A DNA stretch of 64,000 nucleotides. It comes from Streptomyces sp. ICBB 8177 (lineage in GTDB: Bacteria; Actinomycetota; Actinomycetes; Streptomycetales; Streptomycetaceae). The position numbers and the translations under genes were made by a program. The stretch lies in assembly GCF_003144095.1 (NCBI RefSeq), contig NZ_NSKH01000023.1, positions 779,611 through 843,610 of the forward strand, in the 5' to 3' direction. The notes below the pieces were generated by a model. The model made no database searches. It had not been told where the DNA came from and saw only the letters and a list, made by a program, of their open reading frames with translations. Shown piece by piece: positions 1-64,000 of the stretch (positions are counted from its first letter, which is position 1; each line of letters starts with the position of its first letter).

Positions 1-209
1 GCCAAGGGGTGCGCTCCGCCGACCTGCTGGCCCACCGCGTGGTGGACCGGATCGTGGAGGAGACCCCGGACGCGGCCGACGATCCCCGGCCCTTCCTCGC
101 CCTGCTCGGCGAGACCCTCGGCGCCGAACTGACCGCCCTGCGCGCCCGCGACCGCGACGAGCGCCTGGCCGCCCGCCGCGCCCGCTACCGCGCGCTCGGC
201 CTGGGCTGA
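1..209 (+). CDS. Acyl-CoA carboxylase carboxyltransferase, C-terminal fragment
   Basis: The reading frame is open from the window edge to a TGA at 207-209, so only about the last 68 residues are present. The motif QGVRSADLLAHRVVDRIV followed by an Asp/Glu-rich stretch and a basic C-terminal helix (RLAARRARYRALGL) resembles the end of actinobacterial acetyl/propionyl-CoA carboxylase carboxyltransferase subunits. These transfer the carboxyl group from biotin to acyl-CoA to feed malonyl-CoA synthesis. The GTG at position 9 is internal, because the homologous motif begins upstream of it. Catalytic residues lie outside the window, so the family call rests on this C-terminal motif alone. Confidence 0.65.
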   Translation, partial: QGVRSADLLAHRVVDRIVEETPDAADDPRPFLALLGETLGAELTALRARDRDERLAARRARYRALGLG

Positions 210-213
210 ACCG

Positions 214-248
214 ACCGCCGTGCGGGCCACCGTCACCGTCGCGGCGGT
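214..248. terminator. Possible weak terminator hairpin
   Basis: Arms ACCGCCG (214-220) and CGGCGGT (242-248) pair perfectly but enclose a 21-nt loop and have no T tract. The hairpin lies directly after the carboxyltransferase stop codon and before the next gene. Confidence 0.3.
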
Positions 249-298
249 CCGCGAACGGTCGCGGCGCGATTGTCAGTGGTGGGTGCGAGGATCGGATC

Positions 299-1477
299 AT
301 GACTGAGGACAGCGGTGACCCGCCCGCCGCGGACGCCTCCTTCTGGGACGCGGCGGCGGACGCCTTCGACGACGAGCCGGATCACGGACTGCGCGACCCG
401 GCGGTGCGGGACGCCTGGGCCCGGCGACTGAGACGCTGGCTGCCCGAGGCGCCCTCCGCCGTGCTCGACCTGGGCTGCGGCACCGGCAGCCTCGCCCTGC
501 TCGCCACGCGCGACGGGCACCGGGTCGTCGCGGTCGACCGCTCGCCGCGCATGACCGCCCGGGCCGCCGCCAAGCTGGCCGGCACCGGCGCCCGGGTCCT
601 GCTCGGCGACGCCGCCCGGCCGCCGCTGGCCGAGGGCGCGTTCGACGTGGTGCTGGTGCGGCACGTGCTGTGGGCGCTGCCCGATCCGGCGGCGGTGCTG
701 CGCCGCTGGGCCCGGCTGCTGCGCCGGGGCGGCCGGCTGGTGCTGGTCGAGGGACGCTGGGGCGAGAGCGCACCGGTGGGCCTGACCGCCGACGACCTCG
801 CCGCCCTGACCGCCCCGCTCGGCGGCCGTACCCACGTCGAACAGCTCGGCCACGACAGCGCGTTGTGGGGCCGCCCGGTCCGCGACGAGCGGTACGTCGC
901 CGTCGTGCACCCGCCGCCGCCGCGCCGCCACACCGAGATCGTCGACGTCCACCTGATCCTGCGGCGGGGCGACGAGGTGCTGCTCGCCCGCAGATCGGGC
1001 ACCGGTTACGCGGACGGACTGCTCAACGCGCCCAGCGGACATGTCGAGGACGGCGAGGACGTCCGGGAGGCGGTGATCCGCGAGGCGTACGAGGAGGTGG
1101 GCGTCGTCATCGACCCGGCGGCGGTCCGGGCCGCCCTGGTCATGCAGCACAAGGCACCCGACGGCGCGCCGCGCACCGGCTGGTTCTTCGAGGCGCGCGA
1201 CTGGCGGGGCGAGCCGGTCAACCGCGAACCGGACAAGTGCTCCGGCATCGGCTGGCACCGGCTCGACGCCCTGCCCGACGACATGGTGGCGTACTGCAGG
1301 GCGGGCCTGGACGCGTACCGCGCCGGTGACCGCTTCGTCCTGCACTGGCACCGGCCGGGCGACGCGATCGCCCACGACCCCGTAGGCCCCGGCCGGGCGG
1401 TCGTCCTGCCGCACAATGATCACGGCATACCGTCCGCCGAGCCACCGTCCGCCGAGCCAGCGGGAGACCGTACGTGA
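299..1477 (+). CDS. SAM-dependent methyltransferase fused to a Nudix hydrolase
   Basis: A 392-residue two-domain protein. Residues about 1-205 are a class I methyltransferase: the SAM-binding motif I (VLDLGCGTG) is at 55-63, followed by an acidic strand end (VAVDRS) and the hydrophobic post-motifs. Residues about 210-345 are a Nudix hydrolase with a perfect Nudix box (G-x5-E-x7-REUXEE-x-G-U) from G246 to V268, expected to bind Mg2+ and cleave a nucleoside-diphosphate-linked or similar substrate. The last 45 residues look disordered. A GAGG about 9 nt upstream of the ATG is a modest ribosome site. The stop overlaps the GTG of the GntR gene (GTGA), which implies coupled translation. The methyl acceptor and the Nudix substrate cannot be told from sequence. 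Confidence 0.85.
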   Translation: MTEDSGDPPAADASFWDAAADAFDDEPDHGLRDPAVRDAWARRLRRWLPEAPSAVLDLGCGTGSLALLATRDGHRVVAVDRSPRMTARAAAKLAGTGARVLLGDAARPPLAEGAFDVVLVRHVLWALPDPAAVLRRWARLLRRGGRLVLVEGRWGESAPVGLTADDLAALTAPLGGRTHVEQLGHDSALWGRPVRDERYVAVVHPPPPRRHTEIVDVHLILRRGDEVLLARRSGTGYADGLLNAPSGHVEDGEDVREAVIREAYEEVGVVIDPAAVRAALVMQHKAPDGAPRTGWFFEARDWRGEPVNREPDKCSGIGWHRLDALPDDMVAYCRAGLDAYRAGDRFVLHWHRPGDAIAHDPVGPGRAVVLPHNDHGIPSAEPPSAEPAGDRT

Positions 1478-1860
1478 GCCTGCGCATCACCATCGATCCG
1501 GAGTCGTCCGTCGCCCCCTTCGAGCAGCTGCGGCGCCAGGTCGCCGAGGGCGCCCGGGCGGGCGAGCTGCCGGTGGGCCACCGGATGCCGACGGTACGCG
1601 GCCTCGCCGCCGAACTCGGCCTCGCCGCCAACACCGTGGCCAAGGCCTACCGCGCGCTGGAGGCGGACGGCGTGATCGAGACCCGCGGCAGACACGGCAC
1701 GTTCGTGGCCGCCGCGGGCGACGCAGCCCACCGGCACGCGGCGCAGGCCGCCGAGGCCTACGCCACGCAGGCGCACCGCCTCGGCCTGAGCCGCGCGGAC
1801 GCGCTCGCCGCGATCGAGGAGGCGCTGCGCGCGCGGTACGAGCGGGACGGGGAGGGCTGA
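1474..1860 (+). CDS. GntR-family transcriptional regulator (YtrA-like, short)
   Basis: A protein of 128 residues with an N-terminal winged helix-turn-helix (about residues 12-75, including PTVRGLAAELGLAANTVAKAYRALE) and only a short helical tail of about 40 residues (residues 80-120). This is the layout of the YtrA subfamily, whose members lack a large effector domain. Start GTG overlaps the stop of the methyltransferase-Nudix gene by 4 bp. YtrA regulators usually control adjacent membrane transporters, but none is adjacent here, so the target is unclear; the co-transcribed fusion enzyme is the obvious candidate. Confidence 0.85.
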   Translation: MSLRITIDPESSVAPFEQLRRQVAEGARAGELPVGHRMPTVRGLAAELGLAANTVAKAYRALEADGVIETRGRHGTFVAAAGDAAHRHAAQAAEAYATQAHRLGLSRADALAAIEEALRARYERDGEG

Positions 1861-1956
1861 CGCTCACCACGAGGAGAGGCAGGCACGGGCTGACGCTCAC
1901 CACGAGGGGGGAGGGCGCGGGCTGACGTTCGCCACGGCCGGGAGGGCGCGGGCTGG
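1854..1956. repeat. Tandem repeat of about 32 bp, three copies plus a stub
   Basis: Copies begin with GGGCTGACG at 1854, 1887 and 1919, with a truncated start at 1950. The first two share GGGCTGACGCTCACCACGAG; the third is diverged (GTTCGCCACG). The first copy contains the TGA stop of the GntR gene, so the array begins inside the coding end and fills the gap before the glycosyl hydrolase promoter. Confidence 0.85.
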
Positions 1957-2042
1957 CGGCACGCCGACGGCGCGCGCCCGGCGTGCCCCCGGCCCTTCCT
2001 GGGAGTACCCCGAAAGCGCCGGTTACGGACGCCGCCCGCCCC

Positions 2043-2058
2043 TAGAGTGCGGAGCGTG
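2043..2058 (+). promoter_or_regulatory. -10 element of a probable leaderless promoter
   Basis: TAGAGT at 2043-2048 matches the Streptomyces -10 consensus TAGRRT and lies 7 nt before the GTG at 2056. Transcription would therefore begin at or next to the start codon. No convincing -35 hexamer was found. Confidence 0.6.
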
Positions 2059-3465
2059 ATCGCGCGTCATGAGGGCCCGCGCACCGGCCGGCCCGGGTCG
2101 GCACGCCGCCGGGTCCTGGTGGCGTCCGCCGTGCTCGCCGCCTGCCTGCTGTGCCTCGGCGCGCTCCTCGCCGTCCTCGGCCTGCCCGGCGGGCACGGTG
2201 ACGTCGAGGTCACCCACGGCACCCCGGCCCCCGGCGTCTTCGGCAGCCCCGGCACCCCGGGGCCGCCCAGCGCCGACCTCGGGTTCGGGTTCACCCACAC
2301 CCAGTTCAGCGCCGACGACGGCACCGGCGCGGCCGACCGCACCGCCACCCGCGCCATCGCCGCGCAGCCGCTCCCGCAGGACCAGGCGATCATGGGCTGG
2401 GGCGCGGACAACCCCGAACCGGCGCCCGGCGCCTACGACTTCACCAACCTCGACAGCCGCGTCGCCCTCATCCGCGCCACCGGCGGCACGCCCGTGCTCA
2501 CGCTGTGCTGCGCCCCGGACTGGATGAAGGGCGGCAGACCCGGCACCACCGACTGGTCGAAGCTGGAGCAGGCCCCCGACCCCGCGCACTACGCGGACTT
2601 CGCCGCGCTCGCCGCGAAGGTCGCCCGCCGCTACCCGGACGTCACGCACTTCCTGGTGTGGAACGAGTTCAAGGGCTTCTGGGACGAGAGCGCCGACCGC
2701 TGGGACTACCAGGACTACACCCGGCTCTACAACCTGGTCTACGCGGCCGTCAAGAAGGCCGCCCCGCACGACCTGGTGGGCGGCCCCTACCTGGACATGG
2801 ACAGCGTCGCCCCCGGCCAGAAGACCGACGCCTCCGCCGTGCGCGGCCCCTGGGGCAGCCTCGACCAGCGCGTGGTGGACGCGCTCGACTACTGGCTCGC
2901 GCACAAGAAGGGCGCCGACTTCCTGGTCGTCGACGGCGCCAGCACCACGCACGACGGCGCCCTCGACCCCGGTCCGTTCACCGCCACGGGGAAGTTCGCC
3001 GCGGTCGGGGACTGGCTGCGGCGGGTCGGCGGCGGGCTGCCGGTGTGGTGGGCCGAGTGGTACGTCAAGCCGGACGACGCCTCCTGGCCCGCCGGCCGGC
3101 TGCTGGCCGTGCAGGCCGCCGCCATGATGGAACTGGTCGAGGGCGGGGCGGCAGCCGCCTTCTACTGGAACCCCGAGACCCGGGAGGGCGACTGCCCCGG
3201 CTGCCTGTGGAACGCCACCGGAGGCGGCCCGGACGGCGGCGCCGCGCAGCCCATGCTCACCCTGCTGCGCCGTTTCGCCGCAGCCTTCCCGCCCGGCGCC
3301 CCCGCGCGCCCGGTCACCGTGGCCGCTGCGGGCGTCCGGGCGCTCGCCGGCCGCACCGCGACCGTCGCCGTCAACACCACCGGCCACCAGTTGACCGCGC
3401 GCGTCGGCGGCACGACGGTCACGCTGGCCGCGTACGGCGTCAACTGGCTGCCGTCCGGCGCCTGA
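2056..3465 (+). CDS. Membrane-anchored GH39-like glycoside hydrolase
   Basis: A 469-residue protein with an N-terminal signal anchor (about residues 20-43) and an extracytoplasmic (beta/alpha)8-barrel-like domain. The sequence VWNEF places a clan GH-A acid/base glutamate at E204, and WWAEW places a probable nucleophile at E334; the overall pattern is closest to GH39 (beta-xylosidase/iduronidase type). The substrate is probably an envelope or exopolysaccharide, because the gene converges on a polysaccharide export and glycosyltransferase operon that ends only 27 bp away. The GTG at 2056 was chosen over the in-frame GTG at 2047, which lies inside the -10 element. Confidence 0.75.
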   Translation: MIARHEGPRTGRPGSARRRVLVASAVLAACLLCLGALLAVLGLPGGHGDVEVTHGTPAPGVFGSPGTPGPPSADLGFGFTHTQFSADDGTGAADRTATRAIAAQPLPQDQAIMGWGADNPEPAPGAYDFTNLDSRVALIRATGGTPVLTLCCAPDWMKGGRPGTTDWSKLEQAPDPAHYADFAALAAKVARRYPDVTHFLVWNEFKGFWDESADRWDYQDYTRLYNLVYAAVKKAAPHDLVGGPYLDMDSVAPGQKTDASAVRGPWGSLDQRVVDALDYWLAHKKGADFLVVDGASTTHDGALDPGPFTATGKFAAVGDWLRRVGGGLPVWWAEWYVKPDDASWPAGRLLAVQAAAMMELVEGGAAAAFYWNPETREGDCPGCLWNATGGGPDGGAAQPMLTLLRRFAAAFPPGAPARPVTVAAAGVRALAGRTATVAVNTTGHQLTARVGGTTVTLAAYGVNWLPSGA

Positions 3466-3492
3466 TCACCGTCCCGCGCGAGGGCCGGGCGC

Positions 3493-6400
3493 TCAGCTCA
3501 GCGTCACGAACCGGTCCGCCAGCGCCGCCAGGAACACCGCGAGCAGCACCAGCGAGACCCGCAGCGACACCGACATCGCCCGCATCCGCCGCCGGGCGGG
3601 CACCATCACCCGCGCCACCTCGCGCGCCGCCAGCACCAGTACCAGCAGCGCCCCCGCCACCGCGCCCACCACCGTCCACGGCGTCCAGGTCACCACCGGA
3701 CCGATCCCGCCGATCGCCGGCAGCGGCACCGCGCCCGCCGGTGGCGTCGCCATCGCGAAGACGGCCGCGTCCTGGTCCGACATCACCTCGCGCACCTGGG
3801 GATCGGCACGCAGCGCGGCCACCACCGCACGTTGCCAGTCGGCCGGGTAGCCCGCGTTCTGCACCAGGTACTGCGCCGTGCCGGTCGTGATCATCAGGTA
3901 CGACCCCGGGCCCGAGGCGCGCAGGTCCTGCACCAGTCCGGTCACCCGCGCCGGGTCCACCGGGGCGAGCACACCGCGGTAGACCACCTTGTCCATGTCC
4001 TTGGCGCTCCACGGCAGATTGGGCGTCACGTCGTCGACCGTGTCCTCGGTCGGCCACAGCACCCGCGCGGTCGGCGAGTCGTGGCCGTAGACCCAGTCCA
4101 TCGCCGCGACCTCGCCGGTGCGCACCCGCTCGAAGCCCTCGTTGCCCCAACGCGCCAGCAGGAAGCCGAAGATCAGCACCTGCCCCGCCACCAGCGCCGC
4201 CAGTGTGCCCAGCCACGGCCTGCCGGACGCCGCGGGCACCCGGGGGAAGAACGCGAACGCGGCCAGCACCGCCGCGCCGGGCGAGGCGAACAGGAAGACC
4301 CGCAGCGCCATCTCGCCGCCGTACGACTGCATCCCGAAGCCGAGGAACGGCACCAGCGACAGGATCAGCAGCGACCGGTCGCTGATTCCCGCCCGCCGCC
4401 TGCGCAGCAGGCCGAACCCGCCCAGCGCCAGCGTCCCGGCGGCCAGCAGCACCCGCGCGTACAGCACCACATGGTGCAGGTCGTCGCCGCCCTTGATGCG
4501 GCCGGAGACGCTGGAGGTGACGTTGCCGCCCAGTGAACCCAGGCCGCCGAACAACTCGTTGAAGTGCCCGGACCAGTACGCCTCGCCGAGGAAGCCCACC
4601 CAGCCGGTCACCAGCACCCCGCACAGCAGCGGCAGCCCGCGTAGCGCGCAGCGCCGCCAGACCACCAGCGCGGCCACCGCGCCCAGCATCACGAAGGGGG
4701 TGAGCTGATGGCTGACCACGGAGGCGGTGAACACCGCCAGCACCACGCCCAGCAGCACCCCGCGCTCCTCGCGCCCGATCGCGGGCACCGGCTCCTCACC
4801 CGGCAGCCGCCTGCCGCCCGGGTCGCCCGACGGCGAGCGGAACCACACCAGCAGCACGGCCACGAACACCAGGTAGAAGAAGACGTTGAGGGACTGCGGC
4901 GAGAAGTAGTCCTGCCCGACCCAGCCGCACAGCACGAACAACCACGCCGCGCACCACTTCGCCCGCCAGTTCGCCCGCACCGCCCGCAGCAGCAGCATCA
5001 GCGGTGCCAGGTAGAGGAGTTCGACGGCCAGCGGCCACCAGCGCAGCACCTGCGTCAGGTCGGTGATCCCGCACGCCTTCGTCACCAGCGCCACGCCCGC
5101 GAAGAACCCCGGCCACGACCAGCGGGCGTCCAGGTAGGGCCGAGTCTGCCCGGTGCGGTCGATGTACTCGACGAAGCCCGCGTGCTGCCAGGCGGTCGCG
5201 AACCTCGGCTGCGCCTCCAGTACCGCGGGCACCGCGTGCAGCGAGACCACGGTGGCCAGCAGCGCCGCCAGCAGCAGCCACCGGTGCGGCGCGCGCAGGC
5301 CGAGCCCCCAGCAGAACGCGACCACGAGCAACGCCGCGCCCGCGAGCGTCGCGTGCGGCAGGACGGAGATCAGGCCCAGGCCGTTCATCCGGTCCAGTGA
5401 GGCGTCGTCCATCCCGCGCAGCGGCAGCCAGTACAGCGCGAGCGCGGCCAGCAGCACCGCCCAGCCGCCCGCCTGCGCCAGCCGCGTCCGCAGCGGCACC
5501 CGCTCCTTCGGCTCCTTCGGCTCCTTCGGTTCCCTCGGCTCCCTCGCGACGACGGGCGGGGCGGCCGGGGGCGCGGCGGCCCGCTCCGCGCCCGCGTCGA
5601 GCGGCAGGCAGGGGCGGCGCTCCTGGTGCTCGAAGTCCAGTCGCACACCCAGCCCCAGGGTGTCCTGGTCGATCCCGGAACGCGCCCAACCGGTGCCCAG
5701 CACCAGGGTGTCGTCGTCGGCCCCCGCCTCCCGTGCCGCCGACTCCCCTTCGCCCGGCGCCTGTTCGCGCTCCTTCGCGGCGGGCGCCGCGCGCAGGATC
5801 CGCACGAGCCCCACGCAGGCGATCGCCGCGATCACGCACTGGCTGCACAGCTCGGCCACGCCCGCGCCGACGATCCCCAGCGGCCGCAGCAGGGCCAGCG
5901 TCGACCCCAGCACCAGCACGCACAACGCACCCTGCAACAGCGCCACCAGCGAGGTCCTGCTCTGCGCGCGCAGCACCCCGAAGTACGCCTCGAACAGCAC
6001 CCGGGTCAGCGTCGCGGTCACCATGAACCGCAGCAGCGGCGCCCCCTGCGACGCGTACCCAGGCCCGAACACCCGCAGCACGTACGGCGCGAAGACCGCG
6101 AGGAACATGCAGATCGGGATCATGATGCGGGCCATCCGGCGCAGCGCCGCCCGCAGGTGGTCCGCGATCCGCGACGGGTCGTGCGCGCCCTCCACGGTGA
6201 GTGAGGCGCCCATGTTGATGGCCAGCAGGTCGACCGTGCTGCCGATGGTCGAGGTGATGTAGAAGTACGCGTTCTGCCGGGAGCTGATCTGCGAGGCCAC
6301 GATCACCGGAACGAGGTAGACCACGGCCAGCGAGAAGAGCGAGCCGGTGTAGTCCCCGGCCAGGAAGCGGCCGACCTCCCGCCCGGTGGGCGGCTGCGCC

Positions 6401-7167
6401 CGTTGCTCGGTCGCCGCCACGTGGCGCGGCACCAGCCGCCGGAAGACCAGCCAGCCCAGCGGCACCACCGACAGCGCGATGGCCGCCACCCACGAGACGA
6501 ACACGCCGGTCACCGGCACCGTGGTGGCCAGCACGACCAGCAGCACCAGCTTGCCGGTGGAGAACACCGTGTTGCCCACCGGCACCCACACCGCGCTGCG
6601 CAGCCCGGTGAGCACCCCGTCCTGGAGCGTCATCACCGACCAGGCGACCACCGCGCCGACGAACGCCAGCCCCGGCAGCGGCCCGTGCAGGAAGTGGTAG
6701 GAGGGCCCCCACAGCCGCAGCGTGAGCAGGAAGACCATGGCGGCCAGCGCCACCACGGCAGAACTGGCCAGATAGGTCGTCGCCACCATCCGCCCGGTGC
6801 GCCGCCCGGAGACCGGGATGAACCTGGCCAGCGCGCCGGTCAGCGTCACCGCCGTGATCCCGGCCAGGAACTTCATCGCCGCGATCGCCGCCGAGCCCTG
6901 CCCGACCGCCTCGGGCGCGTAGTAGCGGGCCGCGACCAGCCAGTAGCCGAGCCCCAGCACGGCCGAGACCCCGGTGTTGAGCATCAGCGCGTACGCGTTG
7001 CGCAGCAGTGGGTCCCGCCCGCCGCCGCGTCCACCGCCCCGTGCCCCGCGCCCGCCGCCCGCGTCGGCGCGCCGCCCCGGCAGCCGCAACCGGGCCCGTC
7101 GCCCGGCCGGTTCGCCCGGGACCGGCGGCCGCAGCGGCTGCGAGGTGGTGGTGGTCGTCTCAGACAC
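3493..7167 (-). CDS. Giant fusion: MOP-type polysaccharide flippase plus polytopic membrane domain
   Basis: The protein has 1224 residues. After a basic, Gly/Arg-rich cytoplasmic leader (about 1-55), residues about 55-480 form a 12-14-helix MOP/MATE-like polysaccharide flippase. A hydrophilic linker (about 480-595) follows and contains an EPK tripeptide repeat coded by 9-bp direct repeats near 5508-5545. Residues about 595-1224 form a second multi-helix membrane domain with large extracytoplasmic loops, resembling O-antigen ligase or PMT-like glycosyltransferases. It begins at a GTG overlapping the deacetylase stop by 8 bp and is the last gene of the glycosyltransferase operon. Its likely role is to flip and then polymerise or attach a lipid-linked glycan. 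The C-terminal catalytic activity is unproven. Confidence 0.8.
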   Translation of the reverse strand: MSETTTTTSQPLRPPVPGEPAGRRARLRLPGRRADAGGGRGARGGGRGGGRDPLLRNAYALMLNTGVSAVLGLGYWLVAARYYAPEAVGQGSAAIAAMKFLAGITAVTLTGALARFIPVSGRRTGRMVATTYLASSAVVALAAMVFLLTLRLWGPSYHFLHGPLPGLAFVGAVVAWSVMTLQDGVLTGLRSAVWVPVGNTVFSTGKLVLLVVLATTVPVTGVFVSWVAAIALSVVPLGWLVFRRLVPRHVAATEQRAQPPTGREVGRFLAGDYTGSLFSLAVVYLVPVIVASQISSRQNAYFYITSTIGSTVDLLAINMGASLTVEGAHDPSRIADHLRAALRRMARIMIPICMFLAVFAPYVLRVFGPGYASQGAPLLRFMVTATLTRVLFEAYFGVLRAQSRTSLVALLQGALCVLVLGSTLALLRPLGIVGAGVAELCSQCVIAAIACVGLVRILRAAPAAKEREQAPGEGESAAREAGADDDTLVLGTGWARSGIDQDTLGLGVRLDFEHQERRPCLPLDAGAERAAAPPAAPPVVAREPREPKEPKEPKERVPLRTRLAQAGGWAVLLAALALYWLPLRGMDDASLDRMNGLGLISVLPHATLAGAALLVVAFCWGLGLRAPHRWLLLAALLATVVSLHAVPAVLEAQPRFATAWQHAGFVEYIDRTGQTRPYLDARWSWPGFFAGVALVTKACGITDLTQVLRWWPLAVELLYLAPLMLLLRAVRANWRAKWCAAWLFVLCGWVGQDYFSPQSLNVFFYLVFVAVLLVWFRSPSGDPGGRRLPGEEPVPAIGREERGVLLGVVLAVFTASVVSHQLTPFVMLGAVAALVVWRRCALRGLPLLCGVLVTGWVGFLGEAYWSGHFNELFGGLGSLGGNVTSSVSGRIKGGDDLHHVVLYARVLLAAGTLALGGFGLLRRRRAGISDRSLLILSLVPFLGFGMQSYGGEMALRVFLFASPGAAVLAAFAFFPRVPAASGRPWLGTLAALVAGQVLIFGFLLARWGNEGFERVRTGEVAAMDWVYGHDSPTARVLWPTEDTVDDVTPNLPWSAKDMDKVVYRGVLAPVDPARVTGLVQDLRASGPGSYLMITTGTAQYLVQNAGYPADWQRAVVAALRADPQVREVMSDQDAAVFAMATPPAGAVPLPAIGGIGPVVTWTPWTVVGAVAGALLVLVLAAREVARVMVPARRRMRAMSVSLRVSLVLLAVFLAALADRFVTLS

Positions 7168-7984
7168 GGGCTCGTGACACCTTCCGCAGGGCTCGGCGGG
7201 ATCCGCGCACCATGGCGTAACCCCCGGTCAGCAGCCGGTCCTTGGCGAAGTTCCGGCCGATCGCCCGGCCCTCCAGCAGCCGTTCGAACTCCTCGGTGTC
7301 CGTGCCCCGGCGCACGGTCACCCGCCGCAGCGCGTACGGGCCCTGCCGGCGCCGGGCCAGGTCGTTGCCGACCGCGAGCGAGATCGCGTACGCGCCCCGT
7401 ACCGTACGCCGTACCCGGCGGCTGGAGTAGCCGTACGGATACGCGAACGACACAGGAGGAGCGCCGAGTTCCTCCGCGAGGATCTCCTTGCAGCGCAGCA
7501 CCTCGAACCACAGCGCCTCGTCGCCGAGCTGGTCGAGCTGCGGATGGCTGTGGCTGTGGCCGCCGATCTCCACGCCCGCGGCGGCCAGTTCGCGCACCTG
7601 GTCCCAGCCGAGCGTGCGGTCCGGTGCCGAGCCCGCCAGGTCCGGCAGGCCGCGGCCGCGCAGCCAGCCGGTCGTGACGAAGAGGGTCGCCGCGAAGCCG
7701 TGGCCCCTCAGCACCGGCAGGGCGTGCCGGTGCACGCCCTCGTAACCGTCGTCGAAGGTGATCAGCACCGGCCGGGCGGGCAGCGGGCGGTCCAGCCGCC
7801 AGCGGTACGCCAACTCCCGCGTGCTGAGCGGGGTGCGGCCCCGCGCCGCCAGCACGTCCATCTGCTCGGCGAACGCGGCCGGGGTCACCGACAGACCCAG
7901 CGCGGCCCGCGCCGGGTCGTCGGACACCGCGTGGTACATCAGGATCGGCACCGCCGGCGCGCCGTCCCCCGTCGCCCGGCTCAC
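7160..7984 (-). CDS. Polysaccharide deacetylase (CE4, NodB-like)
   Basis: A 274-residue protein starting at GTG 7984, which overlaps the upstream glycosyltransferase stop (GTGA). NodB motif 1 is LITFDDGY (D78, D79) and motif 2 is the HSHSH metal site (H143 and H147), which bind the catalytic metal. A FAYPYGYSS motif follows. No signal peptide is visible, unlike many secreted CE4 enzymes, so it may act on a cytoplasmic or lipid-linked intermediate. Family members remove N- or O-acetyl groups from glycans. The longer upstream open frame (to 8659) is an antisense extension and was rejected. Confidence 0.85.
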   Translation of the reverse strand: MSRATGDGAPAVPILMYHAVSDDPARAALGLSVTPAAFAEQMDVLAARGRTPLSTRELAYRWRLDRPLPARPVLITFDDGYEGVHRHALPVLRGHGFAATLFVTTGWLRGRGLPDLAGSAPDRTLGWDQVRELAAAGVEIGGHSHSHPQLDQLGDEALWFEVLRCKEILAEELGAPPVSFAYPYGYSSRRVRRTVRGAYAISLAVGNDLARRRQGPYALRRVTVRRGTDTEEFERLLEGRAIGRNFAKDRLLTGGYAMVRGSRRALRKVSRARV

Positions 7985-9033
7985 GCCACCACCTCTCCCG
8001 CCTCGGGAACCGGCTCGCGAACCGCCTCGGCCACGGGCTCCGGCACGGGCCCGCAGGCGGCGGCGGTGGGCGCGACCGTGAACGGCGACGCGGCGCCGCG
8101 CGAACGCAGGCGGCCGACCGCGTACCCGGCCGCGGTCGTCGCCAGGCCCGCCACGATGGCCGCCGCCCGGCCCGCACCGCCACGGCGCCCGAGCAGCGCG
8201 TCCCGCACCCCGCGCAGCGCCCCCGCGGGCAGCACCCGCGTCGTGTAACGGCGTTCGCTGGCGAGGCCGTCCCGCGCGCCGACGCTGCGGGTGACCAGGG
8301 CCTTCGACAGCCCCTCCGCGTAGCAGCGGGTCCTGAAGTAGCCGAACCGCTGCCGGGCCGCCGGGACCCGGTGGTGGATCACGGCCCGGTTCTCCAGCAG
8401 CAGCACCGCGTCCGGCAGGGCGTGCCGCAGCCGGATGCACAGCTCGGTCTCCTCGCAGCCCAGGGGCCTGCGGTCGCCGTCCCGGCCGATGCCGGTCGCG
8501 AAGCCGCCGACCGCGTCGAAGGCGGCGCGGCGGAACGAGGCGTTGCCGCCCAGCACGTTGCGCACCTCGGCGCGGCCTTCCGGCAGGCCCAGGTAGGCGC
8601 AGCCGACGACCCAGTCGAACTCGCGCGGGAACCACGCAGGGCGGTGCCCCGCGTCCCACCTCGGCAGGGTCCGGCCACCGACCGCCATCACCCGCGGGTC
8701 GCGGTAGGCGTCGGCGAAGTGCTCCAGCCAGTCCGGCTCGGCGACCGCGTCGTCGTCGAGGAACGCGACCACCTCGCCGCGGGAGGCCGCGATGCCGGTG
8801 TTGCGGCCCGCCGACAGGCCCCGGGCGCCCGCGTTGGGCAGCACGATCACGTCCGCGTCCGCCGCGTAGTGCGCGCTCAGCCGGGACAGCAGCGCCGGAT
8901 TGTGGTCCACCACGAGCAACGTCGCGGCGGCGGGCAGGCGTTGCGCGCGCACCGAGGCCACCGCGGCGAGCACGTCGCCCCAGCGGTCCTCGGTGTACGC
9001 GCAGATGACCACGGAGACGGTCATCCGCGTCAC
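7981..9033 (-). CDS. Family 2 glycosyltransferase
   Basis: A 350-residue GT-A glycosyltransferase. VSVVICAYTEDRW is the nucleotide-binding first strand, and FLDDDAV (D93-D95) supplies the metal-binding acidic motif; a later CEETELCIRL segment is typical of GT2 ED motifs. The C-terminus (about 290-350) is hydrophobic then low-complexity (Pro/Glu/Ala). GTG 9033 overlaps the upstream stop by 4 bp; an ATG three codons in (9024) is a second candidate start. It probably adds sugars to the polysaccharide exported by the downstream flippase. Confidence 0.85.
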   Translation of the reverse strand: MTRMTVSVVICAYTEDRWGDVLAAVASVRAQRLPAAATLLVVDHNPALLSRLSAHYAADADVIVLPNAGARGLSAGRNTGIAASRGEVVAFLDDDAVAEPDWLEHFADAYRDPRVMAVGGRTLPRWDAGHRPAWFPREFDWVVGCAYLGLPEGRAEVRNVLGGNASFRRAAFDAVGGFATGIGRDGDRRPLGCEETELCIRLRHALPDAVLLLENRAVIHHRVPAARQRFGYFRTRCYAEGLSKALVTRSVGARDGLASERRYTTRVLPAGALRGVRDALLGRRGGAGRAAAIVAGLATTAAGYAVGRLRSRGAASPFTVAPTAAACGPVPEPVAEAVREPVPEAGEVVA

Positions 9034-9908
9034 GCGCCCTCCCCGAGGTTCGCCGCGGCGAGCGCCGCGCGCGGTCCGGTCCGGCGGGCCCGGCGCTCGC
9101 GCAGGATCACCTTCAGCACGCGCAGCCCGTCGCGCACCGCCCGCAGGTTGCTCGCGCCGTGGATGCGCAGGTGCTCGTGGCTGGGTATCTCCTGCACCCG
9201 CAGACCCGCGGTGACGACCCGTATGTTCATCAGGGTCTCCACCTCGAACCCGGCGCAGTCCAGGGCGATCTGCTCCAGGCAGTGCCGCCAGAACGCGTTG
9301 TAGCCGTAGCACAGGTCGGTGTAGCGGGCGCCGAACTTGGCGTTGACCAGCGCGCACAGCACCCGGTTGCCGAGCTTGCGGACGAACGTCATGTCGTCGG
9401 TGCCGCCGCCGTTGGCGAACCGCGAGCCCTTGGCGAAGTCGGCGCCGGAGACCAGCGCGGAGACGTAGGAGACGATCTCGTTGCCGTCCGCCGAGCCGTC
9501 GGCGTCGACCATCACGATGATCTCGCCGGTGGCCGCCTCGAATCCGCTGATCAACGCGTCGCCCTTGCCCCGGCCCCGCTGTTCGACCACCCGTACGTCC
9601 GGCCGCAGTTCGCGGGCCACCTTCACGGTCTCGTCGGTGGAGTGCCCGTCGACCAGGACGACCTCGTGTATCCAGGGCGGCAGGGTGGCGAAGACGTGCG
9701 GCAGGTTCTCGGCCTCGTTCATCGCGGGAATGACCACGCTGACCGGCGGGGCGATCGCCAAGTGCGAGGAAATCGCGCGGAATCTGTCGGGGAAGCTCGG
9801 AAATCGGTCCGGAATACGGACGCCGGCGACCGCCGTGGGGGATGCGTGCTGCGTCGGATCGCTATTGGACGACGGCCTGGGCATGGCCGGATGGACAAAG
9901 GAACTCAT
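9030..9908 (-). CDS. Family 2 glycosyltransferase, polyprenyl-phosphate sugar transferase-like
   Basis: A 292-residue protein and the first gene of the operon. After a non-conserved 55-residue leader it has VSVVIPAMNEAENLP, VDGHSTDET and MVDADGS (D135-D137), the pattern of dolichyl/polyprenyl-phosphate mannosyl- or glucosyltransferases that make lipid-linked sugar donors. There is no C-terminal transmembrane pair, so it is the short form. ATG 9908 is preceded by a GAGAGGG ribosome site about 10 nt upstream. Much longer antisense frames upstream were discarded. Confidence 0.85.
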   Translation of the reverse strand: MSSFVHPAMPRPSSNSDPTQHASPTAVAGVRIPDRFPSFPDRFRAISSHLAIAPPVSVVIPAMNEAENLPHVFATLPPWIHEVVLVDGHSTDETVKVARELRPDVRVVEQRGRGKGDALISGFEAATGEIIVMVDADGSADGNEIVSYVSALVSGADFAKGSRFANGGGTDDMTFVRKLGNRVLCALVNAKFGARYTDLCYGYNAFWRHCLEQIALDCAGFEVETLMNIRVVTAGLRVQEIPSHEHLRIHGASNLRAVRDGLRVLKVILRERRARRTGPRAALAAANLGEGA

Positions 9909-10441
9909 GGTGCGTTTTCCCTCTCGTCCCGCGGACCGCCCGCCCCCCGGGCGGTCCTCATGGTGTGTCCGGTTCGAAAGGGGGTTCTCGGCGGGCCTGA
10001 TCGCGGGATTTCCCATGGCGAATTCCGGCCATGGGTCGGCCCGACGCCTTGCCGGCCCGGCGAGTCGGCGTCTGCTTCTCGCCGCGCGGTACGCGACCCG
10101 GCACATACGGAAACCGGCCGGGCACGGCACCCCCCTACCGCGCCCCGCACTCGCTCCAGCGTGACCCAACGAGCCCCTCCCGAAGGTCACTTGCATGATG
10201 GGACGGTGCGGGCGGATGTACGACGGTATTGATGGATGCGACTCTATGGCAAGACCCGCGAGGGTGAATGGCGTTTGGCTGAAACGACCCCTTGATTCTC
10301 TGTTCGGATGCGAAATCCGATCATGAATCGATGACCGATCTTGAAAGGAACGGTTCGAGCCCTTACCGATGCCGGGGATTGCTGATCAGCGATATGAAGG
10401 AAACGGTCGTCCGCCGGAACGGCACGTGCGCGGGCCTCGCG
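9909..10441. other. Intergenic region with a low-GC core upstream of the polysaccharide operon
   Basis: No gene is supported here. From about 10190 to 10410 the base composition drops sharply relative to the flanks. The core holds a TCGGAT-N5-ATCCGA inverted repeat (10304-10320), the 10-bp palindrome GCTGATCAGC (10381-10390), and on the minus strand a TAGAGT -10-like hexamer (10246-10241) that could serve the glycosyltransferase operon with a leader of about 330 nt. These sites could bind a regulator of the operon; which one is unknown. Confidence 0.5.
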
Positions 10442-10843
10442 TCAGGAGGCCCGTCCCGCCCGGCCGCCCGAGGCGGCCCGTTTCCCCGCCGCGCGGGCGT
10501 AGCCGTGCCGCACCAGCGGCAGCAGGAACAGCACGGCGCTGATCACGGCGACCCCCGCCACGCCGCCCCGGATCGACCACATCCGCAGCATCAGCAGCAG
10601 TTGGGCGACGAGCAGGTCGACCACGAGCGACCCGGCCGCCGCCACCACGGTCCTGCTCAGCGGGTCGAGGCCGGGCAGGGTCGAGGCGAGCGCGGCGCCC
10701 GGCGCGGCGACGAGGAAGAAGAAGGTGAACGGCGCGCGCAGCGGCGACTGGATGTTCGCCAGAACGAGTGCCGCGCCGACCCCTCCGGTGCCCACGGCGG
10801 CACCGGCCAGCAACGGCAGCGATTCCCTGGTGATCGGATACAT
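10442..10843 (-). CDS. Small membrane protein, unknown function
   Basis: A 133-residue protein with four predicted transmembrane helices (roughly 8-28, 35-58, 65-92 and 96-114) and a basic Ala/Gly/Arg-rich tail facing the cytoplasm. ATG 10843 is preceded by a G-rich stretch about 10 nt away. An upstream extension to 11035 lacks hydrophobic or conserved content and was rejected. The protein family was not recognised. Its position beside the glycan export operon suggests an envelope role, but that is only context. Confidence 0.6.
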   Translation of the reverse strand: MYPITRESLPLLAGAAVGTGGVGAALVLANIQSPLRAPFTFFFLVAAPGAALASTLPGLDPLSRTVVAAAGSLVVDLLVAQLLLMLRMWSIRGGVAGVAVISAVLFLLPLVRHGYARAAGKRAASGGRAGRAS

Positions 10844-11192
10844 TCGCGACGATGCCCCCCACAAGTGCCGGATGCCCGGCAGGAGTTCAATGTCGCGCCA
10901 CCCGCGCCGGGCCGTCAAGGAGTCCGGGAAAGCCCCGTCCCCCGGCCCGCGATGTGCTACGAGGGCGCTCGCGGCACCTGGCCCGCCGCCGGGCGCGGTG
11001 CCCTGCCCAGGCCCGTCCTCGCAGCCCGTCCTCACGGTCCGCGTGCCTCGCGGGCGCGTGGTGATGCGTACAGGCGCGCGTCAACACCCTTGCGCGGAAG
11101 GTGAATCGGCGCCCGCGAATGCGCGGGTGACGCGCGAGGGCGATAGGGTTACGCTGCCCGGGCCGGGTGTCTCGTACGGGTGGGGAGTAGCA
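10844..11192. other. Intergenic region with promoter for the 87-residue protein
   Basis: No gene is supported. On the plus strand a TAGGGT hexamer (11144-11149) fits a Streptomyces -10 and would give a leader of about 38 nt. Just upstream is a hairpin, CCCGCG-AATG-CGCGGG (11112-11127), which could be an operator or the end of upstream transcription. Confidence 0.45.
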
Positions 11193-11453
11193 ATGGAACA
11201 GATAGTGCGCAGCAGGCCACGTGTGCCTGCCATCAACTGCGGGAGCGGTGCGACCAGCGCCCGCCTCGACCGCCATCTCGCGGTCCTGGGCGGCCCCGCC
11301 ATACCGCGGGGCGAGTCCGCCGACGCGACCCTGCTGATGCGGGAGCTGACCGCGCGCGACACCGGCCACGTCCGCGAGAACCGCGGCGCCCGGGTCTCGC
11401 TCTTCGCGCCGCTGCGCAGGCTCCGTCGTTCGCTCTTCGGCAGCCGCCACTGA
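11193..11453 (+). CDS. Small basic protein of unknown function
   Basis: A predicted protein of 86 residues beginning at ATG 11193 with GGGGAG 8 nt upstream. The first half (RPRVPAINCGSGATSARLDR) is compact and contains the only cysteine; the C-terminus ends in an Arg-rich amphipathic segment (LFAPLRRLRRSLFGSRH). Codon bias matches neighbouring genes, and the frame is plausible because it has its own -10 element and ribosome site. I do not recognise the family; no catalytic motif is visible. It is monocistronic, convergent with the ISP-like gene. Confidence 0.55.
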   Translation: MEQIVRSRPRVPAINCGSGATSARLDRHLAVLGGPAIPRGESADATLLMRELTARDTGHVRENRGARVSLFAPLRRLRRSLFGSRH

Positions 11454-11661
11454 CGCGTCGCGCACACCCCGTTCGTCGCGTCTCCCGCGCGCACCCCGCG
11501 TAGCCGCCGGCCCGTCCGCCGGCCGGACCGATGAGGCCGAGCGCCCTTCGGTCCGACCCGGCGCACCCGCTCCCGCGCACCCCCGCGAAACCGGCGGCAC
11601 GCATCGCTCCACCCGGCCCGCACCGCCCGCATCACCGGCGTGATCCGCACTCCGGACGCCG

Positions 11662-12924
11662 TCACACCAGCGCGAACTGGCCGTCCGGCCCCTCCTCGTG
11701 ATGGTCGAGCACCGAGGCCGGACGCCGCGCCGCGGGCGGCACCGGAAGCACCCCGGCCGCCGTCAGCGCCCGCGTCCCGATGCGGTGAGGGTCCCGCCGC
11801 AGCCGCTCCGCGAACGCCCTGCGGCGCGGTCGCAGACCCGCCGCCAGCGTCAGCACGGTGACCAGCTCAAGCAGCGCGGACGTCCACTCCCGGGACCACC
11901 CGGCGGGCCCGATCGCGGCGAGCCCTTCGCCGACCGAGGCACCGGACGCGCCGCGGCCATCGCCAACGGCACCGCTCGCCCCGACCGCCCGGCCCGCGAA
12001 CCAACTCTCCAGCACCCCCGTGCCGCCCGCCCGCGACTCCCACACCTCGCGCGCCACCGGTGCGATGCGCCCCTCGCTCCCGTCGACGCCGAGCAGCAGC
12101 AACGCCTCGTCCTCGGCCTCGTACCGCAGCCCGGCCGGGCGGACCGGGATCGCCGCGCGGACGTAGGGGCGCCGCCCGCCCGGCAGCCTGGGCCGTTCCA
12201 TGCCGCCCGGCGGCCCGGGCCGCAACCGCAGCGCCTCGCGGCCCAACTCCACGCCCTCGCGCCACATTTCGGGATTCCCCGGCAGCGGCACCACGCGGTC
12301 GCCGCGCGGCCCGGTCTCCGCGGCGGCGGCGATCCACGCGACCAGTTCCCCGGCGCCCACCGGGCTGCCGTACCGGTCGGACAGCATCGGCAGCAGCCCC
12401 GGCACGACGTTGGGCTCCACGCCGCCGGGTCGCCGGTACAGCGGACGTATCCGGCCACCGCGTGCCAGCGGCAGCACTCCGGTCACGGTGACCTGTTCGT
12501 CCGCCGCCTCGGGGTCGGCGGCCTCGACGACGAAGAGCTGCTCGTCGTCGGCGACCCGCCACAGCTCGGGCCGGGCGGCGTCGAGGACGCGGTGGTCCGG
12601 GATCAGCCACCGCTGGTCGTACGGGCCGAAGAGCACGGGGACCGGCGCCGGGCACGGTTCGTCGGCCCTGGCCAGCGGGACGGTCGGCGCGGTCTGCCCC
12701 GGCAGCTGGGGCACGCGGGAGCGCAGGGTGCGCGAGCGGGTCTCACCGAACAACGCCGCGCGCTCCGGCTCACCACCGGCACGCAGCAACGCCTCCCACC
12801 GCGCCTTCAGCGACCGCGGATCGGGCGCCGTCACCCACTCCCGGCCGGGCCTGACCGGGGCGCTGGACCAGGGCATCAGCTCCGCGAGCGCGACCGCTTC
12901 GTCACTCACCGCCTCGTCACTCAC
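11662..12924 (-). CDS. Type ISP restriction-modification specificity-like protein, standalone
   Basis: A 420-residue protein resembling the proteins that Streptomyces annotations call type ISP restriction/modification enzyme. The pattern of ELMPWS near the N-terminus, FGPYDQRWLIPDHRVLDAARPELWRV in the middle and RRPASVLDHHEEGPDGQFAL at the C-terminus recalls the C-terminal target-recognition domain of LlaBIII-type enzymes. No helicase, nuclease or methyltransferase motif is present here or next door, so a complete restriction system is absent. GTG 12924 was chosen because a TAGCAT hexamer lies 7 nt upstream; the in-frame ATG 12933 overlaps that hexamer. The first codons contain an imperfect 15-bp duplication giving VSDEAVSDEA. 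Confidence 0.6.
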   Translation of the reverse strand: MSDEAVSDEAVALAELMPWSSAPVRPGREWVTAPDPRSLKARWEALLRAGGEPERAALFGETRSRTLRSRVPQLPGQTAPTVPLARADEPCPAPVPVLFGPYDQRWLIPDHRVLDAARPELWRVADDEQLFVVEAADPEAADEQVTVTGVLPLARGGRIRPLYRRPGGVEPNVVPGLLPMLSDRYGSPVGAGELVAWIAAAAETGPRGDRVVPLPGNPEMWREGVELGREALRLRPGPPGGMERPRLPGGRRPYVRAAIPVRPAGLRYEAEDEALLLLGVDGSEGRIAPVAREVWESRAGGTGVLESWFAGRAVGASGAVGDGRGASGASVGEGLAAIGPAGWSREWTSALLELVTVLTLAAGLRPRRRAFAERLRRDPHRIGTRALTAAGVLPVPPAARRPASVLDHHEEGPDGQFALV

Positions 12925-12937
12925 CGGCCGCATGCTA
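12922..12937 (-). promoter_or_regulatory. -10 element of a probable leaderless promoter (ISP-like gene)
   Basis: On the minus strand TAGCAT occupies 12937-12932, followed by 7 nt and GTG at 12924-12922. The spacing matches the other leaderless candidates in this window. Confidence 0.5.
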
Positions 12938-13017
12938 TGCGAGCGGCCCGGCACCCGCACGACGCGCCGGGCAAGGCCGCGCACCGTACGCGCGGAGCCC
13001 TCGGGCCTCGCGCGGTC

Positions 13018-13764
13018 TCACCGCGCCTCCATCGTCACCGAGAACGCGAACCGGTCGCCGCGGTAGTGGATGCGGGCGACGTCCACCACCCGGCCGTCCT
13101 CGTCGTAGGTGACGCCCGTGTAGTGCAGGATCGGGCTGAGCAGCGGCACCGCGAGCAGTTCCGCGGTGCGCGGGTCGGCGAGCCGGGCCTCGACCGTCTC
13201 GGTGTTGCGGCTGATGCGCACCCCCAGCCGGTCCCGCAGCACCTTGGTCATAGGCCAGTGCTCCAGGTCGGCCGGGTCGACGCGCTCGCCGAGCCGCGCC
13301 AGCACGTGGTTGTGGGCCCAGTTGGTCGGCGTACCCTCCTCGTCGCGGCGCAGCCTGCGGAACGCGACCACCTCGGCGCCGCCGGGGAAGTGCTCGGCCA
13401 GCTCCGGCGGCACCGGGACCGGCCCGTGGTCCAGCAGCGTGGCGCGCTGGCCGGACTGCTGGGCCACGATCGCGTCGACCGAGCCCAGCAGCCGCACCGG
13501 CGCCGCCCGGCCCGCCCCCGGCTCGATGAACGTCCCCCGCCTGCGGTGCCTGCTGATCAGCCCTTCCTCCTCCAGGGACTTCAGGGCCTGCCGCATGGTC
13601 AGCACGCTGATCCCGTAGTGCGCCGCGAGGTCCTCCTCGGTCGGCAGCCGCAGCGGGGCGTCCGCGTGCCGGCCGAGTATCGAGGCGCGCAACGACTGCG
13701 ACACCTGGTACCACAGCGGGAGTCTGCGGTTGAGGGTCAGCGGGTCGGGGGTGAAGGCGTTCAC
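13018..13764 (-). CDS. GntR-family regulator, HutC/UTRA type
   Basis: A 248-residue regulator: winged helix at about 8-75 (LPTEEDLAAHYGISVLTMRQ recognition region) and a UTRA effector-binding domain from about 95 to the end (FRRLRRDEEGTP, DLGV-like RISRNTETVEA, PILHYTGVTYDEDGRVVD). HutC-type regulators sense small metabolites, often pathway intermediates. It lies 43 bp downstream of hmgA on the same strand, so it may regulate the homogentisate gene, possibly through the palindrome in the hmgA promoter. GTG 13764 was chosen because CGGAG lies 7 nt upstream; an extended start at 13830 would overlap the end of hmgA. Confidence 0.85.
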   Translation of the reverse strand: MNAFTPDPLTLNRRLPLWYQVSQSLRASILGRHADAPLRLPTEEDLAAHYGISVLTMRQALKSLEEEGLISRHRRRGTFIEPGAGRAAPVRLLGSVDAIVAQQSGQRATLLDHGPVPVPPELAEHFPGGAEVVAFRRLRRDEEGTPTNWAHNHVLARLGERVDPADLEHWPMTKVLRDRLGVRISRNTETVEARLADPRTAELLAVPLLSPILHYTGVTYDEDGRVVDVARIHYRGDRFAFSVTMEAR

Positions 13765-13807
13765 GTCGGGCTCCGGTCGGAGAGGTCGGACGCCGGGGCG
13801 GGGCGCG

Positions 13808-15160
13808 TCAGACGTCGAAGTGCCGCTCAAGACCCTGCCACACCGCGTCGTAGCCGTCCTGACGGTGGTCCGCCGTCATCGCCTGCGCGGTCGGCACCAC
13901 CGGCCAGCGGGTCTCGAACATGAACGCCAGCCCGTCGTCCACCCGTTGGGGCCTCAGCTCCGCCGCGCTCGCCCGGTCGAAGGTCTCCCGGTCCGGCCCG
14001 TGCGCCGACATCATGTTGTGCAGCGAGGCGCCGCCGGGCACGAAGCCCTCGGCCTTGGCGTCGTACGCGCCCTCCACCAGGCCCATGAACTCGCTCATCA
14101 CGTTGCGGTGGAAGTACGGCGGCCGGAAGGTGTCCTCGCCCACCAGCCAGCGCGGCGCGAACACCACGAAGTCCACGCCCGCGAGTCCCGGGGTGTCGCT
14201 CGGCGAGGTCAGGACGGTGAAGATCGACGGGTCCGGGTGGTCGTAGGAGATGGTCCCGATGACGTTGAAGCGCCGCAGGTCGTAGACGTACGGCACGTGG
14301 TTGCCGTGCCAGGCCACGACGTCCAGCGGCGAGTGGCCGTACTCGGCCGCCCACAGGTTGCCGCCGAACTTGTTGACCACCTCCGTCGCGCGGTCCAGGT
14401 CCTCGTCGTACGCGGCGACCGGGGCCTGGAAGTCGCGGGCGTTGGCCAGCCCGTTGGCGCCGATCGGGCCGAGGTCGGGCAGCCGGAAGGGCGCGCCGTA
14501 GTTCTCGCAGACGTAGCCGCGCGCCTCGGCGGTCAGCAGCTCGACGCGGAAGCGCACCCCGCGCGGGATCAGCGCGACGTGACCCGGTTCGCAGGCCAGC
14601 ATGCCGAGTTCGGTGCGCAGCAGCAGCCCACCGCGCTCGGGGACGATCAGCAGCTCGCCGTCGGCGTCGGAGAAGACGCGGTCGCTCATCGAGCGGTTGG
14701 CCACGTACCAGTGGACGGCCATGCCGGTGCGCTGGAGGACGTCGCCGTTGCCGCCCACGGTGACCAGGCCGTCGAGGAAGTCGGTGGGCTCGGCGGGCAC
14801 CGGCAGCGGGCTCCAGCGCAGCCGGTTCGGGTCCGGCTCGACCTCGGTGAACGGCGCGCTGCGCAGCCGCTTGTTGTCGATCCGGTGGAACGGCGGGTGC
14901 GCGGCGGAGGGCCGGACCCGGTAGAGCCAGCTGCGCCGGTTGTGGTGGCGCGGCTCGGTGAACGCGGTGCCCGACAGCTGCTCCGCGTACAGGCCGAGGG
15001 GCGCGCGCTGCGGCGAGTTGCACCCGACCGGCAGGGCGCCGGGGACGGCCTCGCTGACGTGCTCGTTGCCGAAGCCGCTGGAGTACGTGAGGGCGCCCGC
15101 CGTCTTGCGCGCCGCCTCGGTGCCGCCCGCGCCGCTGCCCGCGCTGTGCGTCGTGCTCAT
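13808..15160 (-). CDS. hmgA: Homogentisate 1,2-dioxygenase
   Basis: A 450-residue non-heme iron enzyme that opens the ring of homogentisate to maleylacetoacetate in tyrosine and phenylalanine degradation. [19 protein letters not shown] at the N-terminus and [14 protein letters not shown] are family signatures. By alignment to the human enzyme the iron ligands are H351 and E357 (in HRNVMSE) and H387 (in SAHGPD). ATG 15160 has GGGAG 9 nt upstream. A promoter with an overlapping palindrome is visible at 15203-15244. No fumarylacetoacetase or maleylacetoacetate isomerase gene is in the window, so the rest of the pathway must be elsewhere. Confidence 0.96.
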
Positions 15161-15202
15161 CGCCCGCTCCCGGTGTCCGTCGTCCGCTCCCCGAGGCCGG
15201 GG

Positions 15203-15244
15203 AATCCTATGCCCGACCATAGGATTGCGGCGGGGGTCCGTCAA
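15203..15244 (-). promoter_or_regulatory. hmgA promoter with overlapping 9-bp inverted repeat operator
   Basis: On the minus strand TTGACG (15244-15239) and TATGGT (15221-15216) are separated by 17 bp, a good housekeeping promoter. A perfect inverted repeat, AATCCTATG-N6-CATAGGATT (15203-15226), covers the -10 and the transcription start, a classic repressor position. The adjacent HutC-type GntR or an unlinked regulator could bind it. Confidence 0.8.
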
Positions 15245-15416
15245 TCGCCCGCCCCGGGCTCCTCGTGAGCGACGTACGGCCCGCGCTCGCGCGGGGGGCC
15301 TGCTGGCGCCCGGCTGATTAGCGGCGCTAGTTTGGGCGGGACCGCTGCACCACGGGGCTCGCGGCGCGGCTCGCGGCCCGCGAGACCGCGAGGCGCCCCC
15401 TCGGGAAGGACGCGAC

Positions 15417-16835
15417 GTGAAGGCTCACGACGGCATGTACATCGGCGGCGAGTGGCGCCCGGCCGCCACCACCGAGGTCATCGAGGTGGTCAACCCCGCC
15501 GACGAACAGGTCATCGACGCCGTCCCGGCCGGTACCGCGCGGGACGTGGACGCCGCCGTACGGGCCGCACGCGCCGCCTTCCCCGCCTGGAAGGCCACCG
15601 CCCCCGCCGAGCGCGCCGCACGCATCGCCGCGCTCGCCGGGGCGCTCGCCGCCCGGCGCGACGAGATCGCGGCGACCGTGACCGCGGAACTCGGTTCACC
15701 GCTGCCGTTCGCCGAGATGGTCAGCGCCGACCTGCCCGCCGGGGTCACCGCCTCGTACGCCGAGTTGCTGAAGACCTACGAGTTCAGCGAGCGCGTCGGC
15801 AACTCGGTCGTCCACCACGAGCCGGTCGGCGTGGTCGGCGCCATCACCCCGTGGAACTACCCGCTGCACCAGATCACCGCCAAGGTGGTCCCGGCGCTCG
15901 CCGCGGGCTGCACGGTGGTGCTCAAGCCCGCCGAGGACACCCCGCTGGTCGCCCAGCTCTTCGCCGAGGCGGTGCACGAGGCGGGCTTCCCGGCCGGCGT
16001 CTTCAACCTCGTCACCGGTTACGGCGCGGTCGCGGGCCAGGCGCTCGTCGAGCACGACGGGGTGGACCTGGTGTCGTTCACCGGCTCGACGGCGGTCGGC
16101 AAGGGCATCGCCGCGACCGCCGCCGCCTCGGTCAAGCGCGTCGCCCTCGAACTCGGCGGCAAGTCCGCCAACGTGATCCTGCCCGGCGCCGACCTGGAAC
16201 GCGCGGTCAAGGCGGGGGTGGCCAACGTGATGGCCAACTCCGGCCAGACGTGCAGCGCCTGGACCCGCATGCTGGTGGACGCCGACCGCTACGACGAGGC
16301 GGTCGAGCTGGCCGCGAAGGCGGTCGCCAAGTACGTCCCAGGCGACCCCGCGCGGCCCGGCACCCGGCTCGGTCCGCTGGTCAGCGCCAAGCAGCGGGAC
16401 CGCGTGCGCGGCTACATCGAACGCGGCGTGGCGGAGGGCGCGCGCCTGGTCGCGGGCGGCCCCGAGGCGCCCGAGGGCCTGGAGACCGGCTACTACGTAC
16501 GGCCCACGGTCTTCGCCGACGTGACGCCGCGGATGACCATCGCGCAGGAGGAGATCTTCGGCCCGGTCGTCTCGATCATCCGGTACGCGGACGAGGACGA
16601 GGCGCTGGAGATCGCCAACGGCACGGTGTACGGCCTGGCGGGCGCGGTCTGGTGCGACGACGAGGACAAGGCGGTCGCCTTCGCGCGGCGGATGGAGACC
16701 GGCCAAGTGGACATCAACGGCGGCCGGTTCAACCCGAGCGCCCCCTTCGGCGGCTGGAAGCAGTCGGGCGTCGGGCGCGAGCTGGGACGGCACGGGCTGG
16801 CGGAGTTCCTCCAGACCAAGTCGTTGCAGTTCTGA
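15417..16835 (+). CDS. NAD(P)-dependent aldehyde dehydrogenase
   Basis: A 472-residue member of the aldehyde dehydrogenase superfamily, which oxidises aldehydes to acids. The cofactor-binding region PWNYPLHQ and KPAEDTPL, the general-base motif [12 protein letters not shown] (Glu in ELGGK) and the catalytic cysteine in [11 protein letters not shown] are all intact, and EIFGPV and the C-terminal [15 protein letters not shown] are typical. GTG 15417 has GGAAGGA about 8 nt upstream. It is divergent from hmgA and followed after 101 bp by an alcohol dehydrogenase, suggesting joint alcohol-aldehyde-acid oxidation. The substrate is not predictable from sequence. Confidence 0.93.
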
Positions 16836-16862
16836 GCGCACGGGAGACACGAGTGTCCCGGC

Positions 16863-16905
16863 GCGCAAGTGGTCGCCGCCAGTCTTCAGGCGCAAGTGGT
16901 CGCCG
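16863..16905. repeat. 16-bp direct repeat upstream of the alcohol dehydrogenase
   Basis: GCGCAAGTGGTCGCCG occurs at 16863-16878 and again at 16890-16905, a 27-bp period, ending 21 bp before the ribosome site of the next gene. It may be a simple duplication or paired binding sites. Confidence 0.75.
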
Positions 16906-16936
16906 TCACCGATTCCACCCATCCCGAAGGAGCCCC

Positions 16937-18019
16937 ATGGTCCGCGCAGCCGTCCTTCCCGCCGTAGGCGCTCCGCTGGAGCTGGCCGAGATCGACCTCC
17001 CCGACCCGGGACCGGGCCAGGTGAGGGTGCGGCTGGCCGCGGCCGGCGTGTGCCACTCCGACCTGTCGCTGTCCAACGGCACCCTGCGCCAGCCGGTCCC
17101 GGCGGTGCTGGGCCACGAGGGCGCGGGAACGGTGGTCGCGGTGGGCGAGGGCGTCGAGTCGGTGTCCGCGGGCGATCGCGTCGTCCTCAACTGGGCGCCT
17201 TCGTGCGGGAGTTGCCATTACTGCGGCCTGGGCGAGCCGTGGCTGTGCGCCAATGCGGGCCAGGCGGGCGGGAGTCCGTATGCCAGCCGCGCGGACGACG
17301 GCACGCCGCTCTACCCCGGCCTGGGCACGGCGGTGTTCGCCGAGGAGACGGTGGTCGGCGCGAACGCGGTGCTGCCGCTGCCGGAGGGCGTGCCGCTCGC
17401 GGACGCGGCGCTGCTGGGCTGCGCGGTGCTGACCGGTTACGGAGCCGTGCACCACGCGACCCGGTTGCGCGAGGGCGAATCGGTGGCGGTCTTCGGCATC
17501 GGGGGCGTGGGGCTGGCGGTGTTGCAGGCGGCGCGCATCGCGGGGGCCGGCCCGATCGTGGCGGTCGACGTCTCCCCGGCGAAGGAGGAACTGGCGCGGG
17601 CGGCCGGGGCGACCGACTTCCTGATCGCCTCCGACGCCACGGCCAAGGACATCCGCAAGCTCACCGGCGGCCACGGGGCGGACGCGGCGGTCGAGTGCGT
17701 GGGCCGTGCGGACACCATCCGCACGGCCTGGTCGGCGACGCGGCGCGGCGGCCGCACGACGGTCGTCGGTATCGGCGGCCCGCAGGAGCAGGTCACCTTC
17801 AACGCGCTGGAGCTGTTCTACTTCGGCCGCACGCTCACCGGCTGCGTCTACGGCAACAGCGACCCGGCGAAGGACCTCCCCGTCCTCGCGGACCACGTCC
17901 GAGCGGGCCGCCTCGACCTGTCCGCGATGGTCACCGACCGCATCGCCCTGGACGGCATCCCGGCGGCGTTCGACGCGATGCTGGCGGGAAAGGGCGGCCG
18001 GGCGCTGGTCGTCTTCTAG
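16937..18019 (+). CDS. Zinc-dependent alcohol dehydrogenase (MDR family)
   Basis: A 360-residue medium-chain dehydrogenase. Catalytic zinc ligands are expected from GVCHSD (Cys38-type) and GHEGAG (His); the structural zinc lobe is present as CGSCHYC followed by a fourth cysteine in PWLC. The Rossmann motif GIGGVGLAVLQ and the following acidic VAVDVS suggest NAD(H) use. Members close in pattern are class III-like or mycothiol/aryl-alcohol dehydrogenases. ATG 16937 has a strong AAGGAG 5 nt upstream. It probably acts with the preceding aldehyde dehydrogenase. Confidence 0.93.
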   Translation: MVRAAVLPAVGAPLELAEIDLPDPGPGQVRVRLAAAGVCHSDLSLSNGTLRQPVPAVLGHEGAGTVVAVGEGVESVSAGDRVVLNWAPSCGSCHYCGLGEPWLCANAGQAGGSPYASRADDGTPLYPGLGTAVFAEETVVGANAVLPLPEGVPLADAALLGCAVLTGYGAVHHATRLREGESVAVFGIGGVGLAVLQAARIAGAGPIVAVDVSPAKEELARAAGATDFLIASDATAKDIRKLTGGHGADAAVECVGRADTIRTAWSATRRGGRTTVVGIGGPQEQVTFNALELFYFGRTLTGCVYGNSDPAKDLPVLADHVRAGRLDLSAMVTDRIALDGIPAAFDAMLAGKGGRALVVF

Positions 18020-18186
18020 GGCCGGCGCGCGAAGGGCACGGGCGCCGGTGAGACTCCCGCGCGCGCAAGGCATGGCAGACCGGTGTGACGTTCCTGTGGA
18101 CCGCGTTGTTCCGTCGGAACGCGGCCGCTTCGGGGGAAGTTCGGCGCCGCTGAGTCCGCGGACCTGTGAGGCGGAAAGGGCGCCGA

Positions 18187-18202
18187 TAGGGTGGCGGTCG
18201 TG
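18187..18202 (+). promoter_or_regulatory. -10 element of a probable leaderless promoter (SUMF1-like gene)
   Basis: TAGGGT (18187-18192) is 7 nt before GTG 18200. An inverted repeat GTTCC-GTC-GGAAC lies about 70 bp upstream (18108-18120) and could be a regulator site. Confidence 0.6.
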
Positions 18203-18880
18203 GACACGGGGACGGGGAACGGGCTGGTCGCCATTCCGCCGGGGCGGGTGACCTTGTCGGACCGGCGGACGCGGAGCAGTTGGCAGGTAGAGGTCGCTCC
18301 TTTTCGGATCTCGGCGTTCCCCGTGACGCAATCGTCGTACGCGCGGATCACCGACGAGCGGCCGAGCAGTCATCAGGGTGACGGGCTGCCCGTCGAAGGC
18401 GTCTCGTGGTGGGACGCGGTCCAGTACTGCAACGCGCTGTCGCGGCATGAGGGCCTGGCACCCGCGTACCACTTGCGCGCGGGCACCGAGACCGCCGAAT
18501 GGGACACCTCCGCGGACGGGTACCGGCTGCCCACCGAGGCCGAGTGGGAACACGCCTGCCGCGCGGGTTCCACCGGCCCGCGCTACGGGCCGCTCGAGGA
18601 AGTCGCCTGGTACGGCGGCAATTCCGGCGGGCGGGTGCACCCCGTCGGCCTCAAGCGGCCCAACGCGTGGGGTGTGCACGACATGCTGGGCAACGTGTGG
18701 GACTGGTGCTGGGACGTCTACGACGCCGAGGTGTACGGCGCCTACCGGGTGCTGCGCGGTGGCGGGTGGGCCGACGAGCACTGGAGCTGCCGGGCGTCGG
18801 TGCGGCGACGCAGCCACCCGACCTTCAGGATCGACGACGTGGGATTCCGCGTCGCGCGCCCCCTGTCCCAGCCGGCCTGA
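18200..18880 (+). CDS. SUMF1/FGE-sulfatase-fold protein lacking one FGE cysteine
   Basis: A 226-residue protein with the formylglycine-generating-enzyme fold: GVSWWDAVQYCNALS, YRLPTEAEWEHACRAG, GVHDMLGNVWDWCWDVY and a C-terminal GFRVARP. True FGE uses a C-x4-C pair to bind copper and oxidise sulfatase cysteine. Here the second cysteine is C197 (in HWSCRAS) but the position five residues earlier is D192, so FGE activity is unlikely. The fold is also used by other enzymes such as EgtB-like proteins and hydroxylases. No sulfatase gene is nearby. GTG 18200 was chosen from the leaderless promoter; the in-frame GTG 18191 lies inside the -10. Confidence 0.8.
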   Translation: MDTGTGNGLVAIPPGRVTLSDRRTRSSWQVEVAPFRISAFPVTQSSYARITDERPSSHQGDGLPVEGVSWWDAVQYCNALSRHEGLAPAYHLRAGTETAEWDTSADGYRLPTEAEWEHACRAGSTGPRYGPLEEVAWYGGNSGGRVHPVGLKRPNAWGVHDMLGNVWDWCWDVYDAEVYGAYRVLRGGGWADEHWSCRASVRRRSHPTFRIDDVGFRVARPLSQPA

Positions 18881-18903
18881 GCCCGTTCGACGTCGGTATG
18901 CGA

Positions 18904-19095
18904 TCACTGGGACGGCTCGGGCGTCAGGCAGACGGCACACCGGCAGGGCGGCCAGGCCGTGGACAACGGGGGTAACGCGACGGGCTCGACGGTGGTCAGC
19001 GGCCGGATCTCGCGCCGCTCTCCGTCCGTGAGGTCGACGCGGTAGACGCGAAGAGTCATTTGTGCGCGGGCGCTACGGTCCCGTTGAGTTGCCAT
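18904..19095 (-). CDS. Small conserved-type protein downstream of the XRE regulator
   Basis: A 63-residue protein: basic N-terminus, a middle segment RVYRVDLTDGERREIRPLTTVEPVALPPL and a C-terminal CRCAVCLTP with three closely spaced cysteines. I have the impression that similar small proteins recur beside XRE-type regulators in Streptomyces, but no function is known to me. It has its own -10 element and a palindrome 6-20 bp upstream of the ATG, so it is probably transcribed separately from the XRE gene as well. The cysteine cluster could bind a metal. Confidence 0.65.
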   Translation of the reverse strand: MATQRDRSARAQMTLRVYRVDLTDGERREIRPLTTVEPVALPPLSTAWPPCRCAVCLTPEPSQ

Positions 19096-19101
19096 GCGAA
19101 T

Positions 19102-19115
19102 ACGCTAGGTAGCGT
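19102..19115. promoter_or_regulatory. Operator-like palindrome and -10 for the 63-residue protein
   Basis: ACGCTA-GG-TAGCGT forms a perfect 6-bp inverted repeat with a 2-bp centre. On the minus strand its right half (TAGCGT, 19107-19102) is also a -10 hexamer 6 nt before ATG 19095, so a bound repressor would block the leaderless promoter. The neighbouring XRE regulator is the natural candidate. Confidence 0.65.
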
Positions 19116-19172
19116 TACTCAAGCAGCTCAATGTCACTTTGGCGGGGTGTCAGGCGGAAGTGCCACAAGGCG

Positions 19173-20345
19173 TCATAGCGGGAGCCCCACCGCGTCCGCG
19201 AGGGCGCGCATCTCCGGGGTGAGGGTGCGGCGGTGGGTGACGATCCGGCGCAGTACGTCCTGCGCGTAGCGCTGGTTCGCGAGCCACTCCGGGGCGGCGT
19301 GCCGGATATCTTCGAGGACGTCGACCGCCTCGCCGTAACGGCGCATCGCCACCTGCGCGTTCGCGACATCGAGCAAGTGGCGGTTGCGGTTGTTGGAGGT
19401 CGGCCGCATCTCGCTGGGACGGACCTTGGCAGCCATCGAGAGGACCAGATCCGGCCTGTCGGTCACCATGGCGTTCTCCGCCCGCTTGAGTACGACGGTG
19501 AGCGGTCCGAACGCCTGGAGGAAATCGCCCCCCGGCGCGGCCTCGCAGCCCATCGCCACGGCGGCCGAGTGCGCGAGGCGCATCGCGTCATCCGCGTCGT
19601 CAGGACGGTTGTCCCGGACAGCAGCGGCGGAAGCGCGCAGCAGCAGCCAGCCCCACGCGCTCAACTCACCCTTGCTCGCCCGCGACATGCGTGGTTCGAT
19701 CTCGCTCGCCCACCGCTCCGCGAGGCGCCCCGCCTCGTCGATCCGACCGGTGCGCAGCAGCAGCCAGCATCGCGTGCTCACCGTGACGGCGGCCCGCGAC
19801 GTGTCCGGGGCACCGTCCAACGCACGACCGAGGGCCTCGTCCGCCGCGTCGAACTGCCTGGTCTGGGTCAGCAGCCAACCGGTGAGCTGCATGACCCGGG
19901 TCCGCAGCGCCCGGCCCTCGTCGTCCAGGTCGGCCACACTATCGGCGTCCCGGATCAAGGAGGGCAGAACGACGGACAGTTGGCGCAACCGGTCGCCCGC
20001 GAACAACGGCTCAGCCGCCGCGAGCGCGTCGCGAACGCCACCGACCGTCGGAGCTTCCTGCACGGCACCACTCGATGGTGCCCGGAGCGCTTCCCGTACG
20101 GCAGTCCAGGTCCCGTCGGCGGACGGCGTGACGTCATCAACAGGCGCCTCCAACAACGAAGTCGTGGGCACGCCCAGCGTCACCGCGAGCCGTCGTGCCG
20201 TCTCCAGGCGTACCGTCGCGCGTTCTCCCTGTTCCAGCTTGCGGATCAGGGAGACCGACACCCCGGACTCCGTGGCCAGTTCACGTTGAGTCATCCCGCG
20301 CCGCTTGCGCACCTCGCACAGCCGCCGCCCGATGTCCGCACCCAT
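19173..20345 (-). CDS. XRE-family regulator with helical repeat domain
   Basis: A 390-residue protein. The N-terminal helix-turn-helix (about 6-62: RKRRGMTQRELATESGVSVS followed by LIRKLEQGER) is of the Cro/CI type. The remaining 320 residues are alpha-helical with repeated TPR-like motifs (for example AADEALGRALDGAP and RYGEAVDVLEDIRHAAPEWL). Streptomyces has many such regulators, usually with small partner genes. A TACGCT hexamer (20357-20352) lies 6 nt before ATG 20345, indicating leaderless transcription; the intervening GGAGGC is too close to act as a normal ribosome site. The target is probably the 63-residue gene and itself. Confidence 0.88.
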   Translation of the reverse strand: MGADIGRRLCEVRKRRGMTQRELATESGVSVSLIRKLEQGERATVRLETARRLAVTLGVPTTSLLEAPVDDVTPSADGTWTAVREALRAPSSGAVQEAPTVGGVRDALAAAEPLFAGDRLRQLSVVLPSLIRDADSVADLDDEGRALRTRVMQLTGWLLTQTRQFDAADEALGRALDGAPDTSRAAVTVSTRCWLLLRTGRIDEAGRLAERWASEIEPRMSRASKGELSAWGWLLLRASAAAVRDNRPDDADDAMRLAHSAAVAMGCEAAPGGDFLQAFGPLTVVLKRAENAMVTDRPDLVLSMAAKVRPSEMRPTSNNRNRHLLDVANAQVAMRRYGEAVDVLEDIRHAAPEWLANQRYAQDVLRRIVTHRRTLTPEMRALADAVGLPL

Positions 20346-20351
20346 GCCTCC

Positions 20352-20357
20352 AGCGTA
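20352..20357 (-). promoter_or_regulatory. -10 element of a probable leaderless promoter (XRE gene)
   Basis: Minus-strand TACGCT at 20357-20352, 6 nt before ATG 20345. Confidence 0.5.
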
Positions 20358-20547
20358 GGCGGCGCACGGCCGTCAGGGGTGACTGGTGACATCCTGGCCG
20401 CGCCGGAGCCGCCCGCCGCGCACAGCTCGGCCGAAGGCGGACGGCACCGGGGGGCAGGACACTCGCCGTTCGCGACTTTCGGCGCCGAAGGCGCCCACCG
20501 CGTCATGGGGGAGCGCCACGACGAACGTCGCTGCGGTCATCCGTCCC

Positions 20548-22029
20548 TCATCCTCGAAGGGCACCTCGTAGCACGCCCTCGTTGGGTGCCTGGAATCCGC
20601 CGATCCCCCTCTCGAGCAGTTCGGCCAGCCGCAGCGGGGTGCGGTCCTCGAACATCGGGCCGATGAGCTGTACTCCCACCGGCAGGCCCTCGGGGGACAG
20701 GCCCGCTGGTACGGCGGTGGCGGGCAGGCCGGGCATGGTGGCCAGGCCGGCCCAGACGAACTGGTCGAGGAACGGGTACTCGACGCCGTCGATGTCGATC
20801 CGCCGTTCCAGCAGATTGGGGTCGGGGTCGTGCGGGAATGCGGGCGTCGGCGTGACCGGGCACACCACAGCGTCGAACTCGGTGAACAGCCGCCGCCAGC
20901 CATGGCGGTGGAGTTCGCGACGGCTGTCCGCCTCCAGCCAGTCGCGGTGACTGAACCCCATGGCGCGCAGCCGCGTCGCGCCGAGACTCCGGTCGTCCGC
21001 GCTGAGTCCGGCGGCGCGGGTCCGCAACTGTTCGTGGGATTCGGTGGGAAAGCGCGCAGCGGATCCCGAAATCAGCAACTGCGTGTAGAGCGTCGCGGCT
21101 TCGGCCAGGTCGGGCAGCAGCGGACTGTGCCGTTCGACGCGGGCGCCGTCGGCGACGAGCGCGTCGGCCACCCGGTTCACGCCCGCCCGCACAGCGGAAC
21201 CGGTCGGAACGAGCGGATGCTCGTCGAGGACCAGGACCCGGAAACCGCTGAGCCGCTCGTGGCGCGCGGGCGGCAGCTCCAAACGGTACGCCACGCCGAG
21301 CGTCAGAGGATCCGGCCCGGCCATGACGTCGAGCAGGAGCGCGAGGTCGCGGGCGGTACGCGCCATCGGGCCGACGACGGCGAGGTCGAGCTCGACCGGC
21401 AACGCAGGCGCGGGCGGCGGGACCATGCCGCGGTTCGCCACCAGCCCCAGCGTGGGCTTGTGCGCGTAGACACCGCAGTAATGCGCGGGGACGCGCAGCG
21501 AACCGGCGATGTCGGAGCCGATGGACAGCGCGCCGAACCCGGACGCCAGGGCCGCCGCCGACCCACCGGAGGACCCACCCGGCGTGCGATCGAGATCCCA
21601 CGGGTTGTTGGTGGTGCCGTAGACCTCGTTGAAGCTCTGCCAGTCCTGGAGCCCCAACGGCACATTGGTCTTGCCGAGCACGACCGCGCCCGCGTCCTTG
21701 AGCCGCGTCACCTGCACCGCGTCCTCGGCCGGTATGTGGTCCCGGTGTGGCGGCATGCCCCACGTCGTGGGCAACCCGGCGATGTCGTAGGACTCCTTCA
21801 CCGTCACCGGAACACCGAGCAACGGCCGGTCCTCACCACGGGCACGCGCCCGGTCGGCACGGCGCGCGGCGGCCCGCGCGCGGTCGAAGTCCGGCACACA
21901 GATCGCGTTGACCGCTTTGTCGTCCCGCTCGATACGAGCGATCGCCTCCTCGGTCAGCTCCACCGAGGTCACCTCACCGGCGCGCAGGGCGGCCGTGAGT
22001 TCTTCCGCAGACTTCAGGTTCCACTCCAT
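20548..22029 (-). CDS. Amidase (amidase-signature family)
   Basis: A 493-residue serine amidase. The Ser-cisSer-Lys triad is intact: K78 (GVPVTVKES), cis-serine S153 (TPGGSSGGSAAALASG signature) and nucleophile S177 (GSDIAGSLRVPA); the 24-residue gap between the two serines equals that of known family members. The family hydrolyses amides, nitrile-derived amides or related bonds, and some members act on gatifloxacin-like or acyl-amide substrates; specificity cannot be told. A TACGGT hexamer 7 nt before ATG 22029 suggests leaderless expression. It stands alone, 202 bp from the XRE gene. Confidence 0.93.
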   Translation of the reverse strand: MEWNLKSAEELTAALRAGEVTSVELTEEAIARIERDDKAVNAICVPDFDRARAAARRADRARARGEDRPLLGVPVTVKESYDIAGLPTTWGMPPHRDHIPAEDAVQVTRLKDAGAVVLGKTNVPLGLQDWQSFNEVYGTTNNPWDLDRTPGGSSGGSAAALASGFGALSIGSDIAGSLRVPAHYCGVYAHKPTLGLVANRGMVPPPAPALPVELDLAVVGPMARTARDLALLLDVMAGPDPLTLGVAYRLELPPARHERLSGFRVLVLDEHPLVPTGSAVRAGVNRVADALVADGARVERHSPLLPDLAEAATLYTQLLISGSAARFPTESHEQLRTRAAGLSADDRSLGATRLRAMGFSHRDWLEADSRRELHRHGWRRLFTEFDAVVCPVTPTPAFPHDPDPNLLERRIDIDGVEYPFLDQFVWAGLATMPGLPATAVPAGLSPEGLPVGVQLIGPMFEDRTPLRLAELLERGIGGFQAPNEGVLRGALRG

Positions 22030-22036
22030 GAATTCG

Positions 22037-22042
22037 ACCGTA
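22037..22042 (-). promoter_or_regulatory. -10 element of a probable leaderless promoter (amidase)
   Basis: Minus-strand TACGGT at 22042-22037, 7 nt before ATG 22029. Further upstream the inverted repeat CCTCT-GG-AAGAGG-like segment (about 22047-22059) falls between the expected -35 and -10 and may be an operator. Confidence 0.5.
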
Positions 22043-22059
22043 CTGGCCTCTGGAAGAGG

Positions 22060-22537
22060 TCATAAAACGCCGGTTCGCGCAATGGCTGGATGCCTCAACT
22101 CATCACGTCGGCGCCCGGGTTCGGCCGGAGAGCGCCGCCCGGTACCCGCCAAGGCATGCTGCGGGGAGTTCGACGCCCGCGCGCCATCGAGCGCCATCCC
22201 CGCCCGAACACGGTGACGTGATCGAGGCGGGCGAGTCGGGCGGCGGTGCAGAGGCGGTGGCCGGCGACCGGCCACCGTGAAGACGCGAGGCTTCATCGCT
22301 GAGGCCCTGAGGCCCTGAGGCCCTGAGGCCCTGAGGCCCTGAGGCCCTGAGGCTCTGACGCCCTGAGGCCTTGAGGCCCTGAAGCCGTGCGCCAGCCCGT
22401 GCCAGACGCCCCCCACGTCACGCCTCCGCCCCGCGAGCCTTGAGCCCGCCCCGCCGGGGGCCACGCCCGCCCCGCACGCGCGCACGCCACCCACCCCCAA
22501 GGTCACGATCCGGATTCGCCCTCTTGCGGAGCTCGCA
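22060..22537. other. Intergenic region between amidase and ribose operon
   Basis: No credible gene: translated frames are low-complexity or repeat-derived. The region holds the 9-bp tandem array at 22301-22386 and leads into the rbs operators. Confidence 0.5.
22301..22386. repeat. 9-bp tandem repeat (GAGGCCCTG), about nine to ten copies
   Basis: Six perfect copies of GAGGCCCTG run from 22301 to 22354, followed by variant copies (GCTCTGACG, CCTTGAG, CCCTGAAG) to about 22386. Coding potential of the array is only a Gly-Pro-Gln-Leu-Arg-Ala type repeat on the minus strand, so it is most likely a non-coding mini-satellite. Confidence 0.9.
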
Positions 22538-22571
22538 TGTAATCGATTCCAATGCGTGGAATCGTTTCCAC
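22538..22571. promoter_or_regulatory. Two LacI-type operators upstream of rbsR
   Basis: GTGGAATCGTTTCCAC (22556-22571) is a near-perfect inverted repeat (7 of 8 pairs) with the central CG step typical of LacI-family sites. A second, TGTAATCGATTCCA (22538-22551), is centred on the palindrome AATCGATT. Both lie directly before the rbsR ribosome site, so the regulator probably represses its own operon. Confidence 0.75.
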
Positions 22572-22585
22572 AAGGAGCTGTGCCC

Positions 22586-23611
22586 ATGGCGAGCATCAAG
22601 GACGTGGCCTCCCGGGCCGGCGTCTCCGTTGCCACGGTGTCCCGGGTGCTCAACGAGCACCCGGCCGTCCGGCCCGAGACCCGTACCCGGGTGCTGGCCG
22701 CCGTCACGGCCCTGGGCTACCGGCCCAACGCGGTCGCCCGCTCCCTGCGCACCGATCAGACCCGCGCCCTCGGCCTGGTCATCAGCGACGTGCTCAACCC
22801 GTTCTTCACCGAGCTGGCCCGCTCGGTGGAGGACGAGGCCCGCGCCCTCGGCTACAGCGTGGTCATCGGCAACGCGGACGAGCAGCCCGAGTTGCAGGAC
22901 CACCACGTCCGCACCCTGATCGACCGCCGGATCGACGGGCTGCTGGTCAGCCCGGCCGACGGCGGGTCGCCGATGATCACCGAGACCGCGCGCGCGGGCG
23001 GCACCCCGATGGTGTTCGTCGACCGCTGGATCCCCGGCCTGGACGTCCCCGTGGTGCGCACCGACGGCACCGCCGCCGTGCGCGATCTGGTGACCCACCT
23101 CCACGGGCTCGGCCACCGCCGGATCGCCGTGATCGCGGGGCCCGCCGCGACCACCACCGGGAGCGAGCGCGTCGAGGCGTTCCGGCAGGCCCTCGCCGAG
23201 TACGGCCTGCCGCTGCCGCGGGAGTACGTCGGGCAGGGCGACTTCCAGGCCGCCAGCGGTCGCCGGGTGACCGCTGGCTTCCTCGACCTCGCCGAGCCGC
23301 CCGAGGCCATCTTCGCCACCGACAACCTGATGGCGCTCGGCGCGATGGACGAGATCCGCGCCCGCGGCCTGCGGGTGCCCGACGACGTCGCGCTCGCCGC
23401 CTTCGACGACATCCCCTGGTTCCTGCACACCGACCCGCCCGTCACCGCCATCGCCCAGCCCACCGGTGAACTCGGCCGTGCGGCCGTACGCGCCCTGGTC
23501 GACCGCATCGAGGGCGGGGCCGCGGAGTCCGTCACCCTTGCCGCACGCCTCGTCGTCCGCGGGTCCTGCGGCGAGACGGCGAGCGGCGAGACGACAAGGA
23601 GCAGCAGTTGA
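22586..23611 (+). CDS. rbsR: LacI-family transcriptional regulator of the ribose operon
   Basis: A 341-residue regulator: LacI helix-turn-helix and hinge at 1-60 (ASIKDVASRAGVSVATVSRVLN, YRPNAVARSLRT) and a periplasmic-binding-protein-like effector domain (ALGLVISDVLNPFF, FATDNLMALGAM, DVALAAFDDIPW). ATG 22586 follows AAGGAG by 7 nt. It is the first gene of a five-gene operon whose other products import and phosphorylate ribose, and it overlaps the transporter ATPase start (TTGA). The inducer is therefore probably ribose or ribose 5-phosphate. Confidence 0.9.
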   Translation: MASIKDVASRAGVSVATVSRVLNEHPAVRPETRTRVLAAVTALGYRPNAVARSLRTDQTRALGLVISDVLNPFFTELARSVEDEARALGYSVVIGNADEQPELQDHHVRTLIDRRIDGLLVSPADGGSPMITETARAGGTPMVFVDRWIPGLDVPVVRTDGTAAVRDLVTHLHGLGHRRIAVIAGPAATTTGSERVEAFRQALAEYGLPLPREYVGQGDFQAASGRRVTAGFLDLAEPPEAIFATDNLMALGAMDEIRARGLRVPDDVALAAFDDIPWFLHTDPPVTAIAQPTGELGRAAVRALVDRIEGGAAESVTLAARLVVRGSCGETASGETTRSSS

Positions 23612-25188
23612 GCAGCGTCGCCACTTCGACCACACCACCGGCTCCGGCACCGGGAGAAGCCGGGGAACTTCTCCGGATGGAAGGCGTGCGCAAGACCTTC
23701 CCCGGCGTCGTGGCGCTGGATCACGTCGACTTCGACCTGCGCCGGGGGGAGGTGCACGTCCTGCTCGGCGAGAACGGGGCGGGCAAGAGCACCCTGATCA
23801 AGATGCTCTCCGGTGCCCACCGTCCCGACCAGGGCCGCATCCTGGTCGGCGGAGAACCGGTGCGCATCAACGGCGCGCAGGACGCGGAGCGCCTGGGGAT
23901 CGCCACCATCTACCAGGAGTTCAACCTGGTACCGGAGTTGAGCGTCGCGGAGAACATCTTCCTGGGCCGCCAGCCGCGCAGGCTAGGCCTCGTCGACCGC
24001 CGCAGGATGAACGCGGACGCGGCGCGACTGCTCGCCCGGGTGGGCGTGGACGTCGCGCCGCAGACCCGGGTCGGCGACCTCGGCATCGCGCGGTTGCAGA
24101 TGGTGGAGATCGCCAAGGCGCTGAGCCTGGACGCCCGCGTGCTCATCATGGACGAACCGACCGCGGTGCTCACCACCGACGAGGTGGACAAGCTCTTCCG
24201 GATCGTGCGCGCCCTGCGCGAGGACGGCGTGGGCGTCGTCTTCATCACCCACCACCTGGAGGAGATCGCCGCGCTGGGCGACCGGGTCACCGTCCTGCGG
24301 GACGGCCGCAGCGTGACCCAGGTGCCGGCCGACACTCCCGAGGAGGAACTGGTCCGGCTCATGGTCGGACGCAGCATCGAGGCGCAGTACCCGCGTGAAC
24401 GGGCCGCGCCCGGCGCCCCGTTGCTCAAGGTGACCGGGCTGACCCGGCACGGCGCCTTCGCCGACGTCGGTTTCGAGGTGCGCGCAGGTGAGGTGGTCGG
24501 CCTGGCCGGGCTGGTCGGTGCCGGACGCACCGAGGTGGTCCGCGCGGTGTTCGGAGCGGACCCCTACGACTCCGGCACGGTCGAGGTGCAGGGGACACCG
24601 CTGCCTCGGGGGGACGTCAACGCGGCGATGGACGCCGGGATCGGCCTGGTCCCGGAAGACCGCAAGGGCCAGGGCCTGGTGCTGGGGGCGACCGTCGAGG
24701 AGAACCTCGGCCTGGTCACCCTGGGCCGCGGCGCCCGCTGCGGTTTCGTCGACCGCTCGGGTCGGCGCCGCGAGGCGGGCCGGATCGCCGGCCAGCTGAA
24801 GGTCCGCATGGCGGGACTCGACCAGCAGGTGCGCACGCTGTCCGGCGGCAACCAGCAGAAGCTGGTCATCGGCAAGTGGCTGCTGGCCGACTCCAAGGTG
24901 CTCATCCTCGACGAGCCGACCCGGGGCATCGACGTGGGCGCCAAGGTCGAGATCTACCAACTGGTCAACGAACTGACGGCGTCCGGGCACGCCGTCCTGA
25001 TGGTCTCAAGCGACCTGCCCGAGGTGCTCGGCATGAGCGACCGGGTGCTGGTCATGGCCAAGGGACGGATCACCGGCGAGCTCGACGCGACGAAGGCAAC
25101 CCAGGACGCCGTCATGGCACTGGCGGTTACGGATCCGGCGGCGACGCGGCTGCCGGACAGGAAGGTGGAGGTCCCCCGTGGCGACTGA
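23608..25188 (+). CDS. rbsA: Ribose ABC transporter, double ATPase subunit
   Basis: A 526-residue cytoplasmic protein with two ABC ATPase domains. Domain 1 (about 15-255) has Walker A GENGAGKST and Walker B VLIMDEPTAVLT; domain 2 (about 265-510) has the degenerate Walker A GLVGAGRTE usual in RbsA-type proteins, the signature LSGGNQQK and VLILDEPTRGID. The start is TTG at 23608, overlapping the rbsR stop by 4 bp, with AAGGAG 6 nt upstream; no ATG or GTG fits the conserved N-terminus better. It energises the fused permease encoded next. Confidence 0.93.
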   Translation: MSSVATSTTPPAPAPGEAGELLRMEGVRKTFPGVVALDHVDFDLRRGEVHVLLGENGAGKSTLIKMLSGAHRPDQGRILVGGEPVRINGAQDAERLGIATIYQEFNLVPELSVAENIFLGRQPRRLGLVDRRRMNADAARLLARVGVDVAPQTRVGDLGIARLQMVEIAKALSLDARVLIMDEPTAVLTTDEVDKLFRIVRALREDGVGVVFITHHLEEIAALGDRVTVLRDGRSVTQVPADTPEEELVRLMVGRSIEAQYPRERAAPGAPLLKVTGLTRHGAFADVGFEVRAGEVVGLAGLVGAGRTEVVRAVFGADPYDSGTVEVQGTPLPRGDVNAAMDAGIGLVPEDRKGQGLVLGATVEENLGLVTLGRGARCGFVDRSGRRREAGRIAGQLKVRMAGLDQQVRTLSGGNQQKLVIGKWLLADSKVLILDEPTRGIDVGAKVEIYQLVNELTASGHAVLMVSSDLPEVLGMSDRVLVMAKGRITGELDATKATQDAVMALAVTDPAATRLPDRKVEVPRGD

Positions 25189-27136
25189 GACGCTCGAACG
25201 CGGCACGCCGGCGGCGGGAGGCGCGGGACTGCGCCGCCTGCTGCTGGACAACGGTGCCCTCGCCGCCCTGGTCGTCCTGGTGGTGGCGCTGTCGGTGCTG
25301 TCCGGCAGCTTCCTGACCGCGAGCAACCTGCTGAACGTCGGCGTCCAGGCCGCGGTCGACGCGATCCTGGCCTTCGGCGTCACCTTCGTCATCGTCTCCG
25401 CGGGCATCGACCTGTCGGTCGGCTCGGTGGCCGCGCTGTCCGCCACCGTGCTCGCCTGGCTGGCGACCCACGCGGGCGTGCCGGTGTGGCTGGCGGTGGT
25501 GGTGTCCATAGCCACCGGCATCGTCAGCGGCCTGGTCAGCGGCACGCTCATCTCCTACGGCAAACTGCCGCCGTTCATCGCCACGTTGGCGATGCTCTCG
25601 GTCGGCCGCGGTCTGGCCATGGTGATCTCCCAGGGCAGCCCGATCGCCTTCCCCGGCTCGGTCTCCGCGCTCGGTGACACCATCGGCGGCTGGCTGCCGG
25701 TCCCGGTCCTCGTCATGGTGGCGATGGGGGTGGTCACCGCGATCGTCCTCGGCCGCACCTACGCGGGCCGCGCGATGTACGCGATCGGCGGCAACGAGGA
25801 GGCGGCACGCCTGTCCGGGATCCGGGTCAGGCGGCAGAAGCTGGTGATCTACGCGCTCTCCGGCCTGTTCGCCGCGATCGCGGGCATCGTGCTGGCCTCC
25901 CGCCTGGCCTCGGCGCAGCCCGACGCGGCCGACGGCTACGAACTGGACGCGATCGCGGCAGTGGTCATCGGCGGGGCCAGCCTCTCCGGCGGCAAGGGCA
26001 AGGCGTCCGGCACCTTCATCGGCGCGCTGATCCTCGCCGTCCTGCGCAACGGCCTCAACCTGCTGAACGTCTCCTCCTTCTGGCAGCAGGTCGTCATCGG
26101 TGTGGTGATCGCCCTGGCCGTGCTGCTGGACACGTTGCGCCGCCGAAGCTCCGCCCGCACGGCCACGCCCGGCGCCACCGGCTCACCGGGAGGCGGCAAG
26201 AGCCGGTTGCGCGCCAACGCGATCGGCGCCGTCGCGGTGGTCGCCGCCATCGGCCTGGTCATCGGCGTGAACGCGTACCGTTCCGGCTCCGGCACCAGGA
26301 CGCGGATCGGCCTGACCCTCTCCACCCTGAACGACCCGTTCTTCGTCTCCGTCCGGGCCGGGGCGCAGGCGGAGGCCAGGGCCGAGGGCGTCGACCTCAC
26401 CGTGACCGACGCCGACAACGACGCCTCCTCGCAGGCCGACCAGGTGTCCAACTTCCTGAGCCAGAGCGACCAGGCGATCATCCTCAACCCGGTGGACTCC
26501 AACGCCGCCGCGCCCTCGGCGAAGCTCGCCGCCAAGTCCAAGGTGCCGGTCATCGCGGTGGACCGCGGCGTCACCGGAGCCCCGACCACCAGCCTGGTCG
26601 CGTCCGACAACGTCGCCGGCGGCGAACTGGCCGCGAAGGCGATCGCCGCGCAACTCGGCGGCAGGGGAACGATCGTGGTGCTCCAGGGCACCGCAGGCAC
26701 CTCGGCCGCGCAGGAACGCGAGCAGGGCTTCAAGCAGGGCATCGCCGCGTACCCCGGCATCAGGATCGTCGCGGAACAGCCCGCCGACTTCGACCGCACC
26801 AAGGGACTCGACGTCATGGGCAACCTGCTCCAGGCCCACCCCGGCATCAACGGCGTGTTCGCGGCCAACGACGAGATGGCGCTCGGCGCGATCAAGGCGC
26901 TGGGCGGCAAGGCGGGCAGGAGCGTCAAGGTCGTCGGCTTCGACGGCGAGAAGGACGGCCTGGCCGCGGTCAGGGCGGGCACCGAGGCGGCCGACGTGGC
27001 CCAACGGCCTTCTCAGCTCGGCAGGCTGGCGGTGCGCAACGCCGTGCTCGCGATCAAGGGCAAGAAGGTGCCCGGCGACATCAAGGTGCCGGTCGAGGTC
27101 GTCACGTCGAAGAACGTCGCGGGCTTCAAGTCCTGA
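25178..27136 (+). CDS. Fused ribose ABC permease and substrate-binding protein (RbsC-RbsB)
   Basis: A 652-residue two-part protein. Residues about 15-320 are an RbsC-type permease with 8-10 helices and motifs such as FVIVSAGIDLSVGSVAALSA and IGGNEEAARLSGI. After a short linker, a single transmembrane helix (about 346-363, AIGAVAVVAAIGLVIG) leads to an extracellular RbsB-type binding domain (about 370-652: LSTLNDPFFVSVRAGAQAEA, VDRGVTGAPTTSLVASDN, FAANDEMALGAI). The binding protein is thus tethered instead of being a separate lipoprotein. Fused forms occur in other streptomycetes. GTG 25178 overlaps rbsA by 11 bp. Confidence 0.92.
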   Translation: MATETLERGTPAAGGAGLRRLLLDNGALAALVVLVVALSVLSGSFLTASNLLNVGVQAAVDAILAFGVTFVIVSAGIDLSVGSVAALSATVLAWLATHAGVPVWLAVVVSIATGIVSGLVSGTLISYGKLPPFIATLAMLSVGRGLAMVISQGSPIAFPGSVSALGDTIGGWLPVPVLVMVAMGVVTAIVLGRTYAGRAMYAIGGNEEAARLSGIRVRRQKLVIYALSGLFAAIAGIVLASRLASAQPDAADGYELDAIAAVVIGGASLSGGKGKASGTFIGALILAVLRNGLNLLNVSSFWQQVVIGVVIALAVLLDTLRRRSSARTATPGATGSPGGGKSRLRANAIGAVAVVAAIGLVIGVNAYRSGSGTRTRIGLTLSTLNDPFFVSVRAGAQAEARAEGVDLTVTDADNDASSQADQVSNFLSQSDQAIILNPVDSNAAAPSAKLAAKSKVPVIAVDRGVTGAPTTSLVASDNVAGGELAAKAIAAQLGGRGTIVVLQGTAGTSAAQEREQGFKQGIAAYPGIRIVAEQPADFDRTKGLDVMGNLLQAHPGINGVFAANDEMALGAIKALGGKAGRSVKVVGFDGEKDGLAAVRAGTEAADVAQRPSQLGRLAVRNAVLAIKGKKVPGDIKVPVEVVTSKNVAGFKS

Positions 27137-27158
27137 CCCCCGGGCGCTCGCGCTGAAT

Positions 27159-27190
27159 CCGGCCACCGGGCGAGCGAGCCCGGTGGCCGG
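27159..27190. terminator. Strong intra-operon hairpin between rbsCB and rbsK
   Basis: Perfect 13-bp arms CCGGCCACCGGGC (27159-27171) and GCCCGGTGGCCGG (27178-27190) with a 6-nt loop, ending 24 nt before the rbsK start. It could terminate part of the transcription or protect the upstream mRNA end, lowering kinase relative to transporter. Confidence 0.75.
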
Positions 27191-27213
27191 CTCCCATGAA
27201 AGGACGTACAAGG

Positions 27214-28137
27214 ATGCACGCCTACGACCTGGTGGTCGTCGGATCGGCCAACGCCGACCTCGTGGTCCGCGTCGACCGGCGGCCGGGCGCGGGGGAGACG
27301 GTGCTCGGCTCCGATCTGGTCACCCACGCCGGTGGCAAGGGCGCCAACCAGGCCGTGGCCGCCGCGCGGCTGGGGGCGACCACGGGACTGCTCGCCCGGG
27401 TCGGCGAGGACGCCCACGGGCGGTTGCTCGCCGACTCGCTGGGCGAAGCCGGGGTCGACACCCGCGGACTCCTGGTCGGCGGGGCCCCCACCGGCGTCGC
27501 CCTCATCACCGTGGACCCTTCCGGCAACAACAGCATCGTGGTCTCGCCGGGAGCCAACGCGCGGCTCACTCCCGAGGACGTCGACCGGGCCGGGCCGCTG
27601 CTCGCCGCCGCCCGGGTGGTCTCGCTCCAACTGGAGATCCCGCTCGTCACCGTCGCCGCCGCGGTGGCCACCGCGGCCCGGGGCGGCACTCGCGTGGTGC
27701 TCAACGCGTCGCCGCCCGTGCCGCTGCCCGCCGAGGTGCTGGCGGTCTGCGACCCGCTCGTGGTCAACGAACACGAGGCCGCCTTTCTGCTGCGCGTGGC
27801 GGGGGACCCGGCGGGCGAGGAATCGCCGGCGTCGCCGGAGCGGTGGGCCGAGGCCCTGCTGGCCGCCGGGCCCCGGTCGGTCGTGGTGACCCTGGGCGCG
27901 GACGGCGCCGTGCTCGCGGACGAGACCGGTGTGGCACGCGTGGCCGGCCTGCGGGTCGAGGCGGTGGACACCACGGGCGCGGGCGACGCCTTCACCGCCG
28001 CGCTGGCCTGGCGGCTCGGCCTCGGCGAGAACCTGACCGAGGCGGCCCGCTTCGCCGTGCGCGTCGGCGCGGCCGCGGTCACCCGGCCGGGCGCGCAGGA
28101 GTCCTATCCCACCTTCGACGAGGTCGCCGCCCGGTGA
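27214..28137 (+). CDS. rbsK: Ribokinase
   Basis: A 307-residue PfkB-family sugar kinase that phosphorylates imported ribose to ribose 5-phosphate. The N-terminal GSANADLVVRVDRRPGAGET and THAGGKGANQAVAAARLGA match ribokinase substrate-binding motifs; VDTTGAGDAFTAALAWRLG holds the catalytic Asp and anion hole. ATG 27214 was chosen over 27196 because AAAGGA lies 9 nt upstream and the conserved start fits. It overlaps rbsD by 4 bp (GTGA). Confidence 0.95.
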   Translation: MHAYDLVVVGSANADLVVRVDRRPGAGETVLGSDLVTHAGGKGANQAVAAARLGATTGLLARVGEDAHGRLLADSLGEAGVDTRGLLVGGAPTGVALITVDPSGNNSIVVSPGANARLTPEDVDRAGPLLAAARVVSLQLEIPLVTVAAAVATAARGGTRVVLNASPPVPLPAEVLAVCDPLVVNEHEAAFLLRVAGDPAGEESPASPERWAEALLAAGPRSVVVTLGADGAVLADETGVARVAGLRVEAVDTTGAGDAFTAALAWRLGLGENLTEAARFAVRVGAAAVTRPGAQESYPTFDEVAAR

Positions 28138-28526
28138 GGAAGTCCGGGATCATCAACCGCCGCCTCGCCGGGGCGCTGGCCGGACTCGGCCACACCGACG
28201 GCGTCGTGGTCTGCGACGCGGGCCTGCCGATCCCGGCGGGGCCGGAAGTGGTGGACCTCGCCTTCCGCTTCGGCACGCCCTCCTTCGCGGAGGTGCTCGC
28301 GGGAGTGCTGGACGAGCTGGTGGTGGAAGCGGCCACCGCGGCGCGGGAGGTCGAGGCGGCCAACCCGCGGGCGGCGCGCGTGCTGGCCGAGGCCTTCCCG
28401 CGGACGCTCCAACTGGTCCCGCACGAGACCCTCAAGGCACGGACCGCGCGGGCCCGACTCGTCGTCCGCACGGGCGAGGCCCACCCCTACGCCAACGTGC
28501 TGCTGCGATGCGGGGTGCCGTTCTGA
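28134..28526 (+). CDS. rbsD: D-ribose pyranase
   Basis: A protein of 130 residues that interconverts ribopyranose and ribofuranose, supplying ribokinase. KSGIINRRLAGALAGLGHTDGVVVCDAGLPIP carries the conserved catalytic His (H20-type, in GLGHTD) and Asp; the C-terminal RTGEAHPYANVLLRCGVPF is the ring-contacting family signature. GTG 28134 overlaps the ribokinase stop. It is the last gene of the operon and is followed by a hairpin. Confidence 0.95.
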   Translation: MRKSGIINRRLAGALAGLGHTDGVVVCDAGLPIPAGPEVVDLAFRFGTPSFAEVLAGVLDELVVEAATAAREVEAANPRAARVLAEAFPRTLQLVPHETLKARTARARLVVRTGEAHPYANVLLRCGVPF

Positions 28527-28547
28527 GGGAGAGCGCACGACGCCCGG

Positions 28548-28564
28548 GGGACCGCTGGTCCCCT
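28548..28564. terminator. Hairpin between rbsD and the convergent TetR gene
   Basis: GGGGACC-GCT-GGTCCCC forms a 7-bp stem with a 3-nt loop 22 bp after rbsD, touching the TetR stop codon, so it could serve both strands. Confidence 0.55.
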
Positions 28565-29214
28565 CAGCCGCCCTCCGGGGCCCGCGCCAGTGTCGCGAAC
28601 CGTACGGCCAGGCCGTCCAGCAGGGCCGTCAGGCCCACCTCGAACGCGCCCTCGTCCACGCGCTGCTGGTGCTCGGGCAGCAGGTGCGCCTGGCCCAGGT
28701 GCGGGTACGCCGCCGGGTCGTAGGCCGCCGGGTCGCCGACGAAACCGCGGGCGAAGGAGCCCAGGGCCGAACCGGCCACGAAATACCGCATCATGGCGCC
28801 GATCAGGGTCGCCTCGGCCACCGGCCAGCCCGCCTCGACCATCGCGCCGAAGACCGCGTCGGCCATGCGCAGGCCGGCCGGACGGCGGCCGGGGCCCTGG
28901 GCGAGGAACGGGACGATGTTGGGGTGCGCGGTGAGGGCGGCCCGGTAGGAGCGGGCCCACGCGGTCAGCGCGGCCCGCCAGTCCGCGCACCCCTCGAACA
29001 TCGACAGGGCGACTTCGCCGACCACGGTGTCGGCGACCGCGTCGAGGATCTCGTCCTTGGTGCGGAAGTGGTTGTACAGGGACGGCCCGCTGACCCCCAG
29101 CTCCGCCGCCAGCCTGCGCGTCGAGACCGCCCCCAGGCCCTCGGTGTCGACCAGGGCGAGCGCCGCGGCGACGATGCCGGCTCGGCTGAGCAGGGGCTTG
29201 CGGGGACGGGCCAT
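28564..29214 (-). CDS. TetR-family regulator
   Basis: A 216-residue protein with a TetR helix-turn-helix (about 10-60: LSRAGIVAAALALVDTEGLG, LAAELGVSGPSLYNHFRTKDEIL) and a TetR_C-type ligand domain. It is divergent from an acyl-CoA dehydrogenase gene, whose promoter it probably controls; an imperfect inverted repeat AACTAGCA/TGGTAATT (29242-29260) sits between them. ATG 29214 was chosen because TACTAT lies 7 nt upstream on the minus strand; the in-frame ATG 29223 overlaps that hexamer. Confidence 0.85.
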   Translation of the reverse strand: MARPRKPLLSRAGIVAAALALVDTEGLGAVSTRRLAAELGVSGPSLYNHFRTKDEILDAVADTVVGEVALSMFEGCADWRAALTAWARSYRAALTAHPNIVPFLAQGPGRRPAGLRMADAVFGAMVEAGWPVAEATLIGAMMRYFVAGSALGSFARGFVGDPAAYDPAAYPHLGQAHLLPEHQQRVDEGAFEVGLTALLDGLAVRFATLARAPEGG

Positions 29215-29221
29215 GCGGCAC

Positions 29222-29260
29222 ATAGTAGGGGCTGCCCGCAGAAAACTAGCACTGGTAATT
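29222..29260. promoter_or_regulatory. Divergent control region: TetR leaderless -10 and imperfect operator
   Basis: Minus-strand TACTAT (29227-29222) is 7 nt before ATG 29214. The A+T-rich segment 29242-29260 pairs AACTAGCA with TGGTAATT at six of eight positions, a TetR-like operator, and would also lie at the promoter of the plus-strand dehydrogenase. Confidence 0.5.
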
Positions 29261-29293
29261 TATGCCGGTGAGTCATGGAACGGAGTGCCGGCC

Positions 29294-30445
29294 GTGGACC
29301 TTGGGCTCAGCGAGGAGCAGACCGCCGTACGGCGGCTCGCCCGGGACTTCGTCGAACGTGAGATCGCGCCGCACGTCGTCGCCTGGGACCGCGCGGAGAG
29401 CGTGGACCGCGGCATCGTCGGCAAGCTCGGCGCGGTCGGCTTCCTGGGCCTGACGATCCCCGAGGAGTACGGCGGGTCCGGCGGCGACCACCTGTCGTAC
29501 TGCCTGGTCACCGAGGAACTCGGGCGCGGCGACTCCTCGGTGCGCGGCATCGTGTCGGTCTCCCTCGGCCTGGTCGCCAAGTCGATCGCGGCCTGGGGGA
29601 GCGAGGAACACAAGCGGGGATGGCTGCCGAGGCTGTGCTCCGGTGAGGCGGTCGGCTGCTTCGGGCTGACCGAGCCCGGCACCGGCTCCGACGCGGCCAA
29701 CCTCACCACGAGGGCCGTCCGCGACGGCGACGAGTACGTCATCGACGGCACCAAGATGTTCATCACCAACGGCACCTGGGCCGACGTCGTCCTGCTCTTC
29801 GCCCGCACCGGCGCCGCACCGGGCCACAAGGGCGTCAGCGCCTTCCTGGTCCCCACCGACACTCCCGGTCTCGAACGCCGGGTGATCCACGGCAAGTTGG
29901 GGCTGCGCGGGCAGGCCACCGCGGAACTCGTCCTGGACGGCGTGCGGGTGCCGGCCTCCGCGATGATCGCCCCCGAGGGCAAGGGGTTCTCGGTGGCCAT
30001 GTCGGCCCTGGCCAAGGGGCGGATGTCGGTGGCCGCGGGCTGCGTCGGCATCGCCCAGGCGTGCCTGGACGCGGCGGTGGCGTACGCGGGGGAGCGCGAG
30101 CAGTTCGGCGCCCCGATCGCGAGCCGCCAGCTCGTGCAGGAGCTGCTGTCCGACATCGCGGTGGACGTGGACGCCGCGCGCCTGCTGACCTGGCGGGTGG
30201 CCGACCACATCGAGCGCGGGCTGCCGTTCGCCACCGAGTCCTCGGTCGCCAAGCTCTACGCGAGCGAGGCCGCGGTGCGCTGCGCCAACAACGCGCTCCA
30301 GGTCTTCGGCGGCTACGGCTACATCGACGAGTACCCGGTGGGCAAACTGCTGCGCGACGCGCGGGTGATGACGCTCTACGAGGGCACCAGCCAGATCCAC
30401 AAGCTGCTGATAGGCCGCGCCCTGACGGGTGTGTCGGCGTTCTGA
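29294..30445 (+). CDS. Acyl-CoA dehydrogenase
   Basis: A 383-residue flavoenzyme that introduces the 2,3 double bond in an acyl-CoA. LGLSEEQTAVRRLARDFV, ACFGLTEPGTGSD-type FAD loop (CFGLTEPGTGSDAANL) and the C-terminal GGYGYIDEYPVGKLLRD are canonical; the catalytic base is E363 in LYEGTSQIHK, the short/medium-chain position. GTG 29294 has CGGAG about 8 nt upstream. It is divergent from one TetR gene and followed 70 bp later by another, so its regulation may involve either. Confidence 0.94.
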   Translation: MDLGLSEEQTAVRRLARDFVEREIAPHVVAWDRAESVDRGIVGKLGAVGFLGLTIPEEYGGSGGDHLSYCLVTEELGRGDSSVRGIVSVSLGLVAKSIAAWGSEEHKRGWLPRLCSGEAVGCFGLTEPGTGSDAANLTTRAVRDGDEYVIDGTKMFITNGTWADVVLLFARTGAAPGHKGVSAFLVPTDTPGLERRVIHGKLGLRGQATAELVLDGVRVPASAMIAPEGKGFSVAMSALAKGRMSVAAGCVGIAQACLDAAVAYAGEREQFGAPIASRQLVQELLSDIAVDVDAARLLTWRVADHIERGLPFATESSVAKLYASEAAVRCANNALQVFGGYGYIDEYPVGKLLRDARVMTLYEGTSQIHKLLIGRALTGVSAF

Positions 30446-30477
30446 ACCGCGCGGCCGGAGCCCTGCGGCCACGCCCG

Positions 30478-30493
30478 CTAAGCGCTTGCTCAG
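30478..30493. promoter_or_regulatory. 16-bp TetR-type operator, copy 1
   Basis: CTAAGCGCTTGCTCAG, centred on the AAGCGCTT palindrome, lies 9 bp upstream of the -10 of the TetR gene. The same 16 bases recur before maoC (31662-31677). Confidence 0.8.
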
Positions 30494-30502
30494 GCGGCCA
30501 TG

Positions 30503-30518
30503 TAGGGTGTCCGCCATG
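30503..30518 (+). promoter_or_regulatory. -10 element of a probable leaderless promoter (second TetR gene)
   Basis: TAGGGT (30503-30508) lies 7 nt before ATG 30516; the operator copy covers the -35 region. Confidence 0.65.
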
Positions 30519-31130
30519 GACGAGGAGGAGCGCGCGACCGAGGGGTGGGCCGACGTCACACCCGACGCGGCCAGGCGGCTGGTGATCGCCGCCGTGGAGG
30601 CGTTCGCCGAGCGGGGCTACCACGCCACCACCACCCGTGACATCGCGGGCCGCGCCGGGATGAGCCCCGCCGCGCTCTACATCCACTACAAGACCAAGGA
30701 AGAGCTGCTCTACCAGATCAGCAGGGTCGGCCACCTGCGCTCGCTGAGCCTGGTGCGGGCGGCCCGCGACACCGACGGCACCCCCGCCGAGCGGCTGGAC
30801 GACGCGGTGCGCCGCTTCGTGCGCTGGCACGCCGAGCACCACACCACCGGCCGCGTCGTCCAGTACGAACTGGGCGCGCTCGCCCCCGAGCACTACACCG
30901 AGATCGTCGCGCTGCGCCGGGGCACCGAGGACGTGATCCGCTCGATCATCCGGGACGGCGTGGACAGCGGCGCCTTCGACGTGCCGGACGTGTCCGGGAC
31001 CACGCTCGCCGTGCTGTCGCTGTGCATCGACGTGGCCCGCTGGTTCAACCCGGCCGGCCGCCGCACCCCGGACGAGGTCGGCACGCTCTACGCGGACCTC
31101 GTCCGACGGATGGTCGGCGCCGCCCGCTGA
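30516..31130 (+). CDS. TetR-family regulator of acyl-CoA metabolism
   Basis: A 204-residue protein: helix-turn-helix at about 17-65 (AAVEAFAERGYHATTTRDIAG, GMSPAALYIHYKTKEELLY) and a helical ligand domain of the kind found in regulators of acyl-CoA dehydrogenase genes. It is predicted to bind CTAAGCGCTTGCTCAG, found at its own promoter and at the maoC promoter, giving autoregulation plus control of the hydratase. The start is fixed by the leaderless -10. The ligand is probably an acyl-CoA, by analogy with family members. Confidence 0.88.
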   Translation: MDEEERATEGWADVTPDAARRLVIAAVEAFAERGYHATTTRDIAGRAGMSPAALYIHYKTKEELLYQISRVGHLRSLSLVRAARDTDGTPAERLDDAVRRFVRWHAEHHTTGRVVQYELGALAPEHYTEIVALRRGTEDVIRSIIRDGVDSGAFDVPDVSGTTLAVLSLCIDVARWFNPAGRRTPDEVGTLYADLVRRMVGAAR

Positions 31131-31148
31131 CGGGGCGCGTCGCGCCGG

Positions 31149-31610
31149 TCACACGTACAGCCGTACCACCGTGTCGGCCACGCACACCGGCTTGTCGCCG
31201 CCCTCGCGCTCCACGGTGATCCGGGCGACCAGCTGGACGCCGCCGCTCACCTCGTCGACCTCGGCGATCAGGGCGCTCGCCCGAAGCCGCGAGCCCACCG
31301 GCACCGGAGCGGGGAAACGCACCTTGTTCACGCCGTAGTTGACGCCCATGCGCACCCCCTCGACGGCGAACAGCTGCGGGGTGAAGGACGGGATCAGCGA
31401 CAGCGTGAGGTAGCCGTGCGCGATGGTCGTGCCGAACGGCCCGGCCGCCGCCTTCTCGGGGTCGACGTGGATCCACTGGTGGTCGCCGGTCGCGTCCGCG
31501 AACAGGTCGATCCGCTTCTGGTCGACCTCGAGCCACTCGGTGGGCCCCATCTCCTGGCCCACGGCCGCCCGCAACTCGTCCACCGATGAGAAGATCCTGG
31601 GCTGCGACAT
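31149..31610 (-). CDS. MaoC-family enoyl-CoA hydratase/dehydratase
   Basis: A 153-residue single hot-dog domain enzyme. The hydratase-2 motif is present as FADATGDHQWIHVDPEKA, with the catalytic Asp and His of ATGDxxxxH type; GPFGTTIAHGYLTLSLIP follows as usual. Such proteins hydrate 2-enoyl-CoA to (R)-3-hydroxyacyl-CoA. ATG 31610 has GGAGG 7 nt upstream; an extended ATG 31625 was rejected. Its promoter carries the second copy of the TetR-type operator, linking it with the neighbouring dehydrogenase and regulator. Confidence 0.93.
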   Translation of the reverse strand: MSQPRIFSSVDELRAAVGQEMGPTEWLEVDQKRIDLFADATGDHQWIHVDPEKAAAGPFGTTIAHGYLTLSLIPSFTPQLFAVEGVRMGVNYGVNKVRFPAPVPVGSRLRASALIAEVDEVSGGVQLVARITVEREGGDKPVCVADTVVRLYV

Positions 31611-31645
31611 CCGATGCCTCCACATGCGTCACGGCGAGCGCTGTC

Positions 31646-32386
31646 TCACGCGTGCTGGTTTCTAAGCGCTTGCTCAGCATGGTGGGTGCGTCCGGCGCTG
31701 TCAACGAGCGCCCGTCCGGCGTCTCCCGCCCGCCCTCCACGGCCGCTCGCCCCCGCCCGGCGCTCGCCCGCCCGCTGCCCGGGCACGCCGTCCGGCTCCC
31801 CGCCGCCCGTCAGCGCACGGGCCAGTGCGCGCTGGGACAGGGCGGGCGGCGGCACGAGGATGCCGCAGGTGGCGCAGACCGGGCCGGACGCCGGCTCGTG
31901 GCCGAGGTCGTCGTGCCAGACCACCCGGGGACTGGCGCAGACCGGGCAGCCGTCGCCGGGACCGGAGTCCAGCGCGGTGGTCAGCCGCCTCAGGACGTCG
32001 GCCAGCCGGTCGTCGGGGTGCCGTGCGGGGTCCTCGCACCACGCCACCCCGAAGCCGCCCCAGGTGCGCCGGTGCCAGTCGTCCATCGGCGTCGGCTTGC
32101 GCACGCCGTCGCGCTTCTCGCGCTTGCGGCGGTCGGCGAAACGGGCCTCGTAGACCTGCCAGACCCTTCTGGCCTCCTCCAGCTCCTCGATCGCGGCGAG
32201 CAGCTGGTCGGGGCGGGGATGCCGGTCGTGGGGCGACATGCCGTGCCGTACGCACAAGTGGTGCCAGGTGGCACGGTGGCCGTACGGGGCGAAGTGCTCC
32301 AGGCATCTGCGCAGCGAGGTCCGCCGCTCCGCCGCCACCAGTCTCGGGTCGCGCACCCGTCTGGCGAGGCTCCGGAAACCTGCCAT
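31646..32386 (-). CDS. Zinc-ribbon hypothetical protein
   Basis: A 246-residue protein of unknown function. The N-terminal 110 residues are helical and basic (LRRCLEHFAPYGHRATWHHL), residues 140-190 hold a treble-clef-like zinc ribbon (CPVC then CATC), and the last 55 residues are low-complexity. ATG 32386 has GGGAG 6 nt upstream, preferred to ATG 32401. The reading frame has no stop before 31646, so its last codons overlap the maoC operator; the true C-terminus may be functionally irrelevant. I do not recognise a characterised family. Confidence 0.6.
   Translation of the reverse strand: MAGFRSLARRVRDPRLVAAERRTSLRRCLEHFAPYGHRATWHHLCVRHGMSPHDRHPRPDQLLAAIEELEEARRVWQVYEARFADRRKREKRDGVRKPTPMDDWHRRTWGGFGVAWCEDPARHPDDRLADVLRRLTTALDSGPGDGCPVCASPRVVWHDDLGHEPASGPVCATCGILVPPPALSQRALARALTGGGEPDGVPGQRAGERRAGASGRGGRAGDAGRALVDSAGRTHHAEQALRNQHA
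31659..31677 (-). promoter_or_regulatory. maoC promoter with 16-bp TetR-type operator, copy 2
   Basis: CTAAGCGCTTGCTCAG at 31662-31677 is identical to the site at 30478-30493. On the minus strand its edge forms TAGAAA (31664-31659), a -10-like hexamer for maoC, so a bound repressor would block transcription directly. Confidence 0.75.
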
Positions 32387-32448
32387 CTCTCCCACCTCCA
32401 TCGGTCGCGGTCCGTGGATGGGACGTAGCGGACCGCCGATCGGCTCCC

Positions 32449-32490
32449 GCGAAACGGGAATTGGTGAACGCGTTCCCGGCGAAACGGGAA
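32449..32490. promoter_or_regulatory. 12-bp direct repeat flanking a palindrome upstream of the acylase
   Basis: GCGAAACGGGAA occurs at 32449-32460 and 32479-32490, exactly 30 bp apart, flanking the perfect palindrome GAACGCGTTC (32466-32475). Such spacing, about three helical turns, suits cooperative regulator binding. The acylase start is about 107 bp downstream. Confidence 0.6.
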
Positions 32491-32596
32491 GAACTCCTGC
32501 CCGTGGGGAAACGTGACGTGTGCTCATCTTCACCTCGTGGCATACCGGCGGTAACGTCCGTCGCACTGTCTCGCATCGGCTACGGGAGGAGCAGGT

Positions 32597-35428
32597 ATGC
32601 GACGACGTATCCTCGGGCTGAGAGCAGCCGCCCTGACCGCGCTGCTCGCGCTGGGGACCGGCCTGGTCGTCCCCGCGCAGCAGGCGGTGGGCGCGGCGGC
32701 CGCCACCAACGACTACTGCCAGGGCCAGTGTTCGGACATCCTGCCCCCCGGTGAGAACGGCAACGCCACGCTCGCCGACATCCTCGCCAACAAGGCGCTC
32801 GGCACCCATCCCGCGCACAGCGACGACCAACTCGGGCCCTACGACTCGCTGTCCGACGACTACGGCTCGCTGACCGACTCGTCCATCGACCAGTTCTTCA
32901 ACGACTCCTCGTTCGGCGTCCCGGCCGCCGACGTCGCGTCGGTGGAGAGCCCCCGCTCCGACGTCACCATCACCCGCGACAAGGCCACCGGCGTCCCGCA
33001 CATCCTGGGCACCACCCGCTCCGGCACCGAGTTCGGCGCCGGGTACGCGGCGGCCGAGGACCGGCTGTGGCTGATGGACCTCTTCCGGCACGTCGGCCGC
33101 GGCCAGCTGACCTCGTTCGCCGGTGGCGCCGCCGCCAACCAGGGCCTGGAACAGCAGTTCTACCAGGCCGCCCCCTACACCGAGGCCGACCTGCAGGCCC
33201 AGGTCGACCGGATCGCCAACGACAACGGAGCCCGCGGCAAGCAGGCCCTCGCCGACGCCCAGGCCTACGTGGACGGCATCAACGCCTACATCGACAAGGC
33301 GAAGGCGGGCCGCTACTTCCCCGGCGAGTACGACCTGACCGGCCACATGAACGCCATCACCAACGCCGGGACCATCGACCACTTCACCGTCACCGACCTG
33401 ATCGCGCTCGCCTCCGTCATCGGAGCGCTGTTCGGTTCGGGGGGCGGCGGCGAGGTGCAGAACGCGCTGTCGCTCGAGGCCGCGCAGGCCAAGTACGGCG
33501 TGACCGAGGGCACCAAGGTCTGGGAGTCCTTCCGGGAGGCCAACGACCCGGAGGCGGTGCTCACCGTCCACGACGGCCAGAGCTTCCCCTACGCCGAGTC
33601 GCCGGCGAACCCGCAGGGCGTCGCCATGCCCGACCCCGGCTCCGTCGTGCAGGAACCGCTGGTCTACGACCGCACCGGCTCCGCCGCCGCCGAGCAGAAG
33701 TCGGCCACCCACACCCCGCCGAAATCACCTGTCAAGGCGCCGGCGAAGCTGAAGAAGGCGCAGGGCATCTTCGACGACGGGGTGCTCCCCGCCGACCTGC
33801 TGACCAACCCGCGCAAGGGCATGTCCAACGCCCTCGTGGTCTCCGGCGCGCACACCGCCAGCGGCCACCCGGTCGCCGTCTTCGGCCCGCAGACCGGCTA
33901 CTTCGCGCCGCAACTGCTGATGCTGGAGGAACTCCAGGGCCCGGGGATCGACGCCCGGGGCGCCGCGTTCGCAGGCCTCAGCCTCTACGTGGAACTGGGG
34001 CGCGGCGAGGACTACGCGTGGAGCGCGACCTCCGGTGAGCAGGACGTCACCGACACCTACGCCGTCCAGCTGTGCGACCCCGACGGCGGCACGCCGACCA
34101 CGGCGGACGACTACTACCTCTACCACGGCACGTGCACGCCGTTCCAGGAACTCCAGCAGGCCGACTCCTGGTCCCCGACGCTCGCCGACTCCACCGCCGC
34201 GGGCGGGTACACGATGCGGATGTACCGCACCAATTACGGCCTGGTGACGGCCAGAGCGACGGTCGGCGGCAAACCCGTCGCCTACACCTCGCTGCGCAGT
34301 TCGTACATGCACGAGGCCGACTCGATCATCGGCTTCCAGATGCTCAACGACCCCGGCTACGTGCACGATCCGGCGAGCTTCCAGAGCGCCGTGCAGCACA
34401 TCAACTACACCTTCAACTGGTTCTACGCCGACTCCGAGCACACCGCGTACTACAACTCCGGCAACAACCCGGTGCGGGCGGCGGGCGTCGACCCGTCGCT
34501 GCCGGTGACGGCCGAGCCGCAGTACGAGTGGCAGGGCTTCGACCCGTCCACCAACACCGCCGACTACACCCCGCCCGCGCAGCACCCGCAGTCGGTGGAC
34601 CAGGACTACTACATCTCCTGGAACAACAAGCAGGCCAAGGACTACGCCTCCGCCAACTTCGGCGACGGCTCGGTGCACCGGGCCAACCTGCTGGACGCGC
34701 GCGTCAAGAAGCTCGTGCAGGCGGGCGGCGTCACCCGGGCCTCGCTCACCCAGGCGATGGAGGACGCGGCCGTCACCGACCTGCGCGGCGAGGACGTACT
34801 ACCCGACCTGCTCGCCGTGCTGCACAGTTCACCCATCACCGATCCGCAACTGTCCAACGACGTACAGGAGTTGCAGAACTGGCTGAACGACGGCGCCAAG
34901 CGCCGCGAGACCTCGCCCGGCTCGCACACCTACGCCGACTCCGACGCCGTCCGCATCATGGACGCCTGGTGGCCGCTGCTGGTCAAGGCGGAGTTCGAAC
35001 CGGGGCTCGGCAGCGACCTGTACACCGCGCTCACGGACAACCTCACGGTGGACGAGTCGCCGTCCGCCGGACACGGCCCCACCGGCAGCCACGCGGGCAG
35101 CTCCTTCCAGTACGGCTGGTGGAGCTACGTCGACAAGGACCTGCGGGCGGTGCTGGGCAAGCCGGTACAGGGCGGCCTGGCGCAGAAGTTCTGCGGCGGC
35201 GGCGACCTCGCCTCCTGCCAGTCCACCTTGCTGACCACGCTCGGACAGGCCGCGGCCACCCCGGCGACCACGGTCTACCCGGGTGACTCCACCGGCTGCT
35301 CGGCCGGCGACCAGTGGTGCGCCGACAGCATCGAGCAGCGCCCGCTGGGCGGCATCAGCCAGAACCGCATCTCCTGGCAGAACCGCCCCACCTTCCAGCA
35401 GGTCGTCGAGTTCCCCTCGCACCGCTGA
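32597..35428 (+). CDS. Secreted penicillin acylase-family N-terminal-nucleophile hydrolase
   Basis: A 943-residue precursor. A signal peptide (about 1-36) is followed by the alpha-subunit region (SDVTITRDKATGVPHILGTT, GYAAAEDRLWLMDLFRH) and, after a spacer, the beta-subunit beginning at S410 in KGMSNALVVSG, the expected self-cleavage nucleophile; GPQTGYFAPQL and the later YNSGNNPVR fit the family. These enzymes cleave acyl amides such as beta-lactams or N-acyl homoserine lactones outside the cell. ATG 32597 has GGGAGGAG 5 nt upstream. It is longer than the 750-860 residues of well-known acylases. The substrate is not predictable. Confidence 0.9.
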   Translation: MRRRILGLRAAALTALLALGTGLVVPAQQAVGAAAATNDYCQGQCSDILPPGENGNATLADILANKALGTHPAHSDDQLGPYDSLSDDYGSLTDSSIDQFFNDSSFGVPAADVASVESPRSDVTITRDKATGVPHILGTTRSGTEFGAGYAAAEDRLWLMDLFRHVGRGQLTSFAGGAAANQGLEQQFYQAAPYTEADLQAQVDRIANDNGARGKQALADAQAYVDGINAYIDKAKAGRYFPGEYDLTGHMNAITNAGTIDHFTVTDLIALASVIGALFGSGGGGEVQNALSLEAAQAKYGVTEGTKVWESFREANDPEAVLTVHDGQSFPYAESPANPQGVAMPDPGSVVQEPLVYDRTGSAAAEQKSATHTPPKSPVKAPAKLKKAQGIFDDGVLPADLLTNPRKGMSNALVVSGAHTASGHPVAVFGPQTGYFAPQLLMLEELQGPGIDARGAAFAGLSLYVELGRGEDYAWSATSGEQDVTDTYAVQLCDPDGGTPTTADDYYLYHGTCTPFQELQQADSWSPTLADSTAAGGYTMRMYRTNYGLVTARATVGGKPVAYTSLRSSYMHEADSIIGFQMLNDPGYVHDPASFQSAVQHINYTFNWFYADSEHTAYYNSGNNPVRAAGVDPSLPVTAEPQYEWQGFDPSTNTADYTPPAQHPQSVDQDYYISWNNKQAKDYASANFGDGSVHRANLLDARVKKLVQAGGVTRASLTQAMEDAAVTDLRGEDVLPDLLAVLHSSPITDPQLSNDVQELQNWLNDGAKRRETSPGSHTYADSDAVRIMDAWWPLLVKAEFEPGLGSDLYTALTDNLTVDESPSAGHGPTGSHAGSSFQYGWWSYVDKDLRAVLGKPVQGGLAQKFCGGGDLASCQSTLLTTLGQAAATPATTVYPGDSTGCSAGDQWCADSIEQRPLGGISQNRISWQNRPTFQQVVEFPSHR

Positions 35429-35448
35429 CGGCCTCACGACGCAGGACA

Positions 35449-35495
35449 ACGGCCCGGTACCGTGCGGCAGTTCACGCCGTACGGCACCGGGCCGT
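35449..35495. terminator. Terminator hairpin between two convergent genes
   Basis: Fifteen-base arms at 35449-35463 and 35481-35495 pair with a single mismatch (ACGGCCCGGT...ACCGGGCCGT), loop 17 nt. It lies 20 bp after the acylase and 14 bp beyond the 3' end of the convergent gene, so it can act in both directions. Confidence 0.8.
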
Positions 35496-35508
35496 CCTCT
35501 TCCGCGGC

Positions 35509-36693
35509 CTACCGCATGATCCGGGCCGCCCGCAGCACCACCCGGGCCAGGTCCGCGTGGCAGACGTCGAGGTGGGCGCCGACCGGCGGGCAGCCGTTGC
35601 GCACCACCGACGAGGCGTCCACGCTCACCCGCCCGCTGTCCGGGAACCGCCGCGTCACGCTCGGCGCGGTCGCGGCCAGCGGCAGTCGCACGGCCTCCTG
35701 CGCCAGCCCCGCGTAGCCCACCGCCCGCGGGCCTTCCGGTGTCCCCGTCACCCGCGACGCGATCGGGTACAGCACTCCGAGCCAGTCGTCGTGCCGGGAA
35801 TGGCAGACCACCACGGGTCCGGCGACCCGCCGCTCCACCCCCCGCAACTCCTCCTCCGTCAGCGGCGCCTGAAGGAGCGTCAGCGACCCGGCCGGCCGCA
35901 GGGCCGAGCGCGCCGCGGACGCCGCCAGGGCCGCGCCGAATCCGTGGCCCAGCAGGTGGACCCGGGTGCCCGCGGCGTCCCTGGCCAGCCGTCCCAGCGC
36001 CGGGCCGAGCCCCACCTCGCCCGCGTGGGCACCGCGTCGCAGCATCAGCCCGTACGCCGCCTGCCGCAGCACCTCGCGCGCGCCGCTCCACAGCCGCGCG
36101 AAGGGGTCACCCGGCAGCCGCGCCCCGGTGCGCTCCAGCGCGCCCGCGAACTCCTCGTACACCCGGGCGGGCAGGTCGTTGAGCATCGCCAGCGGTGGCT
36201 CGCCGGACAGCTTGCGCACCAGGCCGAGGAACTCCGCCAACCGCGCCTGCGACAGCGGCCGTTCGCGCAGCAGTCCGTTCATCCTCCGCAAGGACTCGGT
36301 GTGTTCGGGGAACAGGGCCACCAGGCCGTCCAGGGTCTCGGCCGCCACACCGCGCTCCAGCGCCATGTTGGCCGCCTGGTCGGCGAAGGCGTTCGGCTTG
36401 TGGTCCACCGCGGGCTCCTCGGCGAACCGCAGCGACGGCCAGAACACCCCGGCGTACCCCACCCGCGCCGAGGTGCCGTCCCGCACCAGCAGTGCCGGGA
36501 ACGGCGTGAAGAAGCGGCGCAGCAGCCGCGTGGTGGTCGTGTGGTCGTTGTTCCAGCCGTGCGCGAAGACGACCAGATCGGTCAGCCTGCGCTCGCGCAC
36601 CCCTCTGGCCAGGGCGTCCCGGCGCGCCGGGTCCAGCGCCCCCGAGGCGTCCACGGCCAGTTCCCAGTACGGCTCCACCCCGATGCCCGCCAT
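35509..36693 (-). CDS. Alpha/beta-hydrolase-like protein with Gly in place of the nucleophile Ser
   Basis: A 394-residue protein. LTDLVVFAHGWNNDHTTTTRLLRRF is an oxyanion-hole strand and VHLLGHGFGAALAASAARSAL is a nucleophile elbow, GHxFG, where Ser is expected but the codon is GGA, giving G251. A later VVCHSRHDDW segment fits the acid region of the fold. The protein may therefore be catalytically dead, a binding protein, or use another residue. ATG 36693 has no good ribosome site; a GATGAT hexamer 6 nt upstream might mean a leaderless start. Longer frames to 37074 run antisense to the next gene. Confidence 0.7.
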   Translation of the reverse strand: MAGIGVEPYWELAVDASGALDPARRDALARGVRERRLTDLVVFAHGWNNDHTTTTRLLRRFFTPFPALLVRDGTSARVGYAGVFWPSLRFAEEPAVDHKPNAFADQAANMALERGVAAETLDGLVALFPEHTESLRRMNGLLRERPLSQARLAEFLGLVRKLSGEPPLAMLNDLPARVYEEFAGALERTGARLPGDPFARLWSGAREVLRQAAYGLMLRRGAHAGEVGLGPALGRLARDAAGTRVHLLGHGFGAALAASAARSALRPAGSLTLLQAPLTEEELRGVERRVAGPVVVCHSRHDDWLGVLYPIASRVTGTPEGPRAVGYAGLAQEAVRLPLAATAPSVTRRFPDSGRVSVDASSVVRNGCPPVGAHLDVCHADLARVVLRAARIMR

Positions 36694-36776
36694 GAGCGCA
36701 TCATCGCGGCAGCGGGCGGTCCCGGCCAGGGGGCGCGGCGCATTCCGCCCGGTCCCGGCCCTTCCGGGGGCGCCGA

Positions 36777-36792
36777 CCGACCGCTTAGTATG
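36777..36792 (+). promoter_or_regulatory. TetR-like site A at the SDR/CoA ligase operon promoter
   Basis: CCGACCGCTTAGTATG overlaps the -10-like TAGTAT (36786-36791). It matches sites at 39343 and 45554 (consensus CCGACCRSTYRGTATG). A weak -35 TTCCGG lies 18 bp upstream. Confidence 0.6.
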
Positions 36793-36835
36793 TCCGGCGG
36801 ACGGGGTGGTCCGACCAACCGAAGGGACGCCAAAC

Positions 36836-37615
36836 GTGGGCGCGCACCAGGGAACACGGGTCTTCGTCAGCGGCGCGGGCCGCGGCATCGGTGCCGCGCT
36901 CGCCAGACGGTTCGCGGCCGAGGGCGCCCGGGTCGCCGTCAACGACCTGGACGCGGACGCCGCCGGGGCGGTCGCCGAGGAGATCGGCGGTGTCGCGGTC
37001 CCCGGCGACGCGGCGGGCGAGCAGGGCGTCGCCGACCTGGTCAAGCAGGCCACCGCGGCACTCGGCGGCGGCATCGAGGTCTACTGCGCCAACGCCGGAG
37101 TCCCCACCGGCGGCGGTCCCGAAGCGCCCGAGGAGGACTGGGCGCTGGCCTGGGACGTCAACGTGATGGCCCACGTGCGCGCCGCCCGGATCCTGCTCCC
37201 GGAGTGGCTGGAGCGCGGCGAGGGCCGGTTCGTGGCGACCGTCTCGGCGGCCGGGCTGCTGACCATGGTCGGTGCCGCGCCCTACTCGGTCACCAAGCAC
37301 GGCGCCTACGCCTTCGCCGAGTGGCTGTCGCTGACCTACCGGCACCGCGGCGTCCACGTGCACGCGATCTGCCCGCAGGGGGTGCGCACCGACATGCTCG
37401 CGGTCACCGGCGAGGCGGGCGACCTCGTGCTGCGGCCCACCGCCATCGAGCCCGAGCAGGTCGCCGACGCGCTGCTCACCGGCATCGCCGAGGACCGCTT
37501 CCTGATCCTGCCGCACCCGGAGGTCGGCGACTACTACGCGGTCCGCGCGAGCGACCCGGGCCGCTGGCTGGGCGGTATGAACAAGGTGCAGCGGAAGCTG
37601 GAGGGCCAGGCATGA
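36836..37615 (+). CDS. Short-chain dehydrogenase/reductase (SDR)
   Basis: A 259-residue classical SDR: TGxxxGIG cofactor motif as SGAGRGIGAALAR, NAG motif in YCANAGVPTGGG, active-site Ser in ATVSAAGLL, and Tyr/Lys in YSVTKHG. The substrate is unknown, but the gene is co-transcribed with an acyl-CoA ligase that overlaps its stop (ATGA), which points to oxidation or reduction of a hydroxyacyl or fatty intermediate. GTG 36836 has GAAGGGA about 8 nt upstream. Confidence 0.93.
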   Translation: MGAHQGTRVFVSGAGRGIGAALARRFAAEGARVAVNDLDADAAGAVAEEIGGVAVPGDAAGEQGVADLVKQATAALGGGIEVYCANAGVPTGGGPEAPEEDWALAWDVNVMAHVRAARILLPEWLERGEGRFVATVSAAGLLTMVGAAPYSVTKHGAYAFAEWLSLTYRHRGVHVHAICPQGVRTDMLAVTGEAGDLVLRPTAIEPEQVADALLTGIAEDRFLILPHPEVGDYYAVRASDPGRWLGGMNKVQRKLEGQA

Positions 37616-39339
37616 CGAAGGCGACCGACAGCGCGGGCCCCACCTACGCGGACCGCCCCTGGCGGCGGCACTTCGCGCCCGAACTCCTCGCGCTGCCCGA
37701 GCCCCCGCCCTCCGTGCTCGACGCCTTCCGCGCCTCCGCCGCCCGGGTGCCGGACCGCCTCGCGATCGCCTACTTCGACGGCCGTCTGACGTACCGTCAA
37801 CTGGACGAGCTGAGCGACGGGCTGGCGGCGTACCTCGCGGAGCGCGGCTTCCGGCGCGGTGACCGGCTGGCGATCGTGCAGCAGAACACCCCGCAGTTCG
37901 TCCTCGCGCTGCTGGGCGCGTGGAAGGCGGGCGGCGTCGTGGTGCCCGTCAACCCCATGTACAAGGAGCGCGAGATATCCCACGTGCTGCGGGACGCGGG
38001 AGTCGTCGCGCTCGTCTGCCACGAACGCGACTGGCACTCCCACATCCGCGCCGCCGCTCAGGGCTCCGGGTTGCGCGTGCCGCTGGTCACCAGCGCACTC
38101 GACCTCCAGACCCGCGACGACCAACGCCTCTTCGCCGGCCACGAACGCCTGTCGGCCGACGACGCCGACGACCTGCTGACCGTCGCGCGCACCACGAAGG
38201 CCGAGCCGCCCGCCGATCCCCGGTTCGGGCCCGGCGACACCGCGTTGATCAGCTACACCTCCGGCACCTCCGGCACCCCGAAGGGCGCCCTGAACACCCA
38301 CGGCAACATCGCGTACAACGCCCACCGCCAGGGCCACGTGCTCGGGCTGCCGGACGGCGCCGTGATCTTCGCCCTCGCGCCGCTGTTCCACATCACCGGC
38401 ATGGTCTGCCAGCTGTCAGCCGCCCTGACCTCCGGCGACGCCGTGGCACTGGCGTACCGCTTCGAGCCGGGCGTGGTGCTCGACGCCGTCCGCGAACACC
38501 GGCCCGCCTACATGGTCGGCCCGTCCACCGCCTACATGGCGCTGATGGCGCGCGCCGACGCCACCGCCGAGGACTTCGCCTGCTTCCAGGTGCTCAGCTC
38601 CGGCGGGGCGCCGCTGCCGCCCGCGATCGTCGCGGAGTTCCGCCGCCGCTTCGGCCACTACATCCGCAACGGCTACGGGCTCACCGAGTGCACCGCGCCG
38701 TGCGCCTCCGTGCCGCCGGGCCTGGAGGCGCCGCTCGACCCGGAGTCGGGCACGCTCGCCGTCGGCGTACCGGGGCCCGACACCGACGTGCGCATCGTGG
38801 ACGACTCCGGTCACGACGTGCCGTTCGGCGAACGCGGCGAGATCGCGGTGCGTGGACCGATGGTCGTGCCCGGTTACTGGCAGCGGCCCGAGGAGTCGGC
38901 CGCCGCGATGCCGGACGGCGAACTGCGCACCGGCGACATCGGGTTCATGGACACCGACGGCTGGCTCTACGTCGTCGACCGCAAGAAGGACATGATCAAC
39001 GCCTCCGGCTTCAAGGTCTGGCCGCGCGAGGTCGAGGACGTCCTCTACACCCACCCCGCGGTGCGCGAGGCCGCGGTGGTCGGCGTGCCCGACGCGTACC
39101 GGGGCGAGACGGTGAAGGCGTACGTGAGCCTCAAGCCCGGTGCGACCGCCGACCCCGCCGAGATCGCCGCGTACTGCAAGGAACGGCTCGCCGCCTACAA
39201 GTACCCGCGCGAGGTCGAACTCCTGCCGGACCTGCCCAAGACGGCCACCGGCAAGATCCTGCGGCGGCAACTGCGCGACCAGGGGGGCGCAGCGGCGAAG
39301 GGAGCGCCCGGCCAGGCGCCGACGCAGCGGGAGGCATAG
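37612..39339 (+). CDS. Acyl-CoA ligase (fatty acid-CoA ligase family)
   Basis: A 575-residue adenylating enzyme that activates a carboxylic acid to acyl-CoA with ATP. The P-loop is YTSGTSGTPKG starting at Y215, the second motif is YGLTECT, and TGDIGF and DRKKDMINASGFKVWPREVE follow, ending with the catalytic lysine K548 in TGKILRRQL. The start overlaps the SDR stop by 4 bp. It likely feeds the beta-oxidation-type genes of this region. The substrate chain length is not predictable. Confidence 0.94.
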   Translation: MTKATDSAGPTYADRPWRRHFAPELLALPEPPPSVLDAFRASAARVPDRLAIAYFDGRLTYRQLDELSDGLAAYLAERGFRRGDRLAIVQQNTPQFVLALLGAWKAGGVVVPVNPMYKEREISHVLRDAGVVALVCHERDWHSHIRAAAQGSGLRVPLVTSALDLQTRDDQRLFAGHERLSADDADDLLTVARTTKAEPPADPRFGPGDTALISYTSGTSGTPKGALNTHGNIAYNAHRQGHVLGLPDGAVIFALAPLFHITGMVCQLSAALTSGDAVALAYRFEPGVVLDAVREHRPAYMVGPSTAYMALMARADATAEDFACFQVLSSGGAPLPPAIVAEFRRRFGHYIRNGYGLTECTAPCASVPPGLEAPLDPESGTLAVGVPGPDTDVRIVDDSGHDVPFGERGEIAVRGPMVVPGYWQRPEESAAAMPDGELRTGDIGFMDTDGWLYVVDRKKDMINASGFKVWPREVEDVLYTHPAVREAAVVGVPDAYRGETVKAYVSLKPGATADPAEIAAYCKERLAAYKYPREVELLPDLPKTATGKILRRQLRDQGGAAAKGAPGQAPTQREA

Positions 39340-39342
39340 ATC

Positions 39343-39358
39343 CGTACCGGTCGGTATG
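39343..39358 (+). promoter_or_regulatory. TetR-like site B upstream of the TetR gene
   Basis: CGTACCGGTCGGTATG, sharing the 10-mer GTCGGTATGC with the site at 45561. It lies just upstream of a 13-bp hairpin in the TetR leader and may mediate autoregulation. Confidence 0.6.
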
Positions 39359-39361
39359 CTG

Positions 39362-39395
39362 GCCCGGCGGTCCGGGATCACGCGGACCGCCGGGC
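39362..39395. terminator. Perfect 13-bp hairpin between CoA ligase and TetR genes
   Basis: GCCCGGCGGTCCG (39362-39374) pairs with CGGACCGCCGGGC (39383-39395), loop 8 nt. It can terminate the ligase operon and, being downstream of site B, would also form in the TetR leader. Confidence 0.7.
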
Positions 39396-39411
39396 GAGAG
39401 GGGACCGGAAC

Positions 39412-40011
39412 ATGGCGGAGAGCGCAGGGACCAGGGCGAGCGCGGCGGTGCCGCGGCGGCTGCTGGCCGAGGCCACCCGGCTCTTCGCCGAACGCGGCTT
39501 CGACCGCACCTCCGTCCAGGAGATCGTCGAGGCCGCGGGCGTGACCAAGGGCGCGCTCTACCACTACTTCGGCAGCAAGGACGACCTGCTGCACGAGGTC
39601 TACGCCCGGGTGCTGCGCCTTCAGACGGAGCGCCTGGAGCGGATCGCGGCGGGCGGCGGGAGCGTGGCGCAGCGGCTGCGCGCCGCCGCGGCCGACGTCG
39701 TGGTCACCAGCATCGAGAACCTGGACGACACCAAGATCTTCTTCCGCTCGATGCACCAGCTCAGCCCCGAGAAGCAGAAGGCGGTACGGGCGGACCGGCG
39801 CCGCTACCACGAGCGGTTCCGCGCCCTGGTGGAGGAAGGACAGCGCGAGGGCGTCTTCCGCGCCGAACTGCGCCCCGACCTCGTCGTGGACTACTTCTTC
39901 GGCTCGGTGCACCACCTCGGCACCTGGTACCGCGAGGACGGCCCGCTCGACGCCGAGCAGGTCGCCTCGGACTTCGCGGACATGCTGCTGTACTCGGTAC
40001 GGCGGCCCTGA
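39412..40011 (+). CDS. TetR-family regulator
   Basis: A 199-residue protein; helix-turn-helix at about 14-62 (AEATRLFAERGFDRTSVQEI, GVTKGALYHYFGSKDDLL) and a C-terminal ligand domain (TSIENLDDTKIFFRSMHQLS) resembling KstR2/FadR-type regulators of lipid catabolism. It is likely the factor that binds the related sites at 36777, 39343 and 45554. ATG 39412 has GAGAGGGG upstream; the quinone oxidoreductase gene starts 18 bp after its stop and is probably co-transcribed. Confidence 0.9.
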   Translation: MAESAGTRASAAVPRRLLAEATRLFAERGFDRTSVQEIVEAAGVTKGALYHYFGSKDDLLHEVYARVLRLQTERLERIAAGGGSVAQRLRAAAADVVVTSIENLDDTKIFFRSMHQLSPEKQKAVRADRRRYHERFRALVEEGQREGVFRAELRPDLVVDYFFGSVHHLGTWYREDGPLDAEQVASDFADMLLYSVRRP

Positions 40012-40029
40012 CGTTACGGAGAACCGGCA

Positions 40030-41013
40030 GTGAAGGCATGGCGAGTCCACAGCAACGGCGAACCGCGTGCGGCGATGCGCCTGGACGAGGTGGAACGGCC
40101 CACGGCCGGCCCCGGGCAGGTGCTGGTGAGGGTGCGCGCGGCGAACGTCAACTTCCCCGACGCGCTGCTGTGCCGGGGCCAGTACCAGATCAGGCCGCCG
40201 CTGCCGTTCACCCCCGGCGTGGAGCTGTGCGGCGAGGTGGTCACCGCCGAGCCGTCCACCGGTTTCCGCGAGGGCGACCGCGTCATCTCCCCGGCCGCGC
40301 TGCCCGGTGGCGCCTTCGCCGAGTACGCGGTGGTGGACGCCGCGACCGTGCTGGCCGCGCCCGAGGCCCTTGACGACGCCGAGGCTGCCGCCCTGCACAT
40401 CGGCTACCAGACCGGCTGGTTCGGGCTGCACCGCAGGGCCGCGCTGAAGGCGGGGGAGACGCTGCTGGTGCACGCCGCCGCCGGCGGAGTGGGCAGCGCC
40501 GCCGTGCAGTTGGGCAAGGCGGCCGGCGCCACGGTCATCGGCGTCGCGGGCGGCCCCGGCAAGGCGGACGTCGCGCGGAAGCTGGGCTGCGACGTGGTGG
40601 TCGACCGGCGCTCGGAGGACTTCGTGGCCGTGGTCAAGGAGGTCACCGGCGGGCGCGGCGCCGACGTGGTCTACGACCCGGTCGGCGGCGAGGCGTACAC
40701 CCGCTCCACCAAGTGCGTCGCGTTCGAGGGCCGCATCGTGGTGGTCGGCTTCACCAGCGGCACGATCCCGGCGCCCGGCCTCAACCACGCGCTGGTGAAG
40801 AACTACGCGATCCTGGGCCTGCACTGGGGCCTGTACAACACCCACGACCCGGCCGCGATCCGCCACTGCCACGAGGAGCTGACCCGCCTCGCGACCGACG
40901 GCGCGGTCCGCCCGCTGGTCAGCGAGCGCGTCCCGCTGACCGGCGCGGCCGACGCGGTGCAGCGCGTCGCGGACGGCACGACGACCGGCCGGGTGGTCGT
41001 CGTCAACGACTGA
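40030..41013 (+). CDS. NADPH:quinone oxidoreductase-like MDR enzyme
   Basis: A 327-residue zinc-free medium-chain reductase. GEPRAAMRLDEVERPTAG and the AANVNFPDALLCRGQYQ segment are typical of the quinone oxidoreductase branch; no structural zinc cysteines are present. VHAAAGGVGSAAVQLGKAAGATVIG is the nucleotide-binding motif, consistent with NADPH. It follows the TetR gene in the same operon. Its stop codon lies in a 16-bp unit that is repeated once just downstream. Confidence 0.92.
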   Translation: MKAWRVHSNGEPRAAMRLDEVERPTAGPGQVLVRVRAANVNFPDALLCRGQYQIRPPLPFTPGVELCGEVVTAEPSTGFREGDRVISPAALPGGAFAEYAVVDAATVLAAPEALDDAEAAALHIGYQTGWFGLHRRAALKAGETLLVHAAAGGVGSAAVQLGKAAGATVIGVAGGPGKADVARKLGCDVVVDRRSEDFVAVVKEVTGGRGADVVYDPVGGEAYTRSTKCVAFEGRIVVVGFTSGTIPAPGLNHALVKNYAILGLHWGLYNTHDPAAIRHCHEELTRLATDGAVRPLVSERVPLTGAADAVQRVADGTTTGRVVVVND

Positions 41014-41030
41014 ACGTCGTCAACGACTGA
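40998..41030. repeat. 16-bp tandem duplication across the stop codon
   Basis: CGTCGTCAACGACTGA is present at 40998-41013, where it encodes the C-terminus and TGA, and again at 41015-41030 after one A. Each copy contains the inverted repeat GTCGT-CA-ACGAC. Confidence 0.9.
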
Positions 41031-41047
41031 GCAGTCAACGCGCTTGC

Positions 41048-41073
41048 GGAGGGCCGCCGTTGGGCGGCCCTCC
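41048..41073. terminator. Terminator hairpin after the quinone oxidoreductase gene
   Basis: GGAGGGCCGCC-GTTG-GGCGGCCCTCC, a perfect 11-bp stem with a 4-nt loop, followed by CCGTTT. It separates this operon from the ArsR-MFS pair. Confidence 0.85.
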
Positions 41074-41125
41074 GCCGTTTCGCACGGCAACGAGCACCGC
41101 GCCGAAAAGATGCGGGGACTTCTTA

Positions 41126-41166
41126 GCAGAGAACTCTATGCAGAGACTTCTCTGCACCCGTACGCT
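41126..41166 (+). promoter_or_regulatory. Two adjacent ArsR operators and leaderless -10
   Basis: GCAGAGA-CT-TCTCTGC (41140-41155) is a perfect 7-bp inverted repeat; a second copy GCAGAGA-AC-TCTATGC (41126-41141) overlaps it by two bases, one mismatch. TACGCT (41161-41166) is 6 nt before ATG 41173. The operators fill the space where polymerase would bind. Confidence 0.8.
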
Positions 41167-41172
41167 GCCGCC

Positions 41173-41772
41173 ATGTCCGACACTCCCGCGCACGGCACGA
41201 AACCCACCCGCCGCCTCGACGCCCGCGCTCTGCGGGCCCTCGCGCACCCGCTGCGACTGCGGATCCTCGAAGTGCTGGGCCTGGACGGCCCCGCCACCGC
41301 CACCGGACTCGCCAAGCGCCTCGGCGAGAACACCGGCACCGTCAGCTGGCACCTGCGCCACCTCGCCGAACACCGCTTCATCGAGGAGGACACCGACCGC
41401 GGCACCAAGCGAGAGCGGTGGTGGAAGGCGGTGGACGAGGCGACCATGCTGCGCGCCGGGGACTTCGCGGACGGCGACGCGGAGACCAGGGGACAGCTGT
41501 CCCTCTACCTCCACGAGATCGTCCAGAGCATGTACAACCAGGTCGTCGCCTTCGTGACCGAGGACTGGGACGAGCAGTGGCGCGGCGCGAGCCTGATCAA
41601 CCGCTACACCGAGCTTCGTATGACGCCCGATCAACTCAAGGCCTTGAACGCCGAGTTGACCGAAGTCGTCGAGCGGCACCTGCCCGCGCCCGACGCCCGG
41701 CCCGAGCCCGGGTCGCTGCCGGTCGTCGCGCAGTGGCAGGCGTTCCCCCGCAGAGAACGGCCCGCCGAGTGA
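41173..41772 (+). CDS. ArsR-type winged-helix regulator
   Basis: A 199-residue protein whose first 90 residues are an ArsR/SmtB-like winged helix (LRALAHPLRLRILEVLGLDG, TATGLAKRLGENTGTVSWHLRHLAEH). No metal-binding cysteine box is seen; the C-terminal half is helical and may sense a small molecule. It overlaps the MFS gene stop-start (GTGA), so it most likely represses that exporter and itself through the operators just upstream. The start is set by the leaderless -10. Confidence 0.9.
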   Translation: MSDTPAHGTKPTRRLDARALRALAHPLRLRILEVLGLDGPATATGLAKRLGENTGTVSWHLRHLAEHRFIEEDTDRGTKRERWWKAVDEATMLRAGDFADGDAETRGQLSLYLHEIVQSMYNQVVAFVTEDWDEQWRGASLINRYTELRMTPDQLKALNAELTEVVERHLPAPDARPEPGSLPVVAQWQAFPRRERPAE

Positions 41773-43085
41773 GCGCCCGGTCCTTCGGCGGCGGACTGCT
41801 GCGTCGCAGCCGCGACTTCAGGCTGCTGTGGTGCGGCGAGACGACGGGGAAGTTCGGCGACGCGGTCGCCACGGTGGCGGTGCCGCTGATCGCGGTCGGC
41901 ACCCTGCACGCCTCCACCTTGGAGGTCAGCCTGCTCAGCGCGGCGATATGGCTGGCCTGGCTGCTGATCGGCCTGCCGGTCGGGGTGTGGGTGGACCGCT
42001 GGCGGCGCAGACCGGTCATGCTGGCCGCCGCCGCGGTCTCGATGGCGCTGTTCGCCGCCGTCCCTGTGGCGCGGTGGGCCGGGTGCCTCGACTACCCGGT
42101 GCTGCTGGGCGTGGCGCTGGCGACCGGGGTGGCCGCGGTCTTCTTCCAGACCGCGTACGCCGCCTACCTGCCCGGGCTGCTGGCGCCCGAGGACCGGGCC
42201 GAGGGCAACGCCAAGCTGAACGGCAGCGCCTCGGCCGCGCAGATCGCGGGGACCGGCGCGGGAGGTCTGATCGCCCAGGTCGCGGGGGCCGTGGGCGGCA
42301 TGCTGGCCAACTCGGCGACGTTCGCGGTGAGTCTGGTCTGCCTCACCGCCATCCGGCACCGCGAGCCGCGCGCCGACCAGGCGGCGCCGGGGCGGGCGCG
42401 CGGCGGGATGGGCAAGGAGATCGCCGAGGGGCTGCGGGTGCTGGCGGCCGATCCCTGGCTGCGGGCCGGCACGTTGTTCGGCGCGGGGGCCAACCTGGTG
42501 CTGACCGCCTCCAACTCCATCGACGTGGTCTTCCTGGTCCGCGTGGTGGGGCTGTCGCCCGGCACCGTCGGCCTGCTCTTCGCCGCGGGCGGCACCGGGG
42601 GAGTGGCCGGCGCGCTGATCGCCCGGCGGATCGGTGAACGCCTGGGTACCGCACGGGCGTTCACGCTTCTGAGCACGGTCCTGCTCGTCTTCGACCTGCT
42701 GATACCGCTCACCGGCCGGGGCGCGGGCACCGCCTTCTTCGTGGTGGGCGCCTTCTGCCTGGAGACCGGCGTCGTGGCGGGCAACGTCATCTGGGCGACG
42801 TTCCGCCAGCACCGCTGCCCGCCCGAGCTGTACGGCCGCCTGATCGCGGGCAGTTCGTTCGTCAACTACGGCCTGATGCCGCTCGGCGCGGTCCTCGGCG
42901 GCACGCTCGCCACCGTCCTCGGCCTGCGCGCCACGATGTGGGCGGCGGCGGCGATCCTGCCCCTGGCGGGCCTGGCGCTGCTGCTCACCCCCGTGGGCCG
43001 GGCCCGCGACCTGCCGACCGAGCCCCTCGCCCGGCCCGCGGCCGGTCCCACCCGCCCGGCGGCTCCGACGCCGTCCGCCGCGTAG
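41769..43085 (+). CDS. MFS transporter (probable efflux)
   Basis: A 438-residue membrane protein with 12 predicted helices. The opening (RDFRLLWCGETTGKFGDAVATVAVPL) and GVWVDRWRRRPVML, an MFS A-like loop motif between helices 2 and 3, are typical of the enterobactin/macrolide exporter branch. The C-terminal 35 residues are Pro/Ala-rich. GTG 41769 overlaps the ArsR gene by 4 bp. The cargo is unknown; regulation by an ArsR-type sensor suggests drug or toxic-metabolite export. Confidence 0.92.
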   Translation: MSARSFGGGLLRRSRDFRLLWCGETTGKFGDAVATVAVPLIAVGTLHASTLEVSLLSAAIWLAWLLIGLPVGVWVDRWRRRPVMLAAAAVSMALFAAVPVARWAGCLDYPVLLGVALATGVAAVFFQTAYAAYLPGLLAPEDRAEGNAKLNGSASAAQIAGTGAGGLIAQVAGAVGGMLANSATFAVSLVCLTAIRHREPRADQAAPGRARGGMGKEIAEGLRVLAADPWLRAGTLFGAGANLVLTASNSIDVVFLVRVVGLSPGTVGLLFAAGGTGGVAGALIARRIGERLGTARAFTLLSTVLLVFDLLIPLTGRGAGTAFFVVGAFCLETGVVAGNVIWATFRQHRCPPELYGRLIAGSSFVNYGLMPLGAVLGGTLATVLGLRATMWAAAAILPLAGLALLLTPVGRARDLPTEPLARPAAGPTRPAAPTPSAA

Positions 43086-43149
43086 GGGGGACGGCGGGCG
43101 GCGCGGGCCCCTCCCCCGCGTAGGGGGTGGCGGGCGGTGCGGGCCCCTC
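43080..43149. repeat. Imperfect direct repeat, about 38-bp period
   Basis: GCGTAGGGGG...GGCGGGCGG(C/T)GCGGGCCCCTC is present at 43080-43113 and again at 43118-43149. The first copy begins in the last codons of the MFS gene. Confidence 0.75.
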
Positions 43150-43167
43150 GGCCGGTCAGGGGCCCGC
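43139..43167. terminator. Bidirectional terminator hairpin
   Basis: GCGGGCCCCT (43139-43148) pairs perfectly with AGGGGCCCGC (43158-43167) over a 9-nt loop, between convergent MFS and acyl-CoA dehydrogenase genes. Confidence 0.75.
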
Positions 43168-43211
43168 ACACCGGTTTCCGTGCGAGCGGGGATGAGCCGT
43201 GTCCCGCCGCC

Positions 43212-44420
43212 TCAGCTGTACTTGCGCAGCTCCCGCCGGGCCAGCGAACGCTTGTGGACCTCGTCCGGACCGTCCGCCAGGCGCAACGTCCGCACCCCCG
43301 CCCACAGTTCGGCGAGCGGCGTGTCCTGGCTGACGCCCGCCGCGCCGTGGACCTGGATGGCGCGGTCCAGGATGCGCTGGACCGCCGCCGGAGTGGCGAT
43401 CTTGATGGCCTGGATCTCGGTGTGGGCGCCGCGGTTGCCCACGGTGTCCATCAGCCACGCGGTCTTGAGCACCAGCAGCCGCAACTGCTCGATCTCCACC
43501 CGCGCCTCCGCGATCCACTCGCGCACCACGCCCTGCGCCGCCAGCGGCCTGCCGAACGCGGTACGGGCCACCGCCCGGCGGCACATCAGCTCCACGGCCC
43601 GCTCCGCCATGCCGATCAGCCGCATGCAGTGGTGGATGCGGCCGGGCCCGAGCCGGGCCTGCGCGATGGCGAAGCCGCCGCCCTCCTCACCGATGAGGTG
43701 GTCCACCGGCACCCGCACGTCGTCGAAAAGCACCTCGGCGTGGCCGCCGTGGTCCCCGTCGTCGTAGCCGAACACCCGCATGCCGCGCCTCACTTCGAGA
43801 CCGGGGGTGTCGCGCGGGACCAGCACCATGCTCTGCTGGCGGTGCCGCTCGGCCTCGGGGTCGGTCTTTCCCATGACGATGAAGATCTGGCAGTTGGGGT
43901 TCATCGCCCCGGAGATGTACCACTTGCGGCCGTTGATGACGTACTCGTCGCCGACACGCTGGATACGCGTCTCGATGTTGGTCGCGTCGGAGGACGCCAC
44001 GTCCGGCTCGGTCATGGCGAACGCCGAGCGGATCTCGCCCTCCAGCAGCGGCCGCAGCCACCGTTCGCGCTGCGCCTCGCTGCCGAACTCGTTGAGCACC
44101 TCCATGTTGCCGGTGTCCGGCGCGGCGCAGTTGAGCGCGGGCGGGGCCAGGTGCGGGCTGCGCCCGGTGATCTCGGCGAGCGGCGCGTACTGGAGGTTGG
44201 TCAGGCCGGCGCCGTTCTCACCGGGCAGGAAGAGGTTCCACAGACCGCGCTTCCTGGCCTGCTCCTTCAGCTCCTCGACCACCGGCGGCGGCGACCACGG
44301 GTCCTGCGCGGCGGCCCGCTGCTCGGCGAAGACCGGCTCCGCCGGATAGACGAACTCGTCCATGAACGCCAGCAGTTCGCCGCGCAGCTGCTCGGTGCGG
44401 GCGTCGTATCCGAACTCCAT
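43212..44420 (-). CDS. ACAD10/11-like acyl-CoA dehydrogenase
   Basis: A 402-residue flavoprotein of the acyl-CoA dehydrogenase fold. Instead of the usual catalytic Glu in YEGT it carries [13 protein letters not shown], where Asp takes the position, a hallmark of the ACAD10/11 group; [17 protein letters not shown] is the FAD-contact loop. ATG 44420 lies 6 bp after the stop of a phosphotransferase gene. In ACAD11 and the bacterial LvaC enzyme, this partner pair converts a 4-phosphoacyl-CoA to an enoyl-CoA by eliminating phosphate. That role is inferred, not shown. Confidence 0.9.
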
Positions 44421-44426
44421 GCGGCA

Positions 44427-45479
44427 TCAGCCTTCCTGAAGGGTCGTCAGGCCCTGTTCGATCAGACGCGGGACGAGCGACCCGATGCGGTCGAAGCCGG
44501 TGCCCACGGTCTGCCCGAGCGTGTAGCGGTAGTGGATGCCCTCGGCGATCACCGCGAGCTTGAAGTTGGCGAACGCGGTGTACCAGGCGATGGAGGAGAC
44601 GTCCCGCCCCGAGCCCCGCGCGTAGCGCTCGGTCAGCTCGTCGGTGGAGGGGTACCCGGGCGCGCCGCCGAGCGCCGCCACCGGCGAGTCAGGGTCCTGC
44701 TGCCCGGAGTACATCAGCAGCAGGCCCAGGTCGGTCAGCGGGTCGCCGAGGGTGGACATCTCCCAGTCCAGCACGGCGGTGATCGCGTCGCCGTCGCCGA
44801 CGAGCACGTTGTCCAGCTTGTAGTCGCCGTGCACCACCGCGGCCGGTCCCGAGGCGGGGAGCGCGGCGCCGAGCCGTTCGTGCAGCTCGTCGATGCCGGG
44901 CAGGTCGCGGCTGCGCGAGGCGGCCAGTTGCTTGCCCCAGCGCCGCACCTGCCGCTCCAGGAAACCCTCCGGGCGACCGAAGTCCTCCAGACCGGCCGCC
45001 TTCGGGTCCACCGAGTGCAGCGCCACCAGGGTGTCGACCAGTTCGAGCACGATGCGCCGGGTGCGGTCCTCCCCGAGCCGGGCCAGCTGCGCGGCCGTGC
45101 GGTACGGCACACCGTCGACGTGCTCCATCACGTAGAACGACGCGCCCAGCACCGCGTCGTCCTCGCACAGCAGCAGCGGCCGCGGCACCGGCACGGCGGT
45201 CGGGTGCAGCGCGCGCAGCACGGTGAACTCCCGCCGCATGTCGTGGGCGGTCGCCAGCACGTGGCCCAGCGGCGGGCGCCGCACCACCCAGCGCGAGACG
45301 CCGTCGGTGACCGCGTACGTCAGATTGGACTTGCCGCCCTCGATCAGCCGTCCGGCCAGCGGCGCGGCGGCGAGGCCGGGGCGCTGTTGGTCCAGGTGCG
45401 CCCGCAGCCGGCCGAGGTCGAGGCCGGGCGGCCCGGTGCCCGCGTCGGCGTCGGCGGATGCGGTGTGGTCGGTCGTCAC
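44427..45479 (-). CDS. APH-fold phosphotransferase partner of ACAD10/11
   Basis: A 350-residue aminoglycoside phosphotransferase-fold kinase. The catalytic loop is VVHGDYKLDNVLV with D219, and the metal-binding DFD-like motif is LDWEMSTLGDPLTDLG, typical of the ACAD10/11 N-terminal kinase and LvaA. Those kinases phosphorylate the 4-hydroxy group of acyl-CoAs. No acetyltransferase or antibiotic-resistance context is present. Start ATG/GTG at 45479 precedes an N-terminal disordered segment (Asp/Ala/Gly-rich); its coupling with the dehydrogenase and the divergent SDR supports a 4-hydroxy acid pathway. Confidence 0.9.
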   Translation of the reverse strand: MTTDHTASADADAGTGPPGLDLGRLRAHLDQQRPGLAAAPLAGRLIEGGKSNLTYAVTDGVSRWVVRRPPLGHVLATAHDMRREFTVLRALHPTAVPVPRPLLLCEDDAVLGASFYVMEHVDGVPYRTAAQLARLGEDRTRRIVLELVDTLVALHSVDPKAAGLEDFGRPEGFLERQVRRWGKQLAASRSRDLPGIDELHERLGAALPASGPAAVVHGDYKLDNVLVGDGDAITAVLDWEMSTLGDPLTDLGLLLMYSGQQDPDSPVAALGGAPGYPSTDELTERYARGSGRDVSSIAWYTAFANFKLAVIAEGIHYRYTLGQTVGTGFDRIGSLVPRLIEQGLTTLQEG

Positions 45480-45553
45480 GGGCGGCTCCTCAACCGTCGG
45501 GCGTGTCCTCGCGGTGGTTCCGGACGTCTCTCCGGGGTCCCGAAGCCATCATG

Positions 45554-45569
45554 CCGACCAGTCGGTATG
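45554..45569. promoter_or_regulatory. TetR-like site C in the divergent APH/SDR promoter region
   Basis: CCGACCAGTCGGTATG, part of the longer inverted repeat TCATGCCGAC-CA-GTCGGTATGC (45549-45570, eight of ten pairs). It lies between the minus-strand kinase gene and the plus-strand SDR and matches sites A and B. Confidence 0.7.
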
Positions 45570-45679
45570 CCGTCCAGTGGGAGATCCGTCACGGCGGGCG
45601 GGTTCAGTCCCCGCGGGCCGTCCGCTACGTTGCGTCCGGCGGTCACCAAGATCGCCGGGTCCAGGGAGGGGAAGACGCG

Positions 45680-46432
45680 ATGAACCGTTTCGAGGGACGC
45701 AGGGCACTGGTCACCGGTGCCGGGTCGGGCATCGGGCGGGCGACCGCGCTGCGGCTGCTGGAGGAGGGCGCCGCGGTCGTCGCCGCCGACGTCAGCGAGG
45801 CCGGGCTGAAGGAGACCGCTGCCCGTGCCGGCGGCGGCTCGCTGACCACCGCGGTCCTGGACGTCTCCGACGAGGCGGGGGTGGGCCGCGTCGTCGAGGA
45901 GGCGGTTTCCGGGCTTGGCGGGCTGGACGTCCTGGTCAACGCGGCCGGAATCCTGCGCAGTTCGCACACGCACGAGATGACGCTGGAGTTGTGGAACACC
46001 ATCATCGGCGTCAACCTCACCGGCACCTTCCTGGTCACCCGCTCCGCGCTGCCCGCGCTGCTGGCGACCGGTCGCGGCGTCGTGGTCAACTTCAGCTCCA
46101 CGTCGGCCAGTTTCGCCCACCCCTACATGGCGGCGTACGCGGCGAGCAAGGGCGGCATCCAGTCCTTCACCCACGCCCTCGCCCTGGAGTACAGCAAGCA
46201 GGGGCTGCGCGCGGTCTGTGTCGCGCCCGGCAGCATCCAGTCGGGCATGACCTCCGACCCCGGCCTGCCGCAGGACACCGACTGGTCGCTGCTGGCCAAG
46301 CTGGCCCCCGCGATCGGCGAGGGCTTCGCGCCACCGGAGACGGTGGCGGGCGTGGTCGCGATGCTGGCCAGTGACGACGGCGCGTTCGTCACCGGCACCG
46401 AGATCCGCGTCGACGGCGGCACCCACATGTGA
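45680..46432 (+). CDS. Short-chain dehydrogenase/reductase (SDR)
   Basis: A 250-residue classical SDR: VTGAGSGIGRATALRLLEEGA, NAAGI, FSSTSASFAHPYMAAYAASKGG (Ser, Tyr and Lys active site), and CVAPGSIQSGMTSDP. ATG 45680 has GGGAGGGGAAGA about 7 nt upstream. It is divergent from the kinase/ACAD pair and shares the site C region, so it probably acts in the same hydroxy-acid pathway, for example on a 3- or 4-keto/hydroxyacyl-CoA. Confidence 0.92.
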   Translation: MNRFEGRRALVTGAGSGIGRATALRLLEEGAAVVAADVSEAGLKETAARAGGGSLTTAVLDVSDEAGVGRVVEEAVSGLGGLDVLVNAAGILRSSHTHEMTLELWNTIIGVNLTGTFLVTRSALPALLATGRGVVVNFSSTSASFAHPYMAAYAASKGGIQSFTHALALEYSKQGLRAVCVAPGSIQSGMTSDPGLPQDTDWSLLAKLAPAIGEGFAPPETVAGVVAMLASDDGAFVTGTEIRVDGGTHM

Positions 46433-46590
46433 CCCGTCCTTGACGCCCTTTCGCGATCGAGCCTAGGGTCCCGTTCTGATAGGCGTACGTGATTCATATT
46501 CGTGAACGGGACGTGCGGCGGCGCCGCGGGCAGCGGTACGCGGCCGGGCGGGCCGCGGGCAGCGGCATCGCGACAGCGCGGGGAGCGGAA

Positions 46591-47907
46591 GTGATCGGGA
46601 GTGATCGGGTGATACCCCAGGCGAACCTGACGGTCGAGGCGGTGCGGCTCACCCCGGTCCTGATCGCCGATCCTCCGCTGCTCAACACCCAGGGCGTCCA
46701 CCAGCCGTACACCCCGCGCCTCGTCGTCGAAGTGGTCACCGAGGCCGGGGTGACCGGTGTCGGCGAGACCTACGGAGACACCGCCTACCTGCGGCTGGCC
46801 GAACCACTCGCCGAGGCCCTGCGCGGCCGGCGGATCAACGACCTGAACGCGCTGGAGTCGCTGGCGCAGGCCGTCTGCGGCGACCCCTCCTCCGTCAGCG
46901 ACCGCGTCGACGCCTCCGGCCTGCGCGGCGTGCGCACCGCCGACAAGCTCAGGCTTTCGGTCGTCTCCGCCTTCGAGGTGGCCTGCCTGGACGCGCTCGG
47001 CAAGACCTGCGGCCTGCCCGTGCACGCGCTGCTCGGCGGCAAGGTGCGCGAGAGCGTGGAGTACAGCGCCTACCTCTTCTACCGCTGGGCGAAGCACCCC
47101 GCTGACGGTGCCCCGGCGGACGACTGGGGCGCCGCCCTCGATCCGGAGGGGATCGTCGCGCAGGCCCGGCGGTTCGCCCGCGACCACGGGTTCACCTCGT
47201 TCAAGCTCAAAGGCGGCGTCTTCCCGCCGGACGAGGAGATCGCCGCGATCCGGGCGCTCGCCGAAGCGTTTCCCGGCCGGCCGCTGCGGCTCGACCCCAA
47301 CGGGGCCTGGTCGGTGCAGACCTCCCACGAGGTGGCCCGCGCGCTCGACGGCGTACTGGAGTACCTGGAGGACCCGACGACCGGCACGCCCGGCATGGCC
47401 CGGGTCGCCGCCGCCACCCCGCTGCCGCTGGCCACCAACATGTGCGTGACCACCTTCCCGGAGATCGAGGAGGCGTTCAGGACCCAGGCGGTGCGGATCG
47501 TGCTGTGCGACCACCACTACTGGGGCGGTCTGCGCAACACCCGCCGCCTCGCGGGGATCTGCGACGCGTTCGGCGTCGGCCTGTCGATGCACTCCAACAC
47601 CCACCTGGGCGTCAGCCTCGCCGCGATGACCCACGTCGCCGCGACCCTGCCGCGCCTCGACCACGCCTGCGACACCCACTACCCGTGGCTGACCGAGGAC
47701 GTCGTCACCGAACGCCCGGTCTTCACCGGCGGCCGCCTCACCGTCTCGGACGCCCCCGGACTCGGGGTCGAGCTGGACCGCGAGGCGCTGCGCGTCCTGC
47801 ACGAGCGCTGGCTCGCGGACGACGGCACGCTGCGTGACCGCGATGACGCGGCGGCGATGCGGGTGGCGGACCCGGCCTGGGTCACGCCCGCCGTGCCGCG
47901 CTGGTAG
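46591..47907 (+). CDS. Enolase-superfamily sugar-acid dehydratase, glucarate dehydratase-like
   Basis: A 438-residue (beta/alpha)7beta-barrel enzyme. The Lys-x-Lys pair is K205 and K207 (FKLKGG), metal ligands begin with D235 in LDPNGAW, and the base His is H334 in SMHSNTHLG, the arrangement of glucarate dehydratases. The N-terminal capping domain (TPVLIADPPLLNTQGVHQPY) also fits. It would dehydrate glucarate or a related aldarate to a 5-keto-4-deoxy acid. GTG 46591 has GGGAG 5 nt upstream; a second GTG lies at 46609. It precedes gluconate genes, which suggests aldonate/aldarate use. Confidence 0.88.
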   Translation: MIGSDRVIPQANLTVEAVRLTPVLIADPPLLNTQGVHQPYTPRLVVEVVTEAGVTGVGETYGDTAYLRLAEPLAEALRGRRINDLNALESLAQAVCGDPSSVSDRVDASGLRGVRTADKLRLSVVSAFEVACLDALGKTCGLPVHALLGGKVRESVEYSAYLFYRWAKHPADGAPADDWGAALDPEGIVAQARRFARDHGFTSFKLKGGVFPPDEEIAAIRALAEAFPGRPLRLDPNGAWSVQTSHEVARALDGVLEYLEDPTTGTPGMARVAAATPLPLATNMCVTTFPEIEEAFRTQAVRIVLCDHHYWGGLRNTRRLAGICDAFGVGLSMHSNTHLGVSLAAMTHVAATLPRLDHACDTHYPWLTEDVVTERPVFTGGRLTVSDAPGLGVELDREALRVLHERWLADDGTLRDRDDAAAMRVADPAWVTPAVPRW

Positions 47908-47931
47908 GGGCGCGTCGAGGCGGCGGGCGTC

Positions 47932-47990
47932 GCGGGGCGGCCGTGGGCGCGGGCGCCGGGCCGCAGACCGGTCGCCCCGCGCCGCCCCGC
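47932..47990. terminator. Long-loop hairpin between dehydratase and gluconate permease
   Basis: GCGGGGCGGC (47932-47941) and GCCGCCCCGC (47981-47990) are perfect 10-bp arms with a 39-nt loop, between convergent genes. Confidence 0.5.
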
Positions 47991-47993
47991 TCG

Positions 47994-49394
47994 CTACACC
48001 ACCACCGACAGCGCCAGCACGAGCGCCAGCGCCACCACCGACACCAGCGACTCCATCACCGACCAGGACTTCAGCGTCTGCGGCACGTCCATCCCGAAGT
48101 ACTCCTTGACCAGCCAGAAGCCCGCGTCGTTGACGTGCGAGAAGAACAGCGAGCCCGCGCCGACCGCCAGCACCAGCAACGCCGTGTGCGTGCCCGACAT
48201 GTGCGCCGCCAGCGGCGCCACCAGACCGGCGGCCGAGATCGTGGCGACCGTCGCCGAGCCGGTCGCCACCCGGATCAGCACCGCGATCAGCCAGGCCAGC
48301 AGCAGCGCCGGTATGTGCCAGTGCCGGGAGGTGTCGAGGATCATCTGACCGACCCCCGCGTCCACCAGGACCTGCTTGAAGCCGCCGCCCGCGCCCACGA
48401 TGAGCACGATCCCGGCGATCGGTCCCAGTGACGCGTCCACGATGCCGGAGACCCGCTCCTTGCCGAAGCCCGCACCGCGGCCCAGCGTGAACATCGCGAC
48501 GACCACGGCGATCAGCAGCGCGACCAGCGGCGTGCCCAGCACGTCGAAGACCCGGTAGACCACGCTCGCCTGGTCCTTGACCAGCACGTCCACCAGTGCC
48601 TTGGCCAGCATCAGCACGACCGGCAGCAGCATCGTGCACACCGTGGGCACGAAGCCCGGCCGCCGCTCCAGCCCTTCCGAGGCGCGCGCGGGCGTCATCC
48701 GCTCCGGCGGCTCGGCCTTGACCCAGCGGTCCGCGACCCGTCCGAACAGCGGCCCCGCCACGATCACCGACGGGATCGCCACCAGCACGCCGAACGCGAG
48801 CGTCGTGCCGAGGTCGGCGTGGATCGCGGAGACCGCGGCGAGCGGGCCGGGGTGCGGCGGCACCAGGCCGTGCATCACCGAAAGACCGGCGAGCGCGGGC
48901 AGGCCGACCCGCATCAGCGACTGGTTGCCGCGCCGCGCCACCAGCAGCACCACCGGGACCAGCAGCACGATGCCGATCTCGAAGAACAGCGGCAGTCCCA
49001 CCAGCGCCGCGATCAGGGTCATCGCCCACGGCAGCCGCCGCTCCCCGGTGCGCTCCAGGATGGTGTCCACGATGACGTCGGCGCCGCCCGAGTCCGCGAG
49101 CAGCTTGCCCAGGATCGCGCCGAGCGCCACCAGCGTGCCGACGCTCGCCACCGTGGCGCCGAGGCCGTTGCTGTAACTGGTGACCGTCGCGGCGAGCGGC
49201 GCCCCCGCGACCAGCCCCAGCACGCCGGAGCCGATGGTCAGGGCGAGGAAGGCGTGCACCTTCCAGCCGGTGATCAACGCGACGATCACCGCGATGCCGG
49301 CCAGCGCGGCGATCGCGAGGCGGGCGTCACCGGCGTGGGTGATCGGGGGCGGCGCCGCGGTCGCGGCCAGCAGCTCGGCGCTGAGTGCGGGCAT
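47994..49394 (-). CDS. gntP: Gluconate:H+ symporter (GntP family)
   Basis: A 466-residue permease with 12-14 helices. ITGWKVHAFLALTIGSGVLGLVAG, GLPLFFEIGIVLLVP, LVPPHPGPLAAV and FFSHVNDAGFWLVKEYFG are GntP-family signatures. It imports gluconate or a related hexonate. ATG 49394 has CGGAG about 9 nt upstream, and a perfect palindrome TACGTACGTA (49408-49417) lies just before it, a possible processing or regulator site. It follows gluconokinase by 105 bp in the same operon. Confidence 0.94.
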   Translation of the reverse strand: MPALSAELLAATAAPPPITHAGDARLAIAALAGIAVIVALITGWKVHAFLALTIGSGVLGLVAGAPLAATVTSYSNGLGATVASVGTLVALGAILGKLLADSGGADVIVDTILERTGERRLPWAMTLIAALVGLPLFFEIGIVLLVPVVLLVARRGNQSLMRVGLPALAGLSVMHGLVPPHPGPLAAVSAIHADLGTTLAFGVLVAIPSVIVAGPLFGRVADRWVKAEPPERMTPARASEGLERRPGFVPTVCTMLLPVVLMLAKALVDVLVKDQASVVYRVFDVLGTPLVALLIAVVVAMFTLGRGAGFGKERVSGIVDASLGPIAGIVLIVGAGGGFKQVLVDAGVGQMILDTSRHWHIPALLLAWLIAVLIRVATGSATVATISAAGLVAPLAAHMSGTHTALLVLAVGAGSLFFSHVNDAGFWLVKEYFGMDVPQTLKSWSVMESLVSVVALALVLALSVVV

Positions 49395-49499
49395 GGCGGA
49401 ACTCCGTTACGTACGTAGGAAGTCGGGGAGGGGCGCGGGAGGCTTCGGTTGCGCGGGGCGATCGGTGGCGCTGGGTGATCGGTGGGTGGGGCGGGCCCC

Positions 49500-50018
49500 T
49501 CAGCGGGGCGGCGTCACGGGTCGGGGCGGCAGCGCCGCGAGCGCGCGGGCGGTGATCCGCTCGGGACCGCCGTCAACGGTGACGACCGTGCCCGCCTCGT
49601 CGGCGTCCAGCGGTTCCAGGGCGTCGAACTGCGAGTCCAGCAGCCCGGACGGCATGAAGTGCCCGAGCCGGGCTGCCAGGCGGGCGGCGATCAGCTCGCG
49701 GGGCCCGTCGAGATGGAGGAAGAACAGACCTGGCGCCGCCTCGCGAAGCCGGTCTCGGTAGCGCCGCTTGAGCGCCGAGCAGCTGACCACGCCACCGCCG
49801 AGCCCGTCGTGTTCGGCGATCCAGCCGGCGATGGCGTCCAGCCAGGGCGCGCGGTCCGCATCGTCCAGGGCCTGGCCGGCGGACATCTTGGCGATGTTGG
49901 CGGTCGGGTGGAAGTCGTCCGCCTCGGCGTAGGGCACGCCGAGGCGCTCGGCCAGTAGCCCTCCCACCGTGGACTTGCCGGAGCCCGAGACTCCCATCAC
50001 CACGATCACCGGCGACAC
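49500..50018 (-). CDS. gntK: Gluconokinase
   Basis: A 172-residue P-loop kinase of the GntK/IdnK type that converts gluconate to 6-phosphogluconate. VMGVSGSGKSTVGGLLAERLG is the Walker A region; ADDFHPTANIAKMSAGQALDDADRAPWL is the substrate loop. GTG 50018 was chosen because a strong AAGGAGGT lies 4 nt upstream; the longer start at 50078 is not conserved. The promoter upstream carries the probable gluconate operator. Confidence 0.95.
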   Translation of the reverse strand: MSPVIVVMGVSGSGKSTVGGLLAERLGVPYAEADDFHPTANIAKMSAGQALDDADRAPWLDAIAGWIAEHDGLGGGVVSCSALKRRYRDRLREAAPGLFFLHLDGPRELIAARLAARLGHFMPSGLLDSQFDALEPLDADEAGTVVTVDGGPERITARALAALPPRPVTPPR

Positions 50019-50076
50019 CGGTACCTCCTTGGCCTGTCGGGTGGCCGAATCCGCACTGTCCGGAGGGCCGCCGTTC

Positions 50077-50105
50077 AATAAACGCCATAGGTACTACTTA
50101 TTCAA
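50077..50105 (-). promoter_or_regulatory. gntK promoter with inverted-repeat operator
   Basis: Minus-strand TTGAAT (50105-50100) and TTTATT (50082-50077) with a 17-bp spacer. Between them lies ATAGGTA-C-TACTTAT (50087-50101), an inverted repeat with six of seven pairs; its minus-strand core TAGTACC resembles the GntR1 site of Corynebacterium glutamicum as I recall it. Confidence 0.75.
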
Positions 50106-50151
50106 GAGGCTGTGACGTAAAAGTCATATGAGTGTGAGCGGCGGTGCCGCA

Positions 50152-50167
50152 TAGGCTGTCCTCCATG
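50152..50167 (+). promoter_or_regulatory. -10 element of a probable leaderless promoter (gluconate GntR)
   Basis: TAGGCT (50152-50157) is 7 nt before ATG 50165. The inverted repeat TGACGTAAAAGTCA (50113-50126) lies upstream. Confidence 0.6.
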
Positions 50168-50890
50168 TCTCAGCATCCGGAACCCGGCATGGGAACCGAC
50201 GCCGGCGGCCTGCACGCCCGGGTCCTCGCCAGGCTCGGCCCCGCGATCGCCTCCGGCGCGCACCCGCCCGGCACCGTGCTGCGACTGGACGAACTGGAGC
50301 GCCGCTACGGCGTCTCGCGCACCGTCGCCCGCGAGGCGGTGCGCGTACTGGAGGCGATGCACCTGGTGCAGACCCGGCGCAGGGTCGGCATCACGGTCCG
50401 TCCCACCGAGGAGTGGAACGTCTTCGACCCCGCCGTCATCCGCTGGCGGCTCGCCGGCCCCGACCGGCCGCGCCAGCTGCGGTCGCTGACCATGCTGCGC
50501 ACCGCCGTCGAGCCGGTCGCCGCGGGCCTGGCCGCGCGCTCCGCCACCCCGGAGCAGTGCCGCAGGCTGACCGTGCTGGCGGGGGAGATGGCGGCGGCCG
50601 GACGGGCGGGCGACCTGCGCGAGTACCTCGTGCACGACGTCGCCTTCCACCGCGAGGTGCTCGACGGCTCGGGCAACGAGATGTTCGCGCGGCTCGGGGA
50701 CGTGGTCGCCGAGGTGCTCACCGGGCGCACCGAGCACCACGTCATGTTCGACGCCCCCGACCCGGAGGCGGTCACCCTGCACGTACGGGTCGCGGAGGCG
50801 GTGCGAGCGCGGGACGCGGCCGAGGCGGAGCGGCTGATGCGGGAGATCTGCGTGGGGGCGCTGCGGGAGCTGGACATCCTGGCGCCCTGA
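50165..50890 (+). CDS. gntR: GntR-family regulator (FadR subfamily) of gluconate genes
   Basis: A 241-residue regulator: winged helix at about 15-75 (PGTVLRLDELERRYGVSRTVAREAVRVLEAM) and a C-terminal FadR-type all-helical effector domain (LRTAVEPVAAGLAARSA, DVAFHREVLDGSGNEMF, HVRVAEAVRARDAAEAE). The divergent position relative to gntK and the palindromes between them indicate it represses the gluconate operon until gluconate or 6-phosphogluconate is present. ATG 50165 is set by the leaderless -10; the upstream frame to 50144 is before the -10. Confidence 0.92.
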   Translation: MSQHPEPGMGTDAGGLHARVLARLGPAIASGAHPPGTVLRLDELERRYGVSRTVAREAVRVLEAMHLVQTRRRVGITVRPTEEWNVFDPAVIRWRLAGPDRPRQLRSLTMLRTAVEPVAAGLAARSATPEQCRRLTVLAGEMAAAGRAGDLREYLVHDVAFHREVLDGSGNEMFARLGDVVAEVLTGRTEHHVMFDAPDPEAVTLHVRVAEAVRARDAAEAERLMREICVGALRELDILAP

Positions 50891-50930
50891 GCGGCCCGAT
50901 GGACGGTGACCCTGGGGTGCCCGCGCGGCG

Positions 50931-50953
50931 CTGTTGCGGGTAATGTGCAATAG
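50931..50953 (+). promoter_or_regulatory. Nur-box-like site upstream of the nickel permease
   Basis: TTGC-N9-GCAA at 50934-50950 equals the TTGC/GCAA spacing of the Streptomyces coelicolor Nur box (tTGCaa-N5-ttGCAA), and the palindrome extends to CTgTTGC...GCAAtAG. It lies 44 bp before the permease start. Confidence 0.75.
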
Positions 50954-50996
50954 CGAACCGCCTGTGACCGCGCACGTCCCCGAGGAGCCCCGCACC

Positions 50997-52121
50997 GTGA
51001 CCGCCACCCAAGCCCCTCCGGCGCCGTCGCTCCACCGGATACGCCAGTCGCTGACGCGCCCCGAGTGGGCCAGGCTCGGCGGCATGGCCGGCTTCATCGT
51101 GCTGCTGCACGTCGTCGGCTTCGGCATCCTCGCGCTGGTCGTCCCCGACCACTACCGGCTCGGCACCGGCGCGTTCGGCATCGGCACCGGCCTGACCGCG
51201 TACACCCTCGGCATGCGGCACGCCTTCGACGCCGACCACATCGCCGCCATCGACAACACCACCCGAAAGCTGATGAGCGACGGCAAGCGGCCGCTGTCCG
51301 TGGGCTTCTGGTTCTCCCTGGGCCACTCCACGATCGTCTTCGGCCTGACCTTCCTGCTGGCCCTCGGCGTCCGCGCGGTCGGCACCGGCCTGGCGAACGA
51401 CAACTCCCGCATGCACCAGGTCGGCGGCCTCATCGGCACCCTGGTCTCCGGCGCGTTCCTGGTGCTGATCGCCGCCATCAACCTGGCCGTCCTGCTCGGA
51501 TTGGTGAAAGTGTTCCGCGCCATGCGGGCGGGCGAGTACGACGAGGCGGCGCTGGAGGAACAGCTCGACAAGCGCGGCCTGATGAACCGCGTCCTGGGCC
51601 GCGCCACCCGCGCGGTGCGCAAGCCGTGGCAGATGTACCCGGTCGGCGTGCTGTTCGGCCTTGGCTTCGACACCGTCACCGAGGTCAGCCTGCTGGTGAT
51701 GGCCGCCGGTTCGGTCGCCTCCGGGCTGCCCTGGTACGCGATCATCTGCCTGCCCGTGCTGTTCGCCGCGGGCATGTCGCTGCTGGACACCATCGACGGC
51801 TCGTTCATGAACTTCGCCTACGGCTGGGCGTTCTCCAAGCCGGTCCGCAAGGTCTACTACAACCTGACCATCACCGGCATGTCGATCGCCGTCGCGCTGA
51901 TCATCGGCGGCATCGAGCTGCTGTCCATCGTCGGCGACAAGCTTTCGCTCACCGGCCCGTTCTGGGACTGGATCGCCTCGGTCGACCTCAACACCATCGG
52001 CTTCTGGATCGTCGGGCTGTTCGTCGCCACGTGGGCCGTGGCGCTCGCGGTGTGGAAGTTCGGCCGCATCGAGGAGAAGTGGGACGCGGCCGTCCCCGCG
52101 GCCCGCGAGCCCGCGGCCTGA
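50997..52121 (+). CDS. Nickel/cobalt permease (NiCoT family)
   Basis: A 374-residue transporter with eight predicted helices. The metal signature is RHAFDADHIAAIDN beginning at R74 (H75, D79, H81), with the second motif FSLGHSTIV and the third GLGFDTVTEVSLL. NiCoTs take up Ni2+ or Co2+ at high affinity, for example for urease or Ni superoxide dismutase. GTG 50997 has GAGGAG about 10 nt upstream and fits the family N-terminus; no urease or SOD gene is in the window. The upstream Nur-box-like site suggests control by the nickel-sensing regulator Nur. Confidence 0.93.
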   Translation: MTATQAPPAPSLHRIRQSLTRPEWARLGGMAGFIVLLHVVGFGILALVVPDHYRLGTGAFGIGTGLTAYTLGMRHAFDADHIAAIDNTTRKLMSDGKRPLSVGFWFSLGHSTIVFGLTFLLALGVRAVGTGLANDNSRMHQVGGLIGTLVSGAFLVLIAAINLAVLLGLVKVFRAMRAGEYDEAALEEQLDKRGLMNRVLGRATRAVRKPWQMYPVGVLFGLGFDTVTEVSLLVMAAGSVASGLPWYAIICLPVLFAAGMSLLDTIDGSFMNFAYGWAFSKPVRKVYYNLTITGMSIAVALIIGGIELLSIVGDKLSLTGPFWDWIASVDLNTIGFWIVGLFVATWAVALAVWKFGRIEEKWDAAVPAAREPAA

Positions 52122-52131
52122 GCCTGATCGC

Positions 52132-52165
52132 GGCTCGGGACGTGAGCGCGGTGCGGGCCCGAGCC
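52132..52165. terminator. Hairpin between nickel permease and Nudix genes
   Basis: GGCTCGGG (52132-52139) and CCCGAGCC (52158-52165) form an 8-bp stem with an 18-nt loop between convergent genes. Confidence 0.55.
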
Positions 52166-52206
52166 CGGCTCGGACGTGCTCGCGGCACGGCTCGGCGCGT
52201 GAGTGC

Positions 52207-52752
52207 TCAGGCCGTCCCGCCGCGTATCGCGCGCAGCCGGTGGTAGGCCGCGAGCCCGTCCGGCACCCACTCCCACTCCGGCAGCCTCGCCTCCAGCTCC
52301 TCGTCGGTGAGGAAGGCGTGCCACGCGACCTCCTCCGCCTGCGGGTCCACCGGCAGGGCGCAGGTGACCTCGTAGACCCGCGACCACCAGGTGTGCTCCG
52401 GTGTCTCGTACAGGAACGACAGCACCGGCACCGGCTGCGGCAGCCCGCTCACCCCCAGCTCCTCCCGCGCCTCGCGCAGCGCCGCCTCGTCGTACCCCTC
52501 GCCCGCGCCGACGACACCGCCGACGAACATGTCGTAGCGGGAGGGGAAGACCAGCTTCTGCGCGGTGCGCCGGTGCACGAAGATCCGGCCCTCTGTGTCA
52601 CGCGCCAGTACGAAGACGCACCGGTGCCGCAGCCGCCGGGCGTACGCCTCCCCGCGCCGGGCCTGCCCGACGACCCGGTCGTGCTCGTCCACGACGTCCA
52701 GCAGCTCGTCCGCCGAGCGCCCTTCCTCCGCCGCACCGCTCTCGTCAGCCAT
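52207..52752 (-). CDS. Nudix hydrolase, YfcD/IDI-like
   Basis: A 181-residue hydrolase. VGGVVGAGEGYDEAALREAREELGV is an intact Nudix box (G-x5-E-x7-REUXEExGU). The N-terminal ELLDVVDEHDRVVGQARRGEAY and the WHAFLTDEEL segment resemble the isopentenyl-diphosphate isomerase/YfcD-type branch of the fold. Substrate unknown. Start ATG 52752; no strong ribosome site is seen and a TTTCAT hexamer 6 nt upstream could hint at leaderless expression, but weakly. Divergent from the LysR gene. Confidence 0.88.
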   Translation of the reverse strand: MADESGAAEEGRSADELLDVVDEHDRVVGQARRGEAYARRLRHRCVFVLARDTEGRIFVHRRTAQKLVFPSRYDMFVGGVVGAGEGYDEAALREAREELGVSGLPQPVPVLSFLYETPEHTWWSRVYEVTCALPVDPQAEEVAWHAFLTDEELEARLPEWEWVPDGLAAYHRLRAIRGGTA

Positions 52753-52791
52753 GACGCCATGAAAGCAGACGGCTGTGACAACGGCGCCGCA

Positions 52792-52806
52792 TAGGATCCC
52801 GGGGTG
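52792..52806 (+). promoter_or_regulatory. -10 element of a probable leaderless promoter (LysR)
   Basis: TAGGAT (52792-52797) is 6 nt before GTG 52804. Confidence 0.6.
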
Positions 52807-53718
52807 GAACTGCGCCAGTTGGAGTACTTCACCGCCGTCGCCGAGGAGATGCACTTCGGCCGCGCCGCGGAACGCCTGCACATCGGGCAGCCCGCAGTCA
52901 GCCAGCTGATCCGGCGGCTGGAGCGGGAGTTGGGCGTCGAGTTGTTCGACCGCTCGCCGCGGCACGTCCGCCTCACCCCGGCCGGTGCCAGTCTGCTGCC
53001 GCAGGCGCGGGCCGTGCTGGCCGCCGCCGACCGCGCCCGGGCGGTAGTGGCCGAACACCTCGCTGAGCGCGCCGCGACCCTGCGCGTCGGCACCAGCAAC
53101 GGCATGGGCGGCCATCTCGACACCGTGCTCGACGCCTTCGCCGCCCTCGCCCCGGACACCGCCGTCGAGCTGGCCTACGTGCCGACCGCCGAACGCCTGG
53201 CGCAGGTCGCCGACGGGCGGCTGGACGCGGCGTTCGTACGGGGTGAGCAGGAGGAGGCCGACGGCGTGCGGGTGGTCCCGGTCTGGCAGGAACCGCTGGT
53301 CGCCGTGGTGCCCGCGAGCCATCCGCTGGCCGGCCGCGACGAGTTGCCGATCGCCGAACTCGCGCCGCTGCCACTGCGGCTGACCGCCCGTCGCAACAAC
53401 CCGCCACTGGTCGACCTGGTCGTCTCCGCCTGCCGGGACGCGGGCTTCGAGCCGCTTCCCGGGCCGCCCACCGCGAGCCTCCAGGACACGCTGGCCGCGA
53501 TCGGTTCCGGCACGGCGATGTGGACGGTGGTCTACGCGGCGCACGCCGAGCGGATGGTGGCGCCCAAGGTGGCGTTCGTGCCGTTCGCCGCGCCGGGGCT
53601 GACCATCACGACCGGGCTGGCGCTGCACCGCACCCGTCCGCCGCGCCGCACACAGCAGTTGCTGGATGCGTGCGGGAGGGCGCGGGACGCCGCCGGGGCC
53701 GGCGATCACGCGGACTGA
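52804..53718 (+). CDS. LysR-family transcriptional regulator
   Basis: A 304-residue regulator: helix-turn-helix at 1-60 (ELRQLEYFTAVAEEMHFGRAAERLHIGQPAVSQLIRR), linker helix, and a periplasmic-binding-like effector domain (residues about 90-295). It is followed after 115 bp by a small tautomerase gene, probably its target. GTG 52804 is defined by the leaderless -10. Confidence 0.93.
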   Translation: MELRQLEYFTAVAEEMHFGRAAERLHIGQPAVSQLIRRLERELGVELFDRSPRHVRLTPAGASLLPQARAVLAAADRARAVVAEHLAERAATLRVGTSNGMGGHLDTVLDAFAALAPDTAVELAYVPTAERLAQVADGRLDAAFVRGEQEEADGVRVVPVWQEPLVAVVPASHPLAGRDELPIAELAPLPLRLTARRNNPPLVDLVVSACRDAGFEPLPGPPTASLQDTLAAIGSGTAMWTVVYAAHAERMVAPKVAFVPFAAPGLTITTGLALHRTRPPRRTQQLLDACGRARDAAGAGDHAD

Positions 53719-53833
53719 TCGCTGCGTTCGCCGGTTGCGTCTTGGTGGCGGGGGCGGGAGACGGTGGACTGGGGTCGTGCCGGTGAGCGGCCCGGAACCA
53801 CCGGGCGCCGCCGGGAGACCCGAGGGAGCAGAC

Positions 53834-54016
53834 ATGCCGAACGTGACGATCCAGCAGGGCCCGCGCGACGTCGAGGCCAAGCGCGACCTGGTCCGTAGGA
53901 TCACCGACGCCTTCGTGGACGCCTACCAGATCCCCGCGGACACCGTCTTCGTCTGGTTCCAGGACACCCCGGCCGACAGCTGGGGCGTCGGCGGGGTGCT
54001 GCGCGCGGACAAGTGA
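53834..54016 (+). CDS. 4-oxalocrotonate tautomerase-family protein
   Basis: A protein of 60 residues starting with the catalytic N-terminal proline (MPNVTIQQGPRDVEAKRDLV), which acts as the general base after Met removal. VFVWFQDTPADSWGVGG is the beta-turn end of the fold. Members isomerise enols or dehalogenate; the substrate is unknown. ATG 53834 has GGGAG 6 nt upstream. It is downstream of LysR and is followed by a very strong terminator. Confidence 0.9.
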   Translation: MPNVTIQQGPRDVEAKRDLVRRITDAFVDAYQIPADTVFVWFQDTPADSWGVGGVLRADK

Positions 54017-54049
54017 GCGGCACGCCTCACGCTGAGGTGTGACGAGGGC

Positions 54050-54096
54050 GGCGGCGCGCGGGACGCTCCACGGGGGAGACCGTCCCGCGCGCCGCC
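54050..54096. terminator. Very strong bidirectional terminator
   Basis: Perfect 16-bp stem, GGCGGCGCGCGGGACG (54050-54065) with CGTCCCGCGCGCCGCC (54081-54096), loop 15 nt, between the tautomerase and the RNase gene. Confidence 0.9.
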
Positions 54097-54159
54097 ACCG
54101 GGATCGAAGGGTGGGAAGGCTGCCGGTCAGCCGATCAGCCGACGATCGACTTCAGCCGT

Positions 54160-54603
54160 TCAGCAGCTGAAGTCGACCGCGTCGAACGACTCGTAGTGGT
54201 CGGCGGTGTAGTAGTCGGTGCCGTCCTCGCCGGTCACGATGCGACGGGTGCCGCGGTTGCCCGCGCCGGGGGTCGTCACCGTGTACTCGTGGTAGTAGCC
54301 GCTCGGCTCCGACGGCAGGACGTGCTCGTCGTTGCGGAAGACCTCGCCGTCCTCCGGGTACGGGAACGGGCCTCCGTCGGCGATGAGTTGGAGGGTGTCG
54401 TCGGCCTGGCTGGGCAGGTTGGACTCGCAGACGGAGCCGACGTCGAGGTGCCGTACGACGACGGCGGTACGGGCGGGTGCGACGTGAGCGGTCGCGGCGT
54501 CGGCGGGCGTCGCCAGGAGCGAGGCGGGACCGAGCAGCAGCGTTCCGGCGACGAGCAGCGCGGAACCGTGGGGGGAGCGCAACGCGCGTAGAGGCATTCG
54601 CAT
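54160..54603 (-). CDS. Secreted guanyl-specific ribonuclease (RNase Sa family)
   Basis: A 147-residue precursor: signal peptide (about 1-37, ALLVAGTLLLGPASLLATPADA) and a mature domain matching Streptomyces RNase Sa. By alignment E106 (YYHEYT), R121 (GTRRI) and H136 (DHYESF) are the catalytic residues, and C59 and C147 form the expected disulfide. It cleaves RNA after guanine. No barstar-like inhibitor gene is adjacent, so cell protection relies on secretion or a distant inhibitor. ATG 54603 was chosen; the frame upstream to 54681 is unrelated. Confidence 0.95.
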   Translation of the reverse strand: MRMPLRALRSPHGSALLVAGTLLLGPASLLATPADAATAHVAPARTAVVVRHLDVGSVCESNLPSQADDTLQLIADGGPFPYPEDGEVFRNDEHVLPSEPSGYYHEYTVTTPGAGNRGTRRIVTGEDGTDYYTADHYESFDAVDFSC

Positions 54604-54817
54604 GCCGTCAGTTTGACCAGCGTCCCGCCCGCCGCAGAAGCGTCTCGCGCGAGGGTTCACCCGACGTTCACCGCTCGGCACGTCAGGTGGCGGAGCTGTG
54701 CGAAACCAGTGCGTTCACGCCACTGCGTGTTGACGCGCCGTCAACACGCTGATCCACGCGTGCCAGGGCGTCCGGCGGGGAGACTGGTCGGCACGGCGAG
54801 CGTGAGGAGCGGACACC

Positions 54818-56188
54818 ATGACGGCACAACGGCTGGTCGTGATCGGGGCGGACGCGGCGGGCATGTCGGCCGCGTCGCAGGCGCGTCGCCGCAAGGGGCC
54901 GGACGAACTGGCCATCACCGCCTTCGAACGCGGCCACCACACCTCGTACTCCGCGTGCGGCATCCCGTACTGGATCGGCGGCACCGTGGACGGCCCCGAC
55001 CGCCTGGTCGCCCGCACCGCGAGCGAGCACCGCTCCCGCGGCATCGACCTGCGGCTGGGCACCGAGGCGGTCGAACTCGATCCGGACCGCGGCCGGGTGC
55101 GCACCCGGGACGCGGACGGCTCGTACGCGTGGACCCCGTACGACCACCTCGTCGTCGCCACCGGGGCGGTCCCCGCACGGCCCCGCATCCCCGGCATCGG
55201 CGCGGACGGCGTCTTCGGCGTGCAGACCCTCGACGACGGCGAGGCGGTCCTCGACGGGCTCGCGCGGGACGGCGTGCGCAGCGCGGTCGTCGTCGGCGGC
55301 GGCTACATCGGGGTGGAGATGGCGGAGGCGATGCTGCGCCGCGGCCTGTCCGTCACCGTCGTCGACGCCGGTGAGCAGCCGATGTCCACGCTCGACCCCG
55401 ACATGGGCGCGCTGGTGCGCGACGCGATGGAGGGCATGGGCATCGAGGTGGTCTCCGGCGCCCAGGTGCGCGAGGTGCTCACCGACGGCGACGGGCGGGC
55501 GCGTGCCGTGGCCACGAAGGACGCCGAGTACCCGGCGGACATCGTCGTGCTCGGCATCGGCGTCCGCCCGGGCACCGAACTCGCCCGCGAGGCGGGGCTG
55601 CCGCTGGGCGAGGCGGGCGGCCTGCTGACCGACCGCGCCCAACGGGTGCGCGGACACGACCGGATCTGGGCGGGCGGCGACTGCGTCGAGGTGCTCAACC
55701 TGGTCTCCGGCGCCCTCCAGCACGTCGCGCTCGGCACCCACGCCAACAAGCACGGCCTGGTCATCGGCACCAACATCGGCGGCGGGTACGCGACGTTCCC
55801 CGGCGTGGTGGGCACCGCGGTCAGCAAGGTCTGCGAAGTGGAGATCGCCCGCACCGGCCTGAAGGAGTCCCAGGCCCGGGCCGCAGGACTGCGCTACGTC
55901 ACCGCGACCGTCGAGTCGACCAGCCGCGCGGGCTACTACCCTGACGCCTCCCCGATGACGGTGAAGATGCTCGCCGAACTCGGCAGCGGGCGGCTGCTCG
56001 GCACCCAGATCGTCGGCCGCGAGGGCGCGGCGAAACGGGTGGACGTCGCGGCGGTCGCGCTGACGGCGGGAATGACGGTCGAGGCGATGACTTCGCTCGA
56101 TCTCGGCTACGCGCCGCCGTTCTCGCCGGTCTGGGACCCCGTGCTGGTCGCGGCCCGCAAGGCGGCGGCAGCGGTACGGCAGCCGTGA
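54818..56188 (+). CDS. CoA-disulfide reductase/NADH oxidase-like flavoprotein
   Basis: A 456-residue FAD enzyme. LVVIGADAAGMSAASQARRR is the FAD-binding motif; SYSACGIPYWIGG holds the single redox cysteine C47 characteristic of CoA-disulfide reductases and water-forming NADH oxidases; VVVGGGYIGVEMAEAMLRRG is the NAD(P)H motif and WAGGDCVEV the second FAD contact. The C-terminal dimerisation domain is complete. Standalone gene; ATG 54818 has GAGGAG 8 nt upstream. Confidence 0.92.
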   Translation: MTAQRLVVIGADAAGMSAASQARRRKGPDELAITAFERGHHTSYSACGIPYWIGGTVDGPDRLVARTASEHRSRGIDLRLGTEAVELDPDRGRVRTRDADGSYAWTPYDHLVVATGAVPARPRIPGIGADGVFGVQTLDDGEAVLDGLARDGVRSAVVVGGGYIGVEMAEAMLRRGLSVTVVDAGEQPMSTLDPDMGALVRDAMEGMGIEVVSGAQVREVLTDGDGRARAVATKDAEYPADIVVLGIGVRPGTELAREAGLPLGEAGGLLTDRAQRVRGHDRIWAGGDCVEVLNLVSGALQHVALGTHANKHGLVIGTNIGGGYATFPGVVGTAVSKVCEVEIARTGLKESQARAAGLRYVTATVESTSRAGYYPDASPMTVKMLAELGSGRLLGTQIVGREGAAKRVDVAAVALTAGMTVEAMTSLDLGYAPPFSPVWDPVLVAARKAAAAVRQP

Positions 56189-56254
56189 GCGCCCGAAGGA
56201 CCTGACCACGGAGCCGTGGGGGCCCAGGGGGAACGAGGGGACGCGGCGGCGTCC

Positions 56255-57190
56255 TCAGCCGTCGGTGCGCACCGCCAGGGCGTCCAACGCGGCCAGCAGG
56301 CCCGGCAGTTCGGGGCCGCGGCCGACCGGCCGCACCTCGCCCGCTTCGTCGTCGGTCAGCACGAAGGCGATGTCGTCGGTCCGGGCGACGATGCTCCAGC
56401 CCGGACCGTCCGCCCGCAGCGCCCGCGCTCCGCCCTCCGCGAAGGACGACCTCACGCGGCCGGGCGGCGGGGGATGCTCCACGTACTCGCGCGCCTCCCG
56501 CAGCACCCGGCGCACCACGGACCCGCCGGGCCCGCCCGCGCCTTCGCCGTCCCGCGCCGCGGTACGGTCCTGCGGCGCCTTCACGAAATCCTTCTCGTCG
56601 TCCACCTGCGAGCGCCAGCTCTTCCACTGGAGCGCGATCTCGTCCGCGCCCAGGCGGCGCTGGGCCGGTCCCCAGACGCTGGTGTCCGGCGGCGTCAACG
56701 GCGGGCCGCCGCCCTCCGCTTCCGAGGGGTCGTGCGGCGCGGGCAGCCCCGGCGCGGCCACCGCCACGGCCAGCGGCCAGCCCGGCAGCGACGCGACGAT
56801 GGTGCGCTCACCCGGCGACAGGTCGTACTCCATGCCGCAGTCCCAGGTGGCGACGGCGACCGCGACCAGCGCGGTGTCCAGCGTCACGACCGTCCACCGG
56901 GCGCCCCGGCCGTCCTGCCCCAGCACCAGCCCGTAGCCGCCCGCCACCGGCCGCAGCCCCAGCACCGCGCAGGCCGCCGGATAGTCGTCGCCGAGCACGC
57001 TGGGGAACTGCCCGGGCGTCAGCAGCACGGCGGTCAGCACGTAGAACGAGTCGTCGCGCGCGGCGTCGTCGACCACCGCGAGGGCGGAGACCGCCGCCGA
57101 TTCGTCGGTCGCAGAGCCCGCGGTCTTCGTGGCGTCGTCGGCCGAGTCCGCCGCATCGGCGTTCGGCGCGGTGTCGTCCGTCACGGACAC
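56255..57190 (-). CDS. Protein of unknown function
   Basis: A 311-residue protein with acidic, disordered N-terminus (about 1-40), a central domain (about 45-150, ending in [18 protein letters not shown]) and a C-terminal domain (about 175-311, ERTEWFSRI-free; includes [14 protein letters not shown] and [19 protein letters not shown]). No signal peptide or catalytic motif is evident. GTG 57190 has AAGGAGAGG upstream, so the start is well supported. The family is unrecognised. It is convergent with the flavoprotein and is followed upstream by 140 bp of spacer to the methyltransferase gene. Confidence 0.75.
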
Positions 57191-57330
57191 GGAACCTCTC
57201 CTTCACCGTGGGACGCCGACGTGCGGACACGCCTGCGGGCCGTCCCGCCCCGGGTGGGGCGTTCGCGCACCTTAACCACCGGGTAACACTCGCGTCGAGA
57301 GTCCGGAGCGAGGACTTCCACGGCCTCCGT

Positions 57331-57996
57331 TCAGTTCAGGGCGCGCACCGCGAGCGCCAGATAGCGCTCGTCTCCGTCGTCGTACGCGGCCAACGTCCAG
57401 CCGGCGCGTTCGAGCAGCGGGCGCAGGTTGGGCTCCGCGCGGACGTCGTCGGGGGTCAGGGTGTGGCCGCGGCGGGCCGCGAGGGCGGCGCGGCCGATGG
57501 GGTGGAAGAGCGCGAGCCGTGCGCCCGGCCGGCAGACGCGGGCGAACTCCCGCAACCCCGCCGCCGGATCACCGAGGTGGTGGACGAGCCCGGCGGCCAG
57601 CACCGCGTCCAGCACGCCGTCGCGCAACGGAAGCCGGCTCGCGTCCGCCTCCGCCAGCAGCGCGATCCGGTCCCGTCCTGCGCGCGCCGCCTCGGCGAGC
57701 ATCTGCGGCGTGAGGTCGGCGCCGATCACCACGCCCTCCGGGCCGACGGCAGCTCGGCAGGCGGCCAGGGCGCGGCCGGTACCGCATCCGGCGTCCAGCA
57801 CGTGATCGCCCCGACGCAGCCGCAGTTCGGCGACGGCGGCCTCGTACGCCGGGGTGTCGTCGGGGAACTTGGTGTCCCAGGTGGCCGCCTTGGGCGCGAA
57901 GAAGGCCCGCACGCTCGCCGGGTCGGCACCGTGGTGGCGCGGCCCCGTCGAGCGGTGTTCCTCGGCCGGGGCGGCGTGATCCGCTCGGTCGCTCAT
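57331..57996 (-). CDS. Class I SAM-dependent methyltransferase
   Basis: A 221-residue enzyme: a short N-terminal segment ([18 protein letters not shown]) of UbiE/COQ5-like type, SAM motif [14 protein letters not shown] at about 68-80, acidic ADLTPQM, and [18 protein letters not shown]. The methyl acceptor is unknown. ATG 57996 is the shortest of three clustered candidate starts (57996, 58002, 58005). The start lies only 15 bp from the divergent YnfA start, so their promoters must overlap or reach into each other's coding region. Confidence 0.85.
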
Positions 57997-58011
57997 GGGC
58001 ATCATGGTCCC

Positions 58012-58350
58012 ATGCTCACGCTCCGTTCCGTCGTCCTCTTCGTCGTGGCCGCCCTCTTCGAGATCGGCGGCGCGTGGCTGGTCTGGCAGTGCGTACGCGA
58101 GCACCGCGGCTGGGCGTGGGCGGTGGCGGGCGTCATGGCGCTCGGCGTCTACGGTTTCGTGGCGACGCTCCAGCCCGACGCGGCGTTCGGCCGCATCCTT
58201 GCCGCCTACGGCGGTGTGTTCGTGGCCGGATCCCTGCTGTGGGGCCTCGTGGTGGACGGCTACCGGCCCGACCGCTTCGACGTCATCGGAGCGGTCGTCT
58301 GCCTGGCGGGCGTCGGCATCATCATGTACGTGCCGCGGGGCGGTGGTTGA
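58012..58350 (+). CDS. YnfA-family small membrane protein
   Basis: A 112-residue protein with four transmembrane helices (about 4-22, 32-50, 60-78 and 90-107): [21 protein letters not shown] and [19 protein letters not shown] followed by [16 protein letters not shown] match the YnfA family, a relative of small multidrug resistance transporters. ATG 58012 has CATCAT 6 nt upstream as a weak leaderless -10. Divergent from the methyltransferase gene. Confidence 0.92.
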
Positions 58351-58413
58351 GCGGGACGCGGGCGCCGCGAGGCGGCTGGGCGGCGCAGGCGCGGCGAGGG
58401 CCGTCGAGTAGGT

Positions 58414-58471
58414 CAGGCGCCGGGAGGGCCCGGCGAGCGGGTCAGGTGGCGCGGGCAGGCGCCGGGAGGGC
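58414..58471. repeat. 16-bp direct repeat, 42-bp period
   Basis: CAGGCGCCGGGAGGGC occurs at 58414-58429 and 58456-58471 in the gap between YnfA and the PPOX gene. Confidence 0.8.
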
Positions 58472-58525
58472 TGTCGAGCGGATGTGGACCGCCGTCGGCC
58501 GCACGCCCGGTGACCCGGGCGCGCC

Positions 58526-58954
58526 TCAGTCCGCCAGATCCTTGATCGCCGTCACCTTGCCGACGTGCAGCCGCACCAGCAGTTCGCCGGGAACGCCGTT
58601 GCGGCGGCCGAACTCCTCGCCGCGTTCCTGGCCCATGTAGCGCGTGCCGATCCGCGTCGCCCAGACGCGCACCTGGTCCAGGTCCTCGCTCAGCTCCGCC
58701 CGGCCCTCCAGCAGTGCGAAGCCGAACGGCGGGCGCTCGTCGTCCACGCACACCGCCGCCCGTCCGTCCCGCGCGAGGTTCCGCCCCTTGACGGTCTCCT
58801 TGCCGGTGTTGAAGACGAGGTCGTCACCGTCCAACACGAACCACACCGGTGCGACGTGCGGGCTGCCGTCGGCACGTACGGTCGACAACTTCCCGGTCCG
58901 GGTCCCGGCGGTCACGAACTCGCGCCACTGCGCGTCGGTCATCTTCTCTGCCAT
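58526..58954 (-). CDS. PPOX-class flavin/F420-dependent protein
   Basis: A 142-residue split-barrel protein: GKLSTVRADGSPHVAPVWFVLDGDDLVFNTG, VKGRNLARDGRAAVCVDDE and the C-terminal WATRIGTRYMGQE fit pyridoxamine-5'-phosphate oxidase-like proteins, in actinomycetes often F420-dependent. Probably reduces or oxidises a small molecule; substrate unknown. Start ATG 58954. The long spacer upstream holds a perfect 14-bp palindrome. Confidence 0.88.
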   Translation of the reverse strand: MAEKMTDAQWREFVTAGTRTGKLSTVRADGSPHVAPVWFVLDGDDLVFNTGKETVKGRNLARDGRAAVCVDDERPPFGFALLEGRAELSEDLDQVRVWATRIGTRYMGQERGEEFGRRNGVPGELLVRLHVGKVTAIKDLAD

Positions 58955-59456
58955 GACTCCATGGTGCGCGGCCGGGACGGCTCCCGCCGGTCCGCACTGT
59001 GAGATCTCCCGCCCCCGGGCGTCGAAGATGTGACATGTCACAGTCACCACGGTCCGGCCGCCCGGTACGGCCAGACTGTGCGGACCCGCACACCCGGCGG
59101 AGCCCGGAGGCGTGCCGGAGCCGCACCGGCGTCGCATCGGAGGGGTACCGGCGCGGCGCTGGACGCGTACCGGCGCCGCTCGTCCGCCCCGCTCCGGCAT
59201 GCCGCGTTCCGCCGTGTGAGGGCGCCGGGGCGTCCCGGAGGGTGGGCGCGGTGCGTTGAGCCGTCCGGGGGAGTCCCGGGCGAGCGACAAGCCCGCGGAC
59301 ACAGCAGAAGAACGCCGAAGCTTTCTCCCGACCACTACGGACAGCCCCCGAACCTCCCCCTCCAGCCGCCTCGACCCCCGTCCCCGCCCCGTCCGCCACC
59401 ACCCAGCGCCCAGTACCGCCGAGCAACCCGAGTGAAGACCGAGGACCCGCCCGCCC
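58955..59456. other. Intergenic region upstream of the conservon, with 14-bp palindrome
   Basis: No gene is supported over about 500 bp. The perfect palindrome TGTGACATGTCACA (59029-59042) is the clearest feature; the rest is GC-rich with short repeats of GTACCGGCG. It probably contains the conservon promoter and the PPOX promoter. Confidence 0.5.
59029..59042. promoter_or_regulatory. Perfect 14-bp palindrome
   Basis: TGTGACATGTCACA is fully self-complementary. The TGTGA/TCACA halves resemble CRP/FNR sites but with N4 spacing instead of N6, so the binding protein is unknown. Confidence 0.75.
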
Positions 59457-62393
59457 ATGCGACTGCGCCCCCGCACCATTCGCACCCAGCTCCTCGTCCT
59501 GCTGACCGTCCCGATGGTCTCGCTGTCCGCCCTGTGGGCGTACAGCTCGTACACCACCGTGCGCGGCGCGCTCGCCCTCACCCGGGTCGGCGCCACCTTC
59601 CGCTACTACGGCATCCCCACCGACCGGTTGACGCTCGCCCTGCAGAACGAGCGGCGGGCCGCCGTCCAGTACGACGCGTCGCGCGGCGACCGGGGGAGCG
59701 GGCCTGGCGGAAGCGGCGAGGCCGGCGCCGAGGGCTCGGACTACGCCGCGCTCGTCGCGTCCGAACGGACCACCGACGCGCGTCTCGCGGCGCTGCGCGA
59801 CCACGTCACCCGGAACGACTGCCGGGGCGGTCTCACCACCGCGCAACGTGCCCGTATGGCCGCGGTACTGACCGCCGCGCGTCAACTCCCCTCCCTGCGC
59901 GCGATGGTGCGGGACCACGACACCAACTGGTCTGCGGTACTGGGCCGGTACTCGGCCGTCATCGACCCCGGCTTCCGGCTGCGCGGCGCGCTGTCCGACC
60001 TCCAGACCGGCGCGGTCGCCCGCAGGGGGGCGGTCGTCCTTCAACTCGCCCGCGCCCGCGAACTGCTGTCCCGCGAAGACGCGATGGTGACCGGTGCCAG
60101 GGCCGCGGGCGGTATGACGGACGCGCAGTACCGGGACTTCATCGGCATCATCGACGGCCGCAAGCTCCTCTACGACATCTACGCGCCCGAACTCCCCGCC
60201 GCCGACGCCGCCCAGCTGGCCGCCTTCGAGAACGGCGCCGCCGGGCGCGGGCTCGCCTCGCTCGAAGAGGCGGCCCGGGCGAGCGCGGCCGCCGACGTGG
60301 ACAGGCAGTTGCCGGAAGCGGCCTGGCGGCCCACCGCGGACGCGGCTCTGCGCCGGCTGGGCTCCATCGACGTCTCCGCGTCCCGCTCCATCGGCGGGCA
60401 GGCGCACGAGACGGGCATGCGGGTCCTGCTCAAGGCGGCCGGACTGAGCCTCGCGGGACTGCTCGCGGTCGTCGCCTCGCTGATCGTCTCCCTGCGCATC
60501 AGCCGCCGCGTCACCCTTCGGCTGACCGAACTGCGCGATGCGGCGGAAGAGTTGTCGCAACGACGCCTCCCGGATCTGCTGCGCAGGCTGCGCGAGGGCC
60601 AGTCGGCGGAGCCGGTCGTACCGGTCGTACCGGTCGTACCGGTCGGCTCGGGGGAGCCGGAGACCGCCCGCGCTCCGGGCGGAGGCCACGTCCCGCCTTC
60701 TACAGCGGCCTTGCGGTTCGATGACGACGAGATAGGCCAGGTGGCGCGGGCGTTCAACGTCGCGGAGTGCGCGGCCGTGCGGGCGACGGTGGAACAGGCC
60801 CGGCTGCGCCGTGGCGTCGCGGCCGTCTTCACCACGCTCGCGCGACGCGGACAGGTCCTGCTGCACCGGCAGTTGGCGCTGCTGGACGCGATGGAACGCC
60901 GTACCGAGAACGCGGACGACCTGGCCGACCTCTTCCGGCTCGACCACATGACCAACCGGATGCGCCGCCAGGCCGAGGGGCTGCTCATCCTCTCCGGCAA
61001 CACCCCCGGCCGCGCCTGGAACCGTCCGGTGCGCATGGCGGAGGTGGTGCGGTCCGCGGCCGGCGAGGTCGAGGGCTTTCAGCGGATCGTGGTGCGACGC
61101 GTGCCCCGTGTCACGCTGTCCGGCGGCGCGGTGGCCGATGTCGTGCAACTGCTGGCGGAGTTGCTGGAGAACGCGACGTCCTTCTCGCCCCCGGAGCGCG
61201 AGGTCGTGGTGGAGGCCCGTTGGGTGGGCGGAGCCGCGGACGGGCCCATCGGCCAGGGCGGGAAGGGCGGGGGCGGGAGCGGGGGCGCCGCCTTCCTGGT
61301 CACCGTCGCCGACCGCGGTCTGGGCATGAGCGCGGAACGCCTCACGGAGGTCAACGCCGCCCTGCGCGAGGCGTTGGCCCTGCCCGGTGACGGTGTCGCA
61401 GGGGGAGTGGACCTGCCCGAGTCCGATCGCCTCGGTCTGTACATCGTGGGACGGCTGGCGGCGCGGCAGGGTGTGCGCGTGACGTTGCGCTCGGCGCGGG
61501 GCGGTGGCACGACCGCGCAAGTCCTTCTTCCCGGCGCGCTGTTGCTCCGTACGGAGGAGGGCGCGCCCGGGGGCGACGAGGGCGAGGAGGTGGCGGCTCC
61601 GGTGCGCAGGCGGCGCATGCCCGCGGGGGCGGTCGCGACGGGGGCGCCTGCGGGGGCAGGGGCGGAGGCGGGGGCGGGCGGCTCCGGTGCGGCACGCGGC
61701 GCCGACGGGCCGGTGCCGCCGCGGAGGACGGGCGGCGCACCGCGGCCCAGCGTTCCGGCGGTGGTCACGACGGCGGCGGGCTTACCCCGGCGGGTGCCCG
61801 GGCATGAGGCGGCGCGGGACGTCGTCCGGTCCGCCGGAAGCGCCGCCGTCGAGGCGGGAACGGCATCCGGGGGCGGGGTGGCGTCGGGTGGCGCGGCGGG
61901 CGGCGTGAATGCTGCGGTCCCACCGGACGAAGGGGAACGTTCACCCGAGTCCGCCCGTTCCACTGTGGCAGCCTACGCACAGGGGTTGGCGAGGGGACGC
62001 GCGCGATCGGGTGTGACGCGGGAGCCCGTGACGACGCTCGCACCGGGCTTCCCCCGCGGCCCACGAGGAGAGGCGCACCAGGGCCCCGACCAGGCCGCAC
62101 AGGTGCGACGGACACGACGAACAGCGATGGAGCCGGAAGCGGCACGAGAAGCCTCAGGACCACAGGAGCCGACAGGACCGGTAGCACCATCAGGACCGGC
62201 TGGAACAGCAGGATCGGTTGGCACGTCAGAACCGGTTGGAACAGCAGGACCAGCGCGACCAACGGGGCGAGCGGTGCGGCGGGAAGCGCCGGGACCGCCT
62301 GAACCACCAGCACGACACGACCAGCGAGAACCGGAAGAACCGGAAGCAGCAGTGGTACGGAACGCGGCAAAGGAAGACGGGGGACCACGATGA
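59457..62393 (+). CDS. cvnA: Conservon sensor histidine kinase-like protein with nitrate-sensing domain
   Basis: A 978-residue membrane protein. An N-terminal transmembrane helix (about 10-30) precedes an extracytoplasmic NIT domain (about 45-320, LALQNERRAAVQYDA), a second helix (about 330-350), HAMP linker, and a histidine-kinase dimerisation and ATPase region (about 430-720: RRGQVLLHRQLALLDAMERR, LLAELLENATSFSPPE N-box, GLGMSAERL). The last 240 residues are disordered Ala/Gly/Pro/Glu. A 9-bp repeat (60612-60644) gives VVPVVPVVPV. It overlaps cvnB by ATGA. CvnA proteins signal to small G-protein partners. Confidence 0.9.
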   Translation: MRLRPRTIRTQLLVLLTVPMVSLSALWAYSSYTTVRGALALTRVGATFRYYGIPTDRLTLALQNERRAAVQYDASRGDRGSGPGGSGEAGAEGSDYAALVASERTTDARLAALRDHVTRNDCRGGLTTAQRARMAAVLTAARQLPSLRAMVRDHDTNWSAVLGRYSAVIDPGFRLRGALSDLQTGAVARRGAVVLQLARARELLSREDAMVTGARAAGGMTDAQYRDFIGIIDGRKLLYDIYAPELPAADAAQLAAFENGAAGRGLASLEEAARASAAADVDRQLPEAAWRPTADAALRRLGSIDVSASRSIGGQAHETGMRVLLKAAGLSLAGLLAVVASLIVSLRISRRVTLRLTELRDAAEELSQRRLPDLLRRLREGQSAEPVVPVVPVVPVGSGEPETARAPGGGHVPPSTAALRFDDDEIGQVARAFNVAECAAVRATVEQARLRRGVAAVFTTLARRGQVLLHRQLALLDAMERRTENADDLADLFRLDHMTNRMRRQAEGLLILSGNTPGRAWNRPVRMAEVVRSAAGEVEGFQRIVVRRVPRVTLSGGAVADVVQLLAELLENATSFSPPEREVVVEARWVGGAADGPIGQGGKGGGGSGGAAFLVTVADRGLGMSAERLTEVNAALREALALPGDGVAGGVDLPESDRLGLYIVGRLAARQGVRVTLRSARGGGTTAQVLLPGALLLRTEEGAPGGDEGEEVAAPVRRRRMPAGAVATGAPAGAGAEAGAGGSGAARGADGPVPPRRTGGAPRPSVPAVVTTAAGLPRRVPGHEAARDVVRSAGSAAVEAGTASGGGVASGGAAGGVNAAVPPDEGERSPESARSTVAAYAQGLARGRARSGVTREPVTTLAPGFPRGPRGEAHQGPDQAAQVRRTRRTAMEPEAAREASGPQEPTGPVAPSGPAGTAGSVGTSEPVGTAGPARPTGRAVRREAPGPPEPPARHDQREPEEPEAAVVRNAAKEDGGPR

Positions 62394-62962
62394 CCAGCGG
62401 AGCCACCACACCCGGCGAGCACGGCATGCCGAGGAGGCCGACCGGGCACGGCCGTACGCAGGAGCCCGGGTGGCCGGACGCGTCCGGCGCGGCGCGCGGA
62501 CCGCAGGCCCCGGGTGCACCGGGCGCCCAGGGGGAGGACGGCGGACTCGACTGGCTGCTCGACGACATGGCGGACCGCATCGAACAGGTCAAGCACGCGC
62601 TGATCCTGTCCAACGACGGCCTGGTCACCGGCGCCAGCCGGGACCTGCGCGGTGCCGACGCGGAACACCTCGCCGCGATATCGTCCGGCTTCCACAGCCT
62701 GGCCAAGGGCGCCGGGCGGCACTTCCGCGCGGGCGAGGTCCGCCAGACGATGGTCGAGTTCGACGCCGGATTCCTCTTCGTGACGTCGGCGGGCGACGGC
62801 AGTTGCCTGTCGGTGCTGACCGGTGAGGGTACGGATGTCGGCCAGATCGCGTACGAGATGACGCTCCTGGTCAACCGCGTGGGCGAGCACCTCGGGGTCG
62901 CTCCCCGCACCGAGGACGGCGTCGTCCCCCAGACCGAGGACGGCGCCGCGACAGGAACATGA
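62390..62962 (+). CDS. cvnB: Roadblock/LC7-domain conservon protein
   Basis: A 190-residue protein; after a low-complexity leader (about 1-50, longer than usual) the Roadblock domain spans about 52-170: GGLDWLLDDMADRIEQVKHALILSNDGLVTG and YEMTLLVNRVGEHLG. Roadblock proteins regulate small GTPases. ATG 62390 overlaps cvnA by 4 bp, and its stop overlaps the start of a cvnC remnant (ATGA). Confidence 0.92.
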   Translation: MTSGATTPGEHGMPRRPTGHGRTQEPGWPDASGAARGPQAPGAPGAQGEDGGLDWLLDDMADRIEQVKHALILSNDGLVTGASRDLRGADAEHLAAISSGFHSLAKGAGRHFRAGEVRQTMVEFDAGFLFVTSAGDGSCLSVLTGEGTDVGQIAYEMTLLVNRVGEHLGVAPRTEDGVVPQTEDGAATGT

Positions 62963-63120
62963 GCCGCGCGCCGGACGGTTCGGGCCCGCTGTGGTACGAC
63001 GACGGGGCGGGCTCCATGGTCCGCCCGTACACCGTCATCCGCGGCCGGACCACTTCGGCACCCGGCACCCCGAGGATCGACCTGCTCGCGGTGTTCATGA
63101 GCGCTCCGGAGTGTCCCCGA
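62959..63120 (+). pseudogene. cvnC: Truncated DUF742 (cvnC) remnant
   Basis: The first about 53 codons encode PLWYDDGAGSMVRPYTVI followed by RGRTT and IDLLAVFMSA, the N-terminal part of DUF742 conservon proteins. The expected winged-helix-like C-terminal half does not follow. The frame stays open but then reads through two TTA codons (63133, 63178), a codon rare in Streptomyces genes, and into a region with a promoter and ribosome site for the next gene. The remnant is followed by no GTPase (cvnD). Alternatively a short functional protein ends near here by an unseen shift. Confidence 0.6.
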
Positions 63121-63216
63121 AGCTTCCCAGAGTTATCCACAGGCCTGACGCGGTGTCGGCCCCTTCGCCTACAGTCGTTACAGAAAGTGATCGACCAGAA
63201 GCGAAGGGGCATCATC
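63121..63216 (+). promoter_or_regulatory. DUF6397 gene control region with DnaA-box-like sequence
   Basis: TTATCCACA (63133-63141) equals the E. coli DnaA-box consensus. CTGACG (63145-63150) and TACAGT (63170-63175) form a plausible promoter, and AAGGGG (63202-63207) is the ribosome site for ATG 63217. Confidence 0.6.
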
Positions 63217-64000
63217 ATGAGCACGCGAATGGACGCGCGGAACCGAGACCGCTCAGGCTCAGACCGTCACCGTCCCGGCCCGGTGCGCGACGGCACGGGC
63301 CCGGCCCGCAGCGCCGTGAGCCCGGCCCGCAGCGCCGTGAGCCCGGCCAGGAGCCGGAGCGGGCCGCCTCGGCGGCGAACCGGCGCCCTCGGAAACCGAG
63401 GTCCGGAACCCGGCCCGGGTGAGCTGCTGGACCCGTCCGTGGCGAGGGCCGAACTGTGCCTGGACGCCAAGGAGTTCGAGCTCGCCGTCGAGCTGGGGGA
63501 GGTGCGGACCGCCGTCGTGGACCCGGGCGTCCCACGGCGCCGCCCGGTGCCGAGGCGCGAGGTCGACCGCCTGGTCGCCGAACACGGCTTCCCGGACGCG
63601 CTGCGTGAACGGTTGCACCTGGTCGGGGCGGTGACCGGCGCGGAGCTGCTGGGCATCACCCGCGGCCGGTTCGCCTGCCTGGCCAGAGCCGGGTGCTTCC
63701 GTCCGGCCCGCTGGTACGTCAACCGCTACCGGGCGACCGTCTGGCTCTACCTGGCCTCCGACGTACTGGGATTCGCCGAGGAGCACGACGACTGGCTCAT
63801 CGGGAGACTCCCGAAGGCGGTGCGCGAGAAGGCCCGGAGCGGGGTGGACCTGCGGGCCCAGGGGTGGCGGGCCCGCCGGGTCGAGCAGCTCGTGGCCGCG
63901 GCCGTCGACGCCTGGGACGAGGCCGCCGCCTGGGCGGCCCTGCTCGCAGCGGACGACCGCGCGGGCCTGATCGCCGACGCGGACGAACGCCGGGCCCTGA
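63217..64000 (+). CDS. DUF6397-like protein, C-terminus beyond window
   Basis: The frame runs from ATG 63217 to the end of the window (261 codons, incomplete). A low-complexity, basic leader (about 1-70) contains the tandem heptad PARSAVS-type repeat. From about residue 75 the sequence (ELCLDAKEFELAVELGEVRTAVVD, REVDRLVAEHGFPDALRERLHLVGAVTG, GITRGRFACLARAGCFRPARWYVNRYRATVWLYLASDV) matches, as I recall it, the helix-turn-helix-like DUF6397 proteins of Streptomyces. Function unknown; DNA binding is plausible from the helical pattern. Confidence 0.7.
   Translation, partial: MSTRMDARNRDRSGSDRHRPGPVRDGTGPARSAVSPARSAVSPARSRSGPPRRRTGALGNRGPEPGPGELLDPSVARAELCLDAKEFELAVELGEVRTAVVDPGVPRRRPVPRREVDRLVAEHGFPDALRERLHLVGAVTGAELLGITRGRFACLARAGCFRPARWYVNRYRATVWLYLASDVLGFAEEHDDWLIGRLPKAVREKARSGVDLRAQGWRARRVEQLVAAAVDAWDEAAAWAALLAADDRAGLIADADERRAL

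Follow-up and report, generated by a model that had tools for sequence, protein, structure and literature searches.

Organization of the locus

The locus lies near the end of the window, the whole 64,000-nucleotide stretch of Streptomyces sp. ICBB 8177 DNA that was analyzed, with all of its genes on the forward strand. The first gene, cvnA' (59457–62393), is a single open reading frame of 978 aa that codes for a membrane sensor-kinase-like protein with a NIT sensing domain (profile match, E = 1.8e-30), a HATPase_c domain (E = 1.3e-07), and, in a long C-terminal tail, the LPxR motif described in PMC4316618 (GLPRRV here, spotted by eye in the translation). It is followed by cvnB' (62390–62962), which codes for a 190-aa roadblock/MglB-type protein that matches Robl_LC7 (E = 6.6e-25) and has a relative in the PDB, CvnB5 (3leq, E = 1.6e-32). 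A remnant of cvnC (cvnC', 62959–63092) has a start codon that overlaps the cvnB' stop and is homologous to intact CvnC over about 45 codons (WYDDxAGxMVRPYTVxRGRT). Between this remnant and a conserved block (63130–63216, forward strand; putative promoter or leader) is a 37-bp deletion junction (63093–63129) without homology to intact relatives. The last gene starts at 63217, runs to the window edge at 64000 and on to ~64560 in window numbering, and codes for a 447-aa DUF6397 protein (PF19934, E = 2.6e-62, 210.9 bits against a curated cut-off of 25). No cvnD was found between cvnB' and the DUF6397 gene in the window, and NCBIfam had no family for CvnA, CvnB, CvnC, or the S. parmotrematis copy of DUF6397. 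An initial annotation of this DNA had described cvnA and cvnB as complete, a DUF6397-like gene as the next gene, and cvnD as missing, and these three points hold.

The arrangement resembles conservons, the actinobacterial G protein systems encoded by cvnA–D (PMC13343842, PMC8510531), in its NIT and HATPase cvnA, its roadblock cvnB, its overlapping start and stop codons, and a cvnC remnant in the expected place. It differs from them in that cvnC is destroyed, cvnD (the Ras-like GTPase gene, third after cvnA) is absent, and a DUF6397 gene follows in place of the GTPase gene, cvnE (P450), or cvnF (GAF).

Truncation of cvnC' and the sequence upstream of DUF6397

The truncation of cvnC' is real. 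Similarity to DUF742 is restricted to residues 17–58 of the open reading frame after cvnB' (profile positions 3–44 of 114; at E = 1e-3 the match falls short of the curated cut-off), and a complete DUF742 protein (CvnC) is absent. Homology to cvnC stops near 63092, and the conserved block 5' of DUF6397 resumes at 63130. Comparison of the locus with intact relatives (L036, L038, and L116), a check that the initial annotation had proposed, placed the breakpoints between 63093 and 63129 and bore out its claim that the rest of cvnC, the 3' part, is missing. Approximately 310 bp are gone relative to Streptantibioticus rubrisoli, including the entire helix-turn-helix half, and the two anchors that flank the 37-bp junction in the window are ~348 bp apart in L036. 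The sister species S. parmotrematis (L035) shares both the short remnant and the junction. Its copy contains two in-frame stops and no longer encodes the VRPY motif, so the cvnC' remnant is decaying, and it is unconstrained; the first 20 codons have a dN/dS of 1.6 between the two species, a value that reflects only 12 changes. Instead of an identical and conserved short cvnC, which the initial annotation had named as contrary evidence, the sister species thus carries a remnant that is short but more decayed. An independent internal deletion or frameshift in cvnC' was identified in A. oryziradicis (L041). A search of PDB sequences with intact CvnC returned no match, and the candidate interpretation of DUF6397 as a divergent CvnC was rejected (profile comparison probability 1%).

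The block upstream of DUF6397 holds two in-frame TTA codons (63133 and 63178), the first of which opens the DnaA-box-like element TTATCCACA (63133–63141, forward strand). This element occurs 5' of DUF6397 in 77 of 80 named loci and is followed after 27 nt by a -10-like CTAnnnT site (CTACAGT, 63169–63175, forward strand); the spacing is the same in 60 of the 78 sequences that have the box. Cross-species comparison indicates that both TTA triplets are inside sequence conserved as DNA and not as codons. Control by bldA through the two TTA codons was therefore rejected, since the non-coding DNA that contains them is conserved, one falling in TTATCCACA and the other near the -10-like site. The initial annotation had read the TTA codons together with a promoter after the remnant. 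The codons are present and a putative promoter of DUF6397 is backed by conservation across species, but the codons are not coding and a sigma-70 consensus scan of 62900–63300 found no promoter. Nor is TTATCCACA unique to DUF6397, given that the 12-mer GTTATCCACAGG occurs 19 times across the organism's genome, against 0 for its reversed control, and that a comparable arrangement is seen at no fewer than one further site, L128.

The assembly is a draft of 27 contigs, and a sequencing or assembly error could have produced the short cvnC or broken its frame; the independent genome of S. parmotrematis shares the remnant and the junction, so the probability of such an error is negligible. A true fusion, in which translation runs from the N-terminal part of CvnC in frame into DUF6397, takes its support from the remnant frame itself. 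The initial annotation had ended cvnC after about 50 codons, and while homology does cover only ~45 codons, no stop codon ends the remnant: from the ATG at 62959 the frame continues uninterrupted through DUF6397 and codes for 533 aa, and this start overlaps the cvnB' stop as it does in intact conservons. We nevertheless rejected the fusion as very improbable, because the sister copy has its two stops in the fusion frame and the intervening DNA, directly 5' of DUF6397, shows the conservation of a non-coding sequence and includes TTATCCACA and the -10-like site.

Distribution and ancestry of the DUF6397-linked lineage

DUF6397 is present in 75 of 150 sampled genomes of the family. The locus survey covered 80 named loci with DUF6397, 78 of which have CvnB nearby; the two others are L060 and L101. 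Between CvnB' and DUF6397, cvnC occurs in five of these 78 loci and cvnD in none. Relatives with a full cvnC at the locus also lack cvnD there, which indicates that the absence of cvnD is older and common to the lineage. The missing cvnD is, on this comparative evidence, not part of the cvnC' deletion, contrary to the implication of the initial annotation that both were lost in one event. Architectures range from A'B'C'-DUF6397 through ABCD-B'-DUF6397 to B'-DUF6397 alone, with the window intermediate, and both cvnA' and cvnC' are missing beside cvnB' in most loci. The chromosomal site is shared, with an upstream methyltransferase (64 of 82 loci), thioesterase (62 of 82), and helicase (68 of 82). 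In a tree of 83 of the 134 CvnB rows, with most of L070–L111 left out, all 51 DUF6397-adjacent CvnBs form one clade (100/97), and the window is nested among cvnC'-bearing rows. A tree of concatenated B' and DUF6397 sequences from 81 loci (the 78 named loci with CvnB, two further genomes, and the organism's own locus) agrees (8-row set, SH-aLRT 97); cvnC was scored as absent in L041 for this tree, where only part of it remains.

Loss of the GTPase gene has precedents. Wuichet and Sogaard-Andersen (PMC4316618) describe, in part of their work, patchy MglB homologs flanked by conservon genes where the GTPase gene was lost, as well as adjacent duplicated conservons, one having lost its GTPase gene. 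Those passages make no mention of a DUF6397 neighbor, a single CvnB clade, or cvnC erosion, all of which were found here.

The DUF6397 protein is predicted to carry a BldC/MerR-like winged helix, from which DNA binding may be inferred. Residues 61–119 of its structure model (pLDDT 90.5) superpose on BldC with Z-scores of 6.0 (2.4 Å, 54 residues) and 5.8 (1.6 Å), although a Z-score near 6 may reflect only a common arrangement, and the HTH_17 profile has an E value of 0.09 against the protein. Compared with BldC/MerR-type proteins, DUF6397 has several times their length and additional helical parts. It produced no match in a PDB sequence search, and the likeness may not reflect homology. Foldseek returned no match to the model at E ≤ 0.001, and a literature search found no text containing the word DUF6397.

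Constraint on cvnA' and cvnB' and the question of a GTPase

Comparison with S. parmotrematis shows that cvnA' and cvnB' are still under purifying selection, comparable to or slightly weaker than that on intact conservons. CvnB' is 94.5% identical between the two species (dN/dS 0.135), cvnA' has a dN/dS of 0.36–0.41 (0.36 over residues 1–720), and neither gene has frame breaks in either species. Baseline values from two intact conservons in this one species pair, from which all estimates derive, are 0.32/0.22 for A, 0.05/0 for B, 0.24/0.09 for C, and 0.165/0 for D.

The initial annotation had offered two readings of the module, broken or served by a GTPase from another conservon, and each survives in part. 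A module dying as a whole, with cvnC lost first and cvnA' and cvnB' drifting toward loss as in most Streptomyces, which lack cvnA' and cvnC', is unlikely. Somewhat weaker constraint than in the baselines would allow the entire module to decay slowly, the low-complexity tail at the C-terminus of cvnA' differs greatly in length, and most loci have already lost cvnA' and cvnC' beside cvnB'. What is broken here, however, is cvnC'; the low cvnB' dN/dS, the unbroken frames, and retention of the cvnB'-DUF6397 pair in most relatives argue against general decay. A somewhat stronger alternative, still improbable on balance, is that CvnA' and CvnB' feed a GTPase in trans, with CvnB' an extra GTPase-activating protein for a CvnD elsewhere and DUF6397 a mere neighbor. 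The most plausible partner is the CvnD-bearing conservon at C17:700–704 kb, whose CvnB is the closest paralog of CvnB' in the genome (68.5% identity, 127 aa) and its sister in the tree (98/97). CvnB' could still act on the GTPase of another conservon because it retains most residues of GTPase-coupled CvnBs, including most conserved positions, and 39 of 78 loci have a cvnD of their own upstream of cvnB'. Yet cvnB' stays beside DUF6397 with no upstream cvnC or cvnD in 36 of 78 loci within the fetched flank (some flanks are short), and the partner conservon is ~140 kb from the window locus. A search of the genome for an unpaired cvnD, suggested in the initial annotation, identified none: the seven CvnD rows represent six places, one being split by a run of N, and all six adjoin a cvnC; at C17:703511 a gene whose translation was recognized by eye as a family-3-like glycosidase stands between the CvnD and its cvnC. 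A borrowed, unpaired GTPase is thus disfavored, and cross-talk with a paired CvnD is possible.

Interpretation

We interpret the locus as a conservon that has been partly eroded and belongs to a distinct DUF6397-tied lineage without its own GTPase gene, with a probability of roughly 0.72 that applies mainly to its evolution and anatomy. In its fuller layout, this lineage has cvnA'-cvnB'-cvnC'-DUF6397. CvnC is regarded as a nucleotide-exchange factor (or helix-turn-helix regulator) working on CvnD, and it would be expected to be dispensable where there is no cognate CvnD; it was also independently damaged in A. oryziradicis. In the common ancestor with S. parmotrematis, one deletion of ~310 bp probably removed cvnC' from codon ~46 to past its stop and left a useless remnant, by chance in frame with the conserved DUF6397 leader. 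Selection maintains CvnA' and CvnB' here, and CvnB' and DUF6397 almost everywhere.

For the signaling itself, we infer a route from the NIT-domain kinase CvnA' to the roadblock protein CvnB' and on to DUF6397, in which CvnB' would act on or with DUF6397, DUF6397 would bind DNA, and no outside GTPase would take part. Its predicted BldC/MerR-like winged helix is the reason that DUF6397 could be the output of a GTPase-less module. DUF6397 would be expressed from its own conserved putative promoter, so co-regulation with cvnB' is not required. The CvnB'-DUF6397 step taken alone is tentative, with the odds somewhat against it. Slightly more speculative is a GTPase-free conservon branch widespread in Streptomycetaceae, in which CvnB', with or without a sensor kinase, would signal directly to a dedicated DNA-binding DUF6397 and the cvnC/cvnD switch would have been repeatedly discarded.

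The route from conservons to gene expression is poorly understood, and CvnC has been proposed as either a helix-turn-helix regulator or a nucleotide-exchange factor. A lineage without the GTPase, in which CvnC has been lost repeatedly and the roadblock protein is kept next to a predicted DNA-binding protein, amounts to a natural experiment that asks which components are required, and two sister species catch the loss of cvnC' half-way. CvnB' and DUF6397 form a testable pair. Should the GTPase-free branch exist, the output of some conservons would be directly transcriptional.

Conservon locus and deletion in cvnC'

The own genome of the window is 6.3 Mb, in which the window occupies C17:779611–843610. 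The genes cvnA (59457–62393, plus strand, 978 aa) and cvnB (62390–62962, plus strand, 190 aa) are complete, and an ATG at 62959 overlaps the cvnB stop, the arrangement of a normal conservon. The DUF742 match that follows is confined to profile positions 3–44 of 114 (Pfam), and DUF6397 comes next (E = 2.6e-62). The initial annotation had cvnC ending after ~50 codons; there is no stop, and the frame from 62959 runs on into DUF6397 as a joint open frame of 533 aa. That the rest of cvnC is missing was borne out by comparison with relatives at the same locus. Similarity to their intact cvnC extends to ~63092 and returns from ~63130, placing the deletion between these points. The two anchors are 348 bp apart in Streptantibioticus rubrisoli versus 37 in the window, so ~310 bp has been lost relative to that species. 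The remnant spans about the first 45 residues of CvnC, and the helix-turn-helix core occupies residues 63–131 in the predicted structure of an intact copy (mean pLDDT 75.8). The junction is common to the window and Streptantibioticus parmotrematis (the apparent identity of the single congener that turned up in the searched genomes), in which the remnant carries two in-frame stops and the VRPY motif is gone.

Values of dN/dS were calculated for one species pair, the window species and its single close relative S. parmotrematis, and are 0.135 for cvnB', 0.36 for cvnA' (residues 1–720), and 0.26 for the DUF6397 domain. The remnant has 1.6 over its first 20 codons (12 changes, imprecise) and 0.67 across all 84 codons, conserved DNA block included. 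Two intact conservons in the same pair gave 0.32 and 0.22 (A), 0.05 and 0 (B), 0.24 and 0.09 (C), and 0.165 and 0 (D). The cvnC' remnant is a decaying pseudogene, and cvnA' and cvnB' are still constrained, slightly less than in intact systems. A Gly/Pro/Ala low-complexity tail of CvnA' (62160–62360) is mostly absent in S. parmotrematis.

The DUF6397-linked lineage

Gene order was compared in the best-scoring 80 of 391 confirmed DUF6397 loci, a set in which near relatives are over-represented and contig ends truncate some loci. A CvnB gene lies directly upstream of DUF6397 in 78 of these 80. Between the two, cvnD occurs in none of the 78 and cvnC in five (L036, L038, L039, L040, and L041); cvnD is found farther upstream in 39. 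In the CvnB tree, all 51 DUF6397-adjacent rows form one clade (100/97), separate from the CvnBs of upstream conservons, and the window and S. parmotrematis group with cvnC-bearing Streptantibioticus rows. A concatenated CvnB'+DUF6397 tree is concordant. Recurring chromosomal neighbors are a helicase (68/82 loci), a methyltransferase (64/82), and a thioesterase (62/82). We found no mention of DUF6397 in the literature searched; conservons with a lost GTPase gene and orphan roadblock proteins have been published (PMC4316618).

Several architectures occupy this site. A'B'C'-DUF6397 is found in S. rubrisoli (L036), L038, L116, L039 (whose cvnC carries an insert), and L117 (~4.4 kb from cvnC to DUF6397). 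ABCD-A'B'C'-DUF6397 is seen in Actinacidiphila glaucinigra (L040, where part of it falls beyond the flank) and in A. oryziradicis (L041, where an internal deletion disrupts cvnC'). The window and S. parmotrematis (L035) have A'B'(remnant)-DUF6397, many Streptomyces have ABCD-B'-DUF6397, and B'-DUF6397 also occurs. The tree requires at least three state changes for cvnC' and at least two for cvnA', counts that alone do not give direction. The broken cvnC pieces that survive in the window and L041 show that the change was a loss in these two.

The A. oryziradicis break (L041, 6579–6830) is independent; its reading frame terminates within the helix-turn-helix, the usual C terminus (VISGLRAL) persists in another frame, and cvnA' and the first cvnB also appear frame-broken. 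The frame-intact CvnC of S. silvisoli (L039, 5700–6494) has a ~130-residue Gly/Ala-rich insert between its N-terminal and helix-turn-helix parts. In the S. violaceusniger/hygroscopicus group (L051, L052, L057, L058, L059, L063, and L092), an extra divergent roadblock gene lies ~1–2.3 kb upstream of cvnB'.

DNA upstream of DUF6397 and the encoded protein

The ~85 bp ahead of the DUF6397 start are conserved above most of the remnant, with 23–27 of 30 positions per block shared by the window and S. parmotrematis; blocks 63013 to 63121 keep 11–18, and the first 55 bp of the remnant keep 22–26. This block contains GAGTTATCCACAGG. The two TTA codons that the initial annotation took as a sign of truncation are present, but they lie inside this block. 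A −10-like CTAnnnT follows 27 nt after a TTRTCCACA element, which we take to be DnaA-box-like. Across the best-scoring 80 of the 391 loci (1.13 Mb, counting both strands), the element occurs 80 times in total, and 77 loci have it upstream of DUF6397. Of 78 box-bearing sequences, window counted, 60 keep the 27-nt spacing. A box specific to DUF6397 was ruled out by 19 occurrences of the 12-mer GTTATCCACAGG in the own genome (0 for the reversed control), in the window at 63133–63175 and at 18 further places. Together with the −10-like site it resembles a promoter arrangement that recurs, perhaps with a link to DnaA. One copy (L128), ahead of a MerR-like start (named by eye), is paired with a −10-like site at comparable spacing.

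For DUF6397, AlphaFold was run on the S. parmotrematis protein (87% identity across the domain) with 44 sequences and gave a model of mean pLDDT 90.5. Residues 61–119 superpose on BldC (Z 6.0, rmsd 2.4, 54 residues; Z 5.8, rmsd 1.6, 51 residues), with Z ~6 in the range the tool calls common. Most of the remaining top matches are winged helices of the MerR, excisionase, and terminase types, and Foldseek returned no significant match. Given winged-helix matches with Z near 6 and nothing significant from Foldseek, DNA binding by DUF6397 is predicted as likely but unproven.

Proposed working of the module

The own genome has seven complete DUF742 genes, eight roadblock genes above cut-off, and six CvnD places. 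The suggestion that the module uses a GTPase from another conservon survives only in part: all six CvnD places adjoin a DUF742 gene and no spare GTPase was found in this genome, so the donor would be a paired CvnD engaged in cross-talk. This is the main rival reading, and it draws some support from the finding that CvnB' is most closely related to the CvnB encoded by the C17:700 kb conservon, whose locus carries cvnD. In that conservon (C17:700–704 kb; L115, 6301–10114), a glycosidase-like gene of ~700 codons (named by eye) splits cvnC from cvnD. Besides the one in the window, a second conservon, at C11:290 kb (L003), shows no cvnD in the 1.5 kb around cvnC, and its S. parmotrematis counterpart (C3:125 kb, L120) was labelled roadblock-then-cvnC with no cvnD found. 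A roadblock gene at C17:531785–532051 has no DUF742 gene nearby.

CvnC was earlier proposed to be a helix-turn-helix regulator (PMC8510531). The CvnB homolog MfpD is described as a GTPase-activating protein and the CvnC homolog MfpC as a likely exchange factor (PMC13343842). With no cognate GTPase, an exchange factor would be without substrate, and the repeated damage to cvnC' would fit a factor so deprived. What is retained is CvnB' beside DUF6397 and, in the window, also CvnA'. Signaling at this locus may follow a shortened route, from CvnA' through CvnB' to DUF6397.
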